Assembly (NCBI RefSeq): GCF_002834295.1
Contig: NZ_PISP01000001.1
Location: forward strand, 1,240,001-1,304,000
Direction: 5' to 3'
From: Rhodohalobacter barkolensis
Lineage (GTDB): Bacteria; Bacteroidota; Rhodothermia; Balneolales; Balneolaceae
DNA: 64,000 bases
The translations under genes and the position numbers were made by a program. Below are positions 1 through 64,000 of the stretch, in pieces (position 1 is the stretch's first letter; each line of letters starts with the position of its first letter). The notes under the pieces were generated by a model. It did not search any database. It was not told the origin of the DNA and worked only from the letters and a program-made list of their open reading frames with translations.

Positions 1-1125
1 GAGTTCAATCAATCCAATATTCGATTCGACTCACCCGAATCTGCCGGAATGAGTACAGAAAAGCTGCTTGAACTGGATATGGTTATGCAGGAAGCGATTA
101 ATGACTCTGTTTTCCCCGGTGGCGTTGTAGGTGTGATGAGAAAAGGCGTGATGGTTTGGCAGCAGGGATACGGCTATCACGATTATGATAAAACCCGAAA
201 AGTAGCAAACGACGATGTTTACGATCTCGCATCTCTGACCAAAGTGATTGCGACCACTACGTCGATGATGAAACTGGTAGATGATGGGCGATTAGACGTA
301 CAGGACCGAGTCGCAAAATATATCCCCGAATTTGATACCGACGATAAACGGGAAATTACCATCGACCAGCTTTTAACTCACACATCCGGATTGCCGGCAT
401 TCCAGGTCTATGTGGATGAATTAAAAACTCGCGAAGAGATTGTTCGTGCCGTTCGCAACGAGCCTCTGGTCAATAATCCCGGTGAGGAATATGTGTACAG
501 TGACCTGGGTTTTATCCTGCTTGCCGAAATCGTTGAAGAAGTTTCCGGGCTCCGGATTGATCGGTATGTGCGAAATAACTTTTTCTACCCTATGGGAATG
601 AAATCCAGCTTCTTCAATCCCCAAAAAACCGGACGGTGGATTAGCAATCGAATACCTCCAACTGAAATTGACACCACCTACCGAGACGGTTTGGTTCAGG
701 CTGAAGTGCATGATGAACGCGCCTGGTTTATGGACGGAGTGGCGGGTCATGCAGGACTTTTTTCTTCTGCTGACGATCTCTCCAGACTTGCATACTTGCT
801 GTTGAATAACGGACAGTTTGGAGGCAGAGAATATCTAAAGCCGGAAACCATTAAAACATTTACAGAGCGCCGATCTCCCATCAATCAAAGAGCCTATGGA
901 TATGATCGGAAAAGTGATGGTTTTAGCACCGCAGGTGAGCTGACAGGCCCTAACTCATTTGGTCACACCGGTTTTACCGGAACAAGTTTCTGGATCGATC
1001 CTGACGAAGAAATTGCTATCATTATACTGACGAATCGCGTACATCCTTCTCGTACATACGGGAGTACAATCAGCAGAGTTCGTGCAAAAATTGCTGATGC
1101 CGTGATGGAGGCAATCGAGCATTAA
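1..1125 (+). CDS. Serine hydrolase (beta-lactamase fold), C-terminal part of a longer protein
   Basis: The reading frame is open from base 1 through the ATG at 49, so the gene almost certainly starts upstream of the window. What is visible is a class C beta-lactamase/PBP4-like serine hydrolase domain. From the ATG at 49 it shows the SxxK motif (SLTK, about residues 62-65), a YxD motif (YSDLGF, about residue 148) and a late HTG motif (GHTGFTG, about residue 303). In Bacteroidota this domain is often fused behind a GH3 N-acetylglucosaminidase (NagZ-like) domain, and the in-frame leader residues 1-48 look like the linker before it. If so, the product would act on cell-wall muropeptides in the periplasm. 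The fusion is inferred, because the GH3 part lies outside the window. The cytidine deaminase gene follows after 15 bases. Confidence 0.8.
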   Translation, partial: EFNQSNIRFDSPESAGMSTEKLLELDMVMQEAINDSVFPGGVVGVMRKGVMVWQQGYGYHDYDKTRKVANDDVYDLASLTKVIATTTSMMKLVDDGRLDVQDRVAKYIPEFDTDDKREITIDQLLTHTSGLPAFQVYVDELKTREEIVRAVRNEPLVNNPGEEYVYSDLGFILLAEIVEEVSGLRIDRYVRNNFFYPMGMKSSFFNPQKTGRWISNRIPPTEIDTTYRDGLVQAEVHDERAWFMDGVAGHAGLFSSADDLSRLAYLLLNNGQFGGREYLKPETIKTFTERRSPINQRAYGYDRKSDGFSTAGELTGPNSFGHTGFTGTSFWIDPDEEIAIIILTNRVHPSRTYGSTISRVRAKIADAVMEAIEH

Positions 1126-1140
1126 ACGTGTTAAACTAGT

Positions 1141-1824
1141 ATGAGTAACTACGCACCCTATTCACACAGCGAAGAGTACTGCCTTGTAGAAGGAAAATCG
1201 GGTCTGTTTTATCCCGGAGTCAGAGTAGAAAATATCTCCTTTCCGCTTACAATTTCAGCAGTACACGGTGCAATTTGCAGCTGTTTAGCCAATGGGGATC
1301 AGCCGGTGTCAATTTATCAGGATGAACCGCATTCAGAACTTCTTGAATTTTGGATTGGAGAGTTTAATACCAAACGACTTAAATCTTTACAGGACTCGCC
1401 AACTCTGTTCGACCCTTTGCTGCCGCGTGGTTCAGATATAAATAATACCCTTAAAGAGTTAGCCAAAAATTGCGTCATTCCCCATTCGAATTTCCCTGTG
1501 ACCGCTCTGCTGGAAACTCCTGACGGATACATCCCCGGAGTGAACGTAGAAGTAAGCGCATGGAGCCTCGGACTCTGTGCAGAGCGCACAGCCATTCACC
1601 GGGCCATTACTGCAGGATATGGAGACAATCTGGGACGTCTGCATATCTACGCGCCCAAAGGAGACTTCAGCAGCCCATGCGGTGCCTGCCGTCAGGTAAT
1701 GGCAGAGTTTATGCCAAGAGAAAAGGTTGTGCTCCATCATGGAAACCAAACATCATCCTCACATTTTGTAAAAGATCTCCTGCCGTACGGATTTACCGGC
1801 AGTACATTAAAAAAGATAAAATGA
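1141..1824 (+). CDS. Cytidine deaminase, two-domain, catalytic half at the C-terminus
   Basis: This should hydrolyse cytidine/deoxycytidine to uridine/deoxyuridine in pyrimidine salvage. The protein has 227 residues and two cytidine-deaminase-like halves. The C-terminal half carries the full zinc site: C146-A-E148 (Cys ligand and catalytic Glu), then PCGAC with C180 and C183. The N-terminal half still reads like a deaminase (YAPYS at 4-8, GVRVENISFPLTIS at 26-39), but the Cys-Ala-Glu position is Ser39-Ala-Val41, so it cannot bind zinc or catalyse. In E. coli Cdd the catalytic half is N-terminal and the broken half is C-terminal, so the order here is reversed. The stop overlaps the next gene's start (ATGA), implying translational coupling. 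Family assignment is firm; preference for C over dC is not known. Confidence 0.88.
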   Translation: MSNYAPYSHSEEYCLVEGKSGLFYPGVRVENISFPLTISAVHGAICSCLANGDQPVSIYQDEPHSELLEFWIGEFNTKRLKSLQDSPTLFDPLLPRGSDINNTLKELAKNCVIPHSNFPVTALLETPDGYIPGVNVEVSAWSLGLCAERTAIHRAITAGYGDNLGRLHIYAPKGDFSSPCGACRQVMAEFMPREKVVLHHGNQTSSSHFVKDLLPYGFTGSTLKKIK

Positions 1825-2423
1825 ATTTTTTAGCAGTACTTGATTACGAACATTTAGACAATGGAATGTTTCTCACCGCTTTTGCAAGGTCACTGGCCCA
1901 AAAAAAGGAAAGCGGCATCATCATTCATAGCGACAGTGAATATACCGATCGGTTGATTCAAACCGGCATGATGCGCGAAGATGCCCGCCTGAGAGCCATT
2001 AAGGATCTCAACCACCGGCTGATTGCACTCTTTGCTGACCAAGGAGTTTCAACCATTGGTGTGAATGGTTACCAAAAATCACTGATTCAGATCAAGGATG
2101 ATCAGATTTATATTAACCGAGATCAGGTTCACCGATTTCCGTCTCAGCCGATGTTGCTGATATCCGGACTGGCCGAAGATCTGTCATCAAAATCACCAAC
2201 GGCGCTGTCGCTTCCCGATATGGCTCTCTCCTTCCAGAACCATTTTAACATTAATGAAATCACTCTCTTTAGCATGGATGAGAGCAGTTCTTTTATTAAG
2301 GGAGACTTTCCAATGGACATCATCCCATCTGAAAAAGATCAGGATTTCCTGGAAAAGCATATTCCAAAAAGTTTCAGGGGATTCAACAAAAAAGTAAAAT
2401 TAAGTACTCCTGATACTTTCTGA
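1821..2423 (+). CDS. Amino-acid-kinase-like protein, function unknown
   Basis: The start is taken at the ATG at 1821, which overlaps the deaminase stop, giving 200 residues. An upstream in-frame extension into the deaminase gene has no coding support. The region around residues 33-90 (GIIIHSDSEYTDRL, then KDLNHRLIALFADQGVSTIG) resembles the substrate-binding part of acetylglutamate kinase and other amino acid kinases. The N-terminal lysine/glycine nucleotide-binding motif of that family is not evident. It may be a shortened or non-catalytic relative that works with the deaminase or the upstream cell-wall hydrolase, but nothing in the sequence fixes a substrate. No signal peptide is seen, so it is probably cytosolic. 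Confidence 0.5.
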   Translation: MNFLAVLDYEHLDNGMFLTAFARSLAQKKESGIIIHSDSEYTDRLIQTGMMREDARLRAIKDLNHRLIALFADQGVSTIGVNGYQKSLIQIKDDQIYINRDQVHRFPSQPMLLISGLAEDLSSKSPTALSLPDMALSFQNHFNINEITLFSMDESSSFIKGDFPMDIIPSEKDQDFLEKHIPKSFRGFNKKVKLSTPDTF

Positions 2424-2620
2424 GATAATAATCAGCTTTAATAAACAGGTTGATCTACGCATTGATACACAGGATGTTATACGAATAGGTTAATATTAAA
2501 ATACCGTTTATCTCCTCAATAAATGTGAACTTATTGGGAGAGTAACTTCTGTGGAAATCCCGGTTTAAAATCAGAAAATGGGGTTTAATTTAAAATAAAA
2601 CAGGAAAATCTGATTTTTTA
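2424..2620. other. Intergenic region before the histone-like gene
   Basis: No gene was recognised. A bulged inverted repeat (CTCCTCAATAA ... TTATTGGGAG, about 2513-2541) could form a weak hairpin downstream of the preceding operon. There is no clear T-run after it. Confidence 0.35.
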
Positions 2621-2652
2621 TTTGCCCATTTACCAACGGTTACATAGTTTTG
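2621..2652 (+). promoter_or_regulatory. Promoter of the histone-like gene
   Basis: TTTG at 2621-2624 and TAGTTTTG at 2645-2652 are separated by 20 bases. This exactly fits the Bacteroidota housekeeping promoter (TTTG, 19-21 bases, TAnnTTTG). Transcription would start near 2658, leaving a leader of about 50 bases that ends in a good ribosome site (AAAGGAG) before the ATG at 2707. Confidence 0.6.
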
Positions 2653-2706
2653 TATCGAATTCCAGCAATAAATTTGCATTAACGTTAACTAACTAAAGGA
2701 GTTATA

Positions 2707-2889
2707 ATGAGCAGAATCGAACAAGTTAAAAACATGGTTGCTGAACTGGAAGACGACATGAATAAGTTTTACGAGAAGGGAAATAAAGCAGCCGGAACAA
2801 GAGCGCGTAAGCAATTGCAAGAGCTCAAAAAAGTTTCTCAAGAAATTCGTCTTGAAATCCAGGATATGAAAAATTCCGGTAAGGTTTAA
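2707..2889 (+). CDS. Histone H1-like (Hc1 family) nucleoid protein
   Basis: This small basic, helical protein (60 residues) matches the Hc1/histone H1-like family common in Bacteroidota. It has a regular heptad-like helix, a central basic GNKAAGTRARK stretch (about residues 26-36), and a second Lys/Arg-rich helix ending in IQDMKNSGK. Members are abundant nucleoid-associated proteins thought to compact DNA. The gene is monocistronic, with a consensus promoter, a strong AAAGGAG ribosome site 6-7 bases before the ATG, and a strong terminator 20 bases after the stop. This fits high expression. The DNA-binding role is inferred from the family. Confidence 0.85.
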   Translation: MSRIEQVKNMVAELEDDMNKFYEKGNKAAGTRARKQLQELKKVSQEIRLEIQDMKNSGKV

Positions 2890-2911
2890 AAAAGCCTTTT
2901 ATTGACGATTT

Positions 2912-2940
2912 AAAGCCGCTTTTTTGGAGCGGCTTTTTTT
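2912..2940 (+). terminator. Rho-independent terminator after the histone-like gene
   Basis: A perfect 9-bp stem (AAAGCCGCT / AGCGGCTTT) with a 7-base loop is followed by a T-run. Confidence 0.9.
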
Positions 2941-2951
2941 ATTTAAAAAAA

Positions 2952-3006
2952 GTTCAAAAACTTTTGAACATCGCTTGACATAGGTTACATCAACCTCTTA
3001 TATTTG
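2952..3006 (+). promoter_or_regulatory. Promoter and upstream inverted repeat of tRNA-Asn
   Basis: TTG at 2975-2977 (within CTTGACA) and TATATTTG at 2999-3006 are separated by 21 bases, matching the Bacteroidota promoter. Just upstream, 2952-2969 is an 8-bp perfect inverted repeat (GTTCAAAA, 2-base gap, TTTTGAAC), possibly an activator or UP-type element of a stable-RNA promoter. The start of transcription would be near 3012. Confidence 0.6.
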
Positions 3007-3046
3007 TGCCCGTTCGATACAAACAAACGTATTGAACAACTGTCAT

Positions 3047-3118
3047 TCCTCGGTAGCTCAGTGGCAGAGCAGTTGACTGTTAATCAATTGGTCGTAGGTT
3101 CGAATCCTACCCGGGGAG
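3047..3118 (+). tRNA. tRNA-Asn (GTT)
   Basis: The cloverleaf can be folded by eye. The acceptor TCCTCGG pairs with CCGGGGA (one G-T pair), the D arm contains AGCTCAGTGGCAGAGC, the anticodon loop CTGTTAA has GTT at 3079-3081, and the T arm is GTAGGTTCGAATCCTAC. The discriminator is G at 3118 and the terminal CCA is not encoded. The gene has its own promoter and terminator. A broken copy of its 3' part lies about 320 bases downstream. Confidence 0.95.
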
Positions 3119-3121
3119 CAC

Positions 3122-3160
3122 AAAGCCGATCAACGTAAGTTGGTTGGCTTTTTTTGTTTT
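3122..3160 (+). terminator. Terminator after tRNA-Asn
   Basis: AAAGCC...CAAC pairs with GTTG...GGCTTT around a GTAA loop, with a few internal mismatches, and a long T-run follows. It ends exactly where the GIY-YIG start codon begins. Confidence 0.75.
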
Positions 3161-3433
3161 ATGAAATACTACCTTTACATACTCCAATCAAAAGTCAAAG
3201 AAACCTACTATGTAGGAATGTCCAATGATCCGGACAGACGACTTCACTTTCATAATACAGACAATAGAAAAGCACACACCAGTCGATATCGTCCATGGAA
3301 GATCGCTTATTCACATCCTTTAGAATCAAAAAAAGAAGCTATAGCAGCAGAAAGCAAGGTAAAAAGCTGGAAAAGTAAGAAGATGATCCGGCTGCTTATT
3401 GAAGATGTAATTAACATTGAAGATTATCTATAA
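3161..3433 (+). CDS. GIY-YIG nuclease-domain protein (UPF0213/YhbQ-like)
   Basis: This 90-residue single-domain GIY-YIG protein has the two beta-strand motifs YLYIL and YYVGM at about residues 4-20, the catalytic-type Arg in DPDRRLHFH (about residue 27), and the Glu in EAIAAESKVK (about residue 65). The ATG at 3161 is chosen because the family starts with MKYYLYIL; an upstream in-frame GTG would lie inside the tRNA terminator. Such small proteins are thought to be DNA structure-specific or repair-type nucleases, but their role in Bacteroidota is unproven. The gene sits between an intact tRNA-Asn and a broken copy of it, and would be expressed only by read-through or a very short leader. The placement suggests arrival or duplication at the tRNA. 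Confidence 0.85.
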   Translation: MKYYLYILQSKVKETYYVGMSNDPDRRLHFHNTDNRKAHTSRYRPWKIAYSHPLESKKEAIAAESKVKSWKSKKMIRLLIEDVINIEDYL

Positions 3434-3456
3434 TCTGGCAGAGCAGTTGACTGTTA

Positions 3457-3474
3457 CTCCGACAGCTGTCGGAG
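3457..3474. repeat. 18-bp perfect palindrome inside the tRNA remnant
   Basis: CTCCGACAGCTGTCGGAG is a perfect 18-bp palindrome that replaces the 3' side of the anticodon stem and the variable region of the tRNA copy. Confidence 0.85.
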
Positions 3475-3483
3475 CGTAGGTTC

Positions 3484-3501
3484 TCCCGAAAACTTTCGGG
3501 A
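3484..3501. repeat. Second 18-bp palindrome inside the tRNA remnant
   Basis: TCCCGAAAACTTTCGGGA has 8-bp perfect arms and a 2-base centre. It replaces the T-loop of the tRNA copy. It has the same length as its neighbour but a different sequence. Confidence 0.85.
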
Positions 3502-3529
3502 CTACCCGGGGAGCCACTTATACTTAATG

Positions 3530-3568
3530 TGCGAACATTGATTTTTTCAGAGTTCGCATTTTTTATTT
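3530..3568 (+). terminator. Terminator after the tRNA remnant
   Basis: TGCGAAC pairs with GTTCGCA around a 15-base loop, followed by TTTTTTATTT. Confidence 0.7.
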
Positions 3569-3855
3569 CAACCCACTCCAACTCTATCTCTTTTTCTGTA
3601 ATGTAAGGTTCGCCAAAAGATTAGCTCATATCAATTAGAACACGAATAACTCATTGGTTTCTTGAAAAATTCTCTTGGTGAGGCCGCGCGGTTAGTTGCC
3701 GGTGGCCTCTGCCCTGATAAAATAGTTGTCATAAATATCGGGTAATCTCATCTCAATCCTTGCAGTCTTGCCCTTAAACCATGTTTTGACTGCATTGCTT
3801 TTTTTATTACACTCTTTAATACAGTTTACAATTCACCTGTAAGGGAGAACAGGGC
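3569..3855. other. Intergenic region upstream of the AraC pair
   Basis: No gene was recognised. A GC-rich inverted repeat at 3680-3709 (GAGGCC ... GGCCTC, with inner CGG/CCG) stands out in AT-rich surroundings. It may be a structured remnant or a regulatory hairpin. The ribosome site of the next gene (AAGGGAGAAC) is at 3840-3849. Confidence 0.35.
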
Positions 3856-4725
3856 ATGGATCTATATGAACTGCAATTATCGAATCCTGAACTATTTCCA
3901 CAGTTTTCTTTAAAAGACACTTTGGTTTTATACTATAATTGTCCGCAGCGAGACAAGATAATGCAGCTCTACTCCAAGCATATACAGATTCACTTTACTT
4001 TAAGTGGGAAACGGATTCAGAAGCACGGTAATCACAGATGGGTGTTCAGCCCAAAGAAAGGCGGGCTTTTAAAAAAATGTGCTTTTTTACAGGAACTTCC
4101 TGCCGACTATAGTGGATGGGAGACCATGGTATTCTATCTGAAAGATGACTACCTGCGGTCTGTATTTGAAGAGTTCAGGCCATATTTATCCATGAGCGGT
4201 TTACCTGAACCGAATAAAGTAATGACCGAAATGTTCGAGATTGACGAACAGATCAGGAGCTGCTATAAAAGCTTTCTCCCCTATTTTGGAAATACCAAGC
4301 CACTGCCTGAAACACTCCTTGAAAGCAAATTCAAAGAGCTGCTCTTTAATATTTTCTCCCACCCCGATAACAAACACATTCTCGCATATATTCTGAAAAT
4401 CGTTGATCGCTATCAAACCCCGGTTTGGGAAGTGATGGAAGAGAACTTTATGTTCGATCTGAAGATTCAGGATTATGCCAATATTGCCAATCGAAGTTTA
4501 TCCACGTTTAAACGGGATTTTAAAAAGCACTATCAAACCACCCCGGGAAAATGGCTTGTAAACCGTCGGCTTCAAAAGGCAAAAGCCTTTTTGGAGACAA
4601 CCGATAAACCGATCAGTGATGTGGCCTATGAGTGCGGGTTTAAAAACAGGTCACACTTCAGCAGAGTATTTAAGAAAAAATTTAATTCCTCTCCTTCTCA
4701 CTTTCAGAAACACTCAACGAACTAA
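3856..4725 (+). CDS. AraC-family transcriptional regulator, first of a tandem pair
   Basis: This 289-residue cytosolic regulator has an unassigned N-terminal sensor region (about 1-170) and a C-terminal AraC double helix-turn-helix (about 190-285). The second helix-turn-helix is unmistakable: ISDVAYECGF then SHFSRVFKKKF. The N-terminal domain is of the ExsA-like AraC type and shows no ligand motif that can be read by eye. It is about two-thirds identical along its whole length to the next gene, 48 bases downstream, so the pair is a tandem duplication. Downstream lie two duplicated SnoaL-like proteins, an oxidase and a TonB receptor, which are plausible targets by position only. Confidence 0.88.
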   Translation: MDLYELQLSNPELFPQFSLKDTLVLYYNCPQRDKIMQLYSKHIQIHFTLSGKRIQKHGNHRWVFSPKKGGLLKKCAFLQELPADYSGWETMVFYLKDDYLRSVFEEFRPYLSMSGLPEPNKVMTEMFEIDEQIRSCYKSFLPYFGNTKPLPETLLESKFKELLFNIFSHPDNKHILAYILKIVDRYQTPVWEVMEENFMFDLKIQDYANIANRSLSTFKRDFKKHYQTTPGKWLVNRRLQKAKAFLETTDKPISDVAYECGFKNRSHFSRVFKKKFNSSPSHFQKHSTN

Positions 4726-4773
4726 AATAATGATGATTTTTTGATGTAAAATATACTTTCACCAGGAATACCT

Positions 4774-5646
4774 ATGGACCTGTATGAAGCGCAAATATCG
4801 AACCCGGATCTGTTTCAACAATTTTCGTTGAAAGACACACTTTTTTTGCATTATTCCTGCCCTCAGAGAGAAAAAGTTCTGCAACTCTATTCTAAGTACA
4901 TTCAGTTTAATTTTACTCTGAGCGGGAAACGAATTCTGAAACAGGGAAGTGACAGATGGGTGGCTAACCCGGATAACGGTTTAATCATCAAAAAGTGTGC
5001 TTTTATGCAGGAATTACCAGACGATTACGAAGGATGGGATGTGCTTATTTTTTACCTGAGAGATAACTATCTCAGATCCTTATTTGAAGAATTCAGACCG
5101 CATTTATCCCTGACAGACTTGCCGGAGCCAAATAAAATTATGTTTGAACCATTTGCAATTGACGAGCACATCAGAAATGGTTATCAAAGTTTTATACCCT
5201 ACATCCTCGAGAATAAAACTCTGCCAGACAACGTATTTGAAAACAAATTCAAAGAATTACTTTTCAACATTTTATCCCACCCGCAGAACAAACACATACT
5301 GGCATACATCCAAAGGATTACAGAACACTATCAGGCTGCAATTTGGGAGGTCATGGAGGCCAATTACATGTATGATTTAAAAATCCAGGACTTCGCAAAT
5401 ATTGCCAATCGAAGCTTATCCACGTTCAAACGGGAATTTAAAAAGCATTACAAAACTTCTCCCGGAAAATGGCTCACAGACAGACGTCTAAAAAGAGCAG
5501 AAAGTATGTTGCGTTCCGGAAATAAATCCATCAGTGAAGTGGCCTTTGATTGCGGATTTAAAAATTCGTCGCACTTCAGCAGAGTGTTCAGGGAAAAATT
5601 CAGCCTCTCTCCTTCCCAGTATCAGAAAAACTGGACCAATAAGTAA
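4774..5646 (+). CDS. AraC-family transcriptional regulator, second of a tandem pair
   Basis: This 290-residue paralogue of the preceding gene has the same domain order: an N-terminal sensor-like region, then the AraC double helix-turn-helix near 195-285 (ISEVAFDCGF, SHFSRVFREKF). Conserved blocks include the opening MDLYE-Q-SNP-LF-QFSLKDTL and the linker IQDFANIANRSLSTFKREFKKHY. The main divergence is in the middle of the sensor domain (residues 95-150), which could alter ligand or partner choice. The gene follows its twin after 48 bases without a visible terminator, so they are probably co-transcribed. Confidence 0.88.
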   Translation: MDLYEAQISNPDLFQQFSLKDTLFLHYSCPQREKVLQLYSKYIQFNFTLSGKRILKQGSDRWVANPDNGLIIKKCAFMQELPDDYEGWDVLIFYLRDNYLRSLFEEFRPHLSLTDLPEPNKIMFEPFAIDEHIRNGYQSFIPYILENKTLPDNVFENKFKELLFNILSHPQNKHILAYIQRITEHYQAAIWEVMEANYMYDLKIQDFANIANRSLSTFKREFKKHYKTSPGKWLTDRRLKRAESMLRSGNKSISEVAFDCGFKNSSHFSRVFREKFSLSPSQYQKNWTNK

Positions 5647-5810
5647 AGATTTTGAACTTCTGAGTAAAACCTGAATCTCAGGAATCTATTATGTTGCGTT
5701 TAGGCAGTTTACACGTCACAGACACTTTCTGCGATAAAACAGATGGTTGATTTTAGTTTGTATCTCTCTGTGATACGTAATCTGAAACACTAAAACTTCT
5801 AATCCTGATT

Positions 5811-6311
5811 GTGATGAACACTTTATTTAAAATTTTTCTTATATGGACCCTGCTCTTCAGTTTGGGACTCACGACACTTCAGGCTCAATCTTCAGATGGT
5901 ATTATGACAGAATACCCCGAAGAACAAGCTGAAATATTGCAAACATGGGATGAAATTGTTGAAAGCATTAAAGCCGGCGACATAGATAAATTAATCTCAT
6001 TTCATGCGTACGGCCCTAAGTTTACTGAGTTTAAACAGGGCGCACCCCGAAACGGCGGAGAGGAAAACGAGGCCTTTGAACGAGGAGTATTTGGAAGTGT
6101 ACAGGAAGTTGTAAAAATGGACGGAAATGATATGAAGGTGGCGGTTTATTATGGGAATGTAGCCGTTGTAACGTTTCATTCAGATTTTCATTTACAGTTT
6201 GAAGATGAGATGGCCGTGGTGAATGACCAGATCAGTCTGGTGTTTGTTAAAAACAGTTCGGGTGATTGGAAAATTGTGCATGAGCATCACTCCCCTCTGA
6301 ATGCGGGGTAA
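5811..6311 (+). CDS. Secreted SnoaL/NTF2-like (DUF4440-type) protein
   Basis: This 166-residue protein has a Sec signal peptide (hydrophobic 5-22, cleavage after TLQA) and a single NTF2-like cone domain. The opening helix EEQAEILQTWDEIVESIKAGDIDKLISFH and the closing strand DWKIVHEHHSPLN are typical of SnoaL/DUF4440 domains. No catalytic residues are assigned in this superfamily, which includes both enzymes and ligand-binding proteins. Over the mature domain it is roughly three-quarters identical to the product of 6749-7270, but that protein has a lipobox while this one looks soluble in the periplasm. Its substrate is unknown. Confidence 0.8.
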   Translation: MMNTLFKIFLIWTLLFSLGLTTLQAQSSDGIMTEYPEEQAEILQTWDEIVESIKAGDIDKLISFHAYGPKFTEFKQGAPRNGGEENEAFERGVFGSVQEVVKMDGNDMKVAVYYGNVAVVTFHSDFHLQFEDEMAVVNDQISLVFVKNSSGDWKIVHEHHSPLNAG

Positions 6312-6748
6312 AAATGTAACCATAAAAATAGACCTCCAAGCGTTGCCGGTGCGATGGTACAAGCTGAGTTTTCCGGTAAGAGTTTTTCCGGTATGATTAC
6401 TCTGCAAAACGGCCTCTCTCTCGTTTCTTTAAGGCGAGTTCAAATTCCGGCACGTTGACCGATGTTTCGGGTGTATGGAGAAGAGGCTGAAAAAGAAGGT
6501 ACTTTGCATAGAATTTTACAACCTAGCCAATTATTTCTCCTTCCCAATCAAAATAATGAGCGCTGGGTTTCAATTGAGCGTTTTTTATAGAACGAAGAGG
6601 ATCAATATCAATCATTAACATGAATGGGTGATAAACAGAATTTCAAGACAAAAAACCAATACAGTAATCCTGAGAGAATTCGTCACGCGATTACAGATTA
6701 AACAGGCACACAATGTGCCAACACGACAACAACAAACAAGGAGAAACC
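6312..6748. other. Intergenic region between the two SnoaL-like genes
   Basis: No gene was recognised over 437 bases. There is a direct repeat of TTTTCCGGTA around 6370-6393. A short hairpin plus T-run (CGCT ... AGCG TTTTTT, about 6565-6588) could end the first gene's transcript. A ribosome site, AAGGAG, precedes the ATG at 6749. Confidence 0.4.
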
Positions 6749-7270
6749 ATGAAACCACTCAATATTATACCCTTAATACTCATAGCAGGCCTTATTTTTG
6801 GGTGCGAATCAACCACTTCAAGCACTGAAGATACTGAGGATCCTTCACCTGAAGATGTTTTAAAGAAAGAATACCAGGATGAACAAGCTGAAATTTTACA
6901 AACATGGGACGAAATTGTAGAAAGCGTAGAAGAAGGTGATATAGACAAATTAATTTCATTCCATGGTTACGGCCCAAAGTTTACTGAATTTAAACAGGGT
7001 GCACCCCGCAATGGCGAAGAGCAGAACGAAGCTTTTGAACGCGGAGTTTTTGGAAGCGTTACAGAAGTTGTAAAAATGGACGCGAATGAAATGAAAATTG
7101 CGGTTTATTATGAGAATGTAGCCATTGTGACCTTCCATTCTGATTTTCATTTGATGTTTGGAGAAGACCTTGCTGTTATCAATGAGCAGGAAACCTTAGT
7201 GTTTGTCAAAACGGAAAATGGTGAATGGAAAATTGTGCACGAGCATCATGCACCTCTGAATGCGGAGTAA
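6749..7270 (+). CDS. SnoaL/NTF2-like lipoprotein, paralogue of the preceding gene
   Basis: The start at 6749 is chosen over an upstream in-frame ATG (6713) because AAGGAG lies just before it and the protein then opens with a proper lipoprotein signal (MKPLNIIPLILIAGLIFGC, lipobox Cys19). A short acidic Ser/Thr linker (about 20-38) leads into the NTF2-like domain, which matches the neighbour almost block for block (QAEILQTWDEIVES, YGPKFTEFKQGAPRNG, EAFERGVFGSV, WKIVHEHHAPLNAE). The pair therefore gives one soluble and one membrane-anchored form of the same fold. Function is unknown. The oxidase gene begins 108 bases downstream. Confidence 0.8.
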   Translation: MKPLNIIPLILIAGLIFGCESTTSSTEDTEDPSPEDVLKKEYQDEQAEILQTWDEIVESVEEGDIDKLISFHGYGPKFTEFKQGAPRNGEEQNEAFERGVFGSVTEVVKMDANEMKIAVYYENVAIVTFHSDFHLMFGEDLAVINEQETLVFVKTENGEWKIVHEHHAPLNAE

Positions 7271-7378
7271 CAAAAATTTTTGTTTACACCAGACCTTACA
7301 GCGTCCGAAGGTCTTGTCAGCATCTTTCAGTGCATCAAACAAATAATACCAATATTCACCTAACCAACCACAATCATT

Positions 7379-8752
7379 ATGAAACCAGACATAGCAGTCA
7401 GCAGTTTAGAAGAGAAACTGAACGGAGAGATCATCCTCCCAGATGATGATAATTACGATGAAGCGCGTGCAGTCTACAACGGAATGATCGACAAACACCC
7501 CGCACTCATTGTGAAGTGTAAAGATGCAGATGATGTAAAAGCAGCCGTAAATTTTGCCCGAAAAGAAGGAATGGAGGTGTCTATTCGCGGAGGCGGACAC
7601 AGCGGCCCCGGTCTTGCATTGGTGGATAACGGGATGGTGATTGATCTGTCTCCTATGAAAGCTATTCACGTTGATCCCGAGAATAAAACAGCCAGAGTTG
7701 AACCCGGATGTACAACCGGAGAGGTTGATGCCGCCACTCATGAATATGGCCTGGCAACGGTAACCGGAATTATATCAAATACGGGTATCGGCGGACTCAC
7801 TCTCGGGGGCGGCCACGGATATCTGACCCGTAAATATGGCCTCACCATTGATAATCTCCTCAGCGCTGATGTGGTACTTGCCGATGGAAAACTTGTCCAC
7901 GCAAATGAGAAAGAAAATGCAGACCTGTTCTGGGCGCTGCGCGGCGGCGGCGGTAACTTCGGAGTCGTCACATGTTTTGAGTACCGGCTTCACCCCGTAA
8001 AAAATGTGATTGCCGGTCCGATGTTCTGGCCTATCGATCAGCTTGAAACCACATTAAAATGGTACCGCGACTGGCTCCCTGAAATGCCGGACGATGTGTA
8101 CGCATTTTTTCTTATAACAGAGGTAGCCTCTGCAGATCCTTTTCCGGAGGAGATACAGGGAGAATTAGTTTGTGGTCTTTTATGGTGTTATACGGGACAT
8201 GAGGATCAATTTGAAAACTATCTACAGCAGGCTCGTAATGCTTCCAAACCGCTTTTTGAATTTACCGGTGAGATGCCCTATACCGCTCTCCAAACCATGT
8301 TCGACGGTTTTTTCCCGCCCGGTTATCAATGGTACTGGAAAGGCGATTTTGTGCGCGAAATAAGCAATGAAGCAATCAAAGAACATGTGCGGTTCGCCAA
8401 TATACCAACCCCTCTCTCCACCATGCATCTCTATCCGGTGGATGGTGCTGCACACGAGGTTGGAAGTGATGAAACTGCCTGGAATAAGCGTGATGCCCAG
8501 TGGTCGATGGTTATCGTGGGTGTAGATCCCGATCCTGAAAATACTGATAAAATTAAAACCTGGGCCCGGGATTACTGGAAAGCCGTTCACCCTCACACGC
8601 TTGGCGGGTCATATATCAATTTTATGATGGAAGAGGGACAGGATCGTGTAGAAGCCTCATACGGTGATAATTACAAACGCCTGCAGAAAGTAAAAGCCAA
8701 GTATGATCCGGATAATTTTTTCCATGTGAATCAGAATATCAAACCGAAATAG
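7379..8752 (+). CDS. FAD-linked oxidase (berberine-bridge-enzyme-like)
   Basis: This 457-residue oxidoreductase has an N-terminal PCMH-type FAD-binding domain (about 35-210) and a C-terminal BBE motif (YGDNYKRLQKVKAKYDPDNFFHVNQNI). His74 in RGGGHS is the residue that usually carries the 8-alpha covalent FAD link. In bicovalent family members a Cys lies in the GTCxxVGxxG stretch; here that position is Ile132 (TGIISNTGIGG), so only the single link is expected. Family members oxidise sugars, alcohols or secondary metabolites with O2. The substrate cannot be read here. There is no signal peptide. The TonB receptor gene starts 2 bases after the stop, so the two are translationally coupled. Confidence 0.88.
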   Translation: MKPDIAVSSLEEKLNGEIILPDDDNYDEARAVYNGMIDKHPALIVKCKDADDVKAAVNFARKEGMEVSIRGGGHSGPGLALVDNGMVIDLSPMKAIHVDPENKTARVEPGCTTGEVDAATHEYGLATVTGIISNTGIGGLTLGGGHGYLTRKYGLTIDNLLSADVVLADGKLVHANEKENADLFWALRGGGGNFGVVTCFEYRLHPVKNVIAGPMFWPIDQLETTLKWYRDWLPEMPDDVYAFFLITEVASADPFPEEIQGELVCGLLWCYTGHEDQFENYLQQARNASKPLFEFTGEMPYTALQTMFDGFFPPGYQWYWKGDFVREISNEAIKEHVRFANIPTPLSTMHLYPVDGAAHEVGSDETAWNKRDAQWSMVIVGVDPDPENTDKIKTWARDYWKAVHPHTLGGSYINFMMEEGQDRVEASYGDNYKRLQKVKAKYDPDNFFHVNQNIKPK

Positions 8753-8754
8753 TC

Positions 8755-11187
8755 ATGTCTGCAAAACAGTTGATCCGTTTATTCGCGATTCTCTTCATCC
8801 TGTTTTTCCATAACATGGAAGTTAGATCACAGACTGTGATAACAGGTGTTGTAATCGAAGAAAGCGGATCAACGTTGCCCGGGGCAAATGTACTTTTACT
8901 GCTACCTTCAGATTCTGCTTTAGTGAAGGGAACCGTAACTGACAATGCAGGGTATTTTGAGCTAAATAATATTGATCCGGGTCGGTATTTACTATCTGTA
9001 TCCATGATCGGATTCCGGCGATACTATTCTCCAGCTTTCGAGGTAAACCAAAACTCAATAGAATTTGACACAATCACTCTGCAGGTTTCCCTTGAACAGA
9101 TGGAAGAGGTAGACGTTACAGCCCGACGGCCTCTGTTTGAGCAGAAGATCGACCGGCTTGTGGTAAATGTTCAAAGCAGTATAACTTCGTCCGGCAGTTC
9201 CGTGCTACAGGTTCTGGAAAAGTCGCCCGGAGTTCAGGTAAACCGGCAGAGCAACACCATCTCCCTGAGTGGTAAGTCCGGTGTTCGGGTGATGATTAAT
9301 GATAAGCTTGTGAGGCTGCCCATCGACGCAGTTGTACAGATGCTGAATGGAATGAGCGCCGCAAATATTGAGCAGATTGAATTAATCACCACGCCTCCGG
9401 CCAGATATGATGCAGAAGGAGATGCGGGCATCATCCATATCAAAATGACGGAGTTTTCAGAAATGGGAACCACAGGCACAGTGGGGATAAATGCAGGCTA
9501 TAACTATGCAGAAACGCTCGGCGGTAATTTTAATATCAGCCGCCGGGTGGACAAACTTGCCATGTTCCTGGATTATACCATCAACTACGACCGTACACAA
9601 AACAATTGGAATAATGAGCGATCCCTGGAAACGAATAATTTTATTGAAGAAGTAAGAATGGAGAACATCCGAAAGCCATCAATAAGTAATCAAAATGCCC
9701 GAATGGGATTAGAATATAAGGTGGGACAAAAAACTACCGCCGGACTCTTACTTGAAGGAAATCAAAGGCATTGGAAAACCCGGGATCTTTCAGAAAATTT
9801 TAGGAGTTTTAATCCTTCTTCAAGCCTGCTTACTGAAATGTCCGTTCGTGAAACCAACCGGTGGAAGGATGGTATGATAAATCTTAGTCTTGATCATACT
9901 TTCAAAAAAAATCGGTCACTGCATTTTGATGCGGATTATCTCTACTACAAAAATGACAACCCCTCTTTCTATGTGAACAGTTTCGTAGAGGGAGATATAT
10001 CCAGGTTGGAAAATGAAAGTATAGATGTTGAAAAAGAAACTCCCATACACATCCGGGTTGTAAAACTGGATTATATACACGAACTGTCAGACAAATTCAC
10101 CATAGAAACAGGTGCCAAGGGTGCATTATCAGATTTTAGAAATACGGTAAGTGTGTTGAATCTCATTCAAAATGACTGGATTGTGAACGATACATTTTCT
10201 CAGAATGCCAACCTATCAGAAAAAACGGGAGCGCTCTATCTTTCAGGAAGCTGGAAACCCGGAGAAACTGTCGGTGTGAATGCAGGATTGCGTTATGAGT
10301 ATACGGATCGGTTATTGAGCACTCCCGACAGCCACGGGCTTGTAGATTTACAGGGTGGCTATCTATTCCCCACCCTTTTTATTCAGAAAAGCTTTCCAAA
10401 TGAAAACAGTGTTGGTTTTTCGTATTCCCGAAGAATTACCCGGCCAAACTTTAATGATCTTGCACCTTTTGTGTTCTTTTTGGATCCCAATACGTTCCTA
10501 TCGGGCAATCCTGACCTAAACCCTGCAGTAAGTGATGCGCTGAAAATGGATTACAATCATAAGCAGTTTCTACTCTCACTTCAATACAGCTATACGAAAG
10601 ATGGAATTGTATCCTTTCAGCCTGAGGTCAATCAAAATACGAATGAGCAAGTTTACAAAACACAAAATCTAAACTATTTCCGAACCTATGCTATTAACAC
10701 CAGCCTGCCGTTTTATTTTACCACCTGGTGGGAGATGCGAACGAACGTATCCGGGCAGTATCAGGTATTCAGAACCGCCCATATGGATGAGAATCAAACC
10801 CAGGATATGTACAGTTACTCCGCTAATATCACCAATATGATTGACATGCAGCGGGATTTTTCACTTGAAATTTCAGGATATTACCAATCCAAAAGGTCTG
10901 CAGGATTACTACATTTTAAACCACAGGGAGCATTAAATGTCGGCATTCAAAAAAGAGTAGCATCAGACCGGGGAACAATACGGCTTTCGGCGGATGATCT
11001 TTTTTACACAGATTTAATGAGATACAGTACAAATATCCCAAGCGTGAATCTGGATAGCCATGGCGTATATGATTATGGTTCACGAAATATTAAGCTGACC
11101 TTCACCTGGAATTTCGGGAATAGTAAAATCGAATCCATAAATATGAGTACCGGCTCTGAAGAAGAGCAGAGCAGGGTTACAAATTGA
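8755..11187 (+). CDS. TonB-dependent receptor, outer-membrane beta-barrel family
   Basis: This 810-residue outer-membrane protein has a signal peptide (about 1-26), a carboxypeptidase-regulatory-like beta-sandwich (28-112), a plug-type domain (about 125-220, with the typical ANIEQIELITTPPARYDAEGDAGIIHI) and a long beta-barrel (PF14905-like OMP_b-brl_3). Related proteins import siderophores, glycans or unknown ligands using TonB energy. No SusD partner is present and no ligand can be assigned. The very tight spacing to the FAD oxidase suggests the receptor and the enzyme handle the same compound. Confidence 0.85.
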   Translation: MSAKQLIRLFAILFILFFHNMEVRSQTVITGVVIEESGSTLPGANVLLLLPSDSALVKGTVTDNAGYFELNNIDPGRYLLSVSMIGFRRYYSPAFEVNQNSIEFDTITLQVSLEQMEEVDVTARRPLFEQKIDRLVVNVQSSITSSGSSVLQVLEKSPGVQVNRQSNTISLSGKSGVRVMINDKLVRLPIDAVVQMLNGMSAANIEQIELITTPPARYDAEGDAGIIHIKMTEFSEMGTTGTVGINAGYNYAETLGGNFNISRRVDKLAMFLDYTINYDRTQNNWNNERSLETNNFIEEVRMENIRKPSISNQNARMGLEYKVGQKTTAGLLLEGNQRHWKTRDLSENFRSFNPSSSLLTEMSVRETNRWKDGMINLSLDHTFKKNRSLHFDADYLYYKNDNPSFYVNSFVEGDISRLENESIDVEKETPIHIRVVKLDYIHELSDKFTIETGAKGALSDFRNTVSVLNLIQNDWIVNDTFSQNANLSEKTGALYLSGSWKPGETVGVNAGLRYEYTDRLLSTPDSHGLVDLQGGYLFPTLFIQKSFPNENSVGFSYSRRITRPNFNDLAPFVFFLDPNTFLSGNPDLNPAVSDALKMDYNHKQFLLSLQYSYTKDGIVSFQPEVNQNTNEQVYKTQNLNYFRTYAINTSLPFYFTTWWEMRTNVSGQYQVFRTAHMDENQTQDMYSYSANITNMIDMQRDFSLEISGYYQSKRSAGLLHFKPQGALNVGIQKRVASDRGTIRLSADDLFYTDLMRYSTNIPSVNLDSHGVYDYGSRNIKLTFTWNFGNSKIESINMSTGSEEEQSRVTN

Positions 11188-11392
11188 ACGAAAGATTTGA
11201 CCAAATCGCCTGATTACTGTTGAATTTTTCAACCGGTGCACTATCCTCTCTCAACTGCACTAAAACCATCAGGCACATTAAAATAACCAATCTGGTTACC
11301 GTTATTATTTATCTGGTCAAAACAAATGGAACAAATGGTGTATATTTTCATACGACTTCCTGAAACACGATTTTAATTTAAAACAGACACGA

Positions 11393-11611
11393 ATGAAAAA
11401 TTTCAAATTGGGACTCATTTTAGCTTCAGCATTCTTTCTTTATGCGTGTGGCAGCCCGGAGCAGAACGAACAGACTCAGGCAGACGAAATGAACGATGTG
11501 CAGCTGATCAATGAATCAGATTCACTATCAAATGAATTATCTGCTGCGAGCGATTCAGTAGAACAAAAAATGGTCGAGTTAGAAACGACTTTAGAAAATT
11601 TGAATAATTAA
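11393..11611 (+). CDS. Small acidic lipoprotein
   Basis: This 72-residue protein has a lipoprotein signal (hydrophobic 5-17, lipobox ending YAC at Cys19). The mature part is short, Glu/Asp/Ser-rich and predicted helical (EQKMVELETTLENLNN at the end), somewhat like short coiled-coil lipoproteins. There is no recognised family. The next gene follows after 26 bases and is likewise a secreted coiled-coil protein, so they may work together in the envelope. Confidence 0.65.
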   Translation: MKNFKLGLILASAFFLYACGSPEQNEQTQADEMNDVQLINESDSLSNELSAASDSVEQKMVELETTLENLNN

Positions 11612-11637
11612 TAACCTGCACCAGAACTTACTATACA

Positions 11638-12315
11638 ATGAAATATTTATCACAAATTAGCCTATTGACGTTTTCACTGATTTTCATGGCATCCACTGTG
11701 GTTATTGCTCAAAACAATGACAGAGGTAATAGAGGTAACAGTGAAGACAGAGGGAAGATCGAGAAAAAAGAGAATCGGCAAGCCGATAGTTTGGATGTTC
11801 GTCAAGATAGTGTCAACCGTAACGCTGATTCCGTTAGAGCCCAGAACAACAGAGCAAACCGGCAGGCAGACAGTCTGAAAAGAAAACGCGGAAATGCACC
11901 GAATCAGGATAATAACGGCCAAGGAAATGCATACGGCAGAGACAAAGGAGATATGACCGGTCGTGAGTTTGGACAAGCACGTGCTGCGGCAGCCCGGAAT
12001 TTGAATAATGAAGTTGAACGAATGGAAAACAACATCATTACAGCAGAAGAAACGGTTAGCCGAGCCAGAACTGAAATTGAGCAGGCAGAAGAGAGCGTTG
12101 AAGAAGAACAGAATGAAGAACGTCGTCAAACGCGGATAGAGCAGATTGAAAAAGCCAAAGAGCAGTTATCAGACCTGGAACAAGTGATCCAAAGAGAGAA
12201 AGAAAAAGTGCAGAATGCCCGCAAGAAACTGGAAGAGATTTTTAACGAAAATGCTCCCGGAACCAGTTCCGACACAAATGAAGAGAACGAAGAGATAGAA
12301 TCAGATGAAGAGTAA
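11638..12315 (+). CDS. Secreted low-complexity and coiled-coil protein
   Basis: This 225-residue protein has a signal peptide (cleavage after about VVIAQ, residue 25). A highly charged Asn/Arg/Asp region (26-110) contains the repeats RQADSLDVR and RQADSLKRK and an NADSV variant. A long helical Glu/Arg-rich coiled coil follows (about 115-205), then an acidic tail (EENEEIESDEE). It has no catalytic motif. It is probably periplasmic or surface-associated. The gene ends just before a shared bidirectional terminator. Confidence 0.65.
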   Translation: MKYLSQISLLTFSLIFMASTVVIAQNNDRGNRGNSEDRGKIEKKENRQADSLDVRQDSVNRNADSVRAQNNRANRQADSLKRKRGNAPNQDNNGQGNAYGRDKGDMTGREFGQARAAAARNLNNEVERMENNIITAEETVSRARTEIEQAEESVEEEQNEERRQTRIEQIEKAKEQLSDLEQVIQREKEKVQNARKKLEEIFNENAPGTSSDTNEENEEIESDEE

Positions 12316-12350
12316 GAAAGGCTGACTTTTTTTATGACTTAAAAATCCTA

Positions 12351-12386
12351 AACCTGACAGTTTTTGCAATCTGTCAGGTTTTTTTA
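12351..12386. terminator. Bidirectional terminator between convergent genes
   Basis: A 10-bp stem AACCTGACAG / CTGTCAGGTT with a 10-base loop is followed by a T-run on the plus strand. The convergent CPBP protease gene ends at the same place. Confidence 0.8.
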
Positions 12387-12977
12387 TCTACCCAGCTTAT
12401 CTACATTCTTTAACATCACCAGATCATACACCGCATGAGCAATCATCGCTGAGATTAATCCGGTTGTTTCGAATAGAATTCCCAGCAGCATACTCAGGGC
12501 AAACATCATCACACCAAACAGAATGTGCCCAAATGATGTAAACTTAAAGTAGCCGTGTATTGCAATGAAAAGGATTGAAGTAGCCCAGATGCCAATAATT
12601 GGCTGAATGGCCCCTCTAAATAAGATCTCCTCACCTGCACCGGCAAAAAGTGAGATTTGTACCCTGTCGAAAGATGAAAATCGCGTGTTAGCTATCACCC
12701 TGAACAGCGCATAATCATTAAGAACATCGGCAATTGGGGATTTAGCGGAGAGTTGCATAACAACAAGCGCAGCTACTACACCTACCCCCAAACCCACAAC
12801 TACCTGAACAGGTATAGAGTAGCCGTGTTCAAACAGGGTCCAAATACTGCCATCATGAAGAAAATAGATCAATACCAAAGAGAGAACAATGTAGAAAAGG
12901 AAGGAGAGCAGTGACATTCCCAGCAAGTTTTTACCGGTGAGATCTTCCCCCATTTGAACCTCTTTTTCCTCTTCCAT
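12384..12977 (-). CDS. CPBP-family intramembrane metalloprotease
   Basis: This 197-residue membrane protein has about five to six hydrophobic segments. It carries the CPBP/CAAX-protease signature: EEILFRG with the paired glutamates and Arg at about 113-119, FIAIHGYFKF with the His at about 140, and a late conserved His (MIAHAVYDLVM). In bacteria these proteases are linked to peptide maturation, bacteriocin immunity or membrane-protein turnover. The target is unknown. It stands alone, convergent to the coiled-coil gene and divergent from the AsmA-like gene. Confidence 0.82.
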   Translation of the reverse strand: MEEEKEVQMGEDLTGKNLLGMSLLSFLFYIVLSLVLIYFLHDGSIWTLFEHGYSIPVQVVVGLGVGVVAALVVMQLSAKSPIADVLNDYALFRVIANTRFSSFDRVQISLFAGAGEEILFRGAIQPIIGIWATSILFIAIHGYFKFTSFGHILFGVMMFALSMLLGILFETTGLISAMIAHAVYDLVMLKNVDKLGR

Positions 12978-13095
12978 ACTTATAAATCCTTATAATGCTT
13001 TCAGTTTGATTTTATACCAATTCCTTTCATCTTGAAACAAACGACTTAAAATACAGATATCAATCTCTGAATCAATTCATTAAACAAACAAAAAA

Positions 13096-13767
13096 ATGAG
13101 CAAAGCAATTAAATTTGGACTGGGCGGAATTCTGGCAATCTTATTAATCGGTTTTTTAGTACTCACACTTTCCGTCGACTCCATTGTAAAATCAGGAATA
13201 GAAAGCGTTGGGTCTGAGATGACAGGAACTGCCGTTACCGTAGAACGGGTTTCCATCTCCCCTTTCTCGGGCAGTGGTACCATTAGTGGTTTCAGGGTAG
13301 AAAATCCGGAAGACTTTGGTGAAGAATACGCATTGGAAATTGATGATTTTAGCATCGAATTAAACATCCGTTCACTTTTTTCGGATGAAATCGTTGTTCA
13401 TGATATTGAAGTAACCTCCCCCTCAGTTTATGTAGAACAGAAGATGCCGGAAAACAATCTTCGTATTATTATGGATCATATTGAGTCAACTTCATCCGAT
13501 GAAGCTTCAGAGAAAGCTCTTGTGATTGAGCACTTTATCATGACGAATGGAAGTGCCGACTTGTACACAGAGGTTGGCGGTGAGAGATCAGCCCGTGTCG
13601 AAATCGCAGAAATTGAATTAAACGACATTGGCCGTGGTGGCGAGAGGCAAGCTGTTGAAAATGTGATCCGGGAGATTGCTGATGCAATTGTTGATCAATC
13701 CTTACGGGCTGCAGCCCAAAGCGGTGCTGAACAGATTCAGGATGCTATTCAAGACTTCTTAAATTGA
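13096..13767 (+). CDS. AsmA/DUF748-like membrane-anchored protein
   Basis: This 223-residue protein has one N-terminal membrane anchor (about 8-27). The periplasmic part matches the beginning of AsmA/DUF748-type proteins: GTAVTVERVSISPFSGSGTISGFRVENPE (about 46-75), then FSIELNIRSLFSDEIVVHDIEVTSPSVYVE. It is much shorter than true AsmA proteins and ends in an amphipathic helix (AIVDQSLRAAAQSGAEQIQDAIQDFL). AsmA-like proteins are tied to lipid transport and envelope integrity. That role is only inferred here. Confidence 0.7.
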   Translation: MSKAIKFGLGGILAILLIGFLVLTLSVDSIVKSGIESVGSEMTGTAVTVERVSISPFSGSGTISGFRVENPEDFGEEYALEIDDFSIELNIRSLFSDEIVVHDIEVTSPSVYVEQKMPENNLRIIMDHIESTSSDEASEKALVIEHFIMTNGSADLYTEVGGERSARVEIAEIELNDIGRGGERQAVENVIREIADAIVDQSLRAAAQSGAEQIQDAIQDFLN

Positions 13768-13814
13768 TCGGAAATTCCATCCGTCACTAGTTCCATTACG
13801 GGGCAAATATAACT

Positions 13815-13850
13815 AAGAAAAAAGGCGGAAACTATAGTGTATCCGCCTTT
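13815..13850 (-). terminator. Terminator of the GH3 gene
   Basis: The stem AAAGGCGGA / TCCGCCTTT is followed on the minus strand by TTTTTTCTT. It also lies just after the plus-strand AsmA-like gene. Confidence 0.8.
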
Positions 13851-13885
13851 AAACTATCTATGATTCGTTACATTTATAAATCAAC

Positions 13886-16222
13886 TTAATCACGTAGATT
13901 TTGAAGTTGAAAACCTGCTTTTTCTGATCCCACGCGAATTGTGAAAGATCCCTCTTCCAGAATCGGTTTGCCATCAAAGTCAGGGTAACTCAAATGTTCT
14001 GTCGGATCTATAGTCAATGTCAGTTCTTTCGATTCACCCGGTTCAAGTGTAACCCGTTCAAAATGAATCAACTCCTTAATCGGCCTTGAAATCCGTCCAA
14101 CCTCGTCCGTCAAATACCATAGGATCGTTTCTGTACCTACACGATCTCCATCGTTGGTCACAGTAATTTTAGCCGTTAATTGTTCATTCTCACTGAGTTC
14201 AGAATCGCTCAGTTCAAGATTGTCGTAGGCGTATTTGGTATAACTTAATCCAAAACCAAACTCCCAAAAAGTTGAGGCTTCACTATCCACTACAATGTCA
14301 TTGGCGATGGTTTCATCAAAATAGTAAGCTGCACTCGGTTTATGATTGTATGGAATAAAGTGTCCGGCAAATTGTGGATATGAAAATGGCAATTTTCCGC
14401 TTGGATTTACCTGACCGCTAATAACATGTGCAATTGCACGGGCACCTTCAAAACCGGGAAGTCCGGCCCAAATGATTGAATTCGTATCATGCACAATTTC
14501 ATTAATTACCCTGGGGCGTCCGGCAACTAAAACAAGAACCGAAGGCTTTTTTGTAGCATGTACAGCTTTGATCATCTCCAGTTGATCTTCCGGTAGATTT
14601 AAATCCGTAATATTGCCGACAAATTCAGTGTAGGGCTCCTCCCCTGCTGCTATTATGATTGCATCTGCAGTATTTGCAGCTTCATTAAATTCTGTTCGGG
14701 TTTGGGACCCTTCCTCTCCGATCGTCTCCATGCTGATAACCTCCGAATCCGGGAACTCATCTCGCAGAGCATCTGCTATCGTTTTCATGGATTCCGGGTA
14801 TCTCTCCTCCGATCCACCCTGCCAGGCCAACGTCCAGCCACCGGCAAGATTCCTTTTATTCTCAGCCGTAGGTCCAACTACCAGCAGCTTTTCTACACTT
14901 TTAGAAAGTGGCAAAACATTATCATCATTTCTTAATAGCACCATCGATTCCTGTGCCGCCTTCAGTGCTTCACCTCTGTGAGAATCACTGCCAATTTCAT
15001 CCAGTGATTCACCCGACGGATATGGATGCTCGAACAGACCCAGTTCAAATTTTAACTTCAAAATTCGTCTGACTGATTCGTTCAGTCGTTCTTCTGTTAC
15101 CAATCCATCATTGACCAATTTTAACAGGCTCTTGTTGAAATTCAGCGAATTCGGCGTCATGCTCATATCAATTCCGGCATCGATTGCCTGCAGTGTAGCC
15201 TCATCATAATCACGGGCTGTTTTGTGAAAATTGTAAAGCTTTCCAATATCAGCCCAATCCGTAACAATGACACCCTCGAATCCCATCTCATCTCTGAGCA
15301 GATCTGTGAGCAACTCTTTGGAAGCGTGCACCGGAATTCCGTTCACCTCCCCACTGTTCAACATCATCGTTTTCATACCGGCATCTATAGCTGCTTGAAA
15401 TGATGGCCGATGGAACTCATGGATAGTCTGCATCGACAGGTCAACAGGCGTTCGATCCCAGCCGGACCTGGGCACTGAGTATCCCAGAAAATGTTTACCG
15501 GTTGCAGCTAATTTATACGGGAAAGAATCGTGGTCGGCTTGAAATCCCTCAACATAAGACCTGCCCATTTCGGATAGCAGATGCGGATCCTCTCCGTAGG
15601 TTTCGTAAAATCGTGGCCAATATGGATTTTGTCCCAGATCTAAAACAGGTGCGAAATTCCACACATGTCCTAACGGTCCCGACTCTTTAGCCGTGATTTG
15701 TCCATTTTGAGCGGCATGTTCTGTATTAAAAGTAGCCCCGATATTGATATTATGAGGAAAGATCGTACTGCCATCAACATAACTTGCTCCATGCATATGG
15801 TCTATTCCATATATGATCGGGATTCCCAGCCGGGTTTCTTCCACTGCAATTCTTTGAAGTTCGTTGATATAATCCAACCACTGCTCCGGTGGCACAGCCT
15901 CACCATTCAAAAAAGAACCAATGTGATGATTCTTCAGAAGATTTCGAGCTTTTTCAGAATCCAGGCTGACATCTCGCTGCACACCTTCATTGTTAATCAT
16001 GGTGATGTTGAGCTGAGTCATCTGACCTACTTTCTCTTCAAGCGTCATTTTTGAGAGCAGATCGTCAACTCGTTCGTCAATTGTAAGGGTAGAATTTAAA
16101 TAGTGCTGAGCATGAACCATTGAATTTAAACTAAGTATTAAAATCAGACTGAAGAATAATATTGCCGGGAATTTATAAATCTTTAAATGATGACAAACCG
16201 GGATAGCAGTATACATATGCAT
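13886..16222 (-). CDS. bglX: GH3 family beta-glucosidase (BglX type), secreted
   Basis: This 778-residue glycoside hydrolase family 3 enzyme releases terminal glucose from beta-glucans and oligosaccharides. It has a signal peptide (hydrophobic about 19-34, cleavage after VHAQ), an N-terminal TIM-barrel with KH243-244 in ATGKHFLGY and the nucleophile Asp322 in GVIVTDW, a C-terminal GH3 domain (about 430-640) and a fibronectin III-like domain at the end (YTKYAYDNLELSDSEL onward). The start is uncertain by a few codons, because ATGs at residues 1 and 3 are equally possible. The gene is divergent from the sigma factor/FecR/SusCD genes and GH16, and should finish the degradation of the same beta-1,3-glucan. 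Confidence 0.9.
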   Translation of the reverse strand: MHMYTAIPVCHHLKIYKFPAILFFSLILILSLNSMVHAQHYLNSTLTIDERVDDLLSKMTLEEKVGQMTQLNITMINNEGVQRDVSLDSEKARNLLKNHHIGSFLNGEAVPPEQWLDYINELQRIAVEETRLGIPIIYGIDHMHGASYVDGSTIFPHNINIGATFNTEHAAQNGQITAKESGPLGHVWNFAPVLDLGQNPYWPRFYETYGEDPHLLSEMGRSYVEGFQADHDSFPYKLAATGKHFLGYSVPRSGWDRTPVDLSMQTIHEFHRPSFQAAIDAGMKTMMLNSGEVNGIPVHASKELLTDLLRDEMGFEGVIVTDWADIGKLYNFHKTARDYDEATLQAIDAGIDMSMTPNSLNFNKSLLKLVNDGLVTEERLNESVRRILKLKFELGLFEHPYPSGESLDEIGSDSHRGEALKAAQESMVLLRNDDNVLPLSKSVEKLLVVGPTAENKRNLAGGWTLAWQGGSEERYPESMKTIADALRDEFPDSEVISMETIGEEGSQTRTEFNEAANTADAIIIAAGEEPYTEFVGNITDLNLPEDQLEMIKAVHATKKPSVLVLVAGRPRVINEIVHDTNSIIWAGLPGFEGARAIAHVISGQVNPSGKLPFSYPQFAGHFIPYNHKPSAAYYFDETIANDIVVDSEASTFWEFGFGLSYTKYAYDNLELSDSELSENEQLTAKITVTNDGDRVGTETILWYLTDEVGRISRPIKELIHFERVTLEPGESKELTLTIDPTEHLSYPDFDGKPILEEGSFTIRVGSEKAGFQLQNLRD

Positions 16223-16661
16223 GTAGTTAATTTTTATCGATATTTAGAAAGTAATACCAACAATTTTAAATTTTCTGATTTGAGCTGAGCAACTTCAGAA
16301 ATTGATGAATTTTTATCGTTCAATTGTACATTACAAAAAATAAGTGTTGATAGATTCTGAAAATCAAACCATTTATTTACGGATAAAAAAACTTCTATTT
16401 TTTCTGACTTTAAATTTACAGGATGTTGTTTCCCAAATTCAAAAGTTTTCAATAGTATTGAATAAAAAGGCACACAAGAGTTTTCATATCAGTAACTTAT
16501 GTTAATACAAAATCCACTCTTTGTTTTGTTTGATGAAGCGTCTAATAATCAAATACTAAAATTTACCCTCTATATAAGATATTAAGGTCTAAAATAGTTT
16601 AATAAAAGTTTTTTTATTATTTTGGATTATTGCTTCTAAACCAATTTTTTAAATTTAATTA
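16223..16661. other. Divergent intergenic region between GH3 and the sigma factor gene
   Basis: This is an AT-rich stretch of 439 bases without a convincing gene. It should hold the promoters of both arms of the polysaccharide locus. No exact TAnnTTTG box was found on the plus strand. Confidence 0.5.
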
Positions 16662-17285
16662 ATGGCGCTAATGCAGCAGTCGAAATTAAATATTGTGCCC
16701 GGTTTTAAAAAAATGGAGCCTGCTAAATCAACATACCATAAATTTGATTTGAAAAACCTTTGGGAAAAAGTGTTGTCAGGTGATAAAGATGCACTGGGCA
16801 GACTTTTCAATCAGTGTTTCGACTCTCTCTATGGTTACGGATATCGAATTACCCCTGATTCAGAAAATGTTAGGGATGCCATTCAGGAAATCTTTTTCCA
16901 GGTTTGGAAGTATCGTAAAAACCTTTCCGTGCCCGACTCTGTAGAAGCCTACCTTTTTATCTCTTTGCGGCGTGAATTACTTAATAAAAAAAAAGCCTCT
17001 CAGCGAAGGGATGACATAGATAACAAATACTACCTCGAAGAGTTTGATGCACTGATCAGCTACAACAACTGGAATGAGATCCTGAACCTCGAAGAAGAGG
17101 ATAGTAAAAAACTAAAGAGATCAATTGAGAACTTAACACCGCGCCAGCGAGAAGTTATCTATCTGAAATTTTATGAAGGGTTTTCAACTGAAGAACTTTC
17201 TCAAATTTTAGATCTACACGCACAGAGCATCTACAATTTGGTGTTTTCTGCTATCAATCAGTTGCGATTTTTCCTCGATAATTAA
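16662..17285 (+). CDS. ECF-type RNA polymerase sigma factor (FecI-like)
   Basis: This 207-residue sigma-70-family factor has region 2 at about 45-110 (LFNQCFDSLYGYGYRIT, then VRDAIQEIFFQVWKYR) and region 4 at about 150-200 (LTPRQREVIYLKFYEGFSTEELSQIL). The first ATG is used; an internal ATG at 16713 would give a form 17 residues shorter. It is followed by a FecR anti-sigma gene and a SusC with an STN domain, the standard trans-envelope signalling trio of Bacteroidota. It is therefore expected to switch on this polysaccharide locus when the SusC binds its glycan. Confidence 0.9.
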   Translation: MALMQQSKLNIVPGFKKMEPAKSTYHKFDLKNLWEKVLSGDKDALGRLFNQCFDSLYGYGYRITPDSENVRDAIQEIFFQVWKYRKNLSVPDSVEAYLFISLRRELLNKKKASQRRDDIDNKYYLEEFDALISYNNWNEILNLEEEDSKKLKRSIENLTPRQREVIYLKFYEGFSTEELSQILDLHAQSIYNLVFSAINQLRFFLDN

Positions 17286-17449
17286 CATCGCCCTCCTTCT
17301 TTTTTAAATATATAAGTACAATATATTTAATTCTTTAGACACTTCGCCTTTTCTTTTTTTAAAAAAAGTTTAAAAAATATTGAGTAGATCCGGTTTTGCA
17401 TTCTCTCTTCTTAAGTAAGAGCAGTAATCAAATAACCAACAACTAACAG

Positions 17450-18523
17450 ATGCCAAATCAGTTCTCTAAACTTTTAATGGATGACTCCTTCGTCCGATTT
17501 CTGAAAGGAAAAGCCTCAAAGGAAGAAGTTGCCTATTGGACGGATTGGATGCAGGCAAATAGCCATAATGCCCAATCTATTGAAAAAGGCAAAAAGCTAT
17601 TAAATAAAGGAACTCTTAACGTACCTAAACCCAATTCCAATGACGAATTCAATCGTTTACTAAAACGAATTGAATCTCAGGATGAAATCAAATCCATAAA
17701 GAAATCGCGTAATAGATCCAGAAACTTGGTCTGGGTTACAATGGCTGCAGCTATTAGCTTACTGCTTCTTACCGGTTACCTGGCACGTAATTCTTTTTTA
17801 CAGAATAGTGCTACAGAACCGGTACAAGCAGTTTCTATTGAATACAAAGAATTTGAAACGGAAACAGGTCAAAAGACTACCGTTCAGTATTCAGATGGTT
17901 CAAGTATCACCCTCAACGCAAATTCAAAAATGCGTCTCCCTCAAAGAATGGTTGAGACCGACACCATGCAGGTGTGGCTTGAAGGTGAAGCACTATTCAA
18001 CATTACCCGGAAAGAAGCACCGAAATCCCGAACATTTATAGTACACACACCAGATGGAAGTATTTCCGTATTGGGTACACGATTCTCTGTTTATACCACA
18101 AGAGATCAAAGTCAGGTTGTTTTGACTGAAGGGAGTGTAAAAATCAGTGTTCAGGGCGAAGCTATAAAACCAGGGCTGGAATATATAATGACTCCGGGAG
18201 AAAAAGCGCTTTTCTCTCAACGTTCTGAAAACATTCAGGTTGAACAGGTAAATACGGAGGTGTATACGTCTTGGGCAGGCAGTAATCTGGTTTTGGATAA
18301 TACTCCTCTGTCAGATTTAATTTCAAGAATCGAATTCACCTACGATGTTGAAGTGGATGTTGAAGATCAAACACTACTAGATAAAAAGCTTACAGGCAGG
18401 TTTAACAACTCTGACCTAAACTTTTTGCTTTCAGGCCTTTCCAAAATGCTTGAAGCAGATATCGATCAGCAAGAACAAACGGTTTATATCAAAGAAAAAA
18501 CAGATTCAGGTAGTACTGAATAA
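17450..18523 (+). CDS. FecR-family anti-sigma factor
   Basis: This 357-residue inner-membrane signalling protein has a cytoplasmic N-terminal segment (about 1-88), one transmembrane helix (about 90-110), a periplasmic FecR beta domain (about 135-235, with TVQYSDGSSITLNANSKMRLP and TPDGSISVLGTRFSVY) and a C-terminal DUF4974/STN-like domain (about 270-350, LVLDNTPLSDLISRIEFTYDVEV). It should hold the upstream sigma factor inactive until contacted by the N-terminal STN domain of the downstream SusC. The spacing to the sigma factor gene is 164 bases and to SusC 28 bases. Confidence 0.9.
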   Translation: MPNQFSKLLMDDSFVRFLKGKASKEEVAYWTDWMQANSHNAQSIEKGKKLLNKGTLNVPKPNSNDEFNRLLKRIESQDEIKSIKKSRNRSRNLVWVTMAAAISLLLLTGYLARNSFLQNSATEPVQAVSIEYKEFETETGQKTTVQYSDGSSITLNANSKMRLPQRMVETDTMQVWLEGEALFNITRKEAPKSRTFIVHTPDGSISVLGTRFSVYTTRDQSQVVLTEGSVKISVQGEAIKPGLEYIMTPGEKALFSQRSENIQVEQVNTEVYTSWAGSNLVLDNTPLSDLISRIEFTYDVEVDVEDQTLLDKKLTGRFNNSDLNFLLSGLSKMLEADIDQQEQTVYIKEKTDSGSTE

Positions 18524-18551
18524 TTAATAATGACCTAAAAACTTAAGTGAT

Positions 18552-21500
18552 ATGAAAATCAAAATATCCTCCTTGTTAGTTTTGCTCATTTTCCTATTTG
18601 GCGTAAGCTCAATAGGGGCAAAGCAAACAGAACAATATGTTTCAAGTGCCGACATTACGTCACTTCAGAAACCAGATATTAAGGTAAGTTTAGAAGAAAC
18701 CTTAGAGAAAATTGAAAATAATTTCGATGTAATTTTTCTATACCAATCCAATTTGGTCAATGGAAAATTTGGGTTTGAAGAAACCTTGGACGGCTCCGTG
18801 TTTGAAGTCATCGAAAGAGTTTTGAAACCGCACGATTTAGTATCTACCTATTTGGATAATCGTACGTTTGTTATTTCCGGTCTTGAAAAACCTGACATGG
18901 AAATACCGGCCGATTCTGTATTGGGAGTCGTTACGGATGCCTCTACAAACCAGACCCTACCGGGTGTTAACATTCTTGTAAAGGGAACGGTTGACCGAGG
19001 AACAACTACCGATTTTGACGGACGCTATGTATTACGATCAGTAGAACCGGAAGACACCTTACGTTTTTCATATATCGGATATCAAACATTGGAAGTTCCC
19101 GTTGATGGACGAAGTGAAATCAATGTTTCTCTTGAACCAAGTGTTTTAGAATCAGGAGAAGAAATTGTAGTAGTTGGATACGGTTCAAAGAAAAGAAGCG
19201 AAATTACAGGTTCCGTTTCCTCAGTCAGTTCAGAAACCATTGCTCAAACACCTATTCTTCGGGTTGAACAGGCATTGCAGGGTCGAACAGCCGGTGTTTT
19301 TGTTGCGAATCAATCCGGACAGCCCGGAGAAGCACCCACTATTCGAATTCGTGGTGCCGGTACAACGGGTAGTGCAGATCCGCTTTACGTAGTAGATGGA
19401 ATGCCGGTGAGTGGAATTGACTACTTGAATCCCGGTTCTATTCAGTCCATTGAAGTTCTGAAAGATGCCTCATCTGCCGCCATTTACGGTGCTCGTGCAG
19501 CTAACGGCGTAGTTTTAATCTCTACAAAATCAGGTCGACCGGATGAAACAAATGTTACTTACGAAGGTTATGCCGGTGTTCAGAATCCATGGAAAAAAAT
19601 TAATGTGCTGGATGCTCGTCAGTATATGATGATGATGAATGAAGGTGCTGCCGCTGCCGGCATAACCATGCCATTCCCTACCAATCCTGAAGTATCGGGC
19701 GGAACCGATTGGCAGGAAGCCGTATTTAATGACAATGCACCAATGACGAATCATCAGATTACCATTTCCGGTGGGAATGAAAGAACTCAATATTTAACAG
19801 GATTTACGATTTTCTCTCAAGAAGGAATCATCGGTGGAGATAAATCACAATTTGGACGAAATACATTCAGTTTAAAACTGAATAACAGAGTAAGTGATGT
19901 GTTCCGTGTTGGAAACAGCCTCAACTTTACACGCATCAACAGAAATGCAGTTTTGAGTAATAGCGAATGGGGTTCACCGTTAAGTAATTCATTGAACATG
20001 GATCCCCTCACTCCTATCTATGAATCCGACCCAGACAGGCTAAGCACTTTTCCAAGCCATGCTGTTCAAAACGACGGAAGGGTTTTTGGAATCTCAAGAT
20101 ATGTAACTCAAGAGATTGTAAATCCACTGGCACGCTTAGAGGTTACACATGGAGAAACTCAGGTCGACAAGCTGGTTAATAACTTCTTTGCAGAGTACGA
20201 CTTGCTTCCAAATTTAGTTGTAAAAAGTAGTTTTGGTATCGATGCAGCATTTGTAAAGGATGACAACTACGTACCGACCTACTACTTAAATTCCTCACAG
20301 AGTAACAGTGAGTCTTTAGTGAGTAAGGCAGAGAATCGATGGTACACCTGGAATCTGGAAAACACAATCACGTATCAACAGGATTTCAGAAATCACAACA
20401 TTGAACTGTTAGGTGGTATTTCGGCTCAAAAAGTTCAGTTCGAAGATCTCTTTGGTGCAAAATCCAATCTGTTGATGCAAAGTCCTTCCAATGCCTGGCT
20501 CAACGTGGCTTCTGATGAAGAGTCCATGAGGGCATCAGGTGGTGCATACAGTGAAAGGTTGCTTTCTTACTTTGGCCGTGTAGACTACAATTTCTCGGAC
20601 AGATACCTTCTAACGACGGTTCTTCGAGTTGACGGTTCGTCTAAATTTGGATCAAACAACAGATATGCAGTATTCCCATCTATTTCCTTAGGATGGATTA
20701 TGAGCAATGAATCGTTCATGGATGATTATGACAGTATCAACCTCTTAAAGCTTCGCGCTTCATGGGGTCAAAATGGTAATCAAAACATCGGTAACTTTGC
20801 CTATACATCTACAATAGCTACCGGTTTTGGCTATACTTTTGGAGATGAAGAGTCCTTTACCACAGGAGCGGTTCCATCCAGCGTACCGAACCCAAATCTT
20901 AAATGGGAAACCTCCGAGCAGCTGAACTTTGGTGTTGACTTAGGATTATGGCAGGATCGCCTGATCGTAAAAGCAGATTACTATCAAAAAGATACCAAGG
21001 GATTGCTTGTGAGAGCTCCTATCCCCGGCCATGTTGGTAATAACGCTCCGATTATTAACGGTGGTAGTGTTACAAACGAAGGTTTTGAGTTTAGCGTCGA
21101 TTATCGAAACTACAGAAATGAATTCAACTACAATGTTGGGCTCAACTTTGCACTGAATAAAAATGAAGTAACCCATATTGGAAATGCCGAAGGAGTAATT
21201 GTAGGTACCGGTTTTGCCACATATGGTATTGTTACTCGTGCGGAAGAAGGGTTCCCAATTGGATATTTCTGGGGCTACGAAACCGATGGAATCTTCCAAA
21301 CCCAGGATGAAGTAAATTCCTATACAAATGGTGAAGGAGATCTGATTCAGCCACAAGCCCGACCGGGTGATGTACGCTTTGCTGATCTTAATGGCGACGG
21401 GCGAATCGATGATGCTGACCGAACCATGATTGGTAATCCAACTCCCGACTTAACATTCGGGATGAATTTTGGAGCCAACTACAAGCAGTTCGAAATGTCA

Positions 21501-21932
21501 GTCTTTATGCAGGGAACGCTGGGTAACGAAATTTTCAATGCCACAAGGCGTCATGATCTGACCACTACGAATATGCCTGCCTCCTATCTGGAACGCTGGA
21601 CAGGTCCCGGTACTTCCAACGATCTGCCACGATTTACCTGGAATGACAGTAATGGAAACTGGTCGAAAATATCAGATCTGTACGTGGAAGATGGGTCCTA
21701 CCTGAGAGTTAAGAATGTACAGTTAGGGTACTTCATCCCGAACAACATTTTGCAGGGGATAAACTTGCAACAGGCGAAAATTTATGTATCTGCAGAGAAC
21801 TTGTTTACGGTTACAGGATACAGCGGATTTGATCCGGAAATTGGATCAGCATCAGCCCTCAGTGTAGGTGTAGACCGCGGTGTATATCCGCAGGCCCGTA
21901 GTTACAGAATCGGTGTCAACATTACATTTTAA
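18552..21932 (+). CDS. SusC/RagA-family TonB-linked outer-membrane transporter with STN domain
   Basis: This 1126-residue outer-membrane importer has a signal peptide (about 1-24), a secretin/TonB short N-terminal (STN) domain (about 45-115, EETLEKIENNFDVIFLYQS) and a carboxypeptidase-like domain (about 126-200, GVVTDASTNQTLPGVNILVKGT). The SusC-type plug begins near 205 (VVVGYGSKKRSEITGSVSSV, then PLYVVDGMPVSG), and the beta-barrel ends in a typical terminal strand (YRIGVNITF). The STN domain marks it as a signalling receptor for the FecR/sigma pair. With the SusD that follows 31 bases later it should form the glycan uptake complex. The GH16 and GH3 enzymes suggest beta-1,3-glucan oligosaccharides as cargo. 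Confidence 0.93.
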   Translation: MKIKISSLLVLLIFLFGVSSIGAKQTEQYVSSADITSLQKPDIKVSLEETLEKIENNFDVIFLYQSNLVNGKFGFEETLDGSVFEVIERVLKPHDLVSTYLDNRTFVISGLEKPDMEIPADSVLGVVTDASTNQTLPGVNILVKGTVDRGTTTDFDGRYVLRSVEPEDTLRFSYIGYQTLEVPVDGRSEINVSLEPSVLESGEEIVVVGYGSKKRSEITGSVSSVSSETIAQTPILRVEQALQGRTAGVFVANQSGQPGEAPTIRIRGAGTTGSADPLYVVDGMPVSGIDYLNPGSIQSIEVLKDASSAAIYGARAANGVVLISTKSGRPDETNVTYEGYAGVQNPWKKINVLDARQYMMMMNEGAAAAGITMPFPTNPEVSGGTDWQEAVFNDNAPMTNHQITISGGNERTQYLTGFTIFSQEGIIGGDKSQFGRNTFSLKLNNRVSDVFRVGNSLNFTRINRNAVLSNSEWGSPLSNSLNMDPLTPIYESDPDRLSTFPSHAVQNDGRVFGISRYVTQEIVNPLARLEVTHGETQVDKLVNNFFAEYDLLPNLVVKSSFGIDAAFVKDDNYVPTYYLNSSQSNSESLVSKAENRWYTWNLENTITYQQDFRNHNIELLGGISAQKVQFEDLFGAKSNLLMQSPSNAWLNVASDEESMRASGGAYSERLLSYFGRVDYNFSDRYLLTTVLRVDGSSKFGSNNRYAVFPSISLGWIMSNESFMDDYDSINLLKLRASWGQNGNQNIGNFAYTSTIATGFGYTFGDEESFTTGAVPSSVPNPNLKWETSEQLNFGVDLGLWQDRLIVKADYYQKDTKGLLVRAPIPGHVGNNAPIINGGSVTNEGFEFSVDYRNYRNEFNYNVGLNFALNKNEVTHIGNAEGVIVGTGFATYGIVTRAEEGFPIGYFWGYETDGIFQTQDEVNSYTNGEGDLIQPQARPGDVRFADLNGDGRIDDADRTMIGNPTPDLTFGMNFGANYKQFEMSVFMQGTLGNEIFNATRRHDLTTTNMPASYLERWTGPGTSNDLPRFTWNDSNGNWSKISDLYVEDGSYLRVKNVQLGYFIPNNILQGINLQQAKIYVSAENLFTVTGYSGFDPEIGSASALSVGVDRGVYPQARSYRIGVNITF

Positions 21933-21963
21933 TCGTATTATCCACACTTAAAAACTTCTGATC

Positions 21964-23535
21964 ATGAAAACCTTAAGAATAACATTAGCTTTTTTGATAG
22001 TCACTATTGCAGGCTTTGCAAGTAGTTGTGACAGCTTTCTAAGTGTAGAACCTTTAGACCAGCGGGTAGAGTCTAATTTCTATCAAACGAAGGAAGATGC
22101 ACAAGAAGCATTGGTTGCAATTTATGACGTACTACAGTGGAATACGGTTGTTGGATTCCACGTTCCGGAAATGTTGAGCGACATCGCTTCTGATGATGCT
22201 TACGCCGGCGGTGCCAGCCGAAACGATGCTCCAAATATTATTGAAGTGGATAAGCACGACATCCGCACAACAAACGGAGAAGTTCACGGGCTATGGCAAA
22301 AATACTATACAGGTATATACAGAGCCAACAAGTTCCTGACCGAAGTAGAAGAACTTGAGGCAGAAGAAGAGTTCAAAAGCCGTACAATGGCCGAAGCCAG
22401 GTTTTTGAGAGCTTACTACTATTTTGATCTGGTTCGTTTCTTTAGAAATGTACCTCTCATCACAGTTCCTCTCGACAATCCTGATGAATACAACCAGCCT
22501 CAGGCTGATCCTTCAGAAGTCTATGCACAGATTGCTCAGGATCTACTTGCCGCTATTCCGGACCTCCCGGAAAGTATCTCATCTGATGAGTCCGGCCGCG
22601 TTTCCACATGGGCTGCACAGTCTCTGTTAGGAAAAGTGTATCTCTACTACTCCGGAGTTTTTGGTGAAGATCTTCCCGCTGGCGGACAGACCGTAGATCA
22701 GGCCATGGCAACTCAAATGATCGATGATGTTATTGCACTGAGTGGTCATGACTTGCTTGAAAACTATGAAGATAACTTCAAGCCGGAATTTGAATTCAGT
22801 GAAGAGTCTGTTTTTGAGATCTCTTACTCAGATTCAAGACCTTGGTATGATTGGGGTTTCATTCAAGGTGGAGAAGGAAATATGGCTCCTCAAATGCAGG
22901 GACCAAGAGTTGATCAACCCGGCGACGAAGATTATATGCGTGGCTGGAGCTTCTCACCTGTTACACAGGAACTTGTAGATGCATTTGATTCTGCAGACCC
23001 CCGGCTTGAGGCAACCGTACTGTTTGAAAGTGAATTCAATGAAGGTATATCAATCGGTTACCAGCACACCGGAAAATTCACGAAAAAATACACAACTCAT
23101 AAATCTTACGCTCCGGATGATGGACAACTCGAACTGAACTGGGGTAATAACTATCGTGTCATTCGATTCTCTGATGTGCTTTTGATGGGTGCTGAACTAC
23201 ATTTAGACGGTGATCCTAATCAGGCAAAAGCATATTTAGACCTTGTACGTGAGAGAGTTGGAATGCCGGAAGTAGCAGCTACTCTGGAGAACATTCGAAA
23301 CGAACGCAGAGTTGAATTGGCCATGGAAGGCCATAGATATTGGGATTTGCAGAGATATGGCCAGGACGAAGCTGATGCACATATTTCAATTCAGGGTGAC
23401 GTAAGACAAGGGTATCAAGGTGATGCTCCCGATTTTGCGATATCCTACAATACTGCAAAAATGGGCCTGTTCCCTATCCCACAAAGTGAAATTGATATTT
23501 CAAACGGTCAACTTCAGCAGAACGAGGGATATTAA
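21964..23535 (+). CDS. RagB/SusD-family glycan-binding lipoprotein
   Basis: This 523-residue surface lipoprotein has a lipobox Cys22 (GFASSC). The SusD fold is helix-rich, with family landmarks such as FLSVEPLDQR near the N-terminus, WQKYYTGIYRANKFL (about 98-112), MAEARFLRAYYYFDLVRFFRNVPLIT (about 142-168), and the C-terminal NERRVELAMEGHRYWDLQRYG and FPIPQSEID. It caps the SusC barrel and delivers glycan fragments to it. It is co-transcribed with SusC. Confidence 0.93.
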   Translation: MKTLRITLAFLIVTIAGFASSCDSFLSVEPLDQRVESNFYQTKEDAQEALVAIYDVLQWNTVVGFHVPEMLSDIASDDAYAGGASRNDAPNIIEVDKHDIRTTNGEVHGLWQKYYTGIYRANKFLTEVEELEAEEEFKSRTMAEARFLRAYYYFDLVRFFRNVPLITVPLDNPDEYNQPQADPSEVYAQIAQDLLAAIPDLPESISSDESGRVSTWAAQSLLGKVYLYYSGVFGEDLPAGGQTVDQAMATQMIDDVIALSGHDLLENYEDNFKPEFEFSEESVFEISYSDSRPWYDWGFIQGGEGNMAPQMQGPRVDQPGDEDYMRGWSFSPVTQELVDAFDSADPRLEATVLFESEFNEGISIGYQHTGKFTKKYTTHKSYAPDDGQLELNWGNNYRVIRFSDVLLMGAELHLDGDPNQAKAYLDLVRERVGMPEVAATLENIRNERRVELAMEGHRYWDLQRYGQDEADAHISIQGDVRQGYQGDAPDFAISYNTAKMGLFPIPQSEIDISNGQLQQNEGY

Positions 23536-23583
23536 TATGTCTGCCATTAAAAACACAAAAATCTTAATTGAAAGATCACGAAT

Positions 23584-25050
23584 ATGAGAACTTTAAATAA
23601 AATTCAATGGTTGCTTCCGGTTCTGTTGATTATAGGACTTGGACTGGGAGCTTGCGAACCTCAGGTTTCTTCAGATCCGAATTTGGACGAACCTCCACAG
23701 TCAGAAAACGTAACGTTTGAAATGACGCCCGATGCCGAAAATCCAAACATAATTGAGTTTGTCAATACTTCCGGAGGTTTCAAGGCTCTCTGGGATTTTG
23801 GAAATGGCTCGAAAGCTGAGGGTGATGTTGTTACGGCCCAATATCCTTTAGAGGGTGAATATACCGTACAGCTCACAATCTTTACAGAGTCAGGTCAAGC
23901 AATTAATTCGAAAATTGTAACTATCGACGAGACAAAAATTTGGATGCTTGATGACCCCGATCTTAATTTATTGACCGGCGGTATTGATAATCTGGATGGT
24001 AAAACTTGGGTGGTCGACAGTACACAGGCTGCACACATGGGAGTAGGTCCTCCAGAAGGTGACTGGCCTGAATGGTGGTCTGCTCCACCTCTCGACAAAG
24101 CTGATACAGGTTTGTACACAGACGAGTACACGTTTACGCTCGAGGGGCTTGAATTTGATATGGAAACCAATGGTTACGTTTTCATAAACGGCGCATACGG
24201 CGATGATTTTGAAGGTGCTTATCAAAATGATGCTACTGGAGATGATTATATGGCTCAATGGACATCACCCGAAAACCTTACTTTTAATTTCATAAAAGAG
24301 GATGACGGAAGAATGTTCATTACCGTTTCTGATCCGGGTTGGATTGGATTCTATGCCGGAACTCGTGAATATGAAATTCAAGAAATATCTGAAAATCATT
24401 TAACTCTCCGATTTGAGGATCCGAATGGTCTGGCCTGGTATCATACACTGATTCCCAAAGGTTACGAACATCCAGAAGAAGAACCGGATGAGCCGGAACC
24501 ATTACCTTATACATCAGAAGAGTTGTATGATAATTTTGACGAGGACGGAAATGTAACCTGGATGACGGATCAAATTGCAGATTTCAATCCCAATTATGAC
24601 AATCCTCTGCCAAGAGAAATAAATACTTCAGCAAAAGTGGCTAAATATGAAAAAGGATCAGGCGGGGCTCATTTTTATGATAACCTCTATATTGATCCCG
24701 GTTTTGAAATTGATCTGAATCAAAGAAGCACCATTCGCTTAAAAGTGTACTTACCTTCTTATAATGATTACGAATCAGTTGCCAGTGAAAAAGAAGACTG
24801 GTCTGATGGCATTCTTAAAAAGCAGGTTTCAGTTAAACTTCATGACGTAACCGGAATGGGTGGTAATTCCTGGCAAACACAAGCAGAAATAATCCAACCA
24901 GTAGAAACTGACGCTTGGGTAGAACTGGAATTTGACTTCAGTGGCTTTAGTGATCGTGAAGACTTTGACCGCATTATTATTCAGATTGGTAGTGAAGCTC
25001 ACGGCAATCCAGGAATCTTCTTTATCGATGATTTCCAGCTGGTAGAATAA
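23584..25050 (+). CDS. PKD-domain surface lipoprotein of the polysaccharide locus (SusE/F position)
   Basis: This 488-residue lipoprotein (lipobox LGAC, Cys24) has one PKD domain (about 45-120, with ALWDFGNG and EGEYTVQLTIF). The middle region is rich in Asp and Trp (PPEGDWPEWWSAPPLDKADTG). A C-terminal jelly-roll-like region (about 315-488) resembles carbohydrate-binding modules: STIRLKVYLPS, WVELEFDFSGF and FFIDDFQLVE. It sits just after SusD, where Bacteroidota loci encode surface glycan-binding proteins, so glycan capture is the likely role. No catalytic motif is seen. A strong terminator lies just after it, before the GH16 gene. Confidence 0.75.
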   Translation: MRTLNKIQWLLPVLLIIGLGLGACEPQVSSDPNLDEPPQSENVTFEMTPDAENPNIIEFVNTSGGFKALWDFGNGSKAEGDVVTAQYPLEGEYTVQLTIFTESGQAINSKIVTIDETKIWMLDDPDLNLLTGGIDNLDGKTWVVDSTQAAHMGVGPPEGDWPEWWSAPPLDKADTGLYTDEYTFTLEGLEFDMETNGYVFINGAYGDDFEGAYQNDATGDDYMAQWTSPENLTFNFIKEDDGRMFITVSDPGWIGFYAGTREYEIQEISENHLTLRFEDPNGLAWYHTLIPKGYEHPEEEPDEPEPLPYTSEELYDNFDEDGNVTWMTDQIADFNPNYDNPLPREINTSAKVAKYEKGSGGAHFYDNLYIDPGFEIDLNQRSTIRLKVYLPSYNDYESVASEKEDWSDGILKKQVSVKLHDVTGMGGNSWQTQAEIIQPVETDAWVELEFDFSGFSDREDFDRIIIQIGSEAHGNPGIFFIDDFQLVE

Positions 25051-25066
25051 TAAACTCAAAACCATT

Positions 25067-25095
25067 GGGGAGGAATTGATTCCTCCCCTTTTTTT
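25067..25095 (+). terminator. Terminator inside the polysaccharide locus
   Basis: GGGGAGGAA pairs with TTCCTCCCC around TTGA, followed by seven T. It separates sigma/FecR/SusCD/PKD from the GH16 gene, so GH16 depends on read-through or its own promoter. Confidence 0.85.
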
Positions 25096-25131
25096 GCTCT
25101 CCATTTTTTTAAGCACTTTAAATGCAAACCT

Positions 25132-25989
25132 ATGTTTAATTTTCACCCAATTATACTGAGCCTGCTTATGGCCTTAAGCCTGACCTCATGTGCGTCAGAC
25201 GGCCCGGCCGACAGCTTTAGTTACATTGAACCTGACCCGACAGATACTCTTGAAGCAGGAGACCTGATATGGTCTGATGAGTTTACCGGTACAGGTTCCC
25301 CAAACAGTAATAACTGGACCTATGATATCGGACACGGAAGTAACGGATGGGGAAATAATGAGGTGCAGTATTATACCGATGAACAAAAAAATGTTCGTGT
25401 TGAGAATGGGTTGCTAATCATCGATGCTGTTAAAGAAGATGGGCAATGGACATCAGCCCGAGTTAAAACTGAAGGTCTTCAGTCTTTCCGATATGTAACA
25501 GTTCAAGTACGTGCCAAGCTTCCGGAAGGATCGGGAACATGGCCGGCAATCTGGATGCTGGGGTCAAATATCAGAGATATCGGTTGGCCCGCCTCCGGAG
25601 AGATAGACATCATGGAACATGTAGGTAAAAATCCGGGGATGGTTCACAGCTCTTTACATACTCCCTCAAGCTATGGCAACACCCACAATTCAGGACAAAA
25701 AGAAGTCTCAGATTTTCACGAGGAGTTCCATGTTTACGAAGCAGTATGGACGCCTGATAGTATCACATTTAAAATCGACGGCGACACCTTCTACAACTAT
25801 AGCCCATCTGATAAAAATTTTGAGACATGGCCTTTTAACAACAATTTTTTCATCATCATGAACATTGCGATGGGAGGAAACTGGGGCAGTGATACTCAAT
25901 ACGAAACCGGAGGAATGAAAAATGGCATCGACCCCAATTTAAATCAGGTCAGTATGGAAGTTGACTACATAAGAGTTTATAAAAACTGA
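25132..25989 (+). CDS. GH16 endo-beta-1,3-glucanase (laminarinase-like) lipoprotein
   Basis: This 285-residue lipoprotein (lipobox LTSC, Cys20) has a single GH16 beta-jelly-roll domain from about residue 44. The catalytic signature is complete: E157-I-D159-I-M-E162 within SGEIDIMEHVG. Typical flanking blocks are WSDEFTG, NGWGNNEVQYYT, GTWPAIWMLG and the final VDYIRVYKN. The combination matches bacterial laminarinases, which cut internal beta-1,3-glucosidic bonds, though lichenase-type activity cannot be excluded. As a lipoprotein it probably sits at the cell surface and feeds the SusCD complex, and the GH3 enzyme completes hydrolysis. Confidence 0.92.
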   Translation: MFNFHPIILSLLMALSLTSCASDGPADSFSYIEPDPTDTLEAGDLIWSDEFTGTGSPNSNNWTYDIGHGSNGWGNNEVQYYTDEQKNVRVENGLLIIDAVKEDGQWTSARVKTEGLQSFRYVTVQVRAKLPEGSGTWPAIWMLGSNIRDIGWPASGEIDIMEHVGKNPGMVHSSLHTPSSYGNTHNSGQKEVSDFHEEFHVYEAVWTPDSITFKIDGDTFYNYSPSDKNFETWPFNNNFFIIMNIAMGGNWGSDTQYETGGMKNGIDPNLNQVSMEVDYIRVYKN

Positions 25990-26018
25990 CAATCTAACTT
26001 AAATATTTTTCGGGGTTC

Positions 26019-26056
26019 AAAAGTCCTTTGCTATTTAAACGTATCAAAGGACTTTT
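26019..26056. terminator. Bidirectional hairpin between GH16 and the GNAT gene
   Basis: AAAAGTCCTTTG pairs with CAAAGGACTTTT over 12 bp with a 14-base loop, between convergent genes. It overlaps the last codons of the minus-strand GNAT gene. Confidence 0.7.
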
Positions 26057-26532
26057 CCGTAATAGAACTGCCCTCTTCTCTCACCTTCAATATTGATCAC
26101 TTCAGGAAGATAGCCCCACTTGTCAAATCCGTGCTTTTTAAGAAGGGAAATACTGGCTTTATTTGTTTCAATTAAAATGGCAAAGTATACATGAAAATTG
26201 AGACGACCTGCTTCATTTATAGCGTGTTTCAACAAAGCCGAACCTACTCCCTGTCCCCTCGCTTCTCTTGCCACGTAAAAACTCACCTCAGCCGTTTCTA
26301 AAAGTGCTTTACGTCCCTTCCGGTAAGGAGATACCGACAACCAACCTAACACCTCATTATCTACTTCATAAACATAAAGCGGATATTGATCATTAAACTT
26401 CCGAAACCAATCCTTGCGCTCTTTTACACTCATTGGTGCAATATGAGCTGTTTTAAACCCATCTTCAATGGCTTCGTTATAAATTCCATCAATTGACGGC
26501 AGATCAGCTGCAATGGCTGTTCGGATTTTCAT
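26044..26532 (-). CDS. GNAT-family N-acetyltransferase
   Basis: This 162-residue cytosolic acetyltransferase has the acetyl-CoA-binding motif A at about 92-104 (ARGQGVGSALLKHAI) and the C-terminal FDKWGYLPEVINIEGERRGQFYYGKVL typical of the phosphinothricin-acetyltransferase-like branch. The substrate would be a small amine or amino-acid analogue, not predictable from sequence alone. It stands alone, convergent to GH16. Confidence 0.85.
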   Translation of the reverse strand: MKIRTAIAADLPSIDGIYNEAIEDGFKTAHIAPMSVKERKDWFRKFNDQYPLYVYEVDNEVLGWLSVSPYRKGRKALLETAEVSFYVAREARGQGVGSALLKHAINEAGRLNFHVYFAILIETNKASISLLKKHGFDKWGYLPEVINIEGERRGQFYYGKVL

Positions 26533-26607
26533 CTATATATTTGAAATATCAAGTTTATAAGTTCGTCTGAATTTAATAATCAAAATTTGAATAATAATTG
26601 ATATAGA

Positions 26608-26643
26608 TAAAAAAAGTCGAACCGAATCATCGGCCCGACTTTT
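26608..26643 (-). terminator. Terminator of the YCF48-like lipoprotein gene
   Basis: AAAAGTCG pairs with CGACTTTT, with additional inner pairing ACCGA/TCGG. On the minus strand a T-run follows directly. Confidence 0.75.
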
Positions 26644-26665
26644 AAATACTCAATTTTTACTTGTG

Positions 26666-28333
26666 TCAGATCTCAACCTTTACCACCCAAGGCCCGGTAG
26701 TGATCCAAACATAATCGGTGCCAATATCAATGGACGAACCGCCCGTAAGATCTTCCGTTTCCACTCGGGTCCAGGTACCACCGGCATCCGTTGTTTCATA
26801 GAAAAAGCTTTCTGAGGTATTCTCAAAGTTTTGCCCAATCAAATAGCCGTGTCTGAATGTGCTAAATACAACATCCTGTGCTGCAGAGAAACCGGTGTGG
26901 GACAATCGCTCGCTGGATTGTTCACCTTTGCTCAACAATTTATAGACTGAACGACCTGAACCTGTAACTCCCTCCTCTTCGTTTGTCATGTGAATGAAGT
27001 TGAACGGTCCACCCATATAGTCATACACAACTTCCCAGGTAGCTCCACCATCCTCAGTATAAATAATCAGTCGATTGTCTGCGGGAGAATAGTGTCCGGC
27101 TGCCCATCCCATATTTTCATCCAAAAAGAAAAGATCATTGATCCAGAATGTTTCTGTTCCACCAAAAGCCCCGACAAACTGATCCTGAACCGTCCAGGTA
27201 TCGCCACCGTCGGTTGTTTTTACAATCAGATCATTGACACCTGCCACCCAACCGGTATTTTCATCGTTAAAAAACAAGGTTCGGGGTTCATCATCCGTCT
27301 CATACACCAACGTCCAGGTAGTGCCGCCATCAGTCGTTTTATAAACCCCCTGATCACCGGTAAATTCACCATACACTGTACCGGTTACGAATCCAACGTT
27401 TTCATTAATCATCTGAAGATCGGTCACAACAAAATCATCTTCCATCTGAAACGTCCAGGTTTCCCCACCATCAGTTGTTTTCGCAATCAGGCCTTCACCG
27501 CCAACCCATCCAAGATCGTCGGATAAGAAATCAAGTGTATTTAGCCTCGCACCGCTGCCTGTATCAAACCATGTTGTGGCATTAGCCGGTGCCGGTTCTT
27601 CTTCAAAATTTGCAATGATGTTCATATTCCCTTCAACGGTAACCTGAACTGGATTCTCTTCACCCGAAATATCTCCGGACCACTCTACAAACATCCACCC
27701 TTCTGCAGGTACTGCCGTATACTCAATCACGGTTCCATATTCAACCTCTTCAGATTCCGATGAGATGATCTGCTCAACAATTTCACCCTCTCCAACTTTC
27801 TCGGTGGTTATTTCATAGGTAGTCGCTTCAAAAACAGCGGTCACACTTTTTTCACTGTCAATAGTAATGGTTTCAGGATTTGTTGAACCGGACAAATCTC
27901 CCGTCCACTCAACAAATTCCCATCCCTCATCAGGTTCTGCCGTAAGCTGAACCGCTGTTCCCTCTTGATAACTTTCCGTTTTGGAAGTAACCACTTGTTC
28001 CTGAATGGTCCCGCTGCCCTCAGTTTCTAAGGTGAGATCGTATTCAAGCATTTCAAACTGTGCTGTGATGCTTTTATCGCTGTTCATTACAATCGAAGCC
28101 GGGTTTGATGCCCCATTATGATCTCCCTGCCAGCCGGAGAAGATCCATCCTTGATTAGCTGACGCGGTTAATGTCACTTCATCACCCTCATCAAATTCTC
28201 CCTGTGACGGAGAAACAGCACCTGCTTCTTCCGGATTCACATTGGTACTTAGCGTGAAGATTTCTGTATTTTCTGTCGTTGCACTGCATCCTAAAAATAA
28301 AAGTACGGTAAGTAGTGGTAATAGCTTTTTCAT
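26666..28333 (-). CDS. Lipoprotein with three InlB-type B-repeats and a YCF48-like beta-propeller
   Basis: This 555-residue lipoprotein (lipobox FLGC, Cys16) begins with three tandem divergent InlB B-repeat domains (about 27-95, 97-170, 172-245), each with the core GWxFxxWxGD and a final ITAQF/VTAVF/IIANF strand. Next comes a propeller of YCF48/BNR-like blades (about 250-550) marked by GGETWTFQ, GGTTWTLV, GGDTWTVQ, GGATWEVV and GGTWTRV. YCF48-type propellers assist photosystem II assembly in phototrophs, but in heterotrophic Bacteroidota they are generic surface propellers of unknown role. The B-repeats suggest a stalk that holds the propeller away from the cell. No partner genes are nearby. 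Confidence 0.82.
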   Translation of the reverse strand: MKKLLPLLTVLLFLGCSATTENTEIFTLSTNVNPEEAGAVSPSQGEFDEGDEVTLTASANQGWIFSGWQGDHNGASNPASIVMNSDKSITAQFEMLEYDLTLETEGSGTIQEQVVTSKTESYQEGTAVQLTAEPDEGWEFVEWTGDLSGSTNPETITIDSEKSVTAVFEATTYEITTEKVGEGEIVEQIISSESEEVEYGTVIEYTAVPAEGWMFVEWSGDISGEENPVQVTVEGNMNIIANFEEEPAPANATTWFDTGSGARLNTLDFLSDDLGWVGGEGLIAKTTDGGETWTFQMEDDFVVTDLQMINENVGFVTGTVYGEFTGDQGVYKTTDGGTTWTLVYETDDEPRTLFFNDENTGWVAGVNDLIVKTTDGGDTWTVQDQFVGAFGGTETFWINDLFFLDENMGWAAGHYSPADNRLIIYTEDGGATWEVVYDYMGGPFNFIHMTNEEEGVTGSGRSVYKLLSKGEQSSERLSHTGFSAAQDVVFSTFRHGYLIGQNFENTSESFFYETTDAGGTWTRVETEDLTGGSSIDIGTDYVWITTGPWVVKVEI

Positions 28334-28531
28334 ATCCGGTTTTAAAAATTGTTTATTTCTAAATATTTCGCTCTCAGACGAAACTGTTTAAATACAAAAG
28401 CGTATTCCGGATAAATTTTATGTCATTTTATTTAAAACCCGTGCCTTTTCCTGATGGACTTAACTAAAAGAAGTGAATTGAAATGATGTATGCGACTACC
28501 TTCTACTGAATTCAAAATTAGCGTCAACCTT

Positions 28532-29221
28532 TTATAGAACGTTGTATTGTCCCCCAGTTTCAGAAATCAGGATATCTCCTTTCAGAATTTCCTGCTTAAA
28601 CTTCAGCCCAAACTCTTTCTCCCATTTTGAAGCCGTCTCCATTTCGCCTTTTCGGCAGGCATCATCCAGAATAACAACATGATTCTCAGCCAGACTTGAT
28701 CTGAAATAGGCCAAAGCGGGATATCGTGAATAGTCACACTCTCTCTTCTTTGCCGGCGGCCCATCAACAAAAAGAAGATCTATCGGTTCTTTAGATATTT
28801 CACGATCCAATACTGCTGTATCATACCATTCATATGATTGGTCCAGACAATACTCAGAGTGAGTTAAAGGGGCATGAATCAACTCAACCTGATCTTGCAG
28901 ATCATTCTTCTGCAGATGCTCACTTAGGATAGACAGCCAATTTTCATCATGATCAATGGATTGAAATTTTATATCCGCATTTAATCCTTTTATCAAACCG
29001 GCGACGTAAATCGTTGAGATGCCGCTGCCACACTCCACTATATGCTTTCTCCTGTGGATGGAAATATCATTCAGAACGTAAAGAAGTGCCGTTGGGTGAA
29101 TGGATGCCCCCGTCCAGGGTAAATACTCAGAATGCACATTTTTAAGCAGTTCAAGGCTGCGAATATCTTTAACCTCAAGAACCAGATCACGAAGCACAAA
29201 TTTTTTAAAAAGATTGACCAT
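28532..29221 (-). CDS. Class I SAM-dependent methyltransferase-like protein
   Basis: This 229-residue cytosolic protein has a Rossmann-type SAM site: motif I VECGSGISTIYVAG (about 60-73), an acidic residue ending the next strand (IDHDENW, about 90), and IDLLFVDGPPAKK (about 148-160), followed by HVVILDDACRKGEMETASKW. The DGPP and ILDDA blocks resemble the methyltransferase group that acts on sugars or small molecules (class I, type 24-like). The acceptor is unknown. It stands alone between intergenic regions of about 180-200 bases. Confidence 0.75.
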   Translation of the reverse strand: MVNLFKKFVLRDLVLEVKDIRSLELLKNVHSEYLPWTGASIHPTALLYVLNDISIHRRKHIVECGSGISTIYVAGLIKGLNADIKFQSIDHDENWLSILSEHLQKNDLQDQVELIHAPLTHSEYCLDQSYEWYDTAVLDREISKEPIDLLFVDGPPAKKRECDYSRYPALAYFRSSLAENHVVILDDACRKGEMETASKWEKEFGLKFKQEILKGDILISETGGQYNVL

Positions 29222-29398
29222 GTCAGGTTATTTATAGCAGATTGATATAAAAAAAGAAGCAGGCGTGTTTATAACTTTTATGCCGGTTTTTTCCGACTAA
29301 AAAGTAGCCAATGGATTCGGAAGATTGTAGTTTAAAAGCAAAAGTTCATAAATCTAATCGTCAGATGAATTTTTCAGTTAAACTATTCGGGGCATTTT

Positions 29399-30430
29399 TT
29401 ATTCACTCCGTTTTACTTTCCGAATCAATCCTGCGTTGACAAAATCAAACGATGAACATCCCAAAAGTACCAGTATTAATCGTGTTTGGCGCTTCCAGTC
29501 ATCAATTAATTGATCCAGGCCTTTCTCCCCATCATCCTTAATTGCCCGGATTATTGGTTGAGCCGTAGCTGCGAAATCAGCACCCAGCGCCAAAGCTTTT
29601 ACCAGATCAAATGGAGACCGGATACCCCCGGAAGCAATTAAATCGAATCGATAGGTTTCCCGGAGCGGTACAATTTGATTGATACACTCCACGGTCGGAA
29701 TTCCCCAGTCATTAAACTGATGCATAGGATTCTTCTGTCGCTCTCTCAGATTTTCCACCTTCGCCCAGCTGGTTCCACCTGCTCCGGCAGTGTCGATACA
29801 GTCTACACCCATGGTAAGTAATCGTCGTGCAACCGAGCCTGAGATTCCTGCGCCGGTCTCTTTGACAATTACCGGCAGATCTGAATTGGCGATCAGATGC
29901 TCAATTCCCTTTTCAATACCGACAAAATCGTGATCCCCCTCAGGTTGCATCAACTCCTGCAGCGGATTTAGATGAATGATAATTGCGTTCGCTTTGATAC
30001 TGCTCACCAACAGATCTATCTTCTCTTTCTGCAAACTTCCAATAAGCTGAGCACCACCAATATTGGCTGCAATAAATGCGTTTGGTGCATATTTCCTGAC
30101 TACCGAAAATGATTCAATCTGAGAATCGTCCTCAAGCATCGCACGCTGACTTCCCACGCCAAAAGGTAAATCATGCTTTTCACAGCACTTTGCAATAATA
30201 GAGTTCACAGAGCCGGCTTCCGTGTAACCACCTGTCATAGATGAGATAAATAGTGGAAATGAAAATCGTTTTCCCAAAAGTGTTGCACCCAGATCCACTT
30301 CAGTCGGGTTTACTTCTGGAAGTGCGTTGTGTACAAAATCGTATCTCTCAAATCCCGTCGATTTTTGGTAAAAAACATCACTGTATGCCGTGAGTTCAAC
30401 GTGATCTTTTTTTCGCTCCTGTATGGACAT
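29399..30430 (-). CDS. fni: Type 2 isopentenyl-diphosphate delta-isomerase
   Basis: This enzyme interconverts IPP and DMAPP using reduced FMN and Mg2+. The 343-residue protein matches the family length. The motifs are those of the Fni/IDI-2 group: RKKDHVEL at the N-terminus, FISSMTGG (about 60), GVGSQRAML, then QEL-QPEGD (about 160-170), VIVKETGAGIS (flavin/substrate region), IDTAGAGGTSWAKVE and the phosphate-binding IASGGIRSPFDLVKALALGAD. It supplies precursors for quinones, carotenoids and undecaprenyl carriers. The SDR gene upstream on the same strand is separated by 133 bases. Confidence 0.93.
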   Translation of the reverse strand: MSIQERKKDHVELTAYSDVFYQKSTGFERYDFVHNALPEVNPTEVDLGATLLGKRFSFPLFISSMTGGYTEAGSVNSIIAKCCEKHDLPFGVGSQRAMLEDDSQIESFSVVRKYAPNAFIAANIGGAQLIGSLQKEKIDLLVSSIKANAIIIHLNPLQELMQPEGDHDFVGIEKGIEHLIANSDLPVIVKETGAGISGSVARRLLTMGVDCIDTAGAGGTSWAKVENLRERQKNPMHQFNDWGIPTVECINQIVPLRETYRFDLIASGGIRSPFDLVKALALGADFAATAQPIIRAIKDDGEKGLDQLIDDWKRQTRLILVLLGCSSFDFVNAGLIRKVKRSE

Positions 30431-30563
30431 CGATCCTGATTAATTAATTATCTGTTTGACGTGATGCGGGATAGCACTTTGTGGATGTGAACAATTGTAT
30501 GCCCGAATCACAAAAATTTACTTCATGCAAAATATAGCCTGAATTACGAGCATAATACAATTT

Positions 30564-31301
30564 TCAAACCATATACGATCCGCCATTGATATGAAAAGTT
30601 GAGCCTGTCATATGTTTAACTTCTCCGCTTGCCAAAAAAGATACCAGGTTAGCCACTTCTTCGGGTTGTGTAATCTCATCAAATGCAGATCCAGCTGTTA
30701 ACGCCTCTACTCCCAAAATGTCTACAGACTCTTTCGCCATATCTGTCTCAATAAATCCGGGTGCTACCGTATAAGCTACAATTCCTTTTTTACTGAAATC
30801 TCTGGCTATACTTTTTGTAAACGCCGCCATACCTCCTTTTGATGCCGCATAAGCAGCATATTCCTGTGTATCTCCGCGATATGCTGCTCTCGATGCGATA
30901 TTGATAATAATCCCCTCACTGCCACTTTTTTGATGAGCGTTGATAAACCATTTGGATAGCAGCGCAGCAGATCTCAGATTTACGTTCATGGTTTGATCCC
31001 ATACCTCAAGCCAATCCTCGTCAGAGACTTCAAAATCTGCGTCAATGAATATCCCTGCGTTATTTATCAATACATCAGGTAACTCGCTATTTGATTGAAA
31101 TACCGGATTTAGCTTTTCATAAATCGCATCAAAATCATTCAAATCAACCTGAATTTCCGTGAACAGTTCAGACATTTGAAATTCCGGAGGAAACTCTGAA
31201 CTGCGTCGCGTGCCGGTTACCCGAATATTTTCTTTCAGTAACTTATCTGTAATTGCTTTTCCAATACCTCTCGATGCCCCGGTAACAACTGCGTGTTTCA
31301 T
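30564..31301 (-). CDS. Short-chain dehydrogenase/reductase (FabG-like)
   Basis: This 245-residue classical SDR has the cofactor motif TGASRGIG (about 7-14), the NNAG motif in LINNAGIF (about 84-91), the catalytic Ser in IINIASRAA (about 135) and YxxxK in YAASKGG (Tyr at about 148). The C-terminal GSTFHINGGSYMV is FabG-like. It probably uses NADPH on a 3-oxo or related carbonyl. The true substrate is open, since many paralogues share this pattern. Confidence 0.88.
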   Translation of the reverse strand: MKHAVVTGASRGIGKAITDKLLKENIRVTGTRRSSEFPPEFQMSELFTEIQVDLNDFDAIYEKLNPVFQSNSELPDVLINNAGIFIDADFEVSDEDWLEVWDQTMNVNLRSAALLSKWFINAHQKSGSEGIIINIASRAAYRGDTQEYAAYAASKGGMAAFTKSIARDFSKKGIVAYTVAPGFIETDMAKESVDILGVEALTAGSAFDEITQPEEVANLVSFLASGEVKHMTGSTFHINGGSYMV

Positions 31302-31365
31302 AAAATTTTACTCCTTATAACTCATTTTCCTAATTTCTGTTCAGATTGTTAAGCATTGAGTCAGT

Positions 31366-32508
31366 TCAAAACCAACTTTTCCGCTTAAAATAGTAAATCA
31401 TTCCGCCGGTCAACAAAACCATCAATCCAAGAGAAAATGGATATCCAAAATACCAGTTCAGTTCAGGCAAGTTATATGGGCTCACCTCCGAATTAAAGTT
31501 CATCCCATAAATTCCTGCAATAAAGGTGAGCGGAATGAAAATTGTTGCAATAATAGTAAGTACTTTCATCACCTCATTCATCCGGTTACTCAGCCCGGAC
31601 ATGTACATATCATAGAGTCCGAATACCATCTCGCGATTTGTCTCCATACTGTCCACAACCTGAACTATATGATCGTACAAATCCCTCAGAAAAACTTTTA
31701 CTTCTGTAGAGATGAGAGGCAGATCATCACGTATGAGCGAATTGATTCCATCGCGCAGCGACCAAACCGATTTTCTAAAGAAGATTAAATCTCTTCGAAG
31801 TGCGTGAATTTTCTGGAGCTGCTCTTCCCTGGGGTCATCCAGAATTTCCTCCTCTATCTTCTCAATATTTTCATTGATCACATCCAGCGCATAGAAATAG
31901 TGATCCACAATATTATCAGCCAGTGCATAGGCCAGGTAGTCCGGCCCGAATTTCCGAAGCCTTGTTGTGGTGAGTTCCAGGCGCTTCAAAATCGGATCAA
32001 AAATGGGCTCATCGCTTTCCTGGAATGAGAGTACATAATTATCACCTAAAACTATACTGATCTGTTCAGTTTGCACATTGTAGTTTCCATTATCTCCCTC
32101 ATGCTGTTTAATCATTCTTAATACGATGTAAACAGCATTTGGATAGTGTTCTACTTTCGGACGCTGTGAGGTGCTTACAATATCTTCCTGAACCAGAGGG
32201 TGCAACTCAAAGTAGTTCCAGACCGTTTTCAGTTTTTCGATGTCGTGAAGTCCGCGTATCTGAATCCAGGTTTTTGACTTATTCTGCAAAAAGGGTTCCG
32301 ACTTTTCAATTTTTTGAATGGGAATGATGTCGTAGTGGCTTTCATCAAAGTCGTGCACCGTCATCAATACTTCATCCAGGCGCTGTACCCCGGTATGAAT
32401 TGCCGTTCCGGGCACCTGTCCGGGAGGTTTTCGGTGATGTCTCCTCAGATGCCCTGAACTAAAAATAGATTGAAATTTATGCGCCGCTTTTTTGGATGCT
32501 TTATTCAT
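31366..32508 (-). CDS. corA: CorA-family magnesium/cobalt transporter
   Basis: This 380-residue protein has a large cytoplasmic N-terminal domain rich in helices (about 60-310) and two C-terminal transmembrane helices. The CorA signature GMN occurs in AGIYGMNFN (about 336-338) at the end of the first helix, and the protein ends in a short basic tail (KRKSWF). CorA proteins form pentameric Mg2+ channels in the inner membrane. The very basic N-terminal leader (about 1-30) is longer than usual. It lies upstream of the SDR gene on the same strand, with a 64-base gap. Confidence 0.92.
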   Translation of the reverse strand: MNKASKKAAHKFQSIFSSGHLRRHHRKPPGQVPGTAIHTGVQRLDEVLMTVHDFDESHYDIIPIQKIEKSEPFLQNKSKTWIQIRGLHDIEKLKTVWNYFELHPLVQEDIVSTSQRPKVEHYPNAVYIVLRMIKQHEGDNGNYNVQTEQISIVLGDNYVLSFQESDEPIFDPILKRLELTTTRLRKFGPDYLAYALADNIVDHYFYALDVINENIEKIEEEILDDPREEQLQKIHALRRDLIFFRKSVWSLRDGINSLIRDDLPLISTEVKVFLRDLYDHIVQVVDSMETNREMVFGLYDMYMSGLSNRMNEVMKVLTIIATIFIPLTFIAGIYGMNFNSEVSPYNLPELNWYFGYPFSLGLMVLLTGGMIYYFKRKSWF

Positions 32509-32681
32509 TAGTTAACTAAATTAACTTATCAATTGACCTGAGTAATAACAGTACTCTTTTTTTTTGAGAATATCGATCCTTTCTCGAAATCATATCATCA
32601 GTAATCCGGCAAATCAATTCTGATTAAACCGTACAATTCGATAACTTCCCATGCCCATCAGTAGGAATTTTTAGTACAATT

Positions 32682-33671
32682 ATGATCAATTTTACAGCTC
32701 AGCCTAAAATCGAACTCCATCTCCATCTCGACTGCTCACTCAGCTATAGTGTAGTTCAAACGCTCGATCCCTCGATCACGGAAACTCAATATAAGAATGA
32801 ATTTGTAGCGTCTGTAAACTGCAGAGACTTAAATGATTACATTGCAAAGGCCGGACGTGCAATAGATTTGATGCAAAGCAGAGAAGCTTTACGTTTAGTT
32901 ACTCTCGATCTTTTTGATCAGCTCAAAAATGATAATGTAATTTATGCAGAGTTACGATTTGCACCTCTTGAACACACAAAAAAAGGATTAACTCCCCAAC
33001 AGGTTGTTGAAGCCGTTGAAAAAGCTACACAAGAAGGTATTCAGCGAACGGGAATTGAAGCCGGAGTCATATTGTGTACGCTGCGGCACTACTCTGAAGA
33101 GGAGAGCCTTGAGACTGTAAACCTTTGCTCTGATTTTAATAACACAAGAATTGTGGGATTTGACATTGCAGCCGATGAAGCCGGTTATCCGGTGGATAAT
33201 CATGTAAAAGCTTTTGAGTATGCCCGTCGATACAGCATTCCCTGTACGGCTCACGCGGGTGAAGCGTGCGGGGCTGAAAGTGTTTGGGAAACCCTGCAAG
33301 AGTTTAAACCTTCCCGAATTGGCCATGGAGTGCGAAGTGTTGAGGATCCGAAATTGATGGAGCATTTGAAAAAAAAACAAATTCACCTTGAAGTTTGTCC
33401 CACGAGCAATACATATACAAAAGTAGTATCCAGACTTGAAGATCATCCGGTAGATAGAATCTATAATTCCGGTGTATCCATGAGTATTAACACGGATGGA
33501 CGAACCATTTCGAATGTTTCACTTCGGGATGAGTATGAATCGCTTCATGAAATTTTTGATTGGACAAAAGAGCATCTGCTTACGTGCAATCTGGAAGCAA
33601 TTGAGCACGCTTTTATTGATGAAAAGATGAAGGAAAAGCTACGCTTTAAGCTATTAGATGGTTGGAAATGA
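32682..33671 (+). CDS. add: Adenosine deaminase
   Basis: This should deaminate adenosine and deoxyadenosine to inosine forms in purine salvage. The 329-residue metallohydrolase has zinc ligands HLHLD (about 12-16) and His in TAHAGE (about 192-197, with catalytic Glu), the general-base His in RIGHGVRS (about 214), and the late Asp in SINTDGRTIS (about 273). The residue after that Asp is Gly rather than the Asp of the classic NTDDP motif; many bacterial relatives have NTDNR here, so this is family variation. A 15-bp palindrome directly follows the gene. Confidence 0.92.
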   Translation: MINFTAQPKIELHLHLDCSLSYSVVQTLDPSITETQYKNEFVASVNCRDLNDYIAKAGRAIDLMQSREALRLVTLDLFDQLKNDNVIYAELRFAPLEHTKKGLTPQQVVEAVEKATQEGIQRTGIEAGVILCTLRHYSEEESLETVNLCSDFNNTRIVGFDIAADEAGYPVDNHVKAFEYARRYSIPCTAHAGEACGAESVWETLQEFKPSRIGHGVRSVEDPKLMEHLKKKQIHLEVCPTSNTYTKVVSRLEDHPVDRIYNSGVSMSINTDGRTISNVSLRDEYESLHEIFDWTKEHLLTCNLEAIEHAFIDEKMKEKLRFKLLDGWK

Positions 33672-33672
33672 A

Positions 33673-33705
33673 AAACCTTGGAGGTTTTAGAAACCTCCAA
33701 GGTTT
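33673..33705. repeat. Perfect 15-bp inverted repeat after the adenosine deaminase gene
   Basis: AAACCTTGGAGGTTT and its exact reverse complement are separated by TAG. On the minus strand a short T-run follows, so it could end transcription of one or both converging genes. Its high symmetry also fits a dispersed palindromic element. Confidence 0.85.
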
Positions 33706-33768
33706 AGAAAGATGATTTTATTTTAAATGCCAAACCGCTCAAAACGAGCAGTCGTGTGACTGACACTT

Positions 33769-34779
33769 CTATCTCCAGCCTACACGATCCATCAATCGAA
33801 TAGCCAGCGGATTGTTTTCTCCGTAAGACGTTACATTTACAGCATCACTGTCAAATGATCCAAACTCTCCCAAAACACCCGGAACTTCCATGTCCTGCAA
33901 AATTGGGAATTCATTATTTCCAATCGAGTAAAGCTGCTGTGCTTCTTCTGTTGCGAGATATTCGATAAACCGAACGGCATTCTCTTTGTTGGGTGAGTTT
34001 GATGCAATTCCGGCACCGCTGATATTCACATGGGCTCCGCCAAATTCAGATGTTGGGAAGTAGATAGCCACATTCTCGGCCACTTCCTGGTCTTGCTCTT
34101 GTTCAGACTGCATTAATCGAGCCAGGTAGTAGTGGTTAGCGATAGCTACATCACAGATACCGGCCGCAACGGCTTTAATTTGATCTGTATCTCCACCCTG
34201 AGGATCTCTTGCGAAATTGTTGACAAGTCCCTCTGCCCACTCTTCTACTCGTTCCTCACCGTGACTTTCAATCATTGAAGCAACCAGCGACTGATTATAA
34301 ATATTATTGGAGGAACGAACACACAGCCTTCCGCTCCACTCTTCGTCAGCAAGTTCCAGGTACCCTTTTAAATCTTCCGGATCTACATTTTCTTTATTGT
34401 AGATGATGCCACGAACTCGTTCGGAAAGTCCAACCCACATATCATCCACATCACGAAGCTGGTCAGGGATAACACGTTCCAGGTAGTCGGATTCAATCGG
34501 TTGCAGCACACCTGCTTCTTTCGCTCTCCATAGACGGCCGGCATCAACTGTAATGACTACATCCGCCGGACTATTGATCCCCTCGTTTCTCATTCTTTCA
34601 ATTAATTCATCACTTGAACCCTCAATCAAGTTGATCTCAATACCGGTTTCTTCGGTAAATTGATCATAAAGTTCAAGATCAGTGTCGTAGTGACGCGAGG
34701 AGTAAATATTTAATTCGTTCGTATCTGAGCATGAAAAAAGAAAAGCCAGGGAAGCAATAAGTAAAAGTATTCGTTTCAT
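33769..34779 (-). CDS. Iron(III)-type ABC transporter substrate-binding lipoprotein (FutA/FbpA-like)
   Basis: This 336-residue periplasmic-binding-type lipoprotein (lipobox LFSC, Cys17) has two alpha/beta lobes of the ferric-binding group: YSSRHYDTDLELYDQFTEETGI at the start, PADVVITVDAGRLWRAKEAGVLQP (about 85-108), ERVRGIIYNKENV, then YYLARLMQSEQ and GAHVNISGAGIASNSPNKENAVRFIEYL. Tyrosines needed for Fe3+ coordination are present in the usual C-lobe region. No permease or ATPase gene is adjacent, so it is an orphan that must use a transporter encoded elsewhere, or do another job. Confidence 0.85.
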   Translation of the reverse strand: MKRILLLIASLAFLFSCSDTNELNIYSSRHYDTDLELYDQFTEETGIEINLIEGSSDELIERMRNEGINSPADVVITVDAGRLWRAKEAGVLQPIESDYLERVIPDQLRDVDDMWVGLSERVRGIIYNKENVDPEDLKGYLELADEEWSGRLCVRSSNNIYNQSLVASMIESHGEERVEEWAEGLVNNFARDPQGGDTDQIKAVAAGICDVAIANHYYLARLMQSEQEQDQEVAENVAIYFPTSEFGGAHVNISGAGIASNSPNKENAVRFIEYLATEEAQQLYSIGNNEFPILQDMEVPGVLGEFGSFDSDAVNVTSYGENNPLAIRLMDRVGWR

Positions 34780-34876
34780 TGATCAGGGAGCTATTTTTTA
34801 TTAATAATTTTATTTAGACCAATTCTAAATAAATAACACCCAAGAATCAAGGCTTCGGGCAAATATCCGGTAAATT

Positions 34877-34907
34877 CCTCGTCAGTCTAGATTTGAGACT
34901 GACGAGG
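34877..34907. repeat. 12-bp inverted repeat downstream of the EF-G-like gene
   Basis: CCTCGTCAGTCT and AGACTGACGAGG are perfect complements around a 7-base loop. It may act as a terminator of the minus-strand gene, but the following T-run is weak. Confidence 0.75.
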
Positions 34908-34919
34908 TTTAGATTCAAT

Positions 34920-37040
34920 TCAAGCCTCTGATGACAGAGTCTCTTCAATTACTCGTTTTTGAATGTCGTTCGGTACCGGACCATAATCGTGAAATCGCCT
35001 TCTATAAGTTGCACTGCCCTGGGTCATGGACTTTAATCGAGTTGTATATTTATCCAGCTCCTGCAGGGGTACAATTGCTTTAATTTTTTGAATAGATCCC
35101 TCGGAATCCATGCCAAGAATTTGTCCGCGTCTCGAACTTAAATCACTCAGTACATCTCCCATATAATCAGATGGCAGAGTGACTTCAATTTCGTACAGCG
35201 GCTCTAAAAGCTGTGGTGAAGCGTTCAGAAAACCTTCTTTAAATGCCATCAAAGCAGCTGTTTTAAAGGCAGCTTCATTAGAGTCGACCGAGTGCATTGA
35301 GCCGTCGTACACAGAAACACGAATATCCCTTGCACGGCAGCCGCTCATAGGTCCACTCTCCATTTTTTCCATAATCCCTTTCAAAATGGCCGGCAAAAAT
35401 CGATTATCAATCACCCCGCCTACAATACAGTTTTGATAAACCAATTTACCGCCCCACTCCAGGTCTATCTCTTGTACGTTTCTCACATTTAAATCATCCC
35501 TGTCAGGAATTCCTTCGTACCAGGGTTCAATAGAGAGATTAACTTCTGCAAATTGACCGGCTCCCCCACTCTGCTTTTTGTGCTTGTAATGAGCCTCCGC
35601 TTTCCGTGTAATCGTTTCACGATATGGAATTCTGGGTGTAATAAACTCAACCTTCAGCTGAAACCGATTTTGCAGCTCATGGAGAATCACATTCAGGTGC
35701 TCCTCACCCAGCCCGTGCAAAATAGTCTGTTGCAGTTCCTGGCTATGCTCCACCCGCAGTGACGGATCTTCTTTTTCAATCTGATGGAGAGCATTACTTA
35801 ATTTATCCTCATCACCCTCATTCAGCAATTTGATTGCAACCCTAATGGTGGGTTCCGGATATTCGATCGGATCAAACTCAAGGTCATTCTCCTTCCCGGT
35901 CAAAGTGTCGCCCGAAGTTGTATTCTTCAGTTTCACAGTCACACCGATGTCGCCGGCATCCAGTTGCGACACTTCAGTTCGTTTTTCACCCTGAGCGCTG
36001 AAGAGAGCACCTAACCGAAGTGAATCTCCGGTTCTCTTATTTTCCAAATCCATCCCATGCTGAACAGATCCATCCATTACTTTAAAATAGGTCAGATCTC
36101 CCACATGACTCTCAGACGTTGACCGGAATACAAACAGAGCCGGTTCCCCTTCCGGATTTACCTTATGAGATTTTCCGCTTTTGGTTGGAAGCTCTCTTTC
36201 GGTAGGATCCGGAGTTACATTGCCAATAAAGCCCATAATACGCCCGGAACCCATGTTTTTTTCCGCAACCGTACAGAACATAGGAAAGATATCGCGGTTC
36301 AGCATTCCTAATTTCAGTCCATCACGCATCTGGTACTCATCCAGTTCACCATTTTCAAAATAGAGATCGAGAAGGCTTTCATCATTCTCGGCTATGGTTT
36401 CAACCAACTCGTTATGCAGTAATTCAGCCTGAGCTTTCAGAGACTCGGGAATGGGAAGCTTGTCAGGTCGGCCACCGGCTTCAGGAAACTCATACATCGT
36501 CATTTTCAATACATCCACAATGGCGTGAAAATCATCCCCTTCACTATACGGAAACTGAACCACAGCGACACCCCGGCCAAACCGTTCTTTAGCCATGTCC
36601 ACCGTTTTTTGGAAATCGGAAAGTTCACTGTCCAGTTTATTTGCAATCAACATGGTAGGAAGATTTCGTTTCTCAGCCGCTTTCCAAAAAGCTTCTGTAC
36701 CCACTTCTACGCCATATTCGCTGCTTAAAACAATCATAGCTGAATCTGCTACATGAAGAGAATCTGATACCTGTCCCCAGTAATCGGGTGTACCGGGTGT
36801 ATCCAGAAGGTTGATTTTTGTACCCCGCCAATCGAGATGAAGAATCGATCCATATACAGATTTTTCCTTCTCTTTTTCAATTTCATGATAATCTGAGAGC
36901 GTAGATTTATTTTCTATTGAGCCTCGCTTGTGAGATGATCCTGATTCGAAAATCATCGTTTCGGCCAGTGTTGTTTTTCCTGAACCTGTGTGCCCCATCA
37001 GAGCTACATTTCGAATCTTGCTGGTTGGGTAGTTTTTCAT
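34920..37040 (-). CDS. Elongation factor G-like GTPase (EF-G paralogue, FusA2 type)
   Basis: This 706-residue translational GTPase has full EF-G domain length. It has G1 GHTGSGKTTL (about 16-25), G3 DTPGTPDY (80-87), G4 ANKLD (133-137), an EF-G domain IV region (about 470-600) and a C-terminal domain with VTLPSDYMGDVLSDLSSRRGQILG. Canonical EF-G has GHIDAGKTT and DTPGHVDF. Here the position of the catalytic His is Thr84, as in the divergent EF-G-2/FusA2 group. This argues against it being the main translocase and for a specialised or accessory role in translation or recycling. It is not next to ribosomal protein genes. Confidence 0.88.
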   Translation of the reverse strand: MKNYPTSKIRNVALMGHTGSGKTTLAETMIFESGSSHKRGSIENKSTLSDYHEIEKEKEKSVYGSILHLDWRGTKINLLDTPGTPDYWGQVSDSLHVADSAMIVLSSEYGVEVGTEAFWKAAEKRNLPTMLIANKLDSELSDFQKTVDMAKERFGRGVAVVQFPYSEGDDFHAIVDVLKMTMYEFPEAGGRPDKLPIPESLKAQAELLHNELVETIAENDESLLDLYFENGELDEYQMRDGLKLGMLNRDIFPMFCTVAEKNMGSGRIMGFIGNVTPDPTERELPTKSGKSHKVNPEGEPALFVFRSTSESHVGDLTYFKVMDGSVQHGMDLENKRTGDSLRLGALFSAQGEKRTEVSQLDAGDIGVTVKLKNTTSGDTLTGKENDLEFDPIEYPEPTIRVAIKLLNEGDEDKLSNALHQIEKEDPSLRVEHSQELQQTILHGLGEEHLNVILHELQNRFQLKVEFITPRIPYRETITRKAEAHYKHKKQSGGAGQFAEVNLSIEPWYEGIPDRDDLNVRNVQEIDLEWGGKLVYQNCIVGGVIDNRFLPAILKGIMEKMESGPMSGCRARDIRVSVYDGSMHSVDSNEAAFKTAALMAFKEGFLNASPQLLEPLYEIEVTLPSDYMGDVLSDLSSRRGQILGMDSEGSIQKIKAIVPLQELDKYTTRLKSMTQGSATYRRRFHDYGPVPNDIQKRVIEETLSSEA

Positions 37041-37176
37041 GAATACTCCTCTTTAAATTATCTATTCCGGCAAACCGGTTGTATCACATTCATGTCGGCT
37101 TCACCGATTATGTTTTGCTAACTTCTCTTCGCTATCTTTCCTATTCTAATTTATAAGGCTTGAGTTTGAAATCAAT

Positions 37177-38166
37177 ATGAAAAAAATACTTTTATTACAG
37201 ACCGGCGGTACCATTGCCATGCAACTAAACAGTAACGGTCCTGAACTGGATTCAGACCGCTGGAGTGATCTGCTTTACAAAGAGATTCCCGAGCTTTCTC
37301 AAGTTGCCGATCTGGAAGCTGAAAAGGTGTTTTTTGAAGACAGTTCAGACGTGAACCGTTCCCACTGGAAGCTGCTTGCCGAATCGATCTACCAGCGTTA
37401 TGAGAACTATGATGGGTTTGTCATTCTTCACGGCACCGATACCATGGCCTACACCGCATCTGCTTTATCCTTTGCTCTTTTAAACAGTAACAAGCCCATT
37501 ATTTTTACCGGAAGCCAAGTCCCGATGAGCAAACTTCGGAGTGATGCACGTCGCAATTTAGTAAATGCGGTTGAACTGGCTACTCAACCCATTCCGGAAA
37601 TTGCCATCTGTTTTAACGACCACCTGTTCAGAGGAAACCGAAGCACAAAGATGAGTATTGGTGATTTTGATGCGTTTGCATCACCCAACTATCCACATCT
37701 GGCTGAAATTGGAATAGACATCAAGTTGTCTGAAAATATTCTGAAACCCACCGGGACATTGAGCTGCAACCCGGTTTTTGATGACTCCATTTTTGTTTTG
37801 AAGCTTCATCCGAACCTTAAATCGGAGTATTTGGATTGTCTGGATCTTGGAAAAATAAAAGTGGTTATCATAGAAGCTTTTGGTAGTGGCAACATGCCGG
37901 TTAAGGGAGATTATAACCTTTTGCCATTTTTAGACCGATGCAAAAATCAGGGCGTTCACGTTATTATCACATCACAGGCGGCATACGATTCTGTAACACT
38001 TGAACAATACTCGAGTGGACGGGAAGCCAAAAAACGCGGAGCACTCAGTGCAGGATCGATGACGATGGAGGCTACAATTACAAAATCGATGTATTTACTT
38101 GGACAAAACCTGGATCAAGAAAAATTCAGAAATCAATTTGAAAAAAACCTGGCCGGGGAGCGTTAA
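37177..38166 (+). CDS. ansA: L-asparaginase, type I (cytosolic)
   Basis: This hydrolyses asparagine to aspartate and ammonia. The 329-residue protein has no signal peptide, which fits the type I cytosolic form. The first catalytic Thr is in LLQTGGTIAM (about residues 6-15). The second catalytic block is FVILHGTDTMAYTASALSF (about 81-99). Further family blocks are PIIFTGSQVPMSKLRSDARRNL and VVIIEAFGSGNMP. It is divergent from the EF-G-like gene, with 136 bases between them. Confidence 0.93.
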   Translation: MKKILLLQTGGTIAMQLNSNGPELDSDRWSDLLYKEIPELSQVADLEAEKVFFEDSSDVNRSHWKLLAESIYQRYENYDGFVILHGTDTMAYTASALSFALLNSNKPIIFTGSQVPMSKLRSDARRNLVNAVELATQPIPEIAICFNDHLFRGNRSTKMSIGDFDAFASPNYPHLAEIGIDIKLSENILKPTGTLSCNPVFDDSIFVLKLHPNLKSEYLDCLDLGKIKVVIIEAFGSGNMPVKGDYNLLPFLDRCKNQGVHVIITSQAAYDSVTLEQYSSGREAKKRGALSAGSMTMEATITKSMYLLGQNLDQEKFRNQFEKNLAGER

Positions 38167-38171
38167 TACCC

Positions 38172-38233
38172 CTCGCCTGTCGACTTCCACAACACTATGA
38201 ACCTCAACTCAACACCTGCAGTCGACGGGCGAG
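38172..38233. repeat. Inverted repeat element after the asparaginase gene
   Basis: CTCGCCTGTCGAC at 38172-38184 and GTCGACGGGCGAG at 38221-38233 are complementary except for one base, with a 36-base AT-richer spacer. Confidence 0.65.
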
Positions 38234-38259
38234 TCCTCAATCTATTTCTCATTCCAACA

Positions 38260-38294
38260 ACCCGATCGTCGAAAAATGCAATCGACAGTCGGGT
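38260..38294. repeat. Second inverted repeat element with a related core
   Basis: ACCCGATCGTCGA at 38260-38272 and TCGACAGTCGGGT at 38282-38294 pair with two mismatched positions around a 9-base loop. Both arms share the GTCGAC/CGACAG flavour of the element just upstream. Confidence 0.6.
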
Positions 38295-38369
38295 GAAATT
38301 ATTTGTGATCATTTTTATACATTGTAAATAATCCCAAGTAATTTAACACAGCTAACCAATTTAATCTTC

Positions 38370-39077
38370 ATGTTTTTCATATTTGATGTAGAAACCATAC
38401 CCGACTTTGAATTTCTTCGAAGAGTATTAAACCAGCCCGATGTAGGTGAAGAGGAGCTGCTTTTGCAGGCAAGCGAAGAGTTAACCCGAAACAACAGTGG
38501 ATTTCTTCCCCCAATGTATCATCGCATGGTCTCATGGGCAGGACTCTGGGTTGAAAACAATGGAAAACCGGTTCAGAAAGTTGCCTGGAATGGAGAAGAT
38601 GAAAGAGAAGGTCTTGAATCCATTTTTGATACACTTCTGACCTATAAGGATTTTGGATTGGTACATCACAATGGCCGTGGATTCGACCTCCCGTTGCTCA
38701 CCTACCGCTCCATGAAGCACAACATGCAGATGCCCATGCGTCTGAATCACTACGACATCCGCTATCGTTTCAGTAAAGAGAATATTGACTTAATGGATGA
38801 GTTCAGCAATTACGGTGCCAGTTCCTATCCCAAGCTTAAGCATCTCGGTTATTTGATTGATGTTCCATTTAAACAAACAGCCGAAGGAAATGAGGTATTA
38901 GCCATGTATAGAGAGGGAAAACTGCCCGAAATTGAGCATTATTGCTACGAAGATGTGATGGCTACGTATATCGTCTGGCTTAGGATGAAATATACGGTTG
39001 GTGACATTCCATTGGATATCTTTTCAAACCTAAACGAACGAGCTCTCAGCAAACTGAAGGAGATCCAAGCCGGGTAA
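38370..39077 (+). CDS. Predicted 3'-5' exonuclease (PolB-like exonuclease domain)
   Basis: This 235-residue DEDDy-type exonuclease belongs to the stand-alone PolB-exonuclease-like group (PF10108). Exo I is FDVETIPD at the N-terminus (Asp and Glu), Exo II is LVHHNGRGFDLPLL (about 91-104), and Exo III is YCYEDVMATYIVWL with the Tyr-Asp pair (about 191-204). It should trim DNA or RNA 3' ends in the cytosol. Its physiological role in Bacteroidota is not established. No polymerase domain is attached. Confidence 0.85.
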   Translation: MFFIFDVETIPDFEFLRRVLNQPDVGEEELLLQASEELTRNNSGFLPPMYHRMVSWAGLWVENNGKPVQKVAWNGEDEREGLESIFDTLLTYKDFGLVHHNGRGFDLPLLTYRSMKHNMQMPMRLNHYDIRYRFSKENIDLMDEFSNYGASSYPKLKHLGYLIDVPFKQTAEGNEVLAMYREGKLPEIEHYCYEDVMATYIVWLRMKYTVGDIPLDIFSNLNERALSKLKEIQAG

Positions 39078-39247
39078 TTTACACCGGTAAAAACATTTAC
39101 GTTGACATGGTATTTCTACTAATCTCTAATTTCAGAAATTACACCTTACTGGTTCTGACTTCATCATAGATTATTGAAGTCACATAGAAATATTATCTTT
39201 CAGCCCTCATACCTCGCATCTATTCTCTCACACCTCGCCAAACAAAA

Positions 39248-40702
39248 TCACCACTCCACAGACAGTCTGCCAAAACCACCATCGAAACGAGTTGTCTCTT
39301 GTCTTGGCCAACCGATACCCGACTCTCTATCTCCATCCACATCGTATGATACTCCTGCCAATAGGTATACATTTGGATTAATTCTGTAGCCTATCGTAAA
39401 TGTAATACGGTCACTTCTCTCCCTTACAATCGGGTAGGCTCTTCTGAAATTATAATCCCGGATACCGTTCGACGGATCCTCCTCTCCCTGCAGATATCGG
39501 TAATCGGCATGAAATTCTAAACCGACTTGTGCTCCCTTTTCGGATGAGCCGTATAATAACCGGCTTTTCATTTTCAGGCGATACTCTTCAAAATCAAACG
39601 GACGGCGGACATCCTCCAGATAGTCAGGTGAAATATCGTCCGGAACAGCATCACCCTGCAATTGATCCACAACCCGTTCCAGCCACATCCACTGTTCCAC
39701 ACTAATTTTTTGATAATTTCCGGTAACAAAAAATCCACCGGAATTGCTGAACTGCCGCGTGTAGAAATCATCATCAAAATCTGATCCCGGTAAAGGCTGC
39801 CTTCTCAGTTTCGAAAATCTCCTTTGATAGGTAAATCCTACTACTCCAATCGGATGAGAATATTGAACCAGTGCTCCCACATAGTGAGCCCACTCTTCAT
39901 CCCAATAATCTAAGTTTTCAACCTCTGTTGAACTGACCTCCTTTTCAGAATATGACTGAATTCCGGTCAACAATTCAGCTCTGAAATTCTTTATCGTCGG
40001 AGAGATCAATTTCAGATTAAACAGCAAAGGGCGACGCTTGTACTGATACGTTGTTTTGTAGCGATCATTCCATTGATTAGCACTGCCGGCTGCCAGATCC
40101 TGAACTACGTTTGCCCCCCAATCCAGGTATGTTATTCCTGTTTGAATCATCCCCGTTTCAAAATCGCCGTATCTGTAATAAAGGGATAAATCCAGATCAG
40201 ATTTGCTGTTTGTAAGAGTGTGATTAGCTCCTACCCGGTGATTTTCCTTTATCCTGTACTCATACCCAAGCTGAAACAAAAACCGGTTGGCTCGCAACTT
40301 TTCCTCATGAGTACCATCAACTAACAGTTCATGATTATCATTGAACACGTAGTTGAATTTAATCTTGTTCTCAATATAAAACTCTGTCGCATTCAGGCTC
40401 CCTGAAGCCAGCCTGTAAGCCTGATCAGCCTCCTGCCAATCATATGCATCGGCCATAGTATAACGATAGGTCAAGAGATCAATTTCATGCTCGGGGCTCA
40501 TCAGATTTACATTTTCCCGAAACAAGCCGCGATTGTAAAGTGTGCCTCCATAATTATTGTTACGGTCCAGCATAAAATTCAGTGTACGCTGTTCCCACTC
40601 CATGAGCGTAACTCCATTCTGAGCATCAACTTGCTGTAATCCTGTTATGAGTATAAAAAGAGTAATTGTTATCCTCTTGAGATAAAGTATAGCCTGCCTC
40701 AT
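39248..40702 (-). CDS. Outer-membrane beta-barrel protein of unknown function
   Basis: This 484-residue protein has a signal peptide (hydrophobic about 9-22, cleavage after QQVDAQ). The rest is almost entirely alternating aromatic/polar strands such as GTLYNRGLF, FKFNYVFNDNHELLVDG, LFQLGYEYRIKENHRVGANHTL and the final YVL-ending terminal strand RFDGGFGRLSVEW. This suggests a barrel of about 16-20 strands, similar in build to porin or LptD-like proteins. No family could be named. It is divergent from the copper-locus gene, with 124 bases between. Confidence 0.65.
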   Translation of the reverse strand: MRQAILYLKRITITLFILITGLQQVDAQNGVTLMEWEQRTLNFMLDRNNNYGGTLYNRGLFRENVNLMSPEHEIDLLTYRYTMADAYDWQEADQAYRLASGSLNATEFYIENKIKFNYVFNDNHELLVDGTHEEKLRANRFLFQLGYEYRIKENHRVGANHTLTNSKSDLDLSLYYRYGDFETGMIQTGITYLDWGANVVQDLAAGSANQWNDRYKTTYQYKRRPLLFNLKLISPTIKNFRAELLTGIQSYSEKEVSSTEVENLDYWDEEWAHYVGALVQYSHPIGVVGFTYQRRFSKLRRQPLPGSDFDDDFYTRQFSNSGGFFVTGNYQKISVEQWMWLERVVDQLQGDAVPDDISPDYLEDVRRPFDFEEYRLKMKSRLLYGSSEKGAQVGLEFHADYRYLQGEEDPSNGIRDYNFRRAYPIVRERSDRITFTIGYRINPNVYLLAGVSYDVDGDRESGIGWPRQETTRFDGGFGRLSVEW

Positions 40703-40777
40703 GAATTTTTACTGATTAATAATTTGCTCAATGATAATAAAAACATGGTTTCTAACCTGAATCAATCTATAATTGTA

Positions 40778-40808
40778 TTGACTTTAAATTCGGACCAAAT
40801 TATCTTTA
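40778..40808 (+). promoter_or_regulatory. Likely promoter of the Cys-rich protein and receptor genes
   Basis: TTG at 40778-40780 and TATCTTTA at 40801-40808 are separated by 20 bases. It fits the Bacteroidota pattern with one mismatch (A for the final G). Confidence 0.4.
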
Positions 40809-40826
40809 ATTAGATTAATAGATAAT

Positions 40827-41273
40827 ATGAAACAATCCATCAGCTCAATATTGGTTATTATATCGCTACTCTTCTCTATGACGGAGATTAGTAAGGTAGC
40901 GGTATTGGGTTATACAATGTTCACAGATGGAGAAAAAGCGGCTCAATTCTGTACCTGCATGGGTTGCTCTCATAGTACCGAATCAGAGAAAGAAAGTTGC
41001 ATGGTAGACATGGGAAGTGACAATTCTCATGAAGAAGAAAGTGAGCCAATGCACTGTAACATGACTCAATCTGCAAATGGCTCTTCTGTATGCGGTTGTG
41101 ACAATTCCCCTTCCGGTGAAAAACAAATTCTATTCAACACACTGGATAAAACGGCTTTACTTGCCGGCTTTCAATACACTTCAAGAGAGTTTAAACAAAG
41201 TATTGAACATCTAAACCGAGAGGAACATCCGGTTTCCGTTCAACGAGATATATTTCACCCTCCCCGAGCATAA
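40827..41273 (+). CDS. Cys/His-rich secreted small protein of a probable copper locus
   Basis: This 148-residue protein has an N-terminal hydrophobic segment (about 5-18; signal peptide or anchor). The metal-ligand-rich region contains C42-x-C44-xx-C47-x-H49, then C58, H68, H76-C77, C89-x-C91. Such thiol/imidazole clusters suit Cu(I) or a similar soft metal. The C-terminus is RDIFHPPRA, a Pro-Pro-ending tail. Small proteins with such tails (DUF2946-like) often precede metal receptors, and this one lies 76 bases before an OprC/NosA-like receptor. It may hand metal to, or sense it for, the receptor. No close family was recognised by eye. Confidence 0.68.
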   Translation: MKQSISSILVIISLLFSMTEISKVAVLGYTMFTDGEKAAQFCTCMGCSHSTESEKESCMVDMGSDNSHEEESEPMHCNMTQSANGSSVCGCDNSPSGEKQILFNTLDKTALLAGFQYTSREFKQSIEHLNREEHPVSVQRDIFHPPRA

Positions 41274-41349
41274 TCATCCTATCGCACATGCTGCAGCATG
41301 AATCCCTCTGCAGTTCACTATAAACACAATTTTATACTAAGGATGAATT

Positions 41350-43665
41350 ATGTCTTATTTCAAATTCATCGTTGCTGTGGTGGCTCTGTGTCTCTATGCA
41401 GATATTCTCCATGCAACGAATCTTAATACTGTCAGCACAGATACTAATGCAACTTTAACTAAAATTACCGGTGTTGTATACTCTTCCGATACAAATGAAC
41501 CGATTTCAGGTGCACACGTATGGATAAGCAACCCTGAACTCATGGCTGTGACAGATGCTGATGGCTTTTTCAGTTTAGAACTGGGCACTGTAACAGAACC
41601 GATTACGGTTCGGATCAGTCACATCGGTTTTAGGCCAATCACAGAAAATATAGAACCGGATGAACTTCAGTCCGGAACTCCCCTTCAGTTTGTTCTTACT
41701 CCTTCATCTGAAATGATGAGTCCCCTTACGGTACTTTCGCACAGAGTCATGAACTCCCCGTCTAATCAAATAGGTACGGATAAGGCCGCATTCTTGCCAA
41801 TCGATTCAGGACAATTTCTGCGTGAAGCGGGGAATGCTTCCGGGATTCGAAAAGGAGGATTCGGAATTGATCCGGTACTTAGAGGGCTCAGTGGAAGCCG
41901 TCTGAATGTGCGCCTGGATGGTCTGACTGCAACAGCGGCTGCTTGTCCCAACCGGATGGATCCACCCACATCGCATATCCGTCTCAGTGATATTGAACGT
42001 GTGGAAATTCATCGGGGACCTCACGCATTACAGTATGGCCCCTCTTTTGGCGGAACTGTTAACTTTGTCAGCCACAAATCTCCGGACTATATAAACTTTG
42101 GTCTGAACGGTGATGTCCGGGCCGGTATAGAGAGTAATACAGGTCACCAGAAAACAGACGCCCGAATCCAGGGTGGGACAGAAAACTGGGATTTCCTTCT
42201 CAGTGGCGGCTTGTCATCAACCGATGATTACACAGGTGGAAGTGGATTGACAGTTGCGTCCGGTTTTCAATCCTATGATTTCGGTTTAGAAGGCGGGATC
42301 AACGTTTTTGCGGGTCATCGACTGACTGCCGGATGGTCACAATCATTTATCCGTGATGCAGATTTCCCTGCGTTAATGATGGATATGGCCATTGATGATA
42401 CCTACAAATTTAAAGCCGGTTATGAATGGACACCCAACCAAGCAGAAAACCTTTCTACAGTTGAAATCAATGGGTACTGGAGCCTGGTAGATCATGAAAT
42501 GAATAATCATAACCGTGATTCATTTAATATGCGGGATGCTATTGCTCTTGCTGAAACCGAAACATACGGCGTTCACAGTAAAGTAAAAGGTCAGTACAAC
42601 TCAGGCTCTTATACGATGACTGCAGGAATCGACCAGCTGGACGTAACAGGAACACGGTTTGTAGACATAAAAATGGGACCGCAAGCCGGAAATAGTATGA
42701 CATATAATTTATGGCAGGATGCTTCCATTTTTAACGCAGGAATATATTCCGGATTTGAGCACTTCATCGATCGATGGACAGTCTCAGCCGGAACACGGAT
42801 CGATTACAATCAAGCAGATTCCAAAGATCCTGCGCCTCGATTCGAAAACACCGATGTCAATTCCACTCATGTGAACTTTAGCGTCAGCGCTGGAATTACG
42901 CGTCAAATAACTTCCACAACTACAGCAGGTTTTTATGTGGGGCGTGGAGTGCGCAGCCCCGATGTAACCGAAAGGTATATCAACTTTCTGACTATTGGTC
43001 GCGACAGTTACGAATACACCGGCAATCCGGATTTAAAAGCAGAGGCAAATAATCAGGCCGATCTGGTACTGAAATCTGAATTCGGAAATTTTAGTATAGA
43101 AACAACAATCTTTGCTTCCTACATGACAAACTATATTTCTGCAGTGATTAATGAGGATTTGCAACCGGTTGGTATGGGAGCTCCCGGTGTCAGAGAATTT
43201 CAAAATCGCGGAGATGCCCTTTTCTCCGGTTTTGAACTTGCCATGAGTCACAATTTGTCAAGAAGCTGGTTTGTTGGATTAAACAGTTCATTTACCAGGG
43301 CTGAATACCTCGACAACAATACACCTGTTGCAGAGATCCCTCCTTTTGAGTCAACCCTCAATATTGGCGGTTCTCTGTTCATGGACCGAATCATGCCGGA
43401 CATAAGCGTTCGAAGAGTCTTTCCTCAAAATCGCTTTAATGAAGAGTTTGGAGAGAGCAGAACACCCGGCTTCTGGTTAGTTGATGCTACATTGAGTTCA
43501 ATTCTTTATGATGGTATTTCGCTTTCAGGCGGTGTGCGAAATCTACTCGATGAGGATTATTACGAGCACTTAAATCGACAATTTAATCCCGGTGTAAATC
43601 CATCAGGAAGCTATTTACCTGAACCCGGCCGGCGATTGTTTATTGAACTATCTGTTCGGTTTTAA
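41350..43665 (+). CDS. TonB-dependent receptor, OprC/NosA-like (probable copper)
   Basis: This 771-residue outer-membrane receptor has a signal peptide (about 1-22), a carboxypeptidase-like domain (about 35-120), a plug (about 140-245) and a barrel ending in RLFIELSVRF. The plug carries ACPNRMDPPTSHI (about 198-210), followed by IERVEIHRGPHALQYGPSFGG. The C-x-NRMDPPT block is typical of the copper receptors OprC and NosA, where this loop lies near the metal site. With the Cys-rich protein upstream, copper uptake or loading is the best guess, not proven. A terminator follows. Confidence 0.82.
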   Translation: MSYFKFIVAVVALCLYADILHATNLNTVSTDTNATLTKITGVVYSSDTNEPISGAHVWISNPELMAVTDADGFFSLELGTVTEPITVRISHIGFRPITENIEPDELQSGTPLQFVLTPSSEMMSPLTVLSHRVMNSPSNQIGTDKAAFLPIDSGQFLREAGNASGIRKGGFGIDPVLRGLSGSRLNVRLDGLTATAAACPNRMDPPTSHIRLSDIERVEIHRGPHALQYGPSFGGTVNFVSHKSPDYINFGLNGDVRAGIESNTGHQKTDARIQGGTENWDFLLSGGLSSTDDYTGGSGLTVASGFQSYDFGLEGGINVFAGHRLTAGWSQSFIRDADFPALMMDMAIDDTYKFKAGYEWTPNQAENLSTVEINGYWSLVDHEMNNHNRDSFNMRDAIALAETETYGVHSKVKGQYNSGSYTMTAGIDQLDVTGTRFVDIKMGPQAGNSMTYNLWQDASIFNAGIYSGFEHFIDRWTVSAGTRIDYNQADSKDPAPRFENTDVNSTHVNFSVSAGITRQITSTTTAGFYVGRGVRSPDVTERYINFLTIGRDSYEYTGNPDLKAEANNQADLVLKSEFGNFSIETTIFASYMTNYISAVINEDLQPVGMGAPGVREFQNRGDALFSGFELAMSHNLSRSWFVGLNSSFTRAEYLDNNTPVAEIPPFESTLNIGGSLFMDRIMPDISVRRVFPQNRFNEEFGESRTPGFWLVDATLSSILYDGISLSGGVRNLLDEDYYEHLNRQFNPGVNPSGSYLPEPGRRLFIELSVRF

Positions 43666-43680
43666 TATCTAGATTTACAG

Positions 43681-43720
43681 TAGCCACACATCAAATATGA
43701 ATAGATGTGTGGCTATTATT
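43681..43720 (+). terminator. Terminator after the copper-type receptor
   Basis: TAGCCACACATC and GATGTGTGGCTA pair over 12 bp with an 11-base loop, followed by TTATTAT. Confidence 0.75.
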
Positions 43721-43895
43721 ATATCAGGATGAACTGTTTTAACATCTGAGAATTTTATAATGGTTTGGATCATTCAATCCTTGAAGGTAAATTAGTTTTA
43801 GAGACAACAGATTGACAAAGCAATTTATGAAATAATTGACGATTCAAGAGACTATAAATTGACTAGTTGCATGGTTATGAAATAAAACCAAATGG

Positions 43896-44972
43896 TTGGC
43901 TATAATGATCAGTAATTCTGAGCAGGAGTTAGACCTTTTTTTTAACAACTCGATTTTCGGGGCATTTTTTATGATGCTTGATAATCCTATTGAGTGGAAT
44001 GATCAGGCAGATAAAAATCAACTCATCAATTACGTGATCCACCACCTCAAAGTAACCCGTGTTAACCAAGCCTTTCTTGATCAGTACAAAGCTAAAGAAG
44101 ATGAAATACTGGGTTTAACCCCATTCGATTTCTTTGAGCATGATTTAGAGCAGGAAAAAATATTGCTCAAAAATATTTTTGACAACGGTAAATATCGCGA
44201 TATCAGTTACGAAAAGAAAAATGATGGGACAGATGTGGTATTTGAAGGTGATTATGTAGTGCTCTATGAAGAGAACGATCCAAAAAATAGAATTACCGGA
44301 GTTTTTGGAGTACAACAGGATATCACAAGGCGTGTTGAACATCAAAAAGAGCTTGAAAAAGCTCTTGAAGAGAAAGAAATATTATTAGCAGAAATTCATC
44401 ACAGAATTAAAAATAATCTGGCAATTGTATCCGGTCTGATGCAAATTCAAGCTTTTGAAGCTGAAGAAGAAGTTGTAAAACAGAAACTGACCGACAGTAT
44501 GTTTCGGGTTCAGACCATGGCCACCATTCATGATATCATTTATAAAAATAAAGACTTTTCGAAGCTCGATTTTTCAATAATGATTGAAAAGTTAATCCAT
44601 ACTATTAAAGATATGCTTTTGGATGGAAAGGAAATTGAATTTCAAATCGAAAAAGAGACGATCTTTTTAAACATTAAACAAGCTGTCCCGTTTGCGCTTA
44701 TTGTAAATGAATTAGTCACTAATATATTCAAACACGCTTTTAGAGGGAAAAAAGAGGGCTGCATATGTGTCTCAATAGAACAAGATGATGGCCAAATACA
44801 TTTTACAATAGAAGACAACGGTGTGGGTTTTCCCGATGGAATGGATTTTGAAAAAAGCGACACATTGGGCCTTCAAATGGTAAAAATGTTAAGCCAGCAA
44901 CTCAGGGGGGAATCATCTTTCCAAAAAATGTCAAAAGGCACGAAGTTTGATCTGAAGTTTACAGCTGTTTAA
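43896..44972 (+). CDS. Sensor histidine kinase, PAS plus HisKA_2
   Basis: This 358-residue cytosolic kinase has an N-terminal PAS-like domain (about 10-140, with ITGVFGVQQDITRR as its typical end), a short coiled coil (about 145-160), a HisKA_2 dimerisation domain with the phospho-acceptor His in LAEIHHRIKNNL (about 164-175), and a HATPase domain (about 255-357, N-box VNELVTNIFKHAF, G1 IEDNGVGFPDG). No membrane segment and no response regulator lie beside it, so it is an orphan that may signal through a single-domain regulator elsewhere. Its last codon overlaps the convergent serine hydrolase gene by 4 bases. Confidence 0.88.
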   Translation: MAIMISNSEQELDLFFNNSIFGAFFMMLDNPIEWNDQADKNQLINYVIHHLKVTRVNQAFLDQYKAKEDEILGLTPFDFFEHDLEQEKILLKNIFDNGKYRDISYEKKNDGTDVVFEGDYVVLYEENDPKNRITGVFGVQQDITRRVEHQKELEKALEEKEILLAEIHHRIKNNLAIVSGLMQIQAFEAEEEVVKQKLTDSMFRVQTMATIHDIIYKNKDFSKLDFSIMIEKLIHTIKDMLLDGKEIEFQIEKETIFLNIKQAVPFALIVNELVTNIFKHAFRGKKEGCICVSIEQDDGQIHFTIEDNGVGFPDGMDFEKSDTLGLQMVKMLSQQLRGESSFQKMSKGTKFDLKFTAV

Positions 44973-46345
44973 TTTTCTTCTTTCAAAAATTCAACATCCT
45001 CAGCCCTTCCTGAAGTAACTAAAAAACCTTCGATGTTACCGTTTTCATCCCTGAAAAATTCAAAATCCCAGGAACCCGCTGTCCATTTATCTTTTTCATC
45101 TTCATCCATCATTCCATTCGGACTTAATCTGCGTTCCAAATGAAGATTGCCGTCTTCCACTTTTAACAAATACTCTGCCGGAAGTTCTTGATTTATATAT
45201 CGGCCCGAGTACTCTGATAGATACTCCTCAAACTGATCCTGCAGCAGATAATCTGCAATCTGATCGTTAAATGATTGAGGATCTGCATCACCACGATTGC
45301 ATGTAGTTACCATCGAAATACCGCTTTGTGGATATCGCATAAAGTTGGTTTTAAATCCGGAAAATGAACCGCCATGACTAACGGTTTCCATTCCTTTTCT
45401 GACAGATACCCGAATTCCGCGTCTGTAATCCATCAATTCACCGTCAGCGTATGTTGGAGAGATCAATGTCTGTTTTAACTCCTCGGCTTCCTGCCGGGTA
45501 ATGCCTCCCTCCCAGCTTAAATTACCGTACCAAAACTGTTCCCACTTCTCAAAGTCCTGGTGTGTGGTATAGAGTCCGCCGCCACCAACACCCTGAAAAT
45601 TTCCGGGATAAGAGCGCCGGATATCACCGTTAGAAACCTGGTAACTAATCGCTCTGTTTGGAATGATACGAGTTCGGTCATCATGAAAATGAGATACACT
45701 CATCCCAAACGGTTCGAAAAATTCCTTGTCAACAAATTCAGGAAAGCTCATTCCACTAATCTCCTGAACAAGAAAAGCCAGCAGCGTATAGCCGCTGTTT
45801 GTATAGGAGTAGTCTGATCCCGGTTCAAACATCAACTCCTCTCCTTTTTTGATCACTTCTACATAATCCTCTAAATCCATTACATCATTGATATCCATTC
45901 CTCCAATTCTCATCAATCCGTAAATATCGGGCAAACCGGAGGTGTGGCTAAACAGGTGACGAACCTGAACATCCGAAGCCCAGTCAGGCCAATCATCAAC
46001 ATATTCAGAAATTGGGTCAGACTCATCGAGCTCACCTCTGATGATCAAAAGTTGAGCTGCAGACGCAGTAAACTGTTTGGAAACTGAGGCCATATAGAAT
46101 CTTGTAGAGTCGCTGTTTTCAATCCCATAGTCCAGATTTGCGACACCATAGCCTTTGGTAAAAATCGACTGCCCGTCCCGAAAAATTGAAACCGCACAAC
46201 CCGGAACAGAATTATCATCGTAATCTGCAAAGATTTCATCAACTCTTTGGACAAGTGAGTCGGGGTGTGTTTGAGAAAAAAGCATTTCTGCGCTGAAGAG
46301 CGAGAACAGAATAAAAATCAGGGGTAATGGTATTAATCTTTTCAT
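44969..46345 (-). CDS. Serine hydrolase (beta-lactamase family), secreted, tandem copy 1
   Basis: This 458-residue protein has a signal peptide (cleavage near EMLFSQ, about residue 25). The N-terminal serine hydrolase domain (about 35-370) has SVSK (SxxK, about 88-91), YTNSGY (YxN, about 180) and HGGSFSG (about 317). A C-terminal beta domain of about 85 residues follows. The class C beta-lactamase/PBP4* fold includes D-amino-acid peptidases and esterases, and the exact activity is unknown. It is a paralogue of the gene 11 bases upstream in the same operon. Confidence 0.88.
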   Translation of the reverse strand: MKRLIPLPLIFILFSLFSAEMLFSQTHPDSLVQRVDEIFADYDDNSVPGCAVSIFRDGQSIFTKGYGVANLDYGIENSDSTRFYMASVSKQFTASAAQLLIIRGELDESDPISEYVDDWPDWASDVQVRHLFSHTSGLPDIYGLMRIGGMDINDVMDLEDYVEVIKKGEELMFEPGSDYSYTNSGYTLLAFLVQEISGMSFPEFVDKEFFEPFGMSVSHFHDDRTRIIPNRAISYQVSNGDIRRSYPGNFQGVGGGGLYTTHQDFEKWEQFWYGNLSWEGGITRQEAEELKQTLISPTYADGELMDYRRGIRVSVRKGMETVSHGGSFSGFKTNFMRYPQSGISMVTTCNRGDADPQSFNDQIADYLLQDQFEEYLSEYSGRYINQELPAEYLLKVEDGNLHLERRLSPNGMMDEDEKDKWTAGSWDFEFFRDENGNIEGFLVTSGRAEDVEFLKEEN

Positions 46346-46356
46346 AGAAGTGTCTG

Positions 46357-47718
46357 TCAGTTCTTACGTTCAAAAGTGATGTTTGCGGTTCGGCTCGATC
46401 TCAATTTCATAGACTCAATCTGATCGCCATTACGCTCAAATGTTACAGTTCTGCTTCCCGCTTCAAATTCATCGTCCTCTTGCCAAACCATTTCATCTTT
46501 TTCACCTAAACCCCGAATCAGGTATAGTTTTCCTTCTTCCTCAATCACATCGAATTCCGTTCGAAATAAATCATTTTGATAGGTTCCTGTATATTCTTCA
46601 AATAGCTCCATAAATGCATCTTTCAAAAAGATATCTGCCACCTCTCTTGCATGGGATGCCGGACTGATATTGCTTCTATTACAGAATACAATCACGCCCA
46701 GTTCGTAATCGGTAAAATGCATGTAGCTGGTTCGGAATCCCATATAATTTCCGCCATGGCCAAATGTATCCAGTTTCCGATAATCACTGACCCGGATTCC
46801 GGCAGCATAATCTTGTTCATCTCCGTCATTGAATACACCCAACTTGAGCATCTTTTTTCTGAAATCCTTCAGGTTCGATCGGTTATCCAGAAAATTGGCA
46901 TCCCATTTTGCAAAATCCTCTATAGTAATAAACAGTCCCCGAGCACCTACCCGATCCAAATTGTCTCGGTAAAATCGTCCCACTCCGTTGCTTGTAGATC
47001 TGTAGCTTTCCGCCCTGTTGGATACAATCATCCCTGTGTCATCATGGAAATGCGTGTCCTCCATCCCAAGGGGTTCAAAAAAGTGCTTGTTTGTGTACTC
47101 TCGCAAGGACATTCCTGTCAAGTTTGGAACAAGTACAGACATCAAAAAATAACCGCTGTTGCTGTAGAGATAACGGGAATTCGGTTCAAAATTTAGCTTG
47201 GTTTGATTTGAAATCAACTCAAGTGTAGCGTCAGGACCGGTTGTGTTATCCAATCCGACATCCTTTAAAGCCAGCAGGCTGAAAAGATCTCTTAATCCCG
47301 AAGTATGATGTATGACATTCCGTGCAGTAATCGGTGTTTCAAAGTCGGGCAGTTCCGGAATGTAGGTTTTTAGATTTTCGTCCAGATCCAACAGTCCTTC
47401 CTGTTCCATCATCAAAAGAGCTGCAGCGGCAAACTGCTTGGAGATAGATGCAATCATAAACCGGGAGTTAGGTTCTATCGGAATACCATAATCCAGATTG
47501 GCCATTCCATAACCTTTTGAAAAAATCAATCCACCCTGATGAGTTACACCAACCGCACAGCCGGGAGTCTCTATGGTATAGTCGGTAAATACTGAGTCCA
47601 CCTCTGCTGTATCAACTTGATCAAATGTAAGTTGCACCGATTGAGAAAAACCACCCACTGTTTGAAAAATAAATATCAGCAGAGTGGCTAATGTTAACTT
47701 GTTTATCCTACTGTTCAT
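46357..47718 (-). CDS. Serine hydrolase (beta-lactamase family), secreted, tandem copy 2
   Basis: This 453-residue protein has the same design as copy 1: a signal peptide (cleavage after about FSQS), SISK (SxxK, about 92-95), YSNSGY (YxN, about 180) and HGGNYMG (about 321), with a C-terminal beta domain (about 370-453). The core blocks FSKGYGMANLDYGI, IHHTSGLRDLFSLL and EPLGMEDTHFHDD match its neighbour, while the C-terminal domains differ more. The two may act on different wall peptides or exported peptides. The GlsB-type gene precedes it by 7 bases, so they are one transcript. Confidence 0.88.
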   Translation of the reverse strand: MNSRINKLTLATLLIFIFQTVGGFSQSVQLTFDQVDTAEVDSVFTDYTIETPGCAVGVTHQGGLIFSKGYGMANLDYGIPIEPNSRFMIASISKQFAAAALLMMEQEGLLDLDENLKTYIPELPDFETPITARNVIHHTSGLRDLFSLLALKDVGLDNTTGPDATLELISNQTKLNFEPNSRYLYSNSGYFLMSVLVPNLTGMSLREYTNKHFFEPLGMEDTHFHDDTGMIVSNRAESYRSTSNGVGRFYRDNLDRVGARGLFITIEDFAKWDANFLDNRSNLKDFRKKMLKLGVFNDGDEQDYAAGIRVSDYRKLDTFGHGGNYMGFRTSYMHFTDYELGVIVFCNRSNISPASHAREVADIFLKDAFMELFEEYTGTYQNDLFRTEFDVIEEEGKLYLIRGLGEKDEMVWQEDDEFEAGSRTVTFERNGDQIESMKLRSSRTANITFERKN

Positions 47719-47725
47719 ATACAGG

Positions 47726-47998
47726 CTACTTCCTCTTCGTTAAAAACCCAACAACAACCACAAATGCTACAGAACCGATAATAGACCAGATAATGGGAAA
47801 TGTATTTCCACCAACATTTACATTAAACAGTTCCGGCAGACCCAGCTGCGCACTCATCCATTGTCCCAAAAGTGCCCCAATAAATCCAACGACGATGGAT
47901 ACGATGCATCCGCCTCTTGAGTAGCCTGCAATTGCTTGTCCTATGGATCCGCATACTCCGGCGATTAACAGCAGAAGTAAAAATTCAAGTAATGACAT
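47726..47998 (-). CDS. GlsB/YeaQ/YmgE-family small membrane protein
   Basis: This 90-residue protein has three hydrophobic segments (about 3-20, 28-48, 66-85) and the glycine-rich pattern GQAIAGYSRGGCIVSIVVGFIGALLGQW of the transglycosylase-associated/GlsB family. Members are linked to envelope stress in several bacteria, and the biochemical role is unknown. It is the first gene of a three-gene minus-strand unit with the two serine hydrolases. Confidence 0.85.
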   Translation of the reverse strand: MSLLEFLLLLLIAGVCGSIGQAIAGYSRGGCIVSIVVGFIGALLGQWMSAQLGLPELFNVNVGGNTFPIIWSIIGSVAFVVVVGFLTKRK

Positions 47999-48093
47999 AA
48001 TGATACCTTTTATGGTTTAAATTAACGGAGATGAAATGGCTCTCAACATACTTAAAGAACTGCTGCCACTTCTTGTTTCATTTTTGCTAAATC

Positions 48094-49914
48094 TTATTGC
48101 CCTTTTACTATTCCCTCACGGCGTGGATCGGCTCCTCCAAAATATCCGTCTTCCGTTACCTGAATTGCCTGAATTCCACTGGTTAATGTCCTTTCTGTCA
48201 CTTCATGTCCACGGTCCTGTAATGCTTCGATCAATTCCGATGGGAACCGGCCTTCCTCCAATACTGAAGCTCCATTGTAATTAGCGAAATTTGGCAAATT
48301 AATTGCATCTTGAGCATTCAGATCCCAATCGTACATTCCAATAATTGCTTTGGCGGTATAGTGAATAATTGCAGCTCCGCCCGGTGATCCTACACTTGCT
48401 AGAATTCTGCCCGAATCCTTTTCAAAAGCCAGCGAAGGACTCATGCTTGATCTTGGGCGTTTGTTCGGTTCCACGCGGTTAGCCATAGGGTTTCCATCAT
48501 CATCAACCGGAGATAGTGAAAAATCGGTAAGTTCATTATTCAAAATAAATCCGCCCGGTAATCCGGTGCCGCCGTCACTCATAATCCGGCTTCCAAATCC
48601 ATTTTCGATCGTTGTTGTCATCGAAACGGTATTGCCATCACGATCTACGATGCTAATGTGGCTGGTGCCGCTTTCAGGCTGATACGGTTGTACGCCGAGC
48701 ATTGCCTGTATCTCACCGGGATTTCCGGGCTCAGCGGTTCCCATACTCTGATCTCCAATTAAAGACGCTCTTTCCGAAAGGTAGGCAGGTTCCATCAGGC
48801 TATTCCAGTCTCCGGCGGGTGCATCTACAAAATCCCAGTCCCCGATGTATTTGTTACGATCAGCAAATGCGAGTTTTGCAGCTTCAAGATAGTTGTGCAT
48901 CCAGTCGGCCGTCATCAAACCGTTCTCAAAATCAGTTTCTGACGAGTCCACTTGTTCAAGGATTCCAAGTATCTGCATGATGGCAATATGCCCTGAAGAT
49001 GGAGGTGGAAATCCACAGATATTGTACGATTTCCAGTCGTTACAGAGAGCTCTGGTTTCAAAATCCTGAGAGGGATAGTTATTAATATCTTCAACTGTCA
49101 TGTTGCCGGGACGCTCATGTGAACGAATGCGTTCAACGATATGCTCTGCAACGTCACCTTGATAAAATGCATCGATTCCCTCATTGGCTACCCGTCTTAA
49201 AATCTCAGCTAAAGCGGGGTTTTTCAGTTCGTAACCAACCGATATGGCCTCACTGTTCTCGTCGTAGTAAAACTGTGAAGCAATATCGTCATTTCTGAAC
49301 GCATCATCGCCGGCTAAAAGCTGGCTCAATCTAGGGCTCACCTTAAATCCATTTTCTGCAAGGGTAATTGCCGGCTCAAAGAGTTCACTCCAGGGAAGTA
49401 CTCCATGTCTTTCATGAGCCTGTTTTAACATTGCAATAGTTCCGGGTACTCCCACAGATTTCCCGCTTCTTACTGCATCCCGAAACGGCAAGGGGTCTCC
49501 ATTTTCATCAAGGAAGTGATTCTCATCAGCGGCAGCCGGAGCCGATTCCCGACCGTTGTAGGCATAAACCTGCTCTCCATCCCAGTTCAAAAGGAATGCT
49601 CCACCGCCTATTCCGCTGGATTGAGGTTCTACAAGAGTGAGCACCATCTGAACAGCTATGGCTGCATCAACAGCTGAACCGCCTGCCTGTATGATCTGAT
49701 ATCCGGCATCGGTTGCCAGTGGATTGGCGGCGGCAACCGCAAACTCCTCTATTGCCCATCCCGGTTTTTCGGTGTAGCCGGTTCCCATTTCGGGCTGTTC
49801 AGGTATGGAGTACGTAACTCGACTCTCTTCGGCTGATTCACAACCGATGGAGATTAATAATGAAAAAACTAAAAGTGAGAAAATGATTAACCGGGAGCGT
49901 ATAGGATCGTTCAT
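48094..49914 (-). CDS. ggt: Gamma-glutamyltransferase, lipoprotein form
   Basis: This 606-residue enzyme transfers or hydrolyses the gamma-glutamyl group of glutathione and gamma-glutamyl peptides. It has a lipoprotein-type signal (SIGC, Cys25). The large-subunit part includes DAAIAVQMVLTLVEPQSSGIGGGAFLL (about 77-103). The autoprocessing Thr is in GTSHISIVD (about residue 416), followed by TTTIENGFGSRIMSDGGTGLPGGFILNNELTDFS. C-terminal SPGGAAIIHY and SMSPSLAF blocks are present. It should act in the periplasm or at the outer membrane, in amino-acid recovery from peptides. Confidence 0.93.
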   Translation of the reverse strand: MNDPIRSRLIIFSLLVFSLLISIGCESAEESRVTYSIPEQPEMGTGYTEKPGWAIEEFAVAAANPLATDAGYQIIQAGGSAVDAAIAVQMVLTLVEPQSSGIGGGAFLLNWDGEQVYAYNGRESAPAAADENHFLDENGDPLPFRDAVRSGKSVGVPGTIAMLKQAHERHGVLPWSELFEPAITLAENGFKVSPRLSQLLAGDDAFRNDDIASQFYYDENSEAISVGYELKNPALAEILRRVANEGIDAFYQGDVAEHIVERIRSHERPGNMTVEDINNYPSQDFETRALCNDWKSYNICGFPPPSSGHIAIMQILGILEQVDSSETDFENGLMTADWMHNYLEAAKLAFADRNKYIGDWDFVDAPAGDWNSLMEPAYLSERASLIGDQSMGTAEPGNPGEIQAMLGVQPYQPESGTSHISIVDRDGNTVSMTTTIENGFGSRIMSDGGTGLPGGFILNNELTDFSLSPVDDDGNPMANRVEPNKRPRSSMSPSLAFEKDSGRILASVGSPGGAAIIHYTAKAIIGMYDWDLNAQDAINLPNFANYNGASVLEEGRFPSELIEALQDRGHEVTERTLTSGIQAIQVTEDGYFGGADPRREGIVKGQ

Positions 49915-50197
49915 GTAGTACTGTAAATTTCAATTCAATATTGCATATTCAATCATTGGCTATCAGTAACACTGGCTTTTACTTACTGACAGTAAACTTC
50001 TCAAATATGACACATCAAGATGCTATTTACAAACCGCAAAACGATTGCACAGAGAATTTTAAACGTTTTTACGGCTTACTTGGAGAAAAGAGAAGAAACA
50101 GACGATATAAGTAACTGCAAATCTTTCAAGAACCTAATGTCTGCTACAAAAAGAAATATTGAATTGAATCAAAAATTTTAGGAGGGTATCTAAAAAT
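49915..50197. other. Intergenic region upstream of ggt
   Basis: No gene was recognised. The stretch is AT-rich and must contain the ggt promoter on the minus strand. The terminator of the next minus-strand gene lies just beyond it (50192-50227). Confidence 0.4.
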
Positions 50198-50227
50198 GTT
50201 GTGGCACAAATTGAGTCGTGCCACAAC
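50192..50227 (-). terminator. Terminator of the small membrane protein gene
   Basis: GTTGTGGCAC and GTGCCACAAC form a perfect 10-bp stem with a 10-base loop, followed on the minus strand by ATTTTTA. Confidence 0.75.
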
Positions 50228-50240
50228 TAACGGGAATTCT

Positions 50241-50669
50241 TTAAAGCCATTCAGACCATGGAATCCTGGAAAGCATCAGAATTAATCCCAGTCCGTAGTA
50301 AATAATGACGGTTCTGAATCTGCGAGCATCATCTCCCGGTTTCTTGGCTTTTATATAACCCACCGTAACTAAAACAATTCCGAGCAACATCATGAGCGGG
50401 TGTTCCAATATATAAAGACGGCTGAGGGATTCAGACATCGCTTCTCCTGAAAAATTGGACAGGCCAACAGGGGAAATAAGATAGAGTATCAATCCTATCA
50501 ACAGCTGAAGATGTGTGGCAATAAATCCAATCAGTGCTACTTTCCTGACCTTTTCCGTAAACGATTTCTTTCCAACAAACTGAATAATTGTGTAGACAAT
50601 CGAAAATACCAGCGCAGCTAATAAAAGATAAGCGAAGTAGGAGTGTAAATGTTTTAAACCAGTATACAT
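50241..50669 (-). CDS. Four-helix membrane protein, often annotated cytochrome-b-like
   Basis: This 142-residue inner-membrane protein has four hydrophobic helices (about 12-32, 45-65, 88-108, 120-138). Histidines in LKHLHSYFAYLL, ATHLQLLIG and ILEHPLMML are spaced like heme-axial ligands. Bacteroidota homologues of this size and pattern are annotated as cytochrome-b-like, without proof of heme. It stands alone with its own terminator. Confidence 0.7.
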   Translation of the reverse strand: MYTGLKHLHSYFAYLLLAALVFSIVYTIIQFVGKKSFTEKVRKVALIGFIATHLQLLIGLILYLISPVGLSNFSGEAMSESLSRLYILEHPLMMLLGIVLVTVGYIKAKKPGDDARRFRTVIIYYGLGLILMLSRIPWSEWL

Positions 50670-50841
50670 TTGAAGTGGGTTTGAGTTTGAGCTTCAATAA
50701 TTTTATAAAGTTTCTGCAGATCTAAGTTCCCGGCAATAGTTGAGAAATGATGAATAGTAAACCGAAATGCAAAGATAGTTTAATATCCTGCTTACACAAC
50801 CGATTTACAAACAGAAATTCATTACAAATTTAAAGATTGTG

Positions 50842-52341
50842 TCAAACAATTCGGTTTGGATCGCTATAATCCGGAATTTCTCCCCTGTATCTGAATATAC
50901 GCTTAATCCATTTGACAAGCGTCTCCGACTGATTTTTGATATACCACTGATCTGCCGCTCGCCTTGCTCCCAAACCATAACTTGGATAGGGATGAATCGT
51001 ATCCGCAAAATCCCGAAGTGTAACACCATTTTTCATAGCCAACGCATACTGCGAAATCATCTCCCCGGCATGCGCTCCTACCACAGATGCACCCAGTATT
51101 TTTCCACTCCACTTTTTTGCATATATCTTGATTAAACCGGTGGTATTCCCGTCGGTGATGGCCCTGTCTATTTTAACAAATGGAAATTGATAGGTTTCGA
51201 ACGACGTCCCACTCTTTTTAAGATCAGGCAAAGTAGCACCGACATGACCCAATTCCGGATCCGTAAAAGTTACCCAGGGCACATGTTTCTTATCAATTTT
51301 AAACGGTACTTTTAGCAGCGCTTTGGTTACGGCTGTTTTCGCCATATGGTCACTCATATGCGTAAGCTGGTATCTTCCGGTAACATCACCCGCCGCATAA
51401 ATGTGTCGCTGACTGGTTCGGCACGAATCATTCACTTCAATTCCTTTTTTAGAATAGTTTATCCCGGCAGCTTCCAGGTTCAAACCTTCTAAATTTGGTC
51501 GCCGTCCGGTTGCTACAAGAAGTGAATCACTGTCTACGCTGGAAACTTCATCATTTTTTTGAAAAAAGACCCGGGTTCCATTATCAATCGGATCAACCTT
51601 TTGGACCGATACGTTCAATTCAAACGTAACCCCTTCATTCTCCATCGATGTTTTTAAAATTTCTGTCAATTCCGGATCATCATTCAACAGAATCCTATCT
51701 GCCATATCCAGAACAGTCACTTCTAGTCCTAACCTTGCAAAACTCTGGGCCATTTCACATCCGATGGGACCTGCACCGATGATAGTTATCGACTTAGGAA
51801 TGTTATTCAGTTCAAATAGAGATTCGTTGGTCAAATAGTCTACACGATCCAACCCCGGAATTGGTGGCACAAAAGGTGAAGAACCGGTACAAATAAAGAT
51901 GAACTTTGATGTGACTTTCCGATCAGTCCCGTCTAATTGTTCAATATTCAGAGTGTGCTGATCCAAAAATGATGCACTACCCTGAACAACATCAATTCCC
52001 ATATTTTCAAAAATTTCCGGGCGGTCTGCATCTTCGTAAATTTCATTGCGCACTTCATCAACATGTTTCATCAATTCAGACAGATCAAAGTCGTCGCAGG
52101 AAATATCAATCCCGTACTTTTTACTTTGTAGCGTATTATGAACTACAGATGCCGCTTTAATCAGGGTTTTACTCGGAATGCATCCTGTCCAGGTACAATC
52201 CCCACCCAGCTTATCCCTTTCAACCATCATGGTTTTGGCACCAAAGTTGGCTGCAATTCCCGATGCCGTCAAACCCGCAGCTCCACCCCCTATTACAACA
52301 GCGTCATACTCATACTTCATTCGTTTCCTCATTGATTTCAC
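50842..52341 (-). CDS. FAD-dependent disulfide oxidoreductase (MerA-like)
   Basis: This 499-residue pyridine-nucleotide disulfide oxidoreductase has the FAD site AVVIGGGAAGL (about 14-24), the redox pair C49-TWTG-C54 and the NAD(P)H site ITIIGAGPIGCEMA (about 187-200). In lipoamide dehydrogenase the C-terminal His-Glu dyad lies in HPTLxE; here the stretch reads TIHPYPSYGLG, with Tyr and Leu at the two dyad positions. It is therefore unlikely to be the lipoamide dehydrogenase of a 2-oxoacid complex. MerA-type C-terminal Cys pairs are also absent. The true start may be residue 8 (MKYEYDAVV, 52320). It overlaps the upstream membrane-protein gene, so they are coupled. Confidence 0.87.
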   Translation of the reverse strand: MKSMRKRMKYEYDAVVIGGGAAGLTASGIAANFGAKTMMVERDKLGGDCTWTGCIPSKTLIKAASVVHNTLQSKKYGIDISCDDFDLSELMKHVDEVRNEIYEDADRPEIFENMGIDVVQGSASFLDQHTLNIEQLDGTDRKVTSKFIFICTGSSPFVPPIPGLDRVDYLTNESLFELNNIPKSITIIGAGPIGCEMAQSFARLGLEVTVLDMADRILLNDDPELTEILKTSMENEGVTFELNVSVQKVDPIDNGTRVFFQKNDEVSSVDSDSLLVATGRRPNLEGLNLEAAGINYSKKGIEVNDSCRTSQRHIYAAGDVTGRYQLTHMSDHMAKTAVTKALLKVPFKIDKKHVPWVTFTDPELGHVGATLPDLKKSGTSFETYQFPFVKIDRAITDGNTTGLIKIYAKKWSGKILGASVVGAHAGEMISQYALAMKNGVTLRDFADTIHPYPSYGLGARRAADQWYIKNQSETLVKWIKRIFRYRGEIPDYSDPNRIV

Positions 52342-52648
52342 GTTTTACTTTACCAAAAGTAGACCACCCGCCATATACCAACATGCCCACAACCACACCA
52401 TACACCCAAATCGGCACATTTTCACCGACGATCATAAGATAGAGATAGGCCGACACAAAAAAGAATGATGCACTGAGTACCGGCAAGACGATAGATCTTT
52501 GTACCCTGTAATTTCGAACAAGCCAGGCGATAGAAAGTGTGAAAAATGGAATTGCGCCTACATAAATTACTCCAAATATTATTGGATTTACCCCATAGGT
52601 TTCCCCTAAGCTCATAAACCAAACCCGAAATTCATTCATCCATTCCAT
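52310..52648 (-). CDS. Small membrane protein coupled to the MerA-like gene
   Basis: This 112-residue protein has three hydrophobic segments (about 18-40, 50-70, 76-98) and a charged tail (FGKVKREINEETNEV). There is no recognised family. Its stop lies inside the start region of the MerA-like gene, so the two are translationally coupled, and it could be a membrane partner or electron-transfer anchor. It is divergent from the zinc-type locus. Confidence 0.65.
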   Translation of the reverse strand: MEWMNEFRVWFMSLGETYGVNPIIFGVIYVGAIPFFTLSIAWLVRNYRVQRSIVLPVLSASFFFVSAYLYLMIVGENVPIWVYGVVVGMLVYGGWSTFGKVKREINEETNEV

Positions 52649-52804
52649 AACTTATATTTAAGTAATTCATTGTTTAGCAATAATTTATAGACCATATAAA
52701 AGATTAACCTGTCTTATTTTCAAATCCACCAATAAACATGATAGTCAAACGTTTACATGTTGAAACAAATAAACAAAGTTTTCGTTTGATCTATCCGTAA
52801 ATAA

Positions 52805-52828
52805 GAGTGTATATTCAAATACACACTC
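52805..52828. promoter_or_regulatory. Palindromic operator-like site at the zinc-type locus
   Basis: GTGTAT (52807-52812) and ATACAC (52819-52824) flank six bases, with outer GAG/CTC symmetry in a slightly shifted register (52805-52828). It lies between a weak promoter-like TTG/TTCGTTTG pair (52760-52788) and the start codon at 52843, a good position for a repressor such as a Zur/Fur-family protein. The regulator itself is inferred. Confidence 0.45.
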
Positions 52829-52842
52829 AACAATTATCTCAA

Positions 52843-53145
52843 GTGGACAATAAAAGATTCTTCATATCGCTCTTTTTTGGCTTAGTGCTGCTGGTCGGCA
52901 CGGGATTATCTACAATTCACTTTCATATTGATGATACTTCCGGTACTGAAACTGTACACCAGCTTGTTGAAGATGATTTTCAGTGTGTAATTTGTGGGTC
53001 TGCATTTAAGTACAGTCCGCAACCCAAAATTGTATCTGAAATTTATTCTACTCCGACTCTTATCAGATACAGTCAGCCTACACTTTCTTACGAGTCTTCC
53101 ATTTCTCCCTCCTTTGATGGAAGAGCCCCGCCTGCATTTGCCTGA
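52843..53145 (+). CDS. Small His/Cys protein preceding a zinc-type receptor
   Basis: The GTG at 52843 is chosen as start, since the in-frame GTG at 52807 lies within a palindrome likely to be an operator and the protein then opens with a signal-like VDNKRFFISLFFGLVLLVG. The 100-residue product has H26-x-H28, H39 and C48-xx-C51 after the hydrophobic segment, a plausible metal-binding set. It ends in SFDGRAPPAFA, a Pro-Pro-Ala-type tail like the one at the end of the Cys-rich copper-locus protein. It may be a DUF2946-like metal protein. It is the first gene of a three-gene unit with a lipoprotein and a ZnuD-like receptor. Confidence 0.65.
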   Translation: MDNKRFFISLFFGLVLLVGTGLSTIHFHIDDTSGTETVHQLVEDDFQCVICGSAFKYSPQPKIVSEIYSTPTLIRYSQPTLSYESSISPSFDGRAPPAFA

Positions 53146-53251
53146 TTTAGCCTTTTCAGGTCAATAATACCATTTTTTACAAAAACGGATTTATCCAATT
53201 ATACGGATGCAATCTATCTATAACCCCAAACAATACTAAATACGTATACCC

Positions 53252-53725
53252 ATGAAAAAGTCATATTTATTAACACTTTTCACAGCTGCAATATTAATTT
53301 TAACGGCCGTTTCTTGCGATTCGAACGATGATCATGATGATCATGGTGAAGTTCCGGTTGGTCTTCAACTTTCCTTAAATGGTCAGATGCTTGTTACCCA
53401 GGACAGTGGTACTGTCACTTACGCATCCGGTGACGCTATCGAACTTCCGGTAGGTGCTGAAGTAGGACCGGTTGACGTTCAGTTTATTGCTGAAGATGGA
53501 GATCTGTTTACTCCCGAAGGCTCAGAGTACGGCCTGGAGTACACTCTTTCTCAAAATGGTGTAATTTCGGTAGAGCACCCTCTTGGAAATAATCAATTTC
53601 AGTTTAATGTAACCGCAGTTGAAGTTGGTGAAACAACTGTTACCCTGGATTTGTTGCACGACGGACACTCCGATTTTGAAACTCAGCCAATTACAGTCAG
53701 AGTTTCCCAATCTGAATCAGAATAA
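53252..53725 (+). CDS. Lipoprotein with an N-terminal Asp/His metal-binding stretch
   Basis: This 157-residue lipoprotein (lipobox AVSC, Cys22) starts its mature part with DSNDDHDDHGE, a zinc- or nickel-type ligand cluster, and has another His pair in LLHDGHSDF (about 138-146). The body is beta-rich, made of two Ig-like repeats (LQLSLNGQML... and VTAVEVGETTVTLDLL). It sits between the small His/Cys protein and the ZnuD-like receptor, so capture of a metal at the outer membrane is likely but unproven. Confidence 0.65.
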   Translation: MKKSYLLTLFTAAILILTAVSCDSNDDHDDHGEVPVGLQLSLNGQMLVTQDSGTVTYASGDAIELPVGAEVGPVDVQFIAEDGDLFTPEGSEYGLEYTLSQNGVISVEHPLGNNQFQFNVTAVEVGETTVTLDLLHDGHSDFETQPITVRVSQSESE

Positions 53726-53768
53726 TTAAATAAATTCATTCACCTAATCATTCAATCAAAGTACCCTA

Positions 53769-56018
53769 ATGAGAAAACTGTTATTAGCAGCAATTCTCTT
53801 TCCGTTTTTGACAATGACTGCAGCCGGCCAATCCCAATCCACAGGGTCGGTTGCAGGATTTGTCATTGATTCTGAAACCGAAGAGCCAGTCCCATTTGCC
53901 TATATCCATCTGGAAGAGATTAACCGAACCGGAACTACAGACCGGCACGGATATTTCAAAATACACAATGTACCCGAAGGCAGATATTCGCTCTATGTTC
54001 ATAGAATCGGTTATTCCAGTAAAACACAAAGGGTTGAGATTGAAGGTGGAGAAGAGACAAACCTAACCTTAGAACTGAGTCCCACCGTTCTTACCGGCGA
54101 ATCCATAGAAGTTGTAGCTGATGCAGATCAGTTGGGAGGAGCCAATCTTGAACATGCATCCATTAAAGTAACCGGGGCACAGTTACGCAGAAATTTAGGA
54201 ACTACCCTGTCAGAAACACTGGCAAATCAACCCGGTTTCGATCAACGGACAATGGGTGCGGCGCCCGCGCGACCTGTAATCCGGGGTTTAGGTGACGAAC
54301 GCGTTTTAATACTACAAGATGGTGAACGAACCGGTGATGTATCCGGTGCCTCTCCCGACCACTCTGTAACAGTAGATCCTATGGGAGCAGATGAAATAGA
54401 AATCGCTCGTGGCCCCGCTGCGCTTGCTTACGGCTCTAACGCTATCGGTGGTGTCATCAATGTGGTACGAAATCAGATCGCAAACAATAAACCCTCATCC
54501 ATCAACGGAACAGCAACCGTTCAGGGAGCCAGTGTAAATACCGGGATATCAGCAGCCGGCAGGGTCTCCATCCCCAAAAATGATTTCGTTTATAATGTGG
54601 ATGTAAACGGACGCTATGGTGATAACTACCGTTCTCCCAGTGGTACCATTGATAATTCCGGGTATTTGACGACAAACAATGCTGTTGGGGTGAGTTACAT
54701 CCGTCCCTGGGGATACAGCGGACTTGCTGCTTCAACTTTTATATCTAATTACGGTATTCCGCCCGATCCTGAAGGCGGACACGCAAATGGAGTAGACGTG
54801 GAGATGCAGAAATATCAGGTTGAATCGAGAAGTGAATTCCTGATCAATGATCACTTTTTCAAAATGATTGAAAGTGGAATTTCCTATCGTTATTACCATC
54901 ATAGTGAGTTTGAGTCTGCTGAAATTATTGGAACGGAGTACAAACAAAACTCCGCAAATATAAACCTGAAGGGCACACACCGCAGTCTATGGTTTTTTAA
55001 TGACGGTGTAGTCGGAATTTGGGGTGAATTTCAAGACTATCAGGTACTGGACCGGTTTAATATCAATGCAAACAATTACAGCGCTTCAGCATTTACCATT
55101 CAGGAAGCAGATTTTGGTCCGCTGCATATAGAAGTCGGTGCTCGGTTTGATGCAGTATTAGCCAAACCGGATCGTGAAAATCCGGACTCTCGTATTGGCC
55201 ATATTCGTCAGCGTGAATTTTATTCACTGGCATCATCTGCGACAGCTATTTATAACCTGGGTGCCGGATTTTCGATTGGTTCTACATTTCTTCACTCTTT
55301 CCGGGCACCATCTATTGAAGAACTCTACTCTCAGGGACCTCACATTGCCGCCTACTCGTTCGAAATTGGAAATCCCGATCTGGATCCCGAGCGAGGTTTG
55401 GCTAAAGAGCTTTTTGTGAGATTTAGGAAATCCAATGCCAACTTTGAGCTTACCGGATATCACAATGGATTTAAAAACTACATCTATCCGCGCAATACCG
55501 GTCGGCAGAATATCTTTTTTCCAAGGCTGAATGACTATCAGTACGAATCAGTTGGTGCTGAAATATATGGATTAGAGGGTATGATGGAGTTTCAACTCAC
55601 CTCAAATCTAACACTGAATAGTTCTGCATCCTTTACTGTTGGACGTCGTGATGTTTCTGATGATGAGATGGAATCAGGCGATTTTGACTCAGATACAACT
55701 CCCTTACCGATGATTCCTCCATTCTCTTTCAAAACAGGTTTGACTTACGTTAGTGGACCGTTTCAGGTTGGAGCCAACGTTCGACACTCCTTCAAGCAGG
55801 ACCGATTAGCGGAATTTGAGTCAGTAACCGACGCCTATACCCTACTGGGTGCAAATGCTGAGTACAGACTCAATTCGTCCGGGGGATATTTACACACCTT
55901 CTCTATTCAGGCTAATAACATTCTGGACGAAACGTATCAAAACCATCTTAGCCGATTAAAAGATGTATTTCCTGAACCGGGACGTAATATATCACTCTTG
56001 TACAGGCTCTATTTTTGA
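53769..56018 (+). CDS. TonB-dependent receptor, ZnuD-like (probable zinc)
   Basis: This 749-residue outer-membrane receptor has a signal peptide (about 1-20), a carboxypeptidase-like domain (about 25-112), a plug (about 125-245) and a beta-barrel. The plug contains RPVIRGLGDERVLILQDGER and SGASPDHSVTVDP (about 193-205), then IEIARGPAALAYGSNAIGGVINV. The SPDH-VDP block is shared with ZnuD-type zinc receptors, where it follows the ligand site. With the His-rich lipoprotein and the operator-like palindrome upstream, zinc import is the best assignment. Confidence 0.83.
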   Translation: MRKLLLAAILFPFLTMTAAGQSQSTGSVAGFVIDSETEEPVPFAYIHLEEINRTGTTDRHGYFKIHNVPEGRYSLYVHRIGYSSKTQRVEIEGGEETNLTLELSPTVLTGESIEVVADADQLGGANLEHASIKVTGAQLRRNLGTTLSETLANQPGFDQRTMGAAPARPVIRGLGDERVLILQDGERTGDVSGASPDHSVTVDPMGADEIEIARGPAALAYGSNAIGGVINVVRNQIANNKPSSINGTATVQGASVNTGISAAGRVSIPKNDFVYNVDVNGRYGDNYRSPSGTIDNSGYLTTNNAVGVSYIRPWGYSGLAASTFISNYGIPPDPEGGHANGVDVEMQKYQVESRSEFLINDHFFKMIESGISYRYYHHSEFESAEIIGTEYKQNSANINLKGTHRSLWFFNDGVVGIWGEFQDYQVLDRFNINANNYSASAFTIQEADFGPLHIEVGARFDAVLAKPDRENPDSRIGHIRQREFYSLASSATAIYNLGAGFSIGSTFLHSFRAPSIEELYSQGPHIAAYSFEIGNPDLDPERGLAKELFVRFRKSNANFELTGYHNGFKNYIYPRNTGRQNIFFPRLNDYQYESVGAEIYGLEGMMEFQLTSNLTLNSSASFTVGRRDVSDDEMESGDFDSDTTPLPMIPPFSFKTGLTYVSGPFQVGANVRHSFKQDRLAEFESVTDAYTLLGANAEYRLNSSGGYLHTFSIQANNILDETYQNHLSRLKDVFPEPGRNISLLYRLYF

Positions 56019-56045
56019 GCACTTTAATGCAAAAGGTAAAGCTTA

Positions 56046-57062
56046 CTACTTTTCAATAATCTCTTCAGCGTTTTTCATCTGAAGATTCTGAAACTCCTTG
56101 TTTTTATCACTGTAGGAGATCCATAGGAAAAGTATCAGGTTGGTAATTTTGCGCAGCACGCTTGACACCAACAGCATACCGGCAACGGCTGCTGTAGCCA
56201 TATTCAGCATTTTAGACAGTTCAATGCCCGCCCACATAAATACCAGGTCACGGCTTGGAATAAATGGAATACGATTCACTACAATCACTATCGCCAAAAA
56301 TGTAAACCAGATTGTAATCGGTGTATTGGGAATCACAACTGCCCACTGAACAATCATTAAACCATGATGGATCAAAAACCGGGTCATGTAGATCCCGAAA
56401 ATAATCAGGGATTTCTTCAGGGATAGAGAAAAGAGATATTTCCGGAACTGAACGGCCAATACTGTAAATACTATTGTAATTACGGTTCCCAGAATGATAT
56501 AAACAGTGTTCACATCTTCAATCATCTCGTCCAGGTTGATTGTACCCGTAAAAACCAGAATGCCAACCAGGGAAAATGCAACCAGATTTGAGGTCAGAGC
56601 AGAGAGTATATTATTATCCCGAATATTCTTTAGAACCTCCCTGTCCTTTATGTCCAGGTACTTTCTTCCCCACACGAACAGATAGAATTCACCCGAATAA
56701 CCCATCACTTCATCGTTATACACTCTTTTAGTGAGAAATCCCTTAAACGATTCCCATTTCCCAATCTTCCAAACCTGACCATAAATAAATACCTCCGCAA
56801 CGGGCAGCGAAATATATAAAGCTCCAAATATGATATAGAAAAGTGGATGTGTAGGCAGGGAATTGAGAACTTCTCTCCAACCGATATCAAACAGTTGATA
56901 CAGAATAATTCCAACAATGAACAGAATCACTCCTCTCCGGAGGTACTTTTTCAACAGTACCGCCCTGGGGCTCTGCGAAAACTCTTCCCAGCTTTTTTTG
57001 ATCGACTCTGTATTAATGGCAGTTTGATTTTGTTTAAAGGATTGGCCAAAGGTAGCAATCAT
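56046..57062 (-). CDS. LPG-synthase transmembrane-region (UPF0104)-like membrane protein
   Basis: This 338-residue inner-membrane protein has seven or eight hydrophobic helices from about residue 46 (LRRGVILFIVGIILYQLFDIGW) to 320. The order and the central charged loops resemble the flippase part of lysylphosphatidylglycerol synthase (UPF0104/DUF). It lacks the aminoacyl-transferase domain of MprF, so a role in lipid or lipid-linked precursor transport is only a guess. It is divergent from the lipocalin-like gene. Confidence 0.65.
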   Translation of the reverse strand: MIATFGQSFKQNQTAINTESIKKSWEEFSQSPRAVLLKKYLRRGVILFIVGIILYQLFDIGWREVLNSLPTHPLFYIIFGALYISLPVAEVFIYGQVWKIGKWESFKGFLTKRVYNDEVMGYSGEFYLFVWGRKYLDIKDREVLKNIRDNNILSALTSNLVAFSLVGILVFTGTINLDEMIEDVNTVYIILGTVITIVFTVLAVQFRKYLFSLSLKKSLIIFGIYMTRFLIHHGLMIVQWAVVIPNTPITIWFTFLAIVIVVNRIPFIPSRDLVFMWAGIELSKMLNMATAAVAGMLLVSSVLRKITNLILFLWISYSDKNKEFQNLQMKNAEEIIEK

Positions 57063-57254
57063 TTCAGATCAAATAAAAGACCATTCTCACGCACTTGCTG
57101 TATCTTGTCAGGCTGTGAAACTTTTCTGAACATAAATGATTTAACATGGTGTACATATTTGTTTCACAACCTTTTCGTTTCTTCACCGTTGTGCTAAGTG
57201 AAACTGACTAAAAAGATTACACAATTCGGCTATTGCAGATTTAAATCATCTATC

Positions 57255-58328
57255 ATGATTCATCAATTGAAGGTTACAGGCCTGCTCTTACTACTTACTT
57301 TGTTACTTCCATTTGTGGGTATCTCTCAGATTTCTAATCCAAATGGCGAACTGAACACGCTTGACTCCGATATGATATGGGCTCAAACACTTGAAGGTAG
57401 CCATTTTAATGAGTTTTGGAACTACCAGTTTTATTTCGAAAATGGAATGAAAGTGCATATCACCTTCTCAGCAGCCAACTTTGGAAGCATGAAGGATCCT
57501 GTAACCGGTGTCCGGGTATCTGTATTTAACCACAATGAAGAGCTCTATCAGCTATCGCGGGAATACCCTCTGCCCAGATTGGTTCAGGATAAGGATAAAT
57601 ACCTTTTCCAGCTTCGCGAAGATCGTGATCTCTATTTTGAAGGTAAACTACCCGAACAGCACCGTGTGGTGATTAACACATCAAAGGATGGCGTTGATTA
57701 TGATATCGATCTCCGTCTCTCCGACATTCAGCGCGGATATAAACTGGGCGATGGAATGTATCGTATTGATGGTGAACAGGTAGGTATCGTAACGCATATT
57801 CCCTACGCCAAAGCGAGAGGGCACGTAACAATCAATGGAGAAAAGGAAAGAGTATCCGGAACAGCCTACATGGATCACACGTGGCAAAATGAGACGACAA
57901 CACAACTGATGCACAGCGGTTACCGGATGATCTACCACAGTAGCAAAGAAGATTGGGATCTGCTTTATGTGATGCTTCCGAATGATGGCCGAGACAACTC
58001 TACGATCGGCCACAGGATTACACGTATGGATGGTGAAACCACCCACGCCACTGTTAAAAATCTTGAGGTTATTACGAGCCAACGAGCATTTGGATCTACT
58101 ATTCCGAGAATAATCGACATGAACCTGAGTAACAACTCCTCTATTCGAGTTTCACGTACAAGCGATGATGAACGTTTCACTGTTCTGGGAGAACTGAGCT
58201 GGATCGCCCGCCGTGCTGCACGAACTTTTTTAGGCGGCGAAGTAATCGACTACCGCGGTGAAGCCACACTTATGGAGTCCTCAAAACGACCTAAACACGG
58301 TGAGTACAACTTCTTCTTTGTTGATTAG
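57255..58328 (+). CDS. CrtC/AttH/Svf1-like lipocalin-type secreted protein
   Basis: The start is set at 57255 (MIHQLKVTGLLLLLTLLLPF), giving a signal peptide with cleavage near GISQ and a 357-residue protein. An upstream GTG would add 19 residues with no support. Two lipocalin-like halves are visible. The central block KARGHVTINGEKERVSGTAYMDHTWQN (about 190-216) is the hallmark of the CrtC/AttH family (hydroxyneurosporene hydratase-like and lipid-binding relatives). Carotenoid hydration is possible in a pigmented bacterium, but no carotenoid genes are nearby and the catalytic residues cannot be confirmed. It could bind lipid instead. Confidence 0.7.
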   Translation: MIHQLKVTGLLLLLTLLLPFVGISQISNPNGELNTLDSDMIWAQTLEGSHFNEFWNYQFYFENGMKVHITFSAANFGSMKDPVTGVRVSVFNHNEELYQLSREYPLPRLVQDKDKYLFQLREDRDLYFEGKLPEQHRVVINTSKDGVDYDIDLRLSDIQRGYKLGDGMYRIDGEQVGIVTHIPYAKARGHVTINGEKERVSGTAYMDHTWQNETTTQLMHSGYRMIYHSSKEDWDLLYVMLPNDGRDNSTIGHRITRMDGETTHATVKNLEVITSQRAFGSTIPRIIDMNLSNNSSIRVSRTSDDERFTVLGELSWIARRAARTFLGGEVIDYRGEATLMESSKRPKHGEYNFFFVD

Positions 58329-58441
58329 TCCTTTTTAGGAATAAGAATGAAGTCAAGAGGGTAAGACTTTTGTCCACATCTGATCTCCCCGGGTCAGGAT
58401 CAGGATCAGGATAATTTGATCATTTTTTCAATTCTTCCCGT

Positions 58442-58476
58442 AAAAAGAAAAGCTCCGGAAGGTTCAGTTCCGGAGC
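58442..58476 (-). terminator. Minus-strand hairpin with T-run, no minus-strand gene beside it
   Basis: GCTCCGGAA and TTCCGGAGC pair perfectly around a 7-base loop. On the minus strand TTTTCTTTTTA follows, the direction of a terminator for RNA coming from about 58480-58700. No gene is known there. Confidence 0.6.
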
Positions 58477-58651
58477 CCTATGCTTTAGGTTCAGCATAAA
58501 TAGGAGTGACTAGTTGACTAACCAGAGATAAGATTAGTTCTTATGCTGTTACAAATAAGAGAAACGACCTTCCGGATTGTTACAAATTTTTTTTAAAAAC
58601 TTCGGACTCCTCTTTTTAACACTCTGTTTATAAACTTTTTTACGATTCATG

Positions 58652-58659
58652 TATCTTTG
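58652..58659 (+). promoter_or_regulatory. -7 promoter box before the amidohydrolase gene
   Basis: TATCTTTG matches TAnnTTTG exactly, 42 bases before the ATG. No clear TTTG is present at the -33 distance. Confidence 0.4.
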
Positions 58660-58701
58660 ATATCGTACATTGATGAAACCTTTTGAAACAAACCCTATTT
58701 C

Positions 58702-60285
58702 ATGAAATATCTGGCTACTATACTTTTTTCATTTTTCTTTACTGCTACTCTTTTCGCACAAATGCCTGATGCACCCAACCGTGCCGAAGGTGAGGGTCCG
58801 TATGATCGCCTGATTATACGCGGTGTAACAATGATTGACGGAACCGGTTCTCCGGCGATGGGTCCGGTAGATATCGTAATTGAAGGAAATCGAATAACCA
58901 GCATACAGAATGTTGGCTATCCCGGTGTACCCATTAATGAAAATCGCAGACCACAGGCTGAAGAAGGGGATCACGAAATTGATGCGGAAGGAATGTACAT
59001 CCTGCCCGGTTTTGTAGATATGCACGCACATATTGGCGGAAGTGCCCAGGGTACGGTTCCTGAATATGTGTTCAAACTTTGGCTTGCCCACGGTATTACA
59101 GGAATTCGTGAACCGGGATCATTCAATGGAGGCGACTGGACATTGAAACATGCTGAACGGAGCCGGAATAACGAAATTACAGCACCACGTATTTACCCCT
59201 ACTTTGGGTTTGGCATGGGTCAGTCAGGTGGTATAAACACTCCTGACGAAGCCAGAGACTGGGTTCAATCCATCCACAATCAGGGAGCAGAAGGAATAAA
59301 GTTTTTTGGTGCACGTCCGGAAATATTTAAAGCAACACTCGAGGAAGCCAATAAGCTGGGACTGGGTTCCATGGCACACCACGCGCAAACACTTGTGGTC
59401 TACAATAATGCACTGGATACTGCAGAAATGGGACTCAAAGGCCTGACTCATTGGTACGGACTGCCTGAAGCACTTTTTACCGATCGCGTTATTCAGGACT
59501 ACCCTCTCGACTATAACTACAGTAATGAACAACATCGCTTTGAAAATGCAGGCCAGCTGTGGGAACAAGCCGCCGAACCGGGTAGCGAAAAATGGAACGA
59601 GGTGATGAATCGCATGCTTGAGCTGGGACTGGACCTCAACCCAACATTTACGATATACGAAGCGAGTCGTGATCTGATGAAAGAGCGCCGGGCCGAATGG
59701 CACGAAAAGTACACTCTTCCCTCACTTTGGAGATTCTACCAGCCGGATCGCCGTGCACACGGATCTTACTGGTTTGACTGGGGTACCGAACAGGAAGTAG
59801 CCTGGAAACAAAACTATAACCTCTGGATGCAGTTTGTAAATGAGTACAAAAATCGTGGTGGAAGTGTTACACTGGGGTCCGATGCAGGATATATTTTCAA
59901 ACTGTACGGATTTGCCTACATCCGGGAAATGGAACTGATGCGCGAAGCCGGATTTCATCCGCTGGAGATATTTCAGTCAGCTTCACTGCAGGCTGCAAGA
60001 GTTCTTGGAAATGATGACCAGCTCGGAACCATCGAAGTGGGCAAATTAGCCGATTTAGTTATCGTGGATGAAAATCCTCAGCAAAATATAAAAGTGCTTT
60101 ATGGAACCGGAGCCATACGCGTTGACGACAATAATGAATTAAAGCGAGTGGGTGGCGTGAAATATACCATCAAAGATGGAATTGTATATGATGCAAGGGA
60201 ATTATTGAGAGATGTTGAACAGTTAGTTCAGGAGAGAAAAGATGAAGAAGGGTTTGAGATTACCCAACCTGGACTGGATTGGTAA
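58702..60285 (+). CDS. Secreted amidohydrolase-family metal-dependent hydrolase
   Basis: This 527-residue protein has a signal peptide (cleavage after TATLFAQ, about residue 19). It belongs to the amidohydrolase superfamily: the metal site HAH in GFVDMHAHIGG (about 107-117), a later His in LGSMAHHAQTLV and LKGLTHWYG, and the late Asp in TLGSDAGYIFK (about 393). The C-terminal GTIEVGKLADLVIVDENP is the composite-domain strand common to imidazolonepropionase- and dipeptidase-type members. It probably hydrolyses an amide or ester in the periplasm. Substrate unknown. It is followed by an unrelated small barrel gene after 99 bases. Confidence 0.88.
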   Translation: MKYLATILFSFFFTATLFAQMPDAPNRAEGEGPYDRLIIRGVTMIDGTGSPAMGPVDIVIEGNRITSIQNVGYPGVPINENRRPQAEEGDHEIDAEGMYILPGFVDMHAHIGGSAQGTVPEYVFKLWLAHGITGIREPGSFNGGDWTLKHAERSRNNEITAPRIYPYFGFGMGQSGGINTPDEARDWVQSIHNQGAEGIKFFGARPEIFKATLEEANKLGLGSMAHHAQTLVVYNNALDTAEMGLKGLTHWYGLPEALFTDRVIQDYPLDYNYSNEQHRFENAGQLWEQAAEPGSEKWNEVMNRMLELGLDLNPTFTIYEASRDLMKERRAEWHEKYTLPSLWRFYQPDRRAHGSYWFDWGTEQEVAWKQNYNLWMQFVNEYKNRGGSVTLGSDAGYIFKLYGFAYIREMELMREAGFHPLEIFQSASLQAARVLGNDDQLGTIEVGKLADLVIVDENPQQNIKVLYGTGAIRVDDNNELKRVGGVKYTIKDGIVYDARELLRDVEQLVQERKDEEGFEITQPGLDW

Positions 60286-60384
60286 TCATTGACCTGTTCT
60301 AAATCATCTGAATCTTTTTAATAGATTTTTAGTAGAAAATGGAATGAACACTCAACGCTAAAATAATCAAATAGGTGATTTACT

Positions 60385-60876
60385 ATGAAAGCTAAACTAC
60401 TAACCTCACTCGTCATCATCTGTTTAACGGTTGCACTTTCTGCCGCACAGGCACAGGATATGACTGATGAACGCTCTTTCGGTATTGGAGCACAAATCAC
60501 ATCACCGGCCGGTTTATCCATGCAGGGCTGGATTTCGGACAATGCCGCAATTGCATCAGTTGTAAGTTTCAACCTGAGAGAAAATGCCTCCTCATTTTAT
60601 ATTCACGCCGATTATCAAATGCACAAGCGTTACAACACTCCGAATTGGGATATCGGTTTTCTCTCCTATTACTACGGAGTTGGCGGACGCTACATTTGGC
60701 AGGATATCGGTATAGACAATAACTTTTTTGGTATTCGTCTGCCGGGCGGATTAAATTTCACATTTACGGATATCCCGTTTGATTTCTATATGGAGATGGC
60801 TCCGGTATTGGATGTTGCCCCCGAATTTGGATTTGGCTTTACCGGTGGAATTGGTTTTAGGTACTTCCTGAACTAA
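60385..60876 (+). CDS. Small outer-membrane-type beta-barrel protein
   Basis: This 163-residue protein has a signal peptide (cleavage after SAAQAQ, about residue 24). The alternating-strand body is rich in Gly/Phe/Tyr (AIASVVSFNLRENASSFYIHADYQMH, WDIGFLSYYYGVGGRYIW) and ends GFTGGIGFRYFLN, a typical outer-membrane terminal strand. It suggests an eight-stranded barrel similar to small Bacteroidota envelope proteins. Function unknown. Confidence 0.7.
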   Translation: MKAKLLTSLVIICLTVALSAAQAQDMTDERSFGIGAQITSPAGLSMQGWISDNAAIASVVSFNLRENASSFYIHADYQMHKRYNTPNWDIGFLSYYYGVGGRYIWQDIGIDNNFFGIRLPGGLNFTFTDIPFDFYMEMAPVLDVAPEFGFGFTGGIGFRYFLN

Positions 60877-61061
60877 ACTGTATAAGTGACTACCTTTGTA
60901 ATCCATGCTCTTTAACTATTACTGCCACAAAGTTTTTAAAGTTTAAAGAAACCGATAAGAACTCTGATCTTACTTTTTATTGGTTAGTATTTTAAATTAT
61001 TTGTGGCACCTTTTAATCTCTCGCATAAACAAATAGACAACCGGCTTTCACTCAGCAAAAC

Positions 61062-62033
61062 ATGTCTCAAAAACTTCCCGACTACTCTGAAATTGTAGAA
61101 GCACACAAACGAATTGCACCCTATGCACACCGGACACCGGTATTGACTTCCAGCTATTTCAATGAGCGGACAAATGGTGAAATTTTCTTCAAATGCGAAA
61201 ACTTCCAGAAAGTCGGAGCCTTTAAATTTCGCGGGGCATTCAATGCAATCTCAAAACTGCCCACATCTGAAGGAAAGAAAGGAATTGTTACACATTCATC
61301 CGGAAACCACGCCCAAGCCGTTGCTCTTGCTTCAAGAATGAACGGCTACAGTGCCACAATTGTGATGCCTGAAAACGCTCCAAAAGTAAAGGTTAACGCT
61401 GTCCGTGATTATGGAGCAGCAATTCAATTTTGTGAAAATACAACTGAAGCTCGCGAAGCAGCAGCTCAAAAAATCATTGATGAAACCGGTGCAACATTTA
61501 TTCATCCCTATAACCATCCTGACGTTATAGCCGGACAGGGAACCTGTGCAAAAGAACTTCTTGAAGATTATCCTGATTTAGATATCATTATTGCTCCCGT
61601 TGGCGGAGGTGGGCTGATCAGTGGTACTGGAATTACAGCTAAACATTTAAAGCCAGACATCACTGTGATTGCCGGTGAACCGGAGCTGGCCGATGATGCA
61701 TACCGATCGTTTAAATCCGGTAAAATTGAACCTGTTTTGAGGACCGACACTGTAGCTGATGGTTTGCGGACTTCAATCGGGGAACTCACATTTCAGGCTA
61801 TTCAAGAAAGTGTGGATGAGATTGTGACGGTATCCGAGCAGATGATTATTCAAACCATGCGAGACATTTGGGAACGAATGAAGATTATTATAGAACCGTC
61901 ATGTGCTGTACCGCTAGCAGCCATTCTGAGTGGGAAAATAGATATTCAAGGTAAGAAAGCAGGGATCATCCTAACCGGCGGTAACGTAGACCTGGGAAAT
62001 TTACCCTTTGGAAAAAAAGAGGCGCAACCATAA
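61062..62033 (+). CDS. Threonine/serine dehydratase (serine-racemase-like fold type II PLP enzyme)
   Basis: This 323-residue PLP enzyme has the Schiff-base Lys in GAFKFRGAFNAI (about residue 55), the phosphate-binding VTHSSGNHAQAVALAS (about 77-92), the glycine loop PVGGGGLISGTGI (about 180-192) and the C-terminal GIILTGGNVDL. It lacks the C-terminal ACT domain of biosynthetic IlvA, so it fits catabolic threonine dehydratase (TdcB-like) or serine racemase; sequence alone cannot separate these. It is convergent to the Met-rich gene. Confidence 0.88.
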   Translation: MSQKLPDYSEIVEAHKRIAPYAHRTPVLTSSYFNERTNGEIFFKCENFQKVGAFKFRGAFNAISKLPTSEGKKGIVTHSSGNHAQAVALASRMNGYSATIVMPENAPKVKVNAVRDYGAAIQFCENTTEAREAAAQKIIDETGATFIHPYNHPDVIAGQGTCAKELLEDYPDLDIIIAPVGGGGLISGTGITAKHLKPDITVIAGEPELADDAYRSFKSGKIEPVLRTDTVADGLRTSIGELTFQAIQESVDEIVTVSEQMIIQTMRDIWERMKIIIEPSCAVPLAAILSGKIDIQGKKAGIILTGGNVDLGNLPFGKKEAQP

Positions 62034-62041
62034 GCTGCGCC
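62012..62041 (-). terminator. Bidirectional terminator between threonine dehydratase and the Met-rich gene
   Basis: GGCGCA pairs with TGCGCC around a 9-base loop, overlapping the end of the dehydratase gene. The minus strand continues with TCTTTTTTT, a strong signal for the Met-rich gene. Confidence 0.7.
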
Positions 62042-62080
62042 ATTTTAAATTAGATTAGATTGAAGTGGAGCAAATCATCA

Positions 62081-62914
62081 CTATTCGTTCACCTTTACAT
62101 CGGTAACCGTCATTTTCATTGTCATTCCCTCATCACTTTCGAGCATACGCTCAAACTGCTCCATTTGAGGTTTAAGTTGACGTTCAATAGCCTCCCTTTG
62201 TCCTTCCGGCATCTGGCTTAGCTGTTTCTCCATTTCACGCATAGCTTTTCTCGCTTCAGCCATCTCCTCCTCGCTGAACTGTGATGAAATACCTCCGATC
62301 TTCATGGTCATAACCATGGGGATCGGATAGCTTGAGTGAACTTCATAATCATCCAGATTCATCTCCATACTCATATTTTGATCACCCTCCACAGTCTGTT
62401 CCATAAAGATTTTCCTTACATACATGTTGTTAGTTTCAATCCAGAAAGTGGCAGAATCAAATACAATTTCCATCTCTTCCATTTCCATTTCACTCTGATC
62501 CAGCGATTGAAGCAGTTCACGGTCATTCACATAAATTTTATACGTATTCATACCGTTTAGACTCTCTTCTGTAATGCTTTCCGCACCACGAATCAGCTCA
62601 ACCATCTGGTCAACGGAGCCGGCCATGGCGCTAAAATCCATCTCCATATCGTCTTCATTTTCAATATCAAGATAGGGTGTACCATTTTCGTTTGTCTTTT
62701 TTACATAGCGGGTTGTCATATCCGGTATCAGGCCGCCTTCATTCATTTGCATGGTCATCGTCAGAGTCTCAACATCAGATAACCACTCCGCATTTTTGCT
62801 CATCATCTCTTCAGCTAAACGATCGGCAGAAGGTTGAGCCAACGAAATTCCGGAAAATAGTAATGTTATTAAAAGGGCAGTAAACACCGTTTTGTAATAT
62901 TTTTTTACTCTCAT
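62081..62914 (-). CDS. Secreted methionine-rich LolA-like protein
   Basis: This 277-residue protein has a signal peptide (cleavage after GISLAQ, about residue 26). The fold looks like the LolA/outer-membrane lipoprotein carrier group: SDVETLTMTMQMNEG at the start, then repeated two-residue-periodic strands such as TYKIYVNDRELLQSL and VFDSATFWIETNNMYVRKIFMEQ. About 32 of 277 residues are Met by my count, and acidic residues are many. A Met/Glu-rich helical tail (about 205-265) is a separate module. Roles could include lipid or lipoprotein handling, copper binding or oxidant trapping. None is proven. Confidence 0.7.
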   Translation of the reverse strand: MRVKKYYKTVFTALLITLLFSGISLAQPSADRLAEEMMSKNAEWLSDVETLTMTMQMNEGGLIPDMTTRYVKKTNENGTPYLDIENEDDMEMDFSAMAGSVDQMVELIRGAESITEESLNGMNTYKIYVNDRELLQSLDQSEMEMEEMEIVFDSATFWIETNNMYVRKIFMEQTVEGDQNMSMEMNLDDYEVHSSYPIPMVMTMKIGGISSQFSEEEMAEARKAMREMEKQLSQMPEGQREAIERQLKPQMEQFERMLESDEGMTMKMTVTDVKVNE

Positions 62915-62998
62915 GTCTCTTTACAGTTCATTGATTTTTATGTGATTGTGATATGTTACATATTTGAATTCAAATATTGAAATACCTTACAATACTAT

Positions 62999-63385
62999 AT
63001 GCGTAAAGATGACATATTCACTGCCATGATTCATGAGGAGCTTGAACAGCATGAACGTTTTTTTCTGTTTCAGGAAAGGGAGCTTTTCAGAAGAAAGGAG
63101 TATCAAAAATTAGCGTCCAAATCTCTTCGACAAACAAGGATTTTTGCATTTTTCGTACTTATGACAATCGCTGCATTCTCACTGGTTAGTATAATGCACT
63201 TTGTGGAATTTGGCCAGCAAGGCGGGCTTTCCCGATTTGTTCTGGGCATACTTTCCTGGGCTTTTTCTATCGCTTCAGTCTTTTTTTACACTAAAAATGT
63301 ACTCGAAAAGAAGAAATGTATGGAGCGTGTGCTAAAACTACTTGAAGCACGCGAGCAATTTTACGATACTGCGGGTAATCCATAA
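62999..63385 (+). CDS. Small two-helix membrane protein
   Basis: This 128-residue protein has a charged N-terminal helix (about 1-48, rich in Glu/Arg/Lys), two transmembrane helices (about 50-70 and 78-98) and a basic C-terminal helix (KKKCMERVLKLLEAREQ). There is no recognised family. It is divergent from the Met-rich gene and may be co-transcribed with the DUF3185-like gene that follows. Confidence 0.6.
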   Translation: MRKDDIFTAMIHEELEQHERFFLFQERELFRRKEYQKLASKSLRQTRIFAFFVLMTIAAFSLVSIMHFVEFGQQGGLSRFVLGILSWAFSIASVFFYTKNVLEKKKCMERVLKLLEAREQFYDTAGNP

Positions 63386-63404
63386 ACTATTGATTGACAA
63401 TATT

Positions 63405-63611
63405 ATGCAAAAAATGATTTCTGCTGCGCTACTTATCGGAGGTTTGGTCCTCCTCTATTTCGGTTACCAGGAAACACAATCTTTAGGTAATGAAGTCAAT
63501 GAATTTGTAACCGGTTCGCCAGACGACCGCTCCATGTGGATGATGGGAGGTGGTGCAGCAATTGCTATTGCAGGACTGGTTGGTCTTGTGCGAGGTAAGA
63601 TCTTTAAATAA
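63405..63611 (+). CDS. DUF3185-like small membrane protein
   Basis: This 68-residue protein starts at the ATG at 63405 (MQKMISAALLIGGLVLLYFGYQ); a longer in-frame start inside the previous gene is not supported. It has two hydrophobic helices (about 4-20 and 48-65) separated by a polar loop (QSLGNEVNEFVTGSPDDRSMW), matching the DUF3185 layout. Function is unknown; family members are tiny inner-membrane proteins. Confidence 0.75.
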   Translation: MQKMISAALLIGGLVLLYFGYQETQSLGNEVNEFVTGSPDDRSMWMMGGGAAIAIAGLVGLVRGKIFK

Positions 63612-63712
63612 TGATACCTCTCATTTTGGATTTTTAACACCAAAAAACATCAATAACCGAGATTCCGGAGCTTCAGCTTTCCTTCAGAATTTATCAATAT
63701 CTTAAATTTGAT

Positions 63713-64000
63713 ATGAAAATTTTGATTGTAGAAGACAATCCGGATCTCCGTGAAAACATTCTCACCTACCTAAGCAGGGAAAACTACATCTGCGAAACAG
63801 CTGAAGATTATGAGCAGGGTTTCGACAAAATCATGTCACACACTTACGACGTGGTTTTAATCGATATCATGCTCCCCAAGGGCAACGGTTTACAGCTGCT
63901 CAGGGATTTGATTTCGGTTCACCCTCAAACCGGTTCAATTATCATATCTGCTCGTAACGCACTGGATGACAAAGTAACAGGTCTCGAAATTGGTGCGGAT
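63713..64000 (+). CDS. Response regulator, N-terminal part (cut by window end)
   Basis: Only the first 96 codons lie inside the window. They encode a receiver domain: the acidic pair in ILIVEDNPDL (about 3-12), the phospho-acceptor Asp in VVLIDIMLPKGNG (about 50) and the Thr/Ser strand SIIISARNA (about 76-84). The output domain is outside the window; OmpR-type is common for such genes. A kinase gene may follow downstream. Confidence 0.85.
   Translation, partial: MKILIVEDNPDLRENILTYLSRENYICETAEDYEQGFDKIMSHTYDVVLIDIMLPKGNGLQLLRDLISVHPQTGSIIISARNALDDKVTGLEIGAD

Follow-up and report, generated by a model that had tools for sequence, protein, structure and literature searches.

A functional tRNA-Asn gene, a small gene for a GIY-YIG nuclease and an incomplete second copy of the same tRNA gene lie in this order on the forward strand of a 64,000-nucleotide stretch of the Rhodohalobacter barkolensis genome (hereafter the window), with a terminator behind each tRNA copy (Table 1). 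The source genome comprises 3.6 Mb, and the genus also includes Rhodohalobacter halophilus (G019). The structure given in a preliminary description of this DNA, a tRNA-Asn and a GIY-YIG gene followed by a mosaic tRNA copy with two 18-bp hairpins, is confirmed in the sequence. The short ORF upstream encodes a lysine-rich product and is a stable syntenic neighbour of tRNA-Asn in the genus, with homologues at eight of the nine congener loci compared.

Table 1. Features of the tRNA-Asn locus (window positions) and tRNA-associated copies of the TCCCGA hairpin family in the source genome.
Feature	Position	Strand	Basis
Conserved 60-aa ORF; flank outside the cassette, syntenic anchor of the tRNA-Asn locus	2707..2889	+	ORF list
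Intact functional tRNA-Asn(GTT)	3047..3119	+	ARAGORN; Rfam RF00005, 71.8 bits
T-loop GTTCGAATC of intact tRNA-Asn, matching SegB motif RAWTSGAAC; absent from relic	3098..3106	-	Motif match
Terminator T2, cassette-side, abutting the 3' end of intact tRNA-Asn; also in the G009 cassette	3120..3160	+	Sequence, locus comparison
GIY-YIG nuclease, 90 aa, catalytic residues kept	3161..3433	+	PF01541, ATG at 3161
Relic tRNA-Asn copy, tRNA positions 16-73, two blocks replaced	3436..3514	+	Sequence, alignment
Hairpin 1, replacing the anticodon 3' half-arm and variable region	3457..3474	.	Sequence, folding
Hairpin 2, replacing T-loop/T-stem bases 56-60	3484..3501	.	Sequence, folding
Terminator T1 behind relic, the original host terminator	3517..3568	+	Directly follows tRNA-Asn in G008, G011, G016
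TCCCGA copy	window relic		
TCCCGA copy, at second tRNA-Met copy	C1:1783665		
Four TCCCGA copies at tRNA-Leu(GAG); three inside two relics, one ~150 bp upstream of the relics	C3:200153-200499		

The relic begins 2 nt past the stop codon of the nuclease gene and lacks tRNA-Asn positions 1-15. Its first block, TGGCAGAGCAGTTGACTGTTA (3436-3456), corresponds to positions 16-36; hairpin 1, CTCCGACAGCTGTCGGAG, then stands for positions 37-46 (ATCAATTGGT), a second block, CGTAGGTTC (3475-3483), supplies positions 47-55, hairpin 2, TCCCGAAAACTTTCGGGA, stands for positions 56-60 (GAATC), and the last block, CTACCCGGGGAGC (3502-3514), supplies positions 61-73. All three tRNA blocks are identical to the corresponding parts of the intact gene, in agreement with the earlier statement that they keep their order and sequence. 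The palindromes had also been said to replace tRNA sequence and not merely to interrupt it; this holds for both exchanged intervals, except that the second takes five T-loop and T-stem bases instead of the whole T-loop. Hairpin 1 is a perfect palindrome and hairpin 2 a 7-bp stem with a 4-nt loop; folded as RNA, each gives a 7-bp stem and a 4-nt loop, with energies of -10.7 and -9.1 kcal/mol that were equalled by 0/200 and 5/200 shuffles, respectively. Similar arm replacements are found in congeners, and a near-copy of hairpin 2 is found in G008 (L034), where it lies in the D/anticodon region of the relic. When the locus was searched with Rfam, the intact tRNA alone scored above the gathering score; the relic was unmatched, and its identification with a known RNA element was rejected on this basis.

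The nuclease matches PF01541 (E 1.3e-17) and carries the hallmarks of the GIY-YIG superfamily, namely the Y, Y-x-G, R and catalytic E residues (Y6, Y17, G19, R27 and E64 are invariant in our alignment) together with the fold. UPF0213 (BH0048, EF2693) and Slx1 are its closest solved relatives by sequence, and the nearest folds to its AlphaFold model (pLDDT 89). Of ten GIY-YIG domains in the source genome, one resides in a 650-aa UvrC-like frame and nine are small; eight of the nine small genes are located within 500 bp of one of the 38 intact tRNAs. A set of 41 related genomes yielded 91 non-redundant GIY-YIG hits, 79 of them preceded by 400 bp of sequence or more, and a same-strand tRNA was found less than 200 bp upstream for 39 of these 79; in eight of the 91 cases the gene is closely followed by a tRNA. 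That the GIY-YIG gene occupies a tRNA-linked site, as had been suspected, is no accident, since such genes adjoin tRNAs throughout the genus. Moreover, a tree of 82 nuclease proteins sorts by tRNA type (Asn, Gly, Met, Val, Asp, Leu, Pro and Ser), requiring 23 changes of tRNA label against a shuffled mean of 51.5, a value as low as which was reached by 0/200 shuffles.

A search of GTDB genomes with the Gly-type query recovered 36 loci, distributed over Balneolota, Flavobacterium (beside tRNA-Ala), Chitinophagaceae (Pro), Pedobacter, Crocinitomicaceae and Glaciecola (Val), Ignavibacteria (Ala), Neomarinimicrobiota (Asp) and Patescibacteria (Met, Glu, Gln, Lys), a cross-phylum spread that is underestimated because Gly-type nucleases alone were used. 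Some tRNA/nuclease partners are likewise hidden, because many of the genomes are drafts with contig ends near tRNAs. Neither two queries of IMG/VR nor a search of phage records with the window protein recovered a relative of the nuclease, and a phage origin was rejected on these grounds. In the searchable, non-subscription literature we came across no account of GIY-YIG cassettes linked to tRNAs in the chromosomes of bacteria.

A comparison of empty and filled sites in relatives had been proposed at the outset, and both states were found, in Flavobacterium as well as in the genus of the window. In Flavobacterium omnivorum, L148 876-2450 aligns colinearly with L169, an empty locus, as far as tRNA-Ala extends (85.6% identity). 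At this point a 327-bp insert, comprising a terminator, the nuclease gene, a short tRNA 5' piece and a hairpin, separates the tRNA from its terminator; past the insert, L148 2779-4330 realigns from tRNA position 45-46, with 84.3% identity to the empty L175 over 1.5 kb. As at tRNA-integrated islands, tRNA positions 45-75 are duplicated on either side of the insert, whose boundaries are ambiguous within this 31-bp duplication. Terminator T1 stands behind the tRNA in empty Flavobacterium sites and behind the relic in filled ones, while T2, which follows the intact tRNA in filled sites, is common to cassettes of different species. Two further Flavobacterium loci (L133, L136) keep, on the left side, the tRNA 3' half alone, starting from the anticodon loop or at most 2 nt off. 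In the case of the window, 3505-3578/3605 matches the 3' end of the tRNA together with the terminator in L026, L034 and L019, where the upstream gene is syntenic with that of the window and no nuclease is found directly behind the tRNA; the genome containing L019 (G016) has a nuclease-plus-relic unit ~4 kb away. Two features of intronless homing endonucleases are present here, a presence/absence polymorphism at the presumed target locus in relatives and a nuclease gene beside that presumed target. Neither a tyrosine nor a serine recombinase is encoded between the window tRNA and the relic, where the nuclease is the sole ORF of at least 60 aa. Several Flavobacterium have a recoded T-stem in the intact 3' half, which is absent in Balneolaceae; a 'recoded rescue', in which the intact 3' half would always be unlike the relic, was rejected for its failure in the latter family.

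Relic copies recur across a set of 64 cassettes, defined as a tRNA followed by a nuclease within 250 bp. A copy of the same tRNA was detected downstream in 34/64 cassettes and upstream in 17/61, all counted copies scoring above the maximum of a mismatched-tRNA control (40.3). The 5' end is missing in downstream relics and the 3' end in many upstream ones. When downstream and upstream relic windows were widened by 40 nt to take in adjacent hairpins, a GC-rich hairpin was present in 42/50 relics, as compared with 7.2% of control windows, and 31 of the 42 were of the form TCCCGA..TCGGGA. The hairpin usually stands in place of the anticodon arm. The entire arm is replaced in Ala (Flavobacterium), Val (Glaciecola, Pedobacter), Met (Gracilibacteria) and Pro relics, its 5' half in Gly relics and most of it in Asp relics; in Asn and Met relics the exchange covers its 3' half and the variable region. 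In Leu relics the variable arm is exchanged; the T arm or its loop can also be replaced, and occasionally the D loop. The 22-nt sequences of Ser relics are clean insertions, found in the anticodon loop and, within the T loop, at TTC/GAA. Across L053, L056, L084, L101, L103 and L109 these 22-nt inserts are CCCCAAAGGGATCCCTTCGGGA and variants, located in the anticodon, T (TTC/GAA) or D loop. T-loop inserts of ~54 nt or longer were noted in Leu and Asn relics (L057, L059, L086, L019:530-590); bounded by CCTGCC(T)../..GGCAGG-like arms, they constitute a further kind of hairpin element in this position.

An identical 22-nt hairpin, TCCCGATGCATAGCAATCGGGA, is found in Val cassettes of Glaciecola amylolytica, a gammaproteobacterium (L151:2760-2800), and of a Crocinitomicaceae MAG (L143:2760-2800), a match that suggests cross-phylum transfer of the Val cassette. 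Relics can also be repeated, as in the three tandem units of leader plus 5' tRNA part upstream of tRNA-Gly in L085, and tandem nuclease units are found in L078, L052 and L165. In a Gracilibacteria MAG (L142:2300-2975) the T-loop of a tRNA-Met relic is immediately followed by the nuclease start codon, and two identical relic units, a young-looking tandem array, lie between the nuclease gene and the intact tRNA-Met. The hairpin relic is not obligatory, since 30/64 cassettes, such as the Val cassette of the source genome, have no recognisable one downstream; conversely, hairpin relics without a matching nuclease occur, for example at tRNA-Asn in G001, G002, G008, G013 and G020. On account of these two classes of exception, the link between nuclease and hairpin is statistical rather than absolute.

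The exact 18-mers CTCCGACAGCTGTCGGAG and TCCCGAAAACTTTCGGGA each have a single copy in the source genome. A mobile palindrome propagating as exact copies was consequently rejected, and the family is defined by stem and position instead of by identical copies. Even with relaxed spacers, CCCGAAA-n-TTTCGGG and TCCGACA-n-TGTCGGA occur twice each in 3.6 Mb; this rarity, together with the same replacement in congeners, argues that the window hairpins are not due to chance. The TCCCGA-n-TCGGGA family, represented by TCCCGANNNNNNTCGGGA, has 12 copies in the source genome against 0 for a reversed control, and is present in 26/41 relatives, in which the control is almost nil. The inner stem pair is complementary (A-T, C-G or T-A) in 44/53 listed copies, so compensatory change preserves the stems. 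Of the 12 copies, six are found at three tRNA loci, in or a few hundred bp from tRNA copies (Table 1), and several others occupy the loop of another palindrome, CTGTCAG...CTGACAG, a distribution in line with the proposed preference for tRNA-like hairpins. Nested palindromes of this kind were also seen far from tRNAs at L074:2215-2313, L070:1711 and L123:2021, where palindromes of the TCCCGA or TTCCGACA type fall exactly within the loop formed by CTGTCAG..CTGACAG or CTTTCAG..CTGAAAG. Alignments contain relic positions both with and without a hairpin; no empty/filled pair at strain level was found for a palindrome outside tRNAs. A mobile palindrome family, as originally suggested, is supported insofar as the TCCCGA family recurs, whereas the empty and filled sites best support the ~330-bp cassette, and not the 18-bp palindrome, as the mobile unit.

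Several known systems share individual traits with these loci. Rickettsia palindromic elements are palindromic inserts of 100-150 bp, some of them in RNA genes; the hairpins described here are likewise palindromic inserts in RNA-gene sequence, but at 16-22 bp they fall outside that size range and they reside in non-functional tRNA copies. The small dispersed repeats (SDR) of Nostoc, as reportedly described by Elhai in 2008 and cited in PMC3116915, are very short hairpins with compensatory changes that nest in other repeats. The TCCCGA hairpins are also very short, dispersed, nested and subject to compensatory stem changes, but they are concentrated in nuclease-side tRNA leftovers and often replace an arm rather than insert into it. 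Slx1 acts on branched DNA and, unlike the cassette nuclease, is eukaryotic, works with Slx4 and has extra domains. REP/REPIN sequences, too, are short palindromes near a nuclease-type gene (PMC3116915), but their partner, RAYT, is a Y1 HUH transposase associated with GTAG-tagged palindromes, whereas the gene found here is of the GIY-YIG type and the palindromes are low in copy number and inside tRNA copies. Elements integrated at tRNAs are known to leave tRNA fragments (PMC9897764). The islands of tyrosine integrases resemble the cassettes in that, on insertion, the tRNA is made whole again and a second copy of its 3' half arises as a direct repeat; the cassettes differ in their size of ~330 bp, in carrying a nuclease instead of a recombinase and in the hairpins of the leftover.

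The closest experimental precedent is SegB, a free-standing GIY-YIG homing endonuclease of T4/T6 encoded beside tRNA genes (PMC13096335; PMC2988022). Its cuts fall within tRNA genes and cause tRNA segments to be amplified in tandem (PMC13096335). The cassette nuclease is likewise of the GIY-YIG type and encoded beside tRNA genes. In contrast to SegB, the cassettes are located in bacterial chromosomes and were not found in the phage collections searched, their nuclease is a catalytic domain alone of 80-90 aa that forms tRNA-type-specific clades, and they exhibit a duplicated tRNA half and hairpin-replaced arms. The T-loop of the intact tRNA-Asn matches RAWTSGAAC, a cleavage-enhancing motif of phage T6 SegB (PMC13096335), a match that is suggestive only; with eight occurrences in the window against 8.5 expected, the motif is common by chance and was rejected as proof of cutting.

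Comparison of these loci at the level of sequence establishes linkage, tRNA-type-specific clades, an insertion polymorphism with a duplicated 3' half, recurrence and covarying hairpin stems. The reading that we favour, with somewhat better than even confidence, is that of a minimal mobile GIY-YIG cassette that targets tRNA genes in a homing-like manner, SegB-like in logic, and leaves behind a hairpin-marked leftover. The mobile unit would consist of a tRNA 3' half, a terminator, the GIY-YIG gene, a short tRNA 5' piece and a hairpin, ~330-360 bp in all, and would enter a tRNA gene at or just past the anticodon arm. The carried 3' half would complete the host 5' half, yielding an intact tRNA with its promoter preserved, and the host's original 3' half and terminator would be pushed behind the nuclease gene to become the leftover. 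The nuclease would cleave tRNA genes at the anticodon and/or the T arm, either like SegB or structure-selectively like Slx1; as the AlphaFold model is near UPF0213 and the branched-DNA nuclease Slx1, recognition of cruciform tRNA arms is possible. Repair of the break from a filled copy would then spread the cassette, as in intronless homing. Least certain are the steps concerning the hairpin, which may mark the repaired cut site and remove the nuclease target from the leftover, the T-loop hairpin representing a second such repair event. The hairpin could be a repair scar, could keep the leftover from being cut again, or could be a tiny mobile element in its own right with a preference for hairpin loops. 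Against the cassette model stand the putative target still present in the intact tRNA of a filled site, the cassettes that lack a downstream relic, the hairpin relics without a matching nuclease, palindrome and nuclease counts that do not follow each other across genomes, and the ambiguous insertion boundaries. The window relic is best explained as what a cassette insertion left at the tRNA gene; the two later insertions into a tRNA fragment that had been envisaged are not supported.

The main rival is that the palindromes are mobile on their own, a position it owes to the entry of other hairpin kinds into the same loops and to the TCCCGA hairpins in the loops of non-tRNA palindromes. Two independent things would then coincide, tRNA-side nuclease genes and SDR-like mini-palindromes that invade or replace hairpin loops anywhere, the nuclease not being their mover; we consider this rather unlikely but a serious contender, and give similar weight to its corollary that tRNA leftovers, being hairpin-rich and dispensable, collect palindromes. 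It would account for the variety of sequences accepted by the same loops (TCCCGA.., TCCGCC..GGCGGA, TCACGC..GCGTGA, the 22-nt CCCCAAAGGGATCCCTTCGGGA in Ser, ~54-nt inserts in Leu), for the frequent location of TCCCGA hairpins outside tRNAs within CTGTCAG[..]CTGACAG, for the near-identical hairpins of G008 and the window, which occupy different positions in the two relics, and for palindrome counts per genome that do not track nuclease number (16 and 1 in G013, 2 and 7 in G012). It fits less well with the same TCCCGA stem in nuclease-cassette relics of distant phyla, as if travelling with the cassette, with the 22-nt hairpin shared by the Glaciecola and Crocinitomicaceae Val cassettes, or with the source genome, where relics accompany 5/11 tRNAs of nuclease-linked types but 1/27 others (hypergeometric P ~0.005).

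An improbable third account is that the nuclease is kept for amplifying tRNA copies through breaks, as SegB of phage T6 does experimentally (PMC13096335), with relics and hairpins as scars or silencers of the surplus and nothing selfish involved. The tandem arrays in L085 and L142 and the tandem nuclease units would suit it, but most loci have one intact copy, hence no net gain in tRNA dose, and the hairpins are left unexplained. That the relics are adjacent copies of the same tRNA would also follow from ordinary tandem duplication and point-mutation decay, a process we regard as extremely unlikely: the window relic is identical to the intact gene outside its hairpins, covarying hairpins take over blocks at matching places across species and tRNA types, the insert has its own terminator and nuclease, and empty sites exist. 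Block replacements and empty sites refute such decay as the main process. The preliminary description had expected palindromes confined to this locus, and relatives showing this decay, if no mobile family were involved; the two 18-mers are indeed unique in the genome, but their family is not, and the relatives show no decay of that kind.

By the comparisons made here, the GIY-YIG cassette with hairpin-marked leftovers is widespread and tRNA-type-specific, the window locus being one case of a general system, and the evidence points to very small mobile DNA of a type so far undescribed, which integrates at tRNA genes and keeps them intact. Homing endonuclease elements of the free-standing kind are already known from tRNA genes; the hairpin replacement is possibly categorically new. 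If the cassette reading is true, these would be among the smallest mobile elements with their own nuclease gene, carried by several bacterial phyla, aimed at essential and highly conserved tRNA genes and yet harmless on insertion. Such elements would join three separate puzzles, namely the small GIY-YIG genes found as orphans, arrays of tRNA pseudogenes and dispersed palindromes of very short length, and would provide a testable enzyme candidate for the spread of 18-bp palindromes. A bolder version, which we put forward as doubtful, would make the tRNA-type-specific nucleases of several phyla a new class of chromosomal selfish elements that break tRNA genes and rescue them with the carried half, a natural cleave-and-rescue system, exchanging a tRNA arm for a generic TCCCGA-n-TCGGGA hairpin and also seeding hairpins elsewhere.

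Two pairs of adjacent paralogues lie just downstream of the locus in the window, encoding AraC-like regulators (3856-4725 and 4774-5646) and secreted nuclear-transport-factor-like proteins (5811-6311 and 6713-7270).
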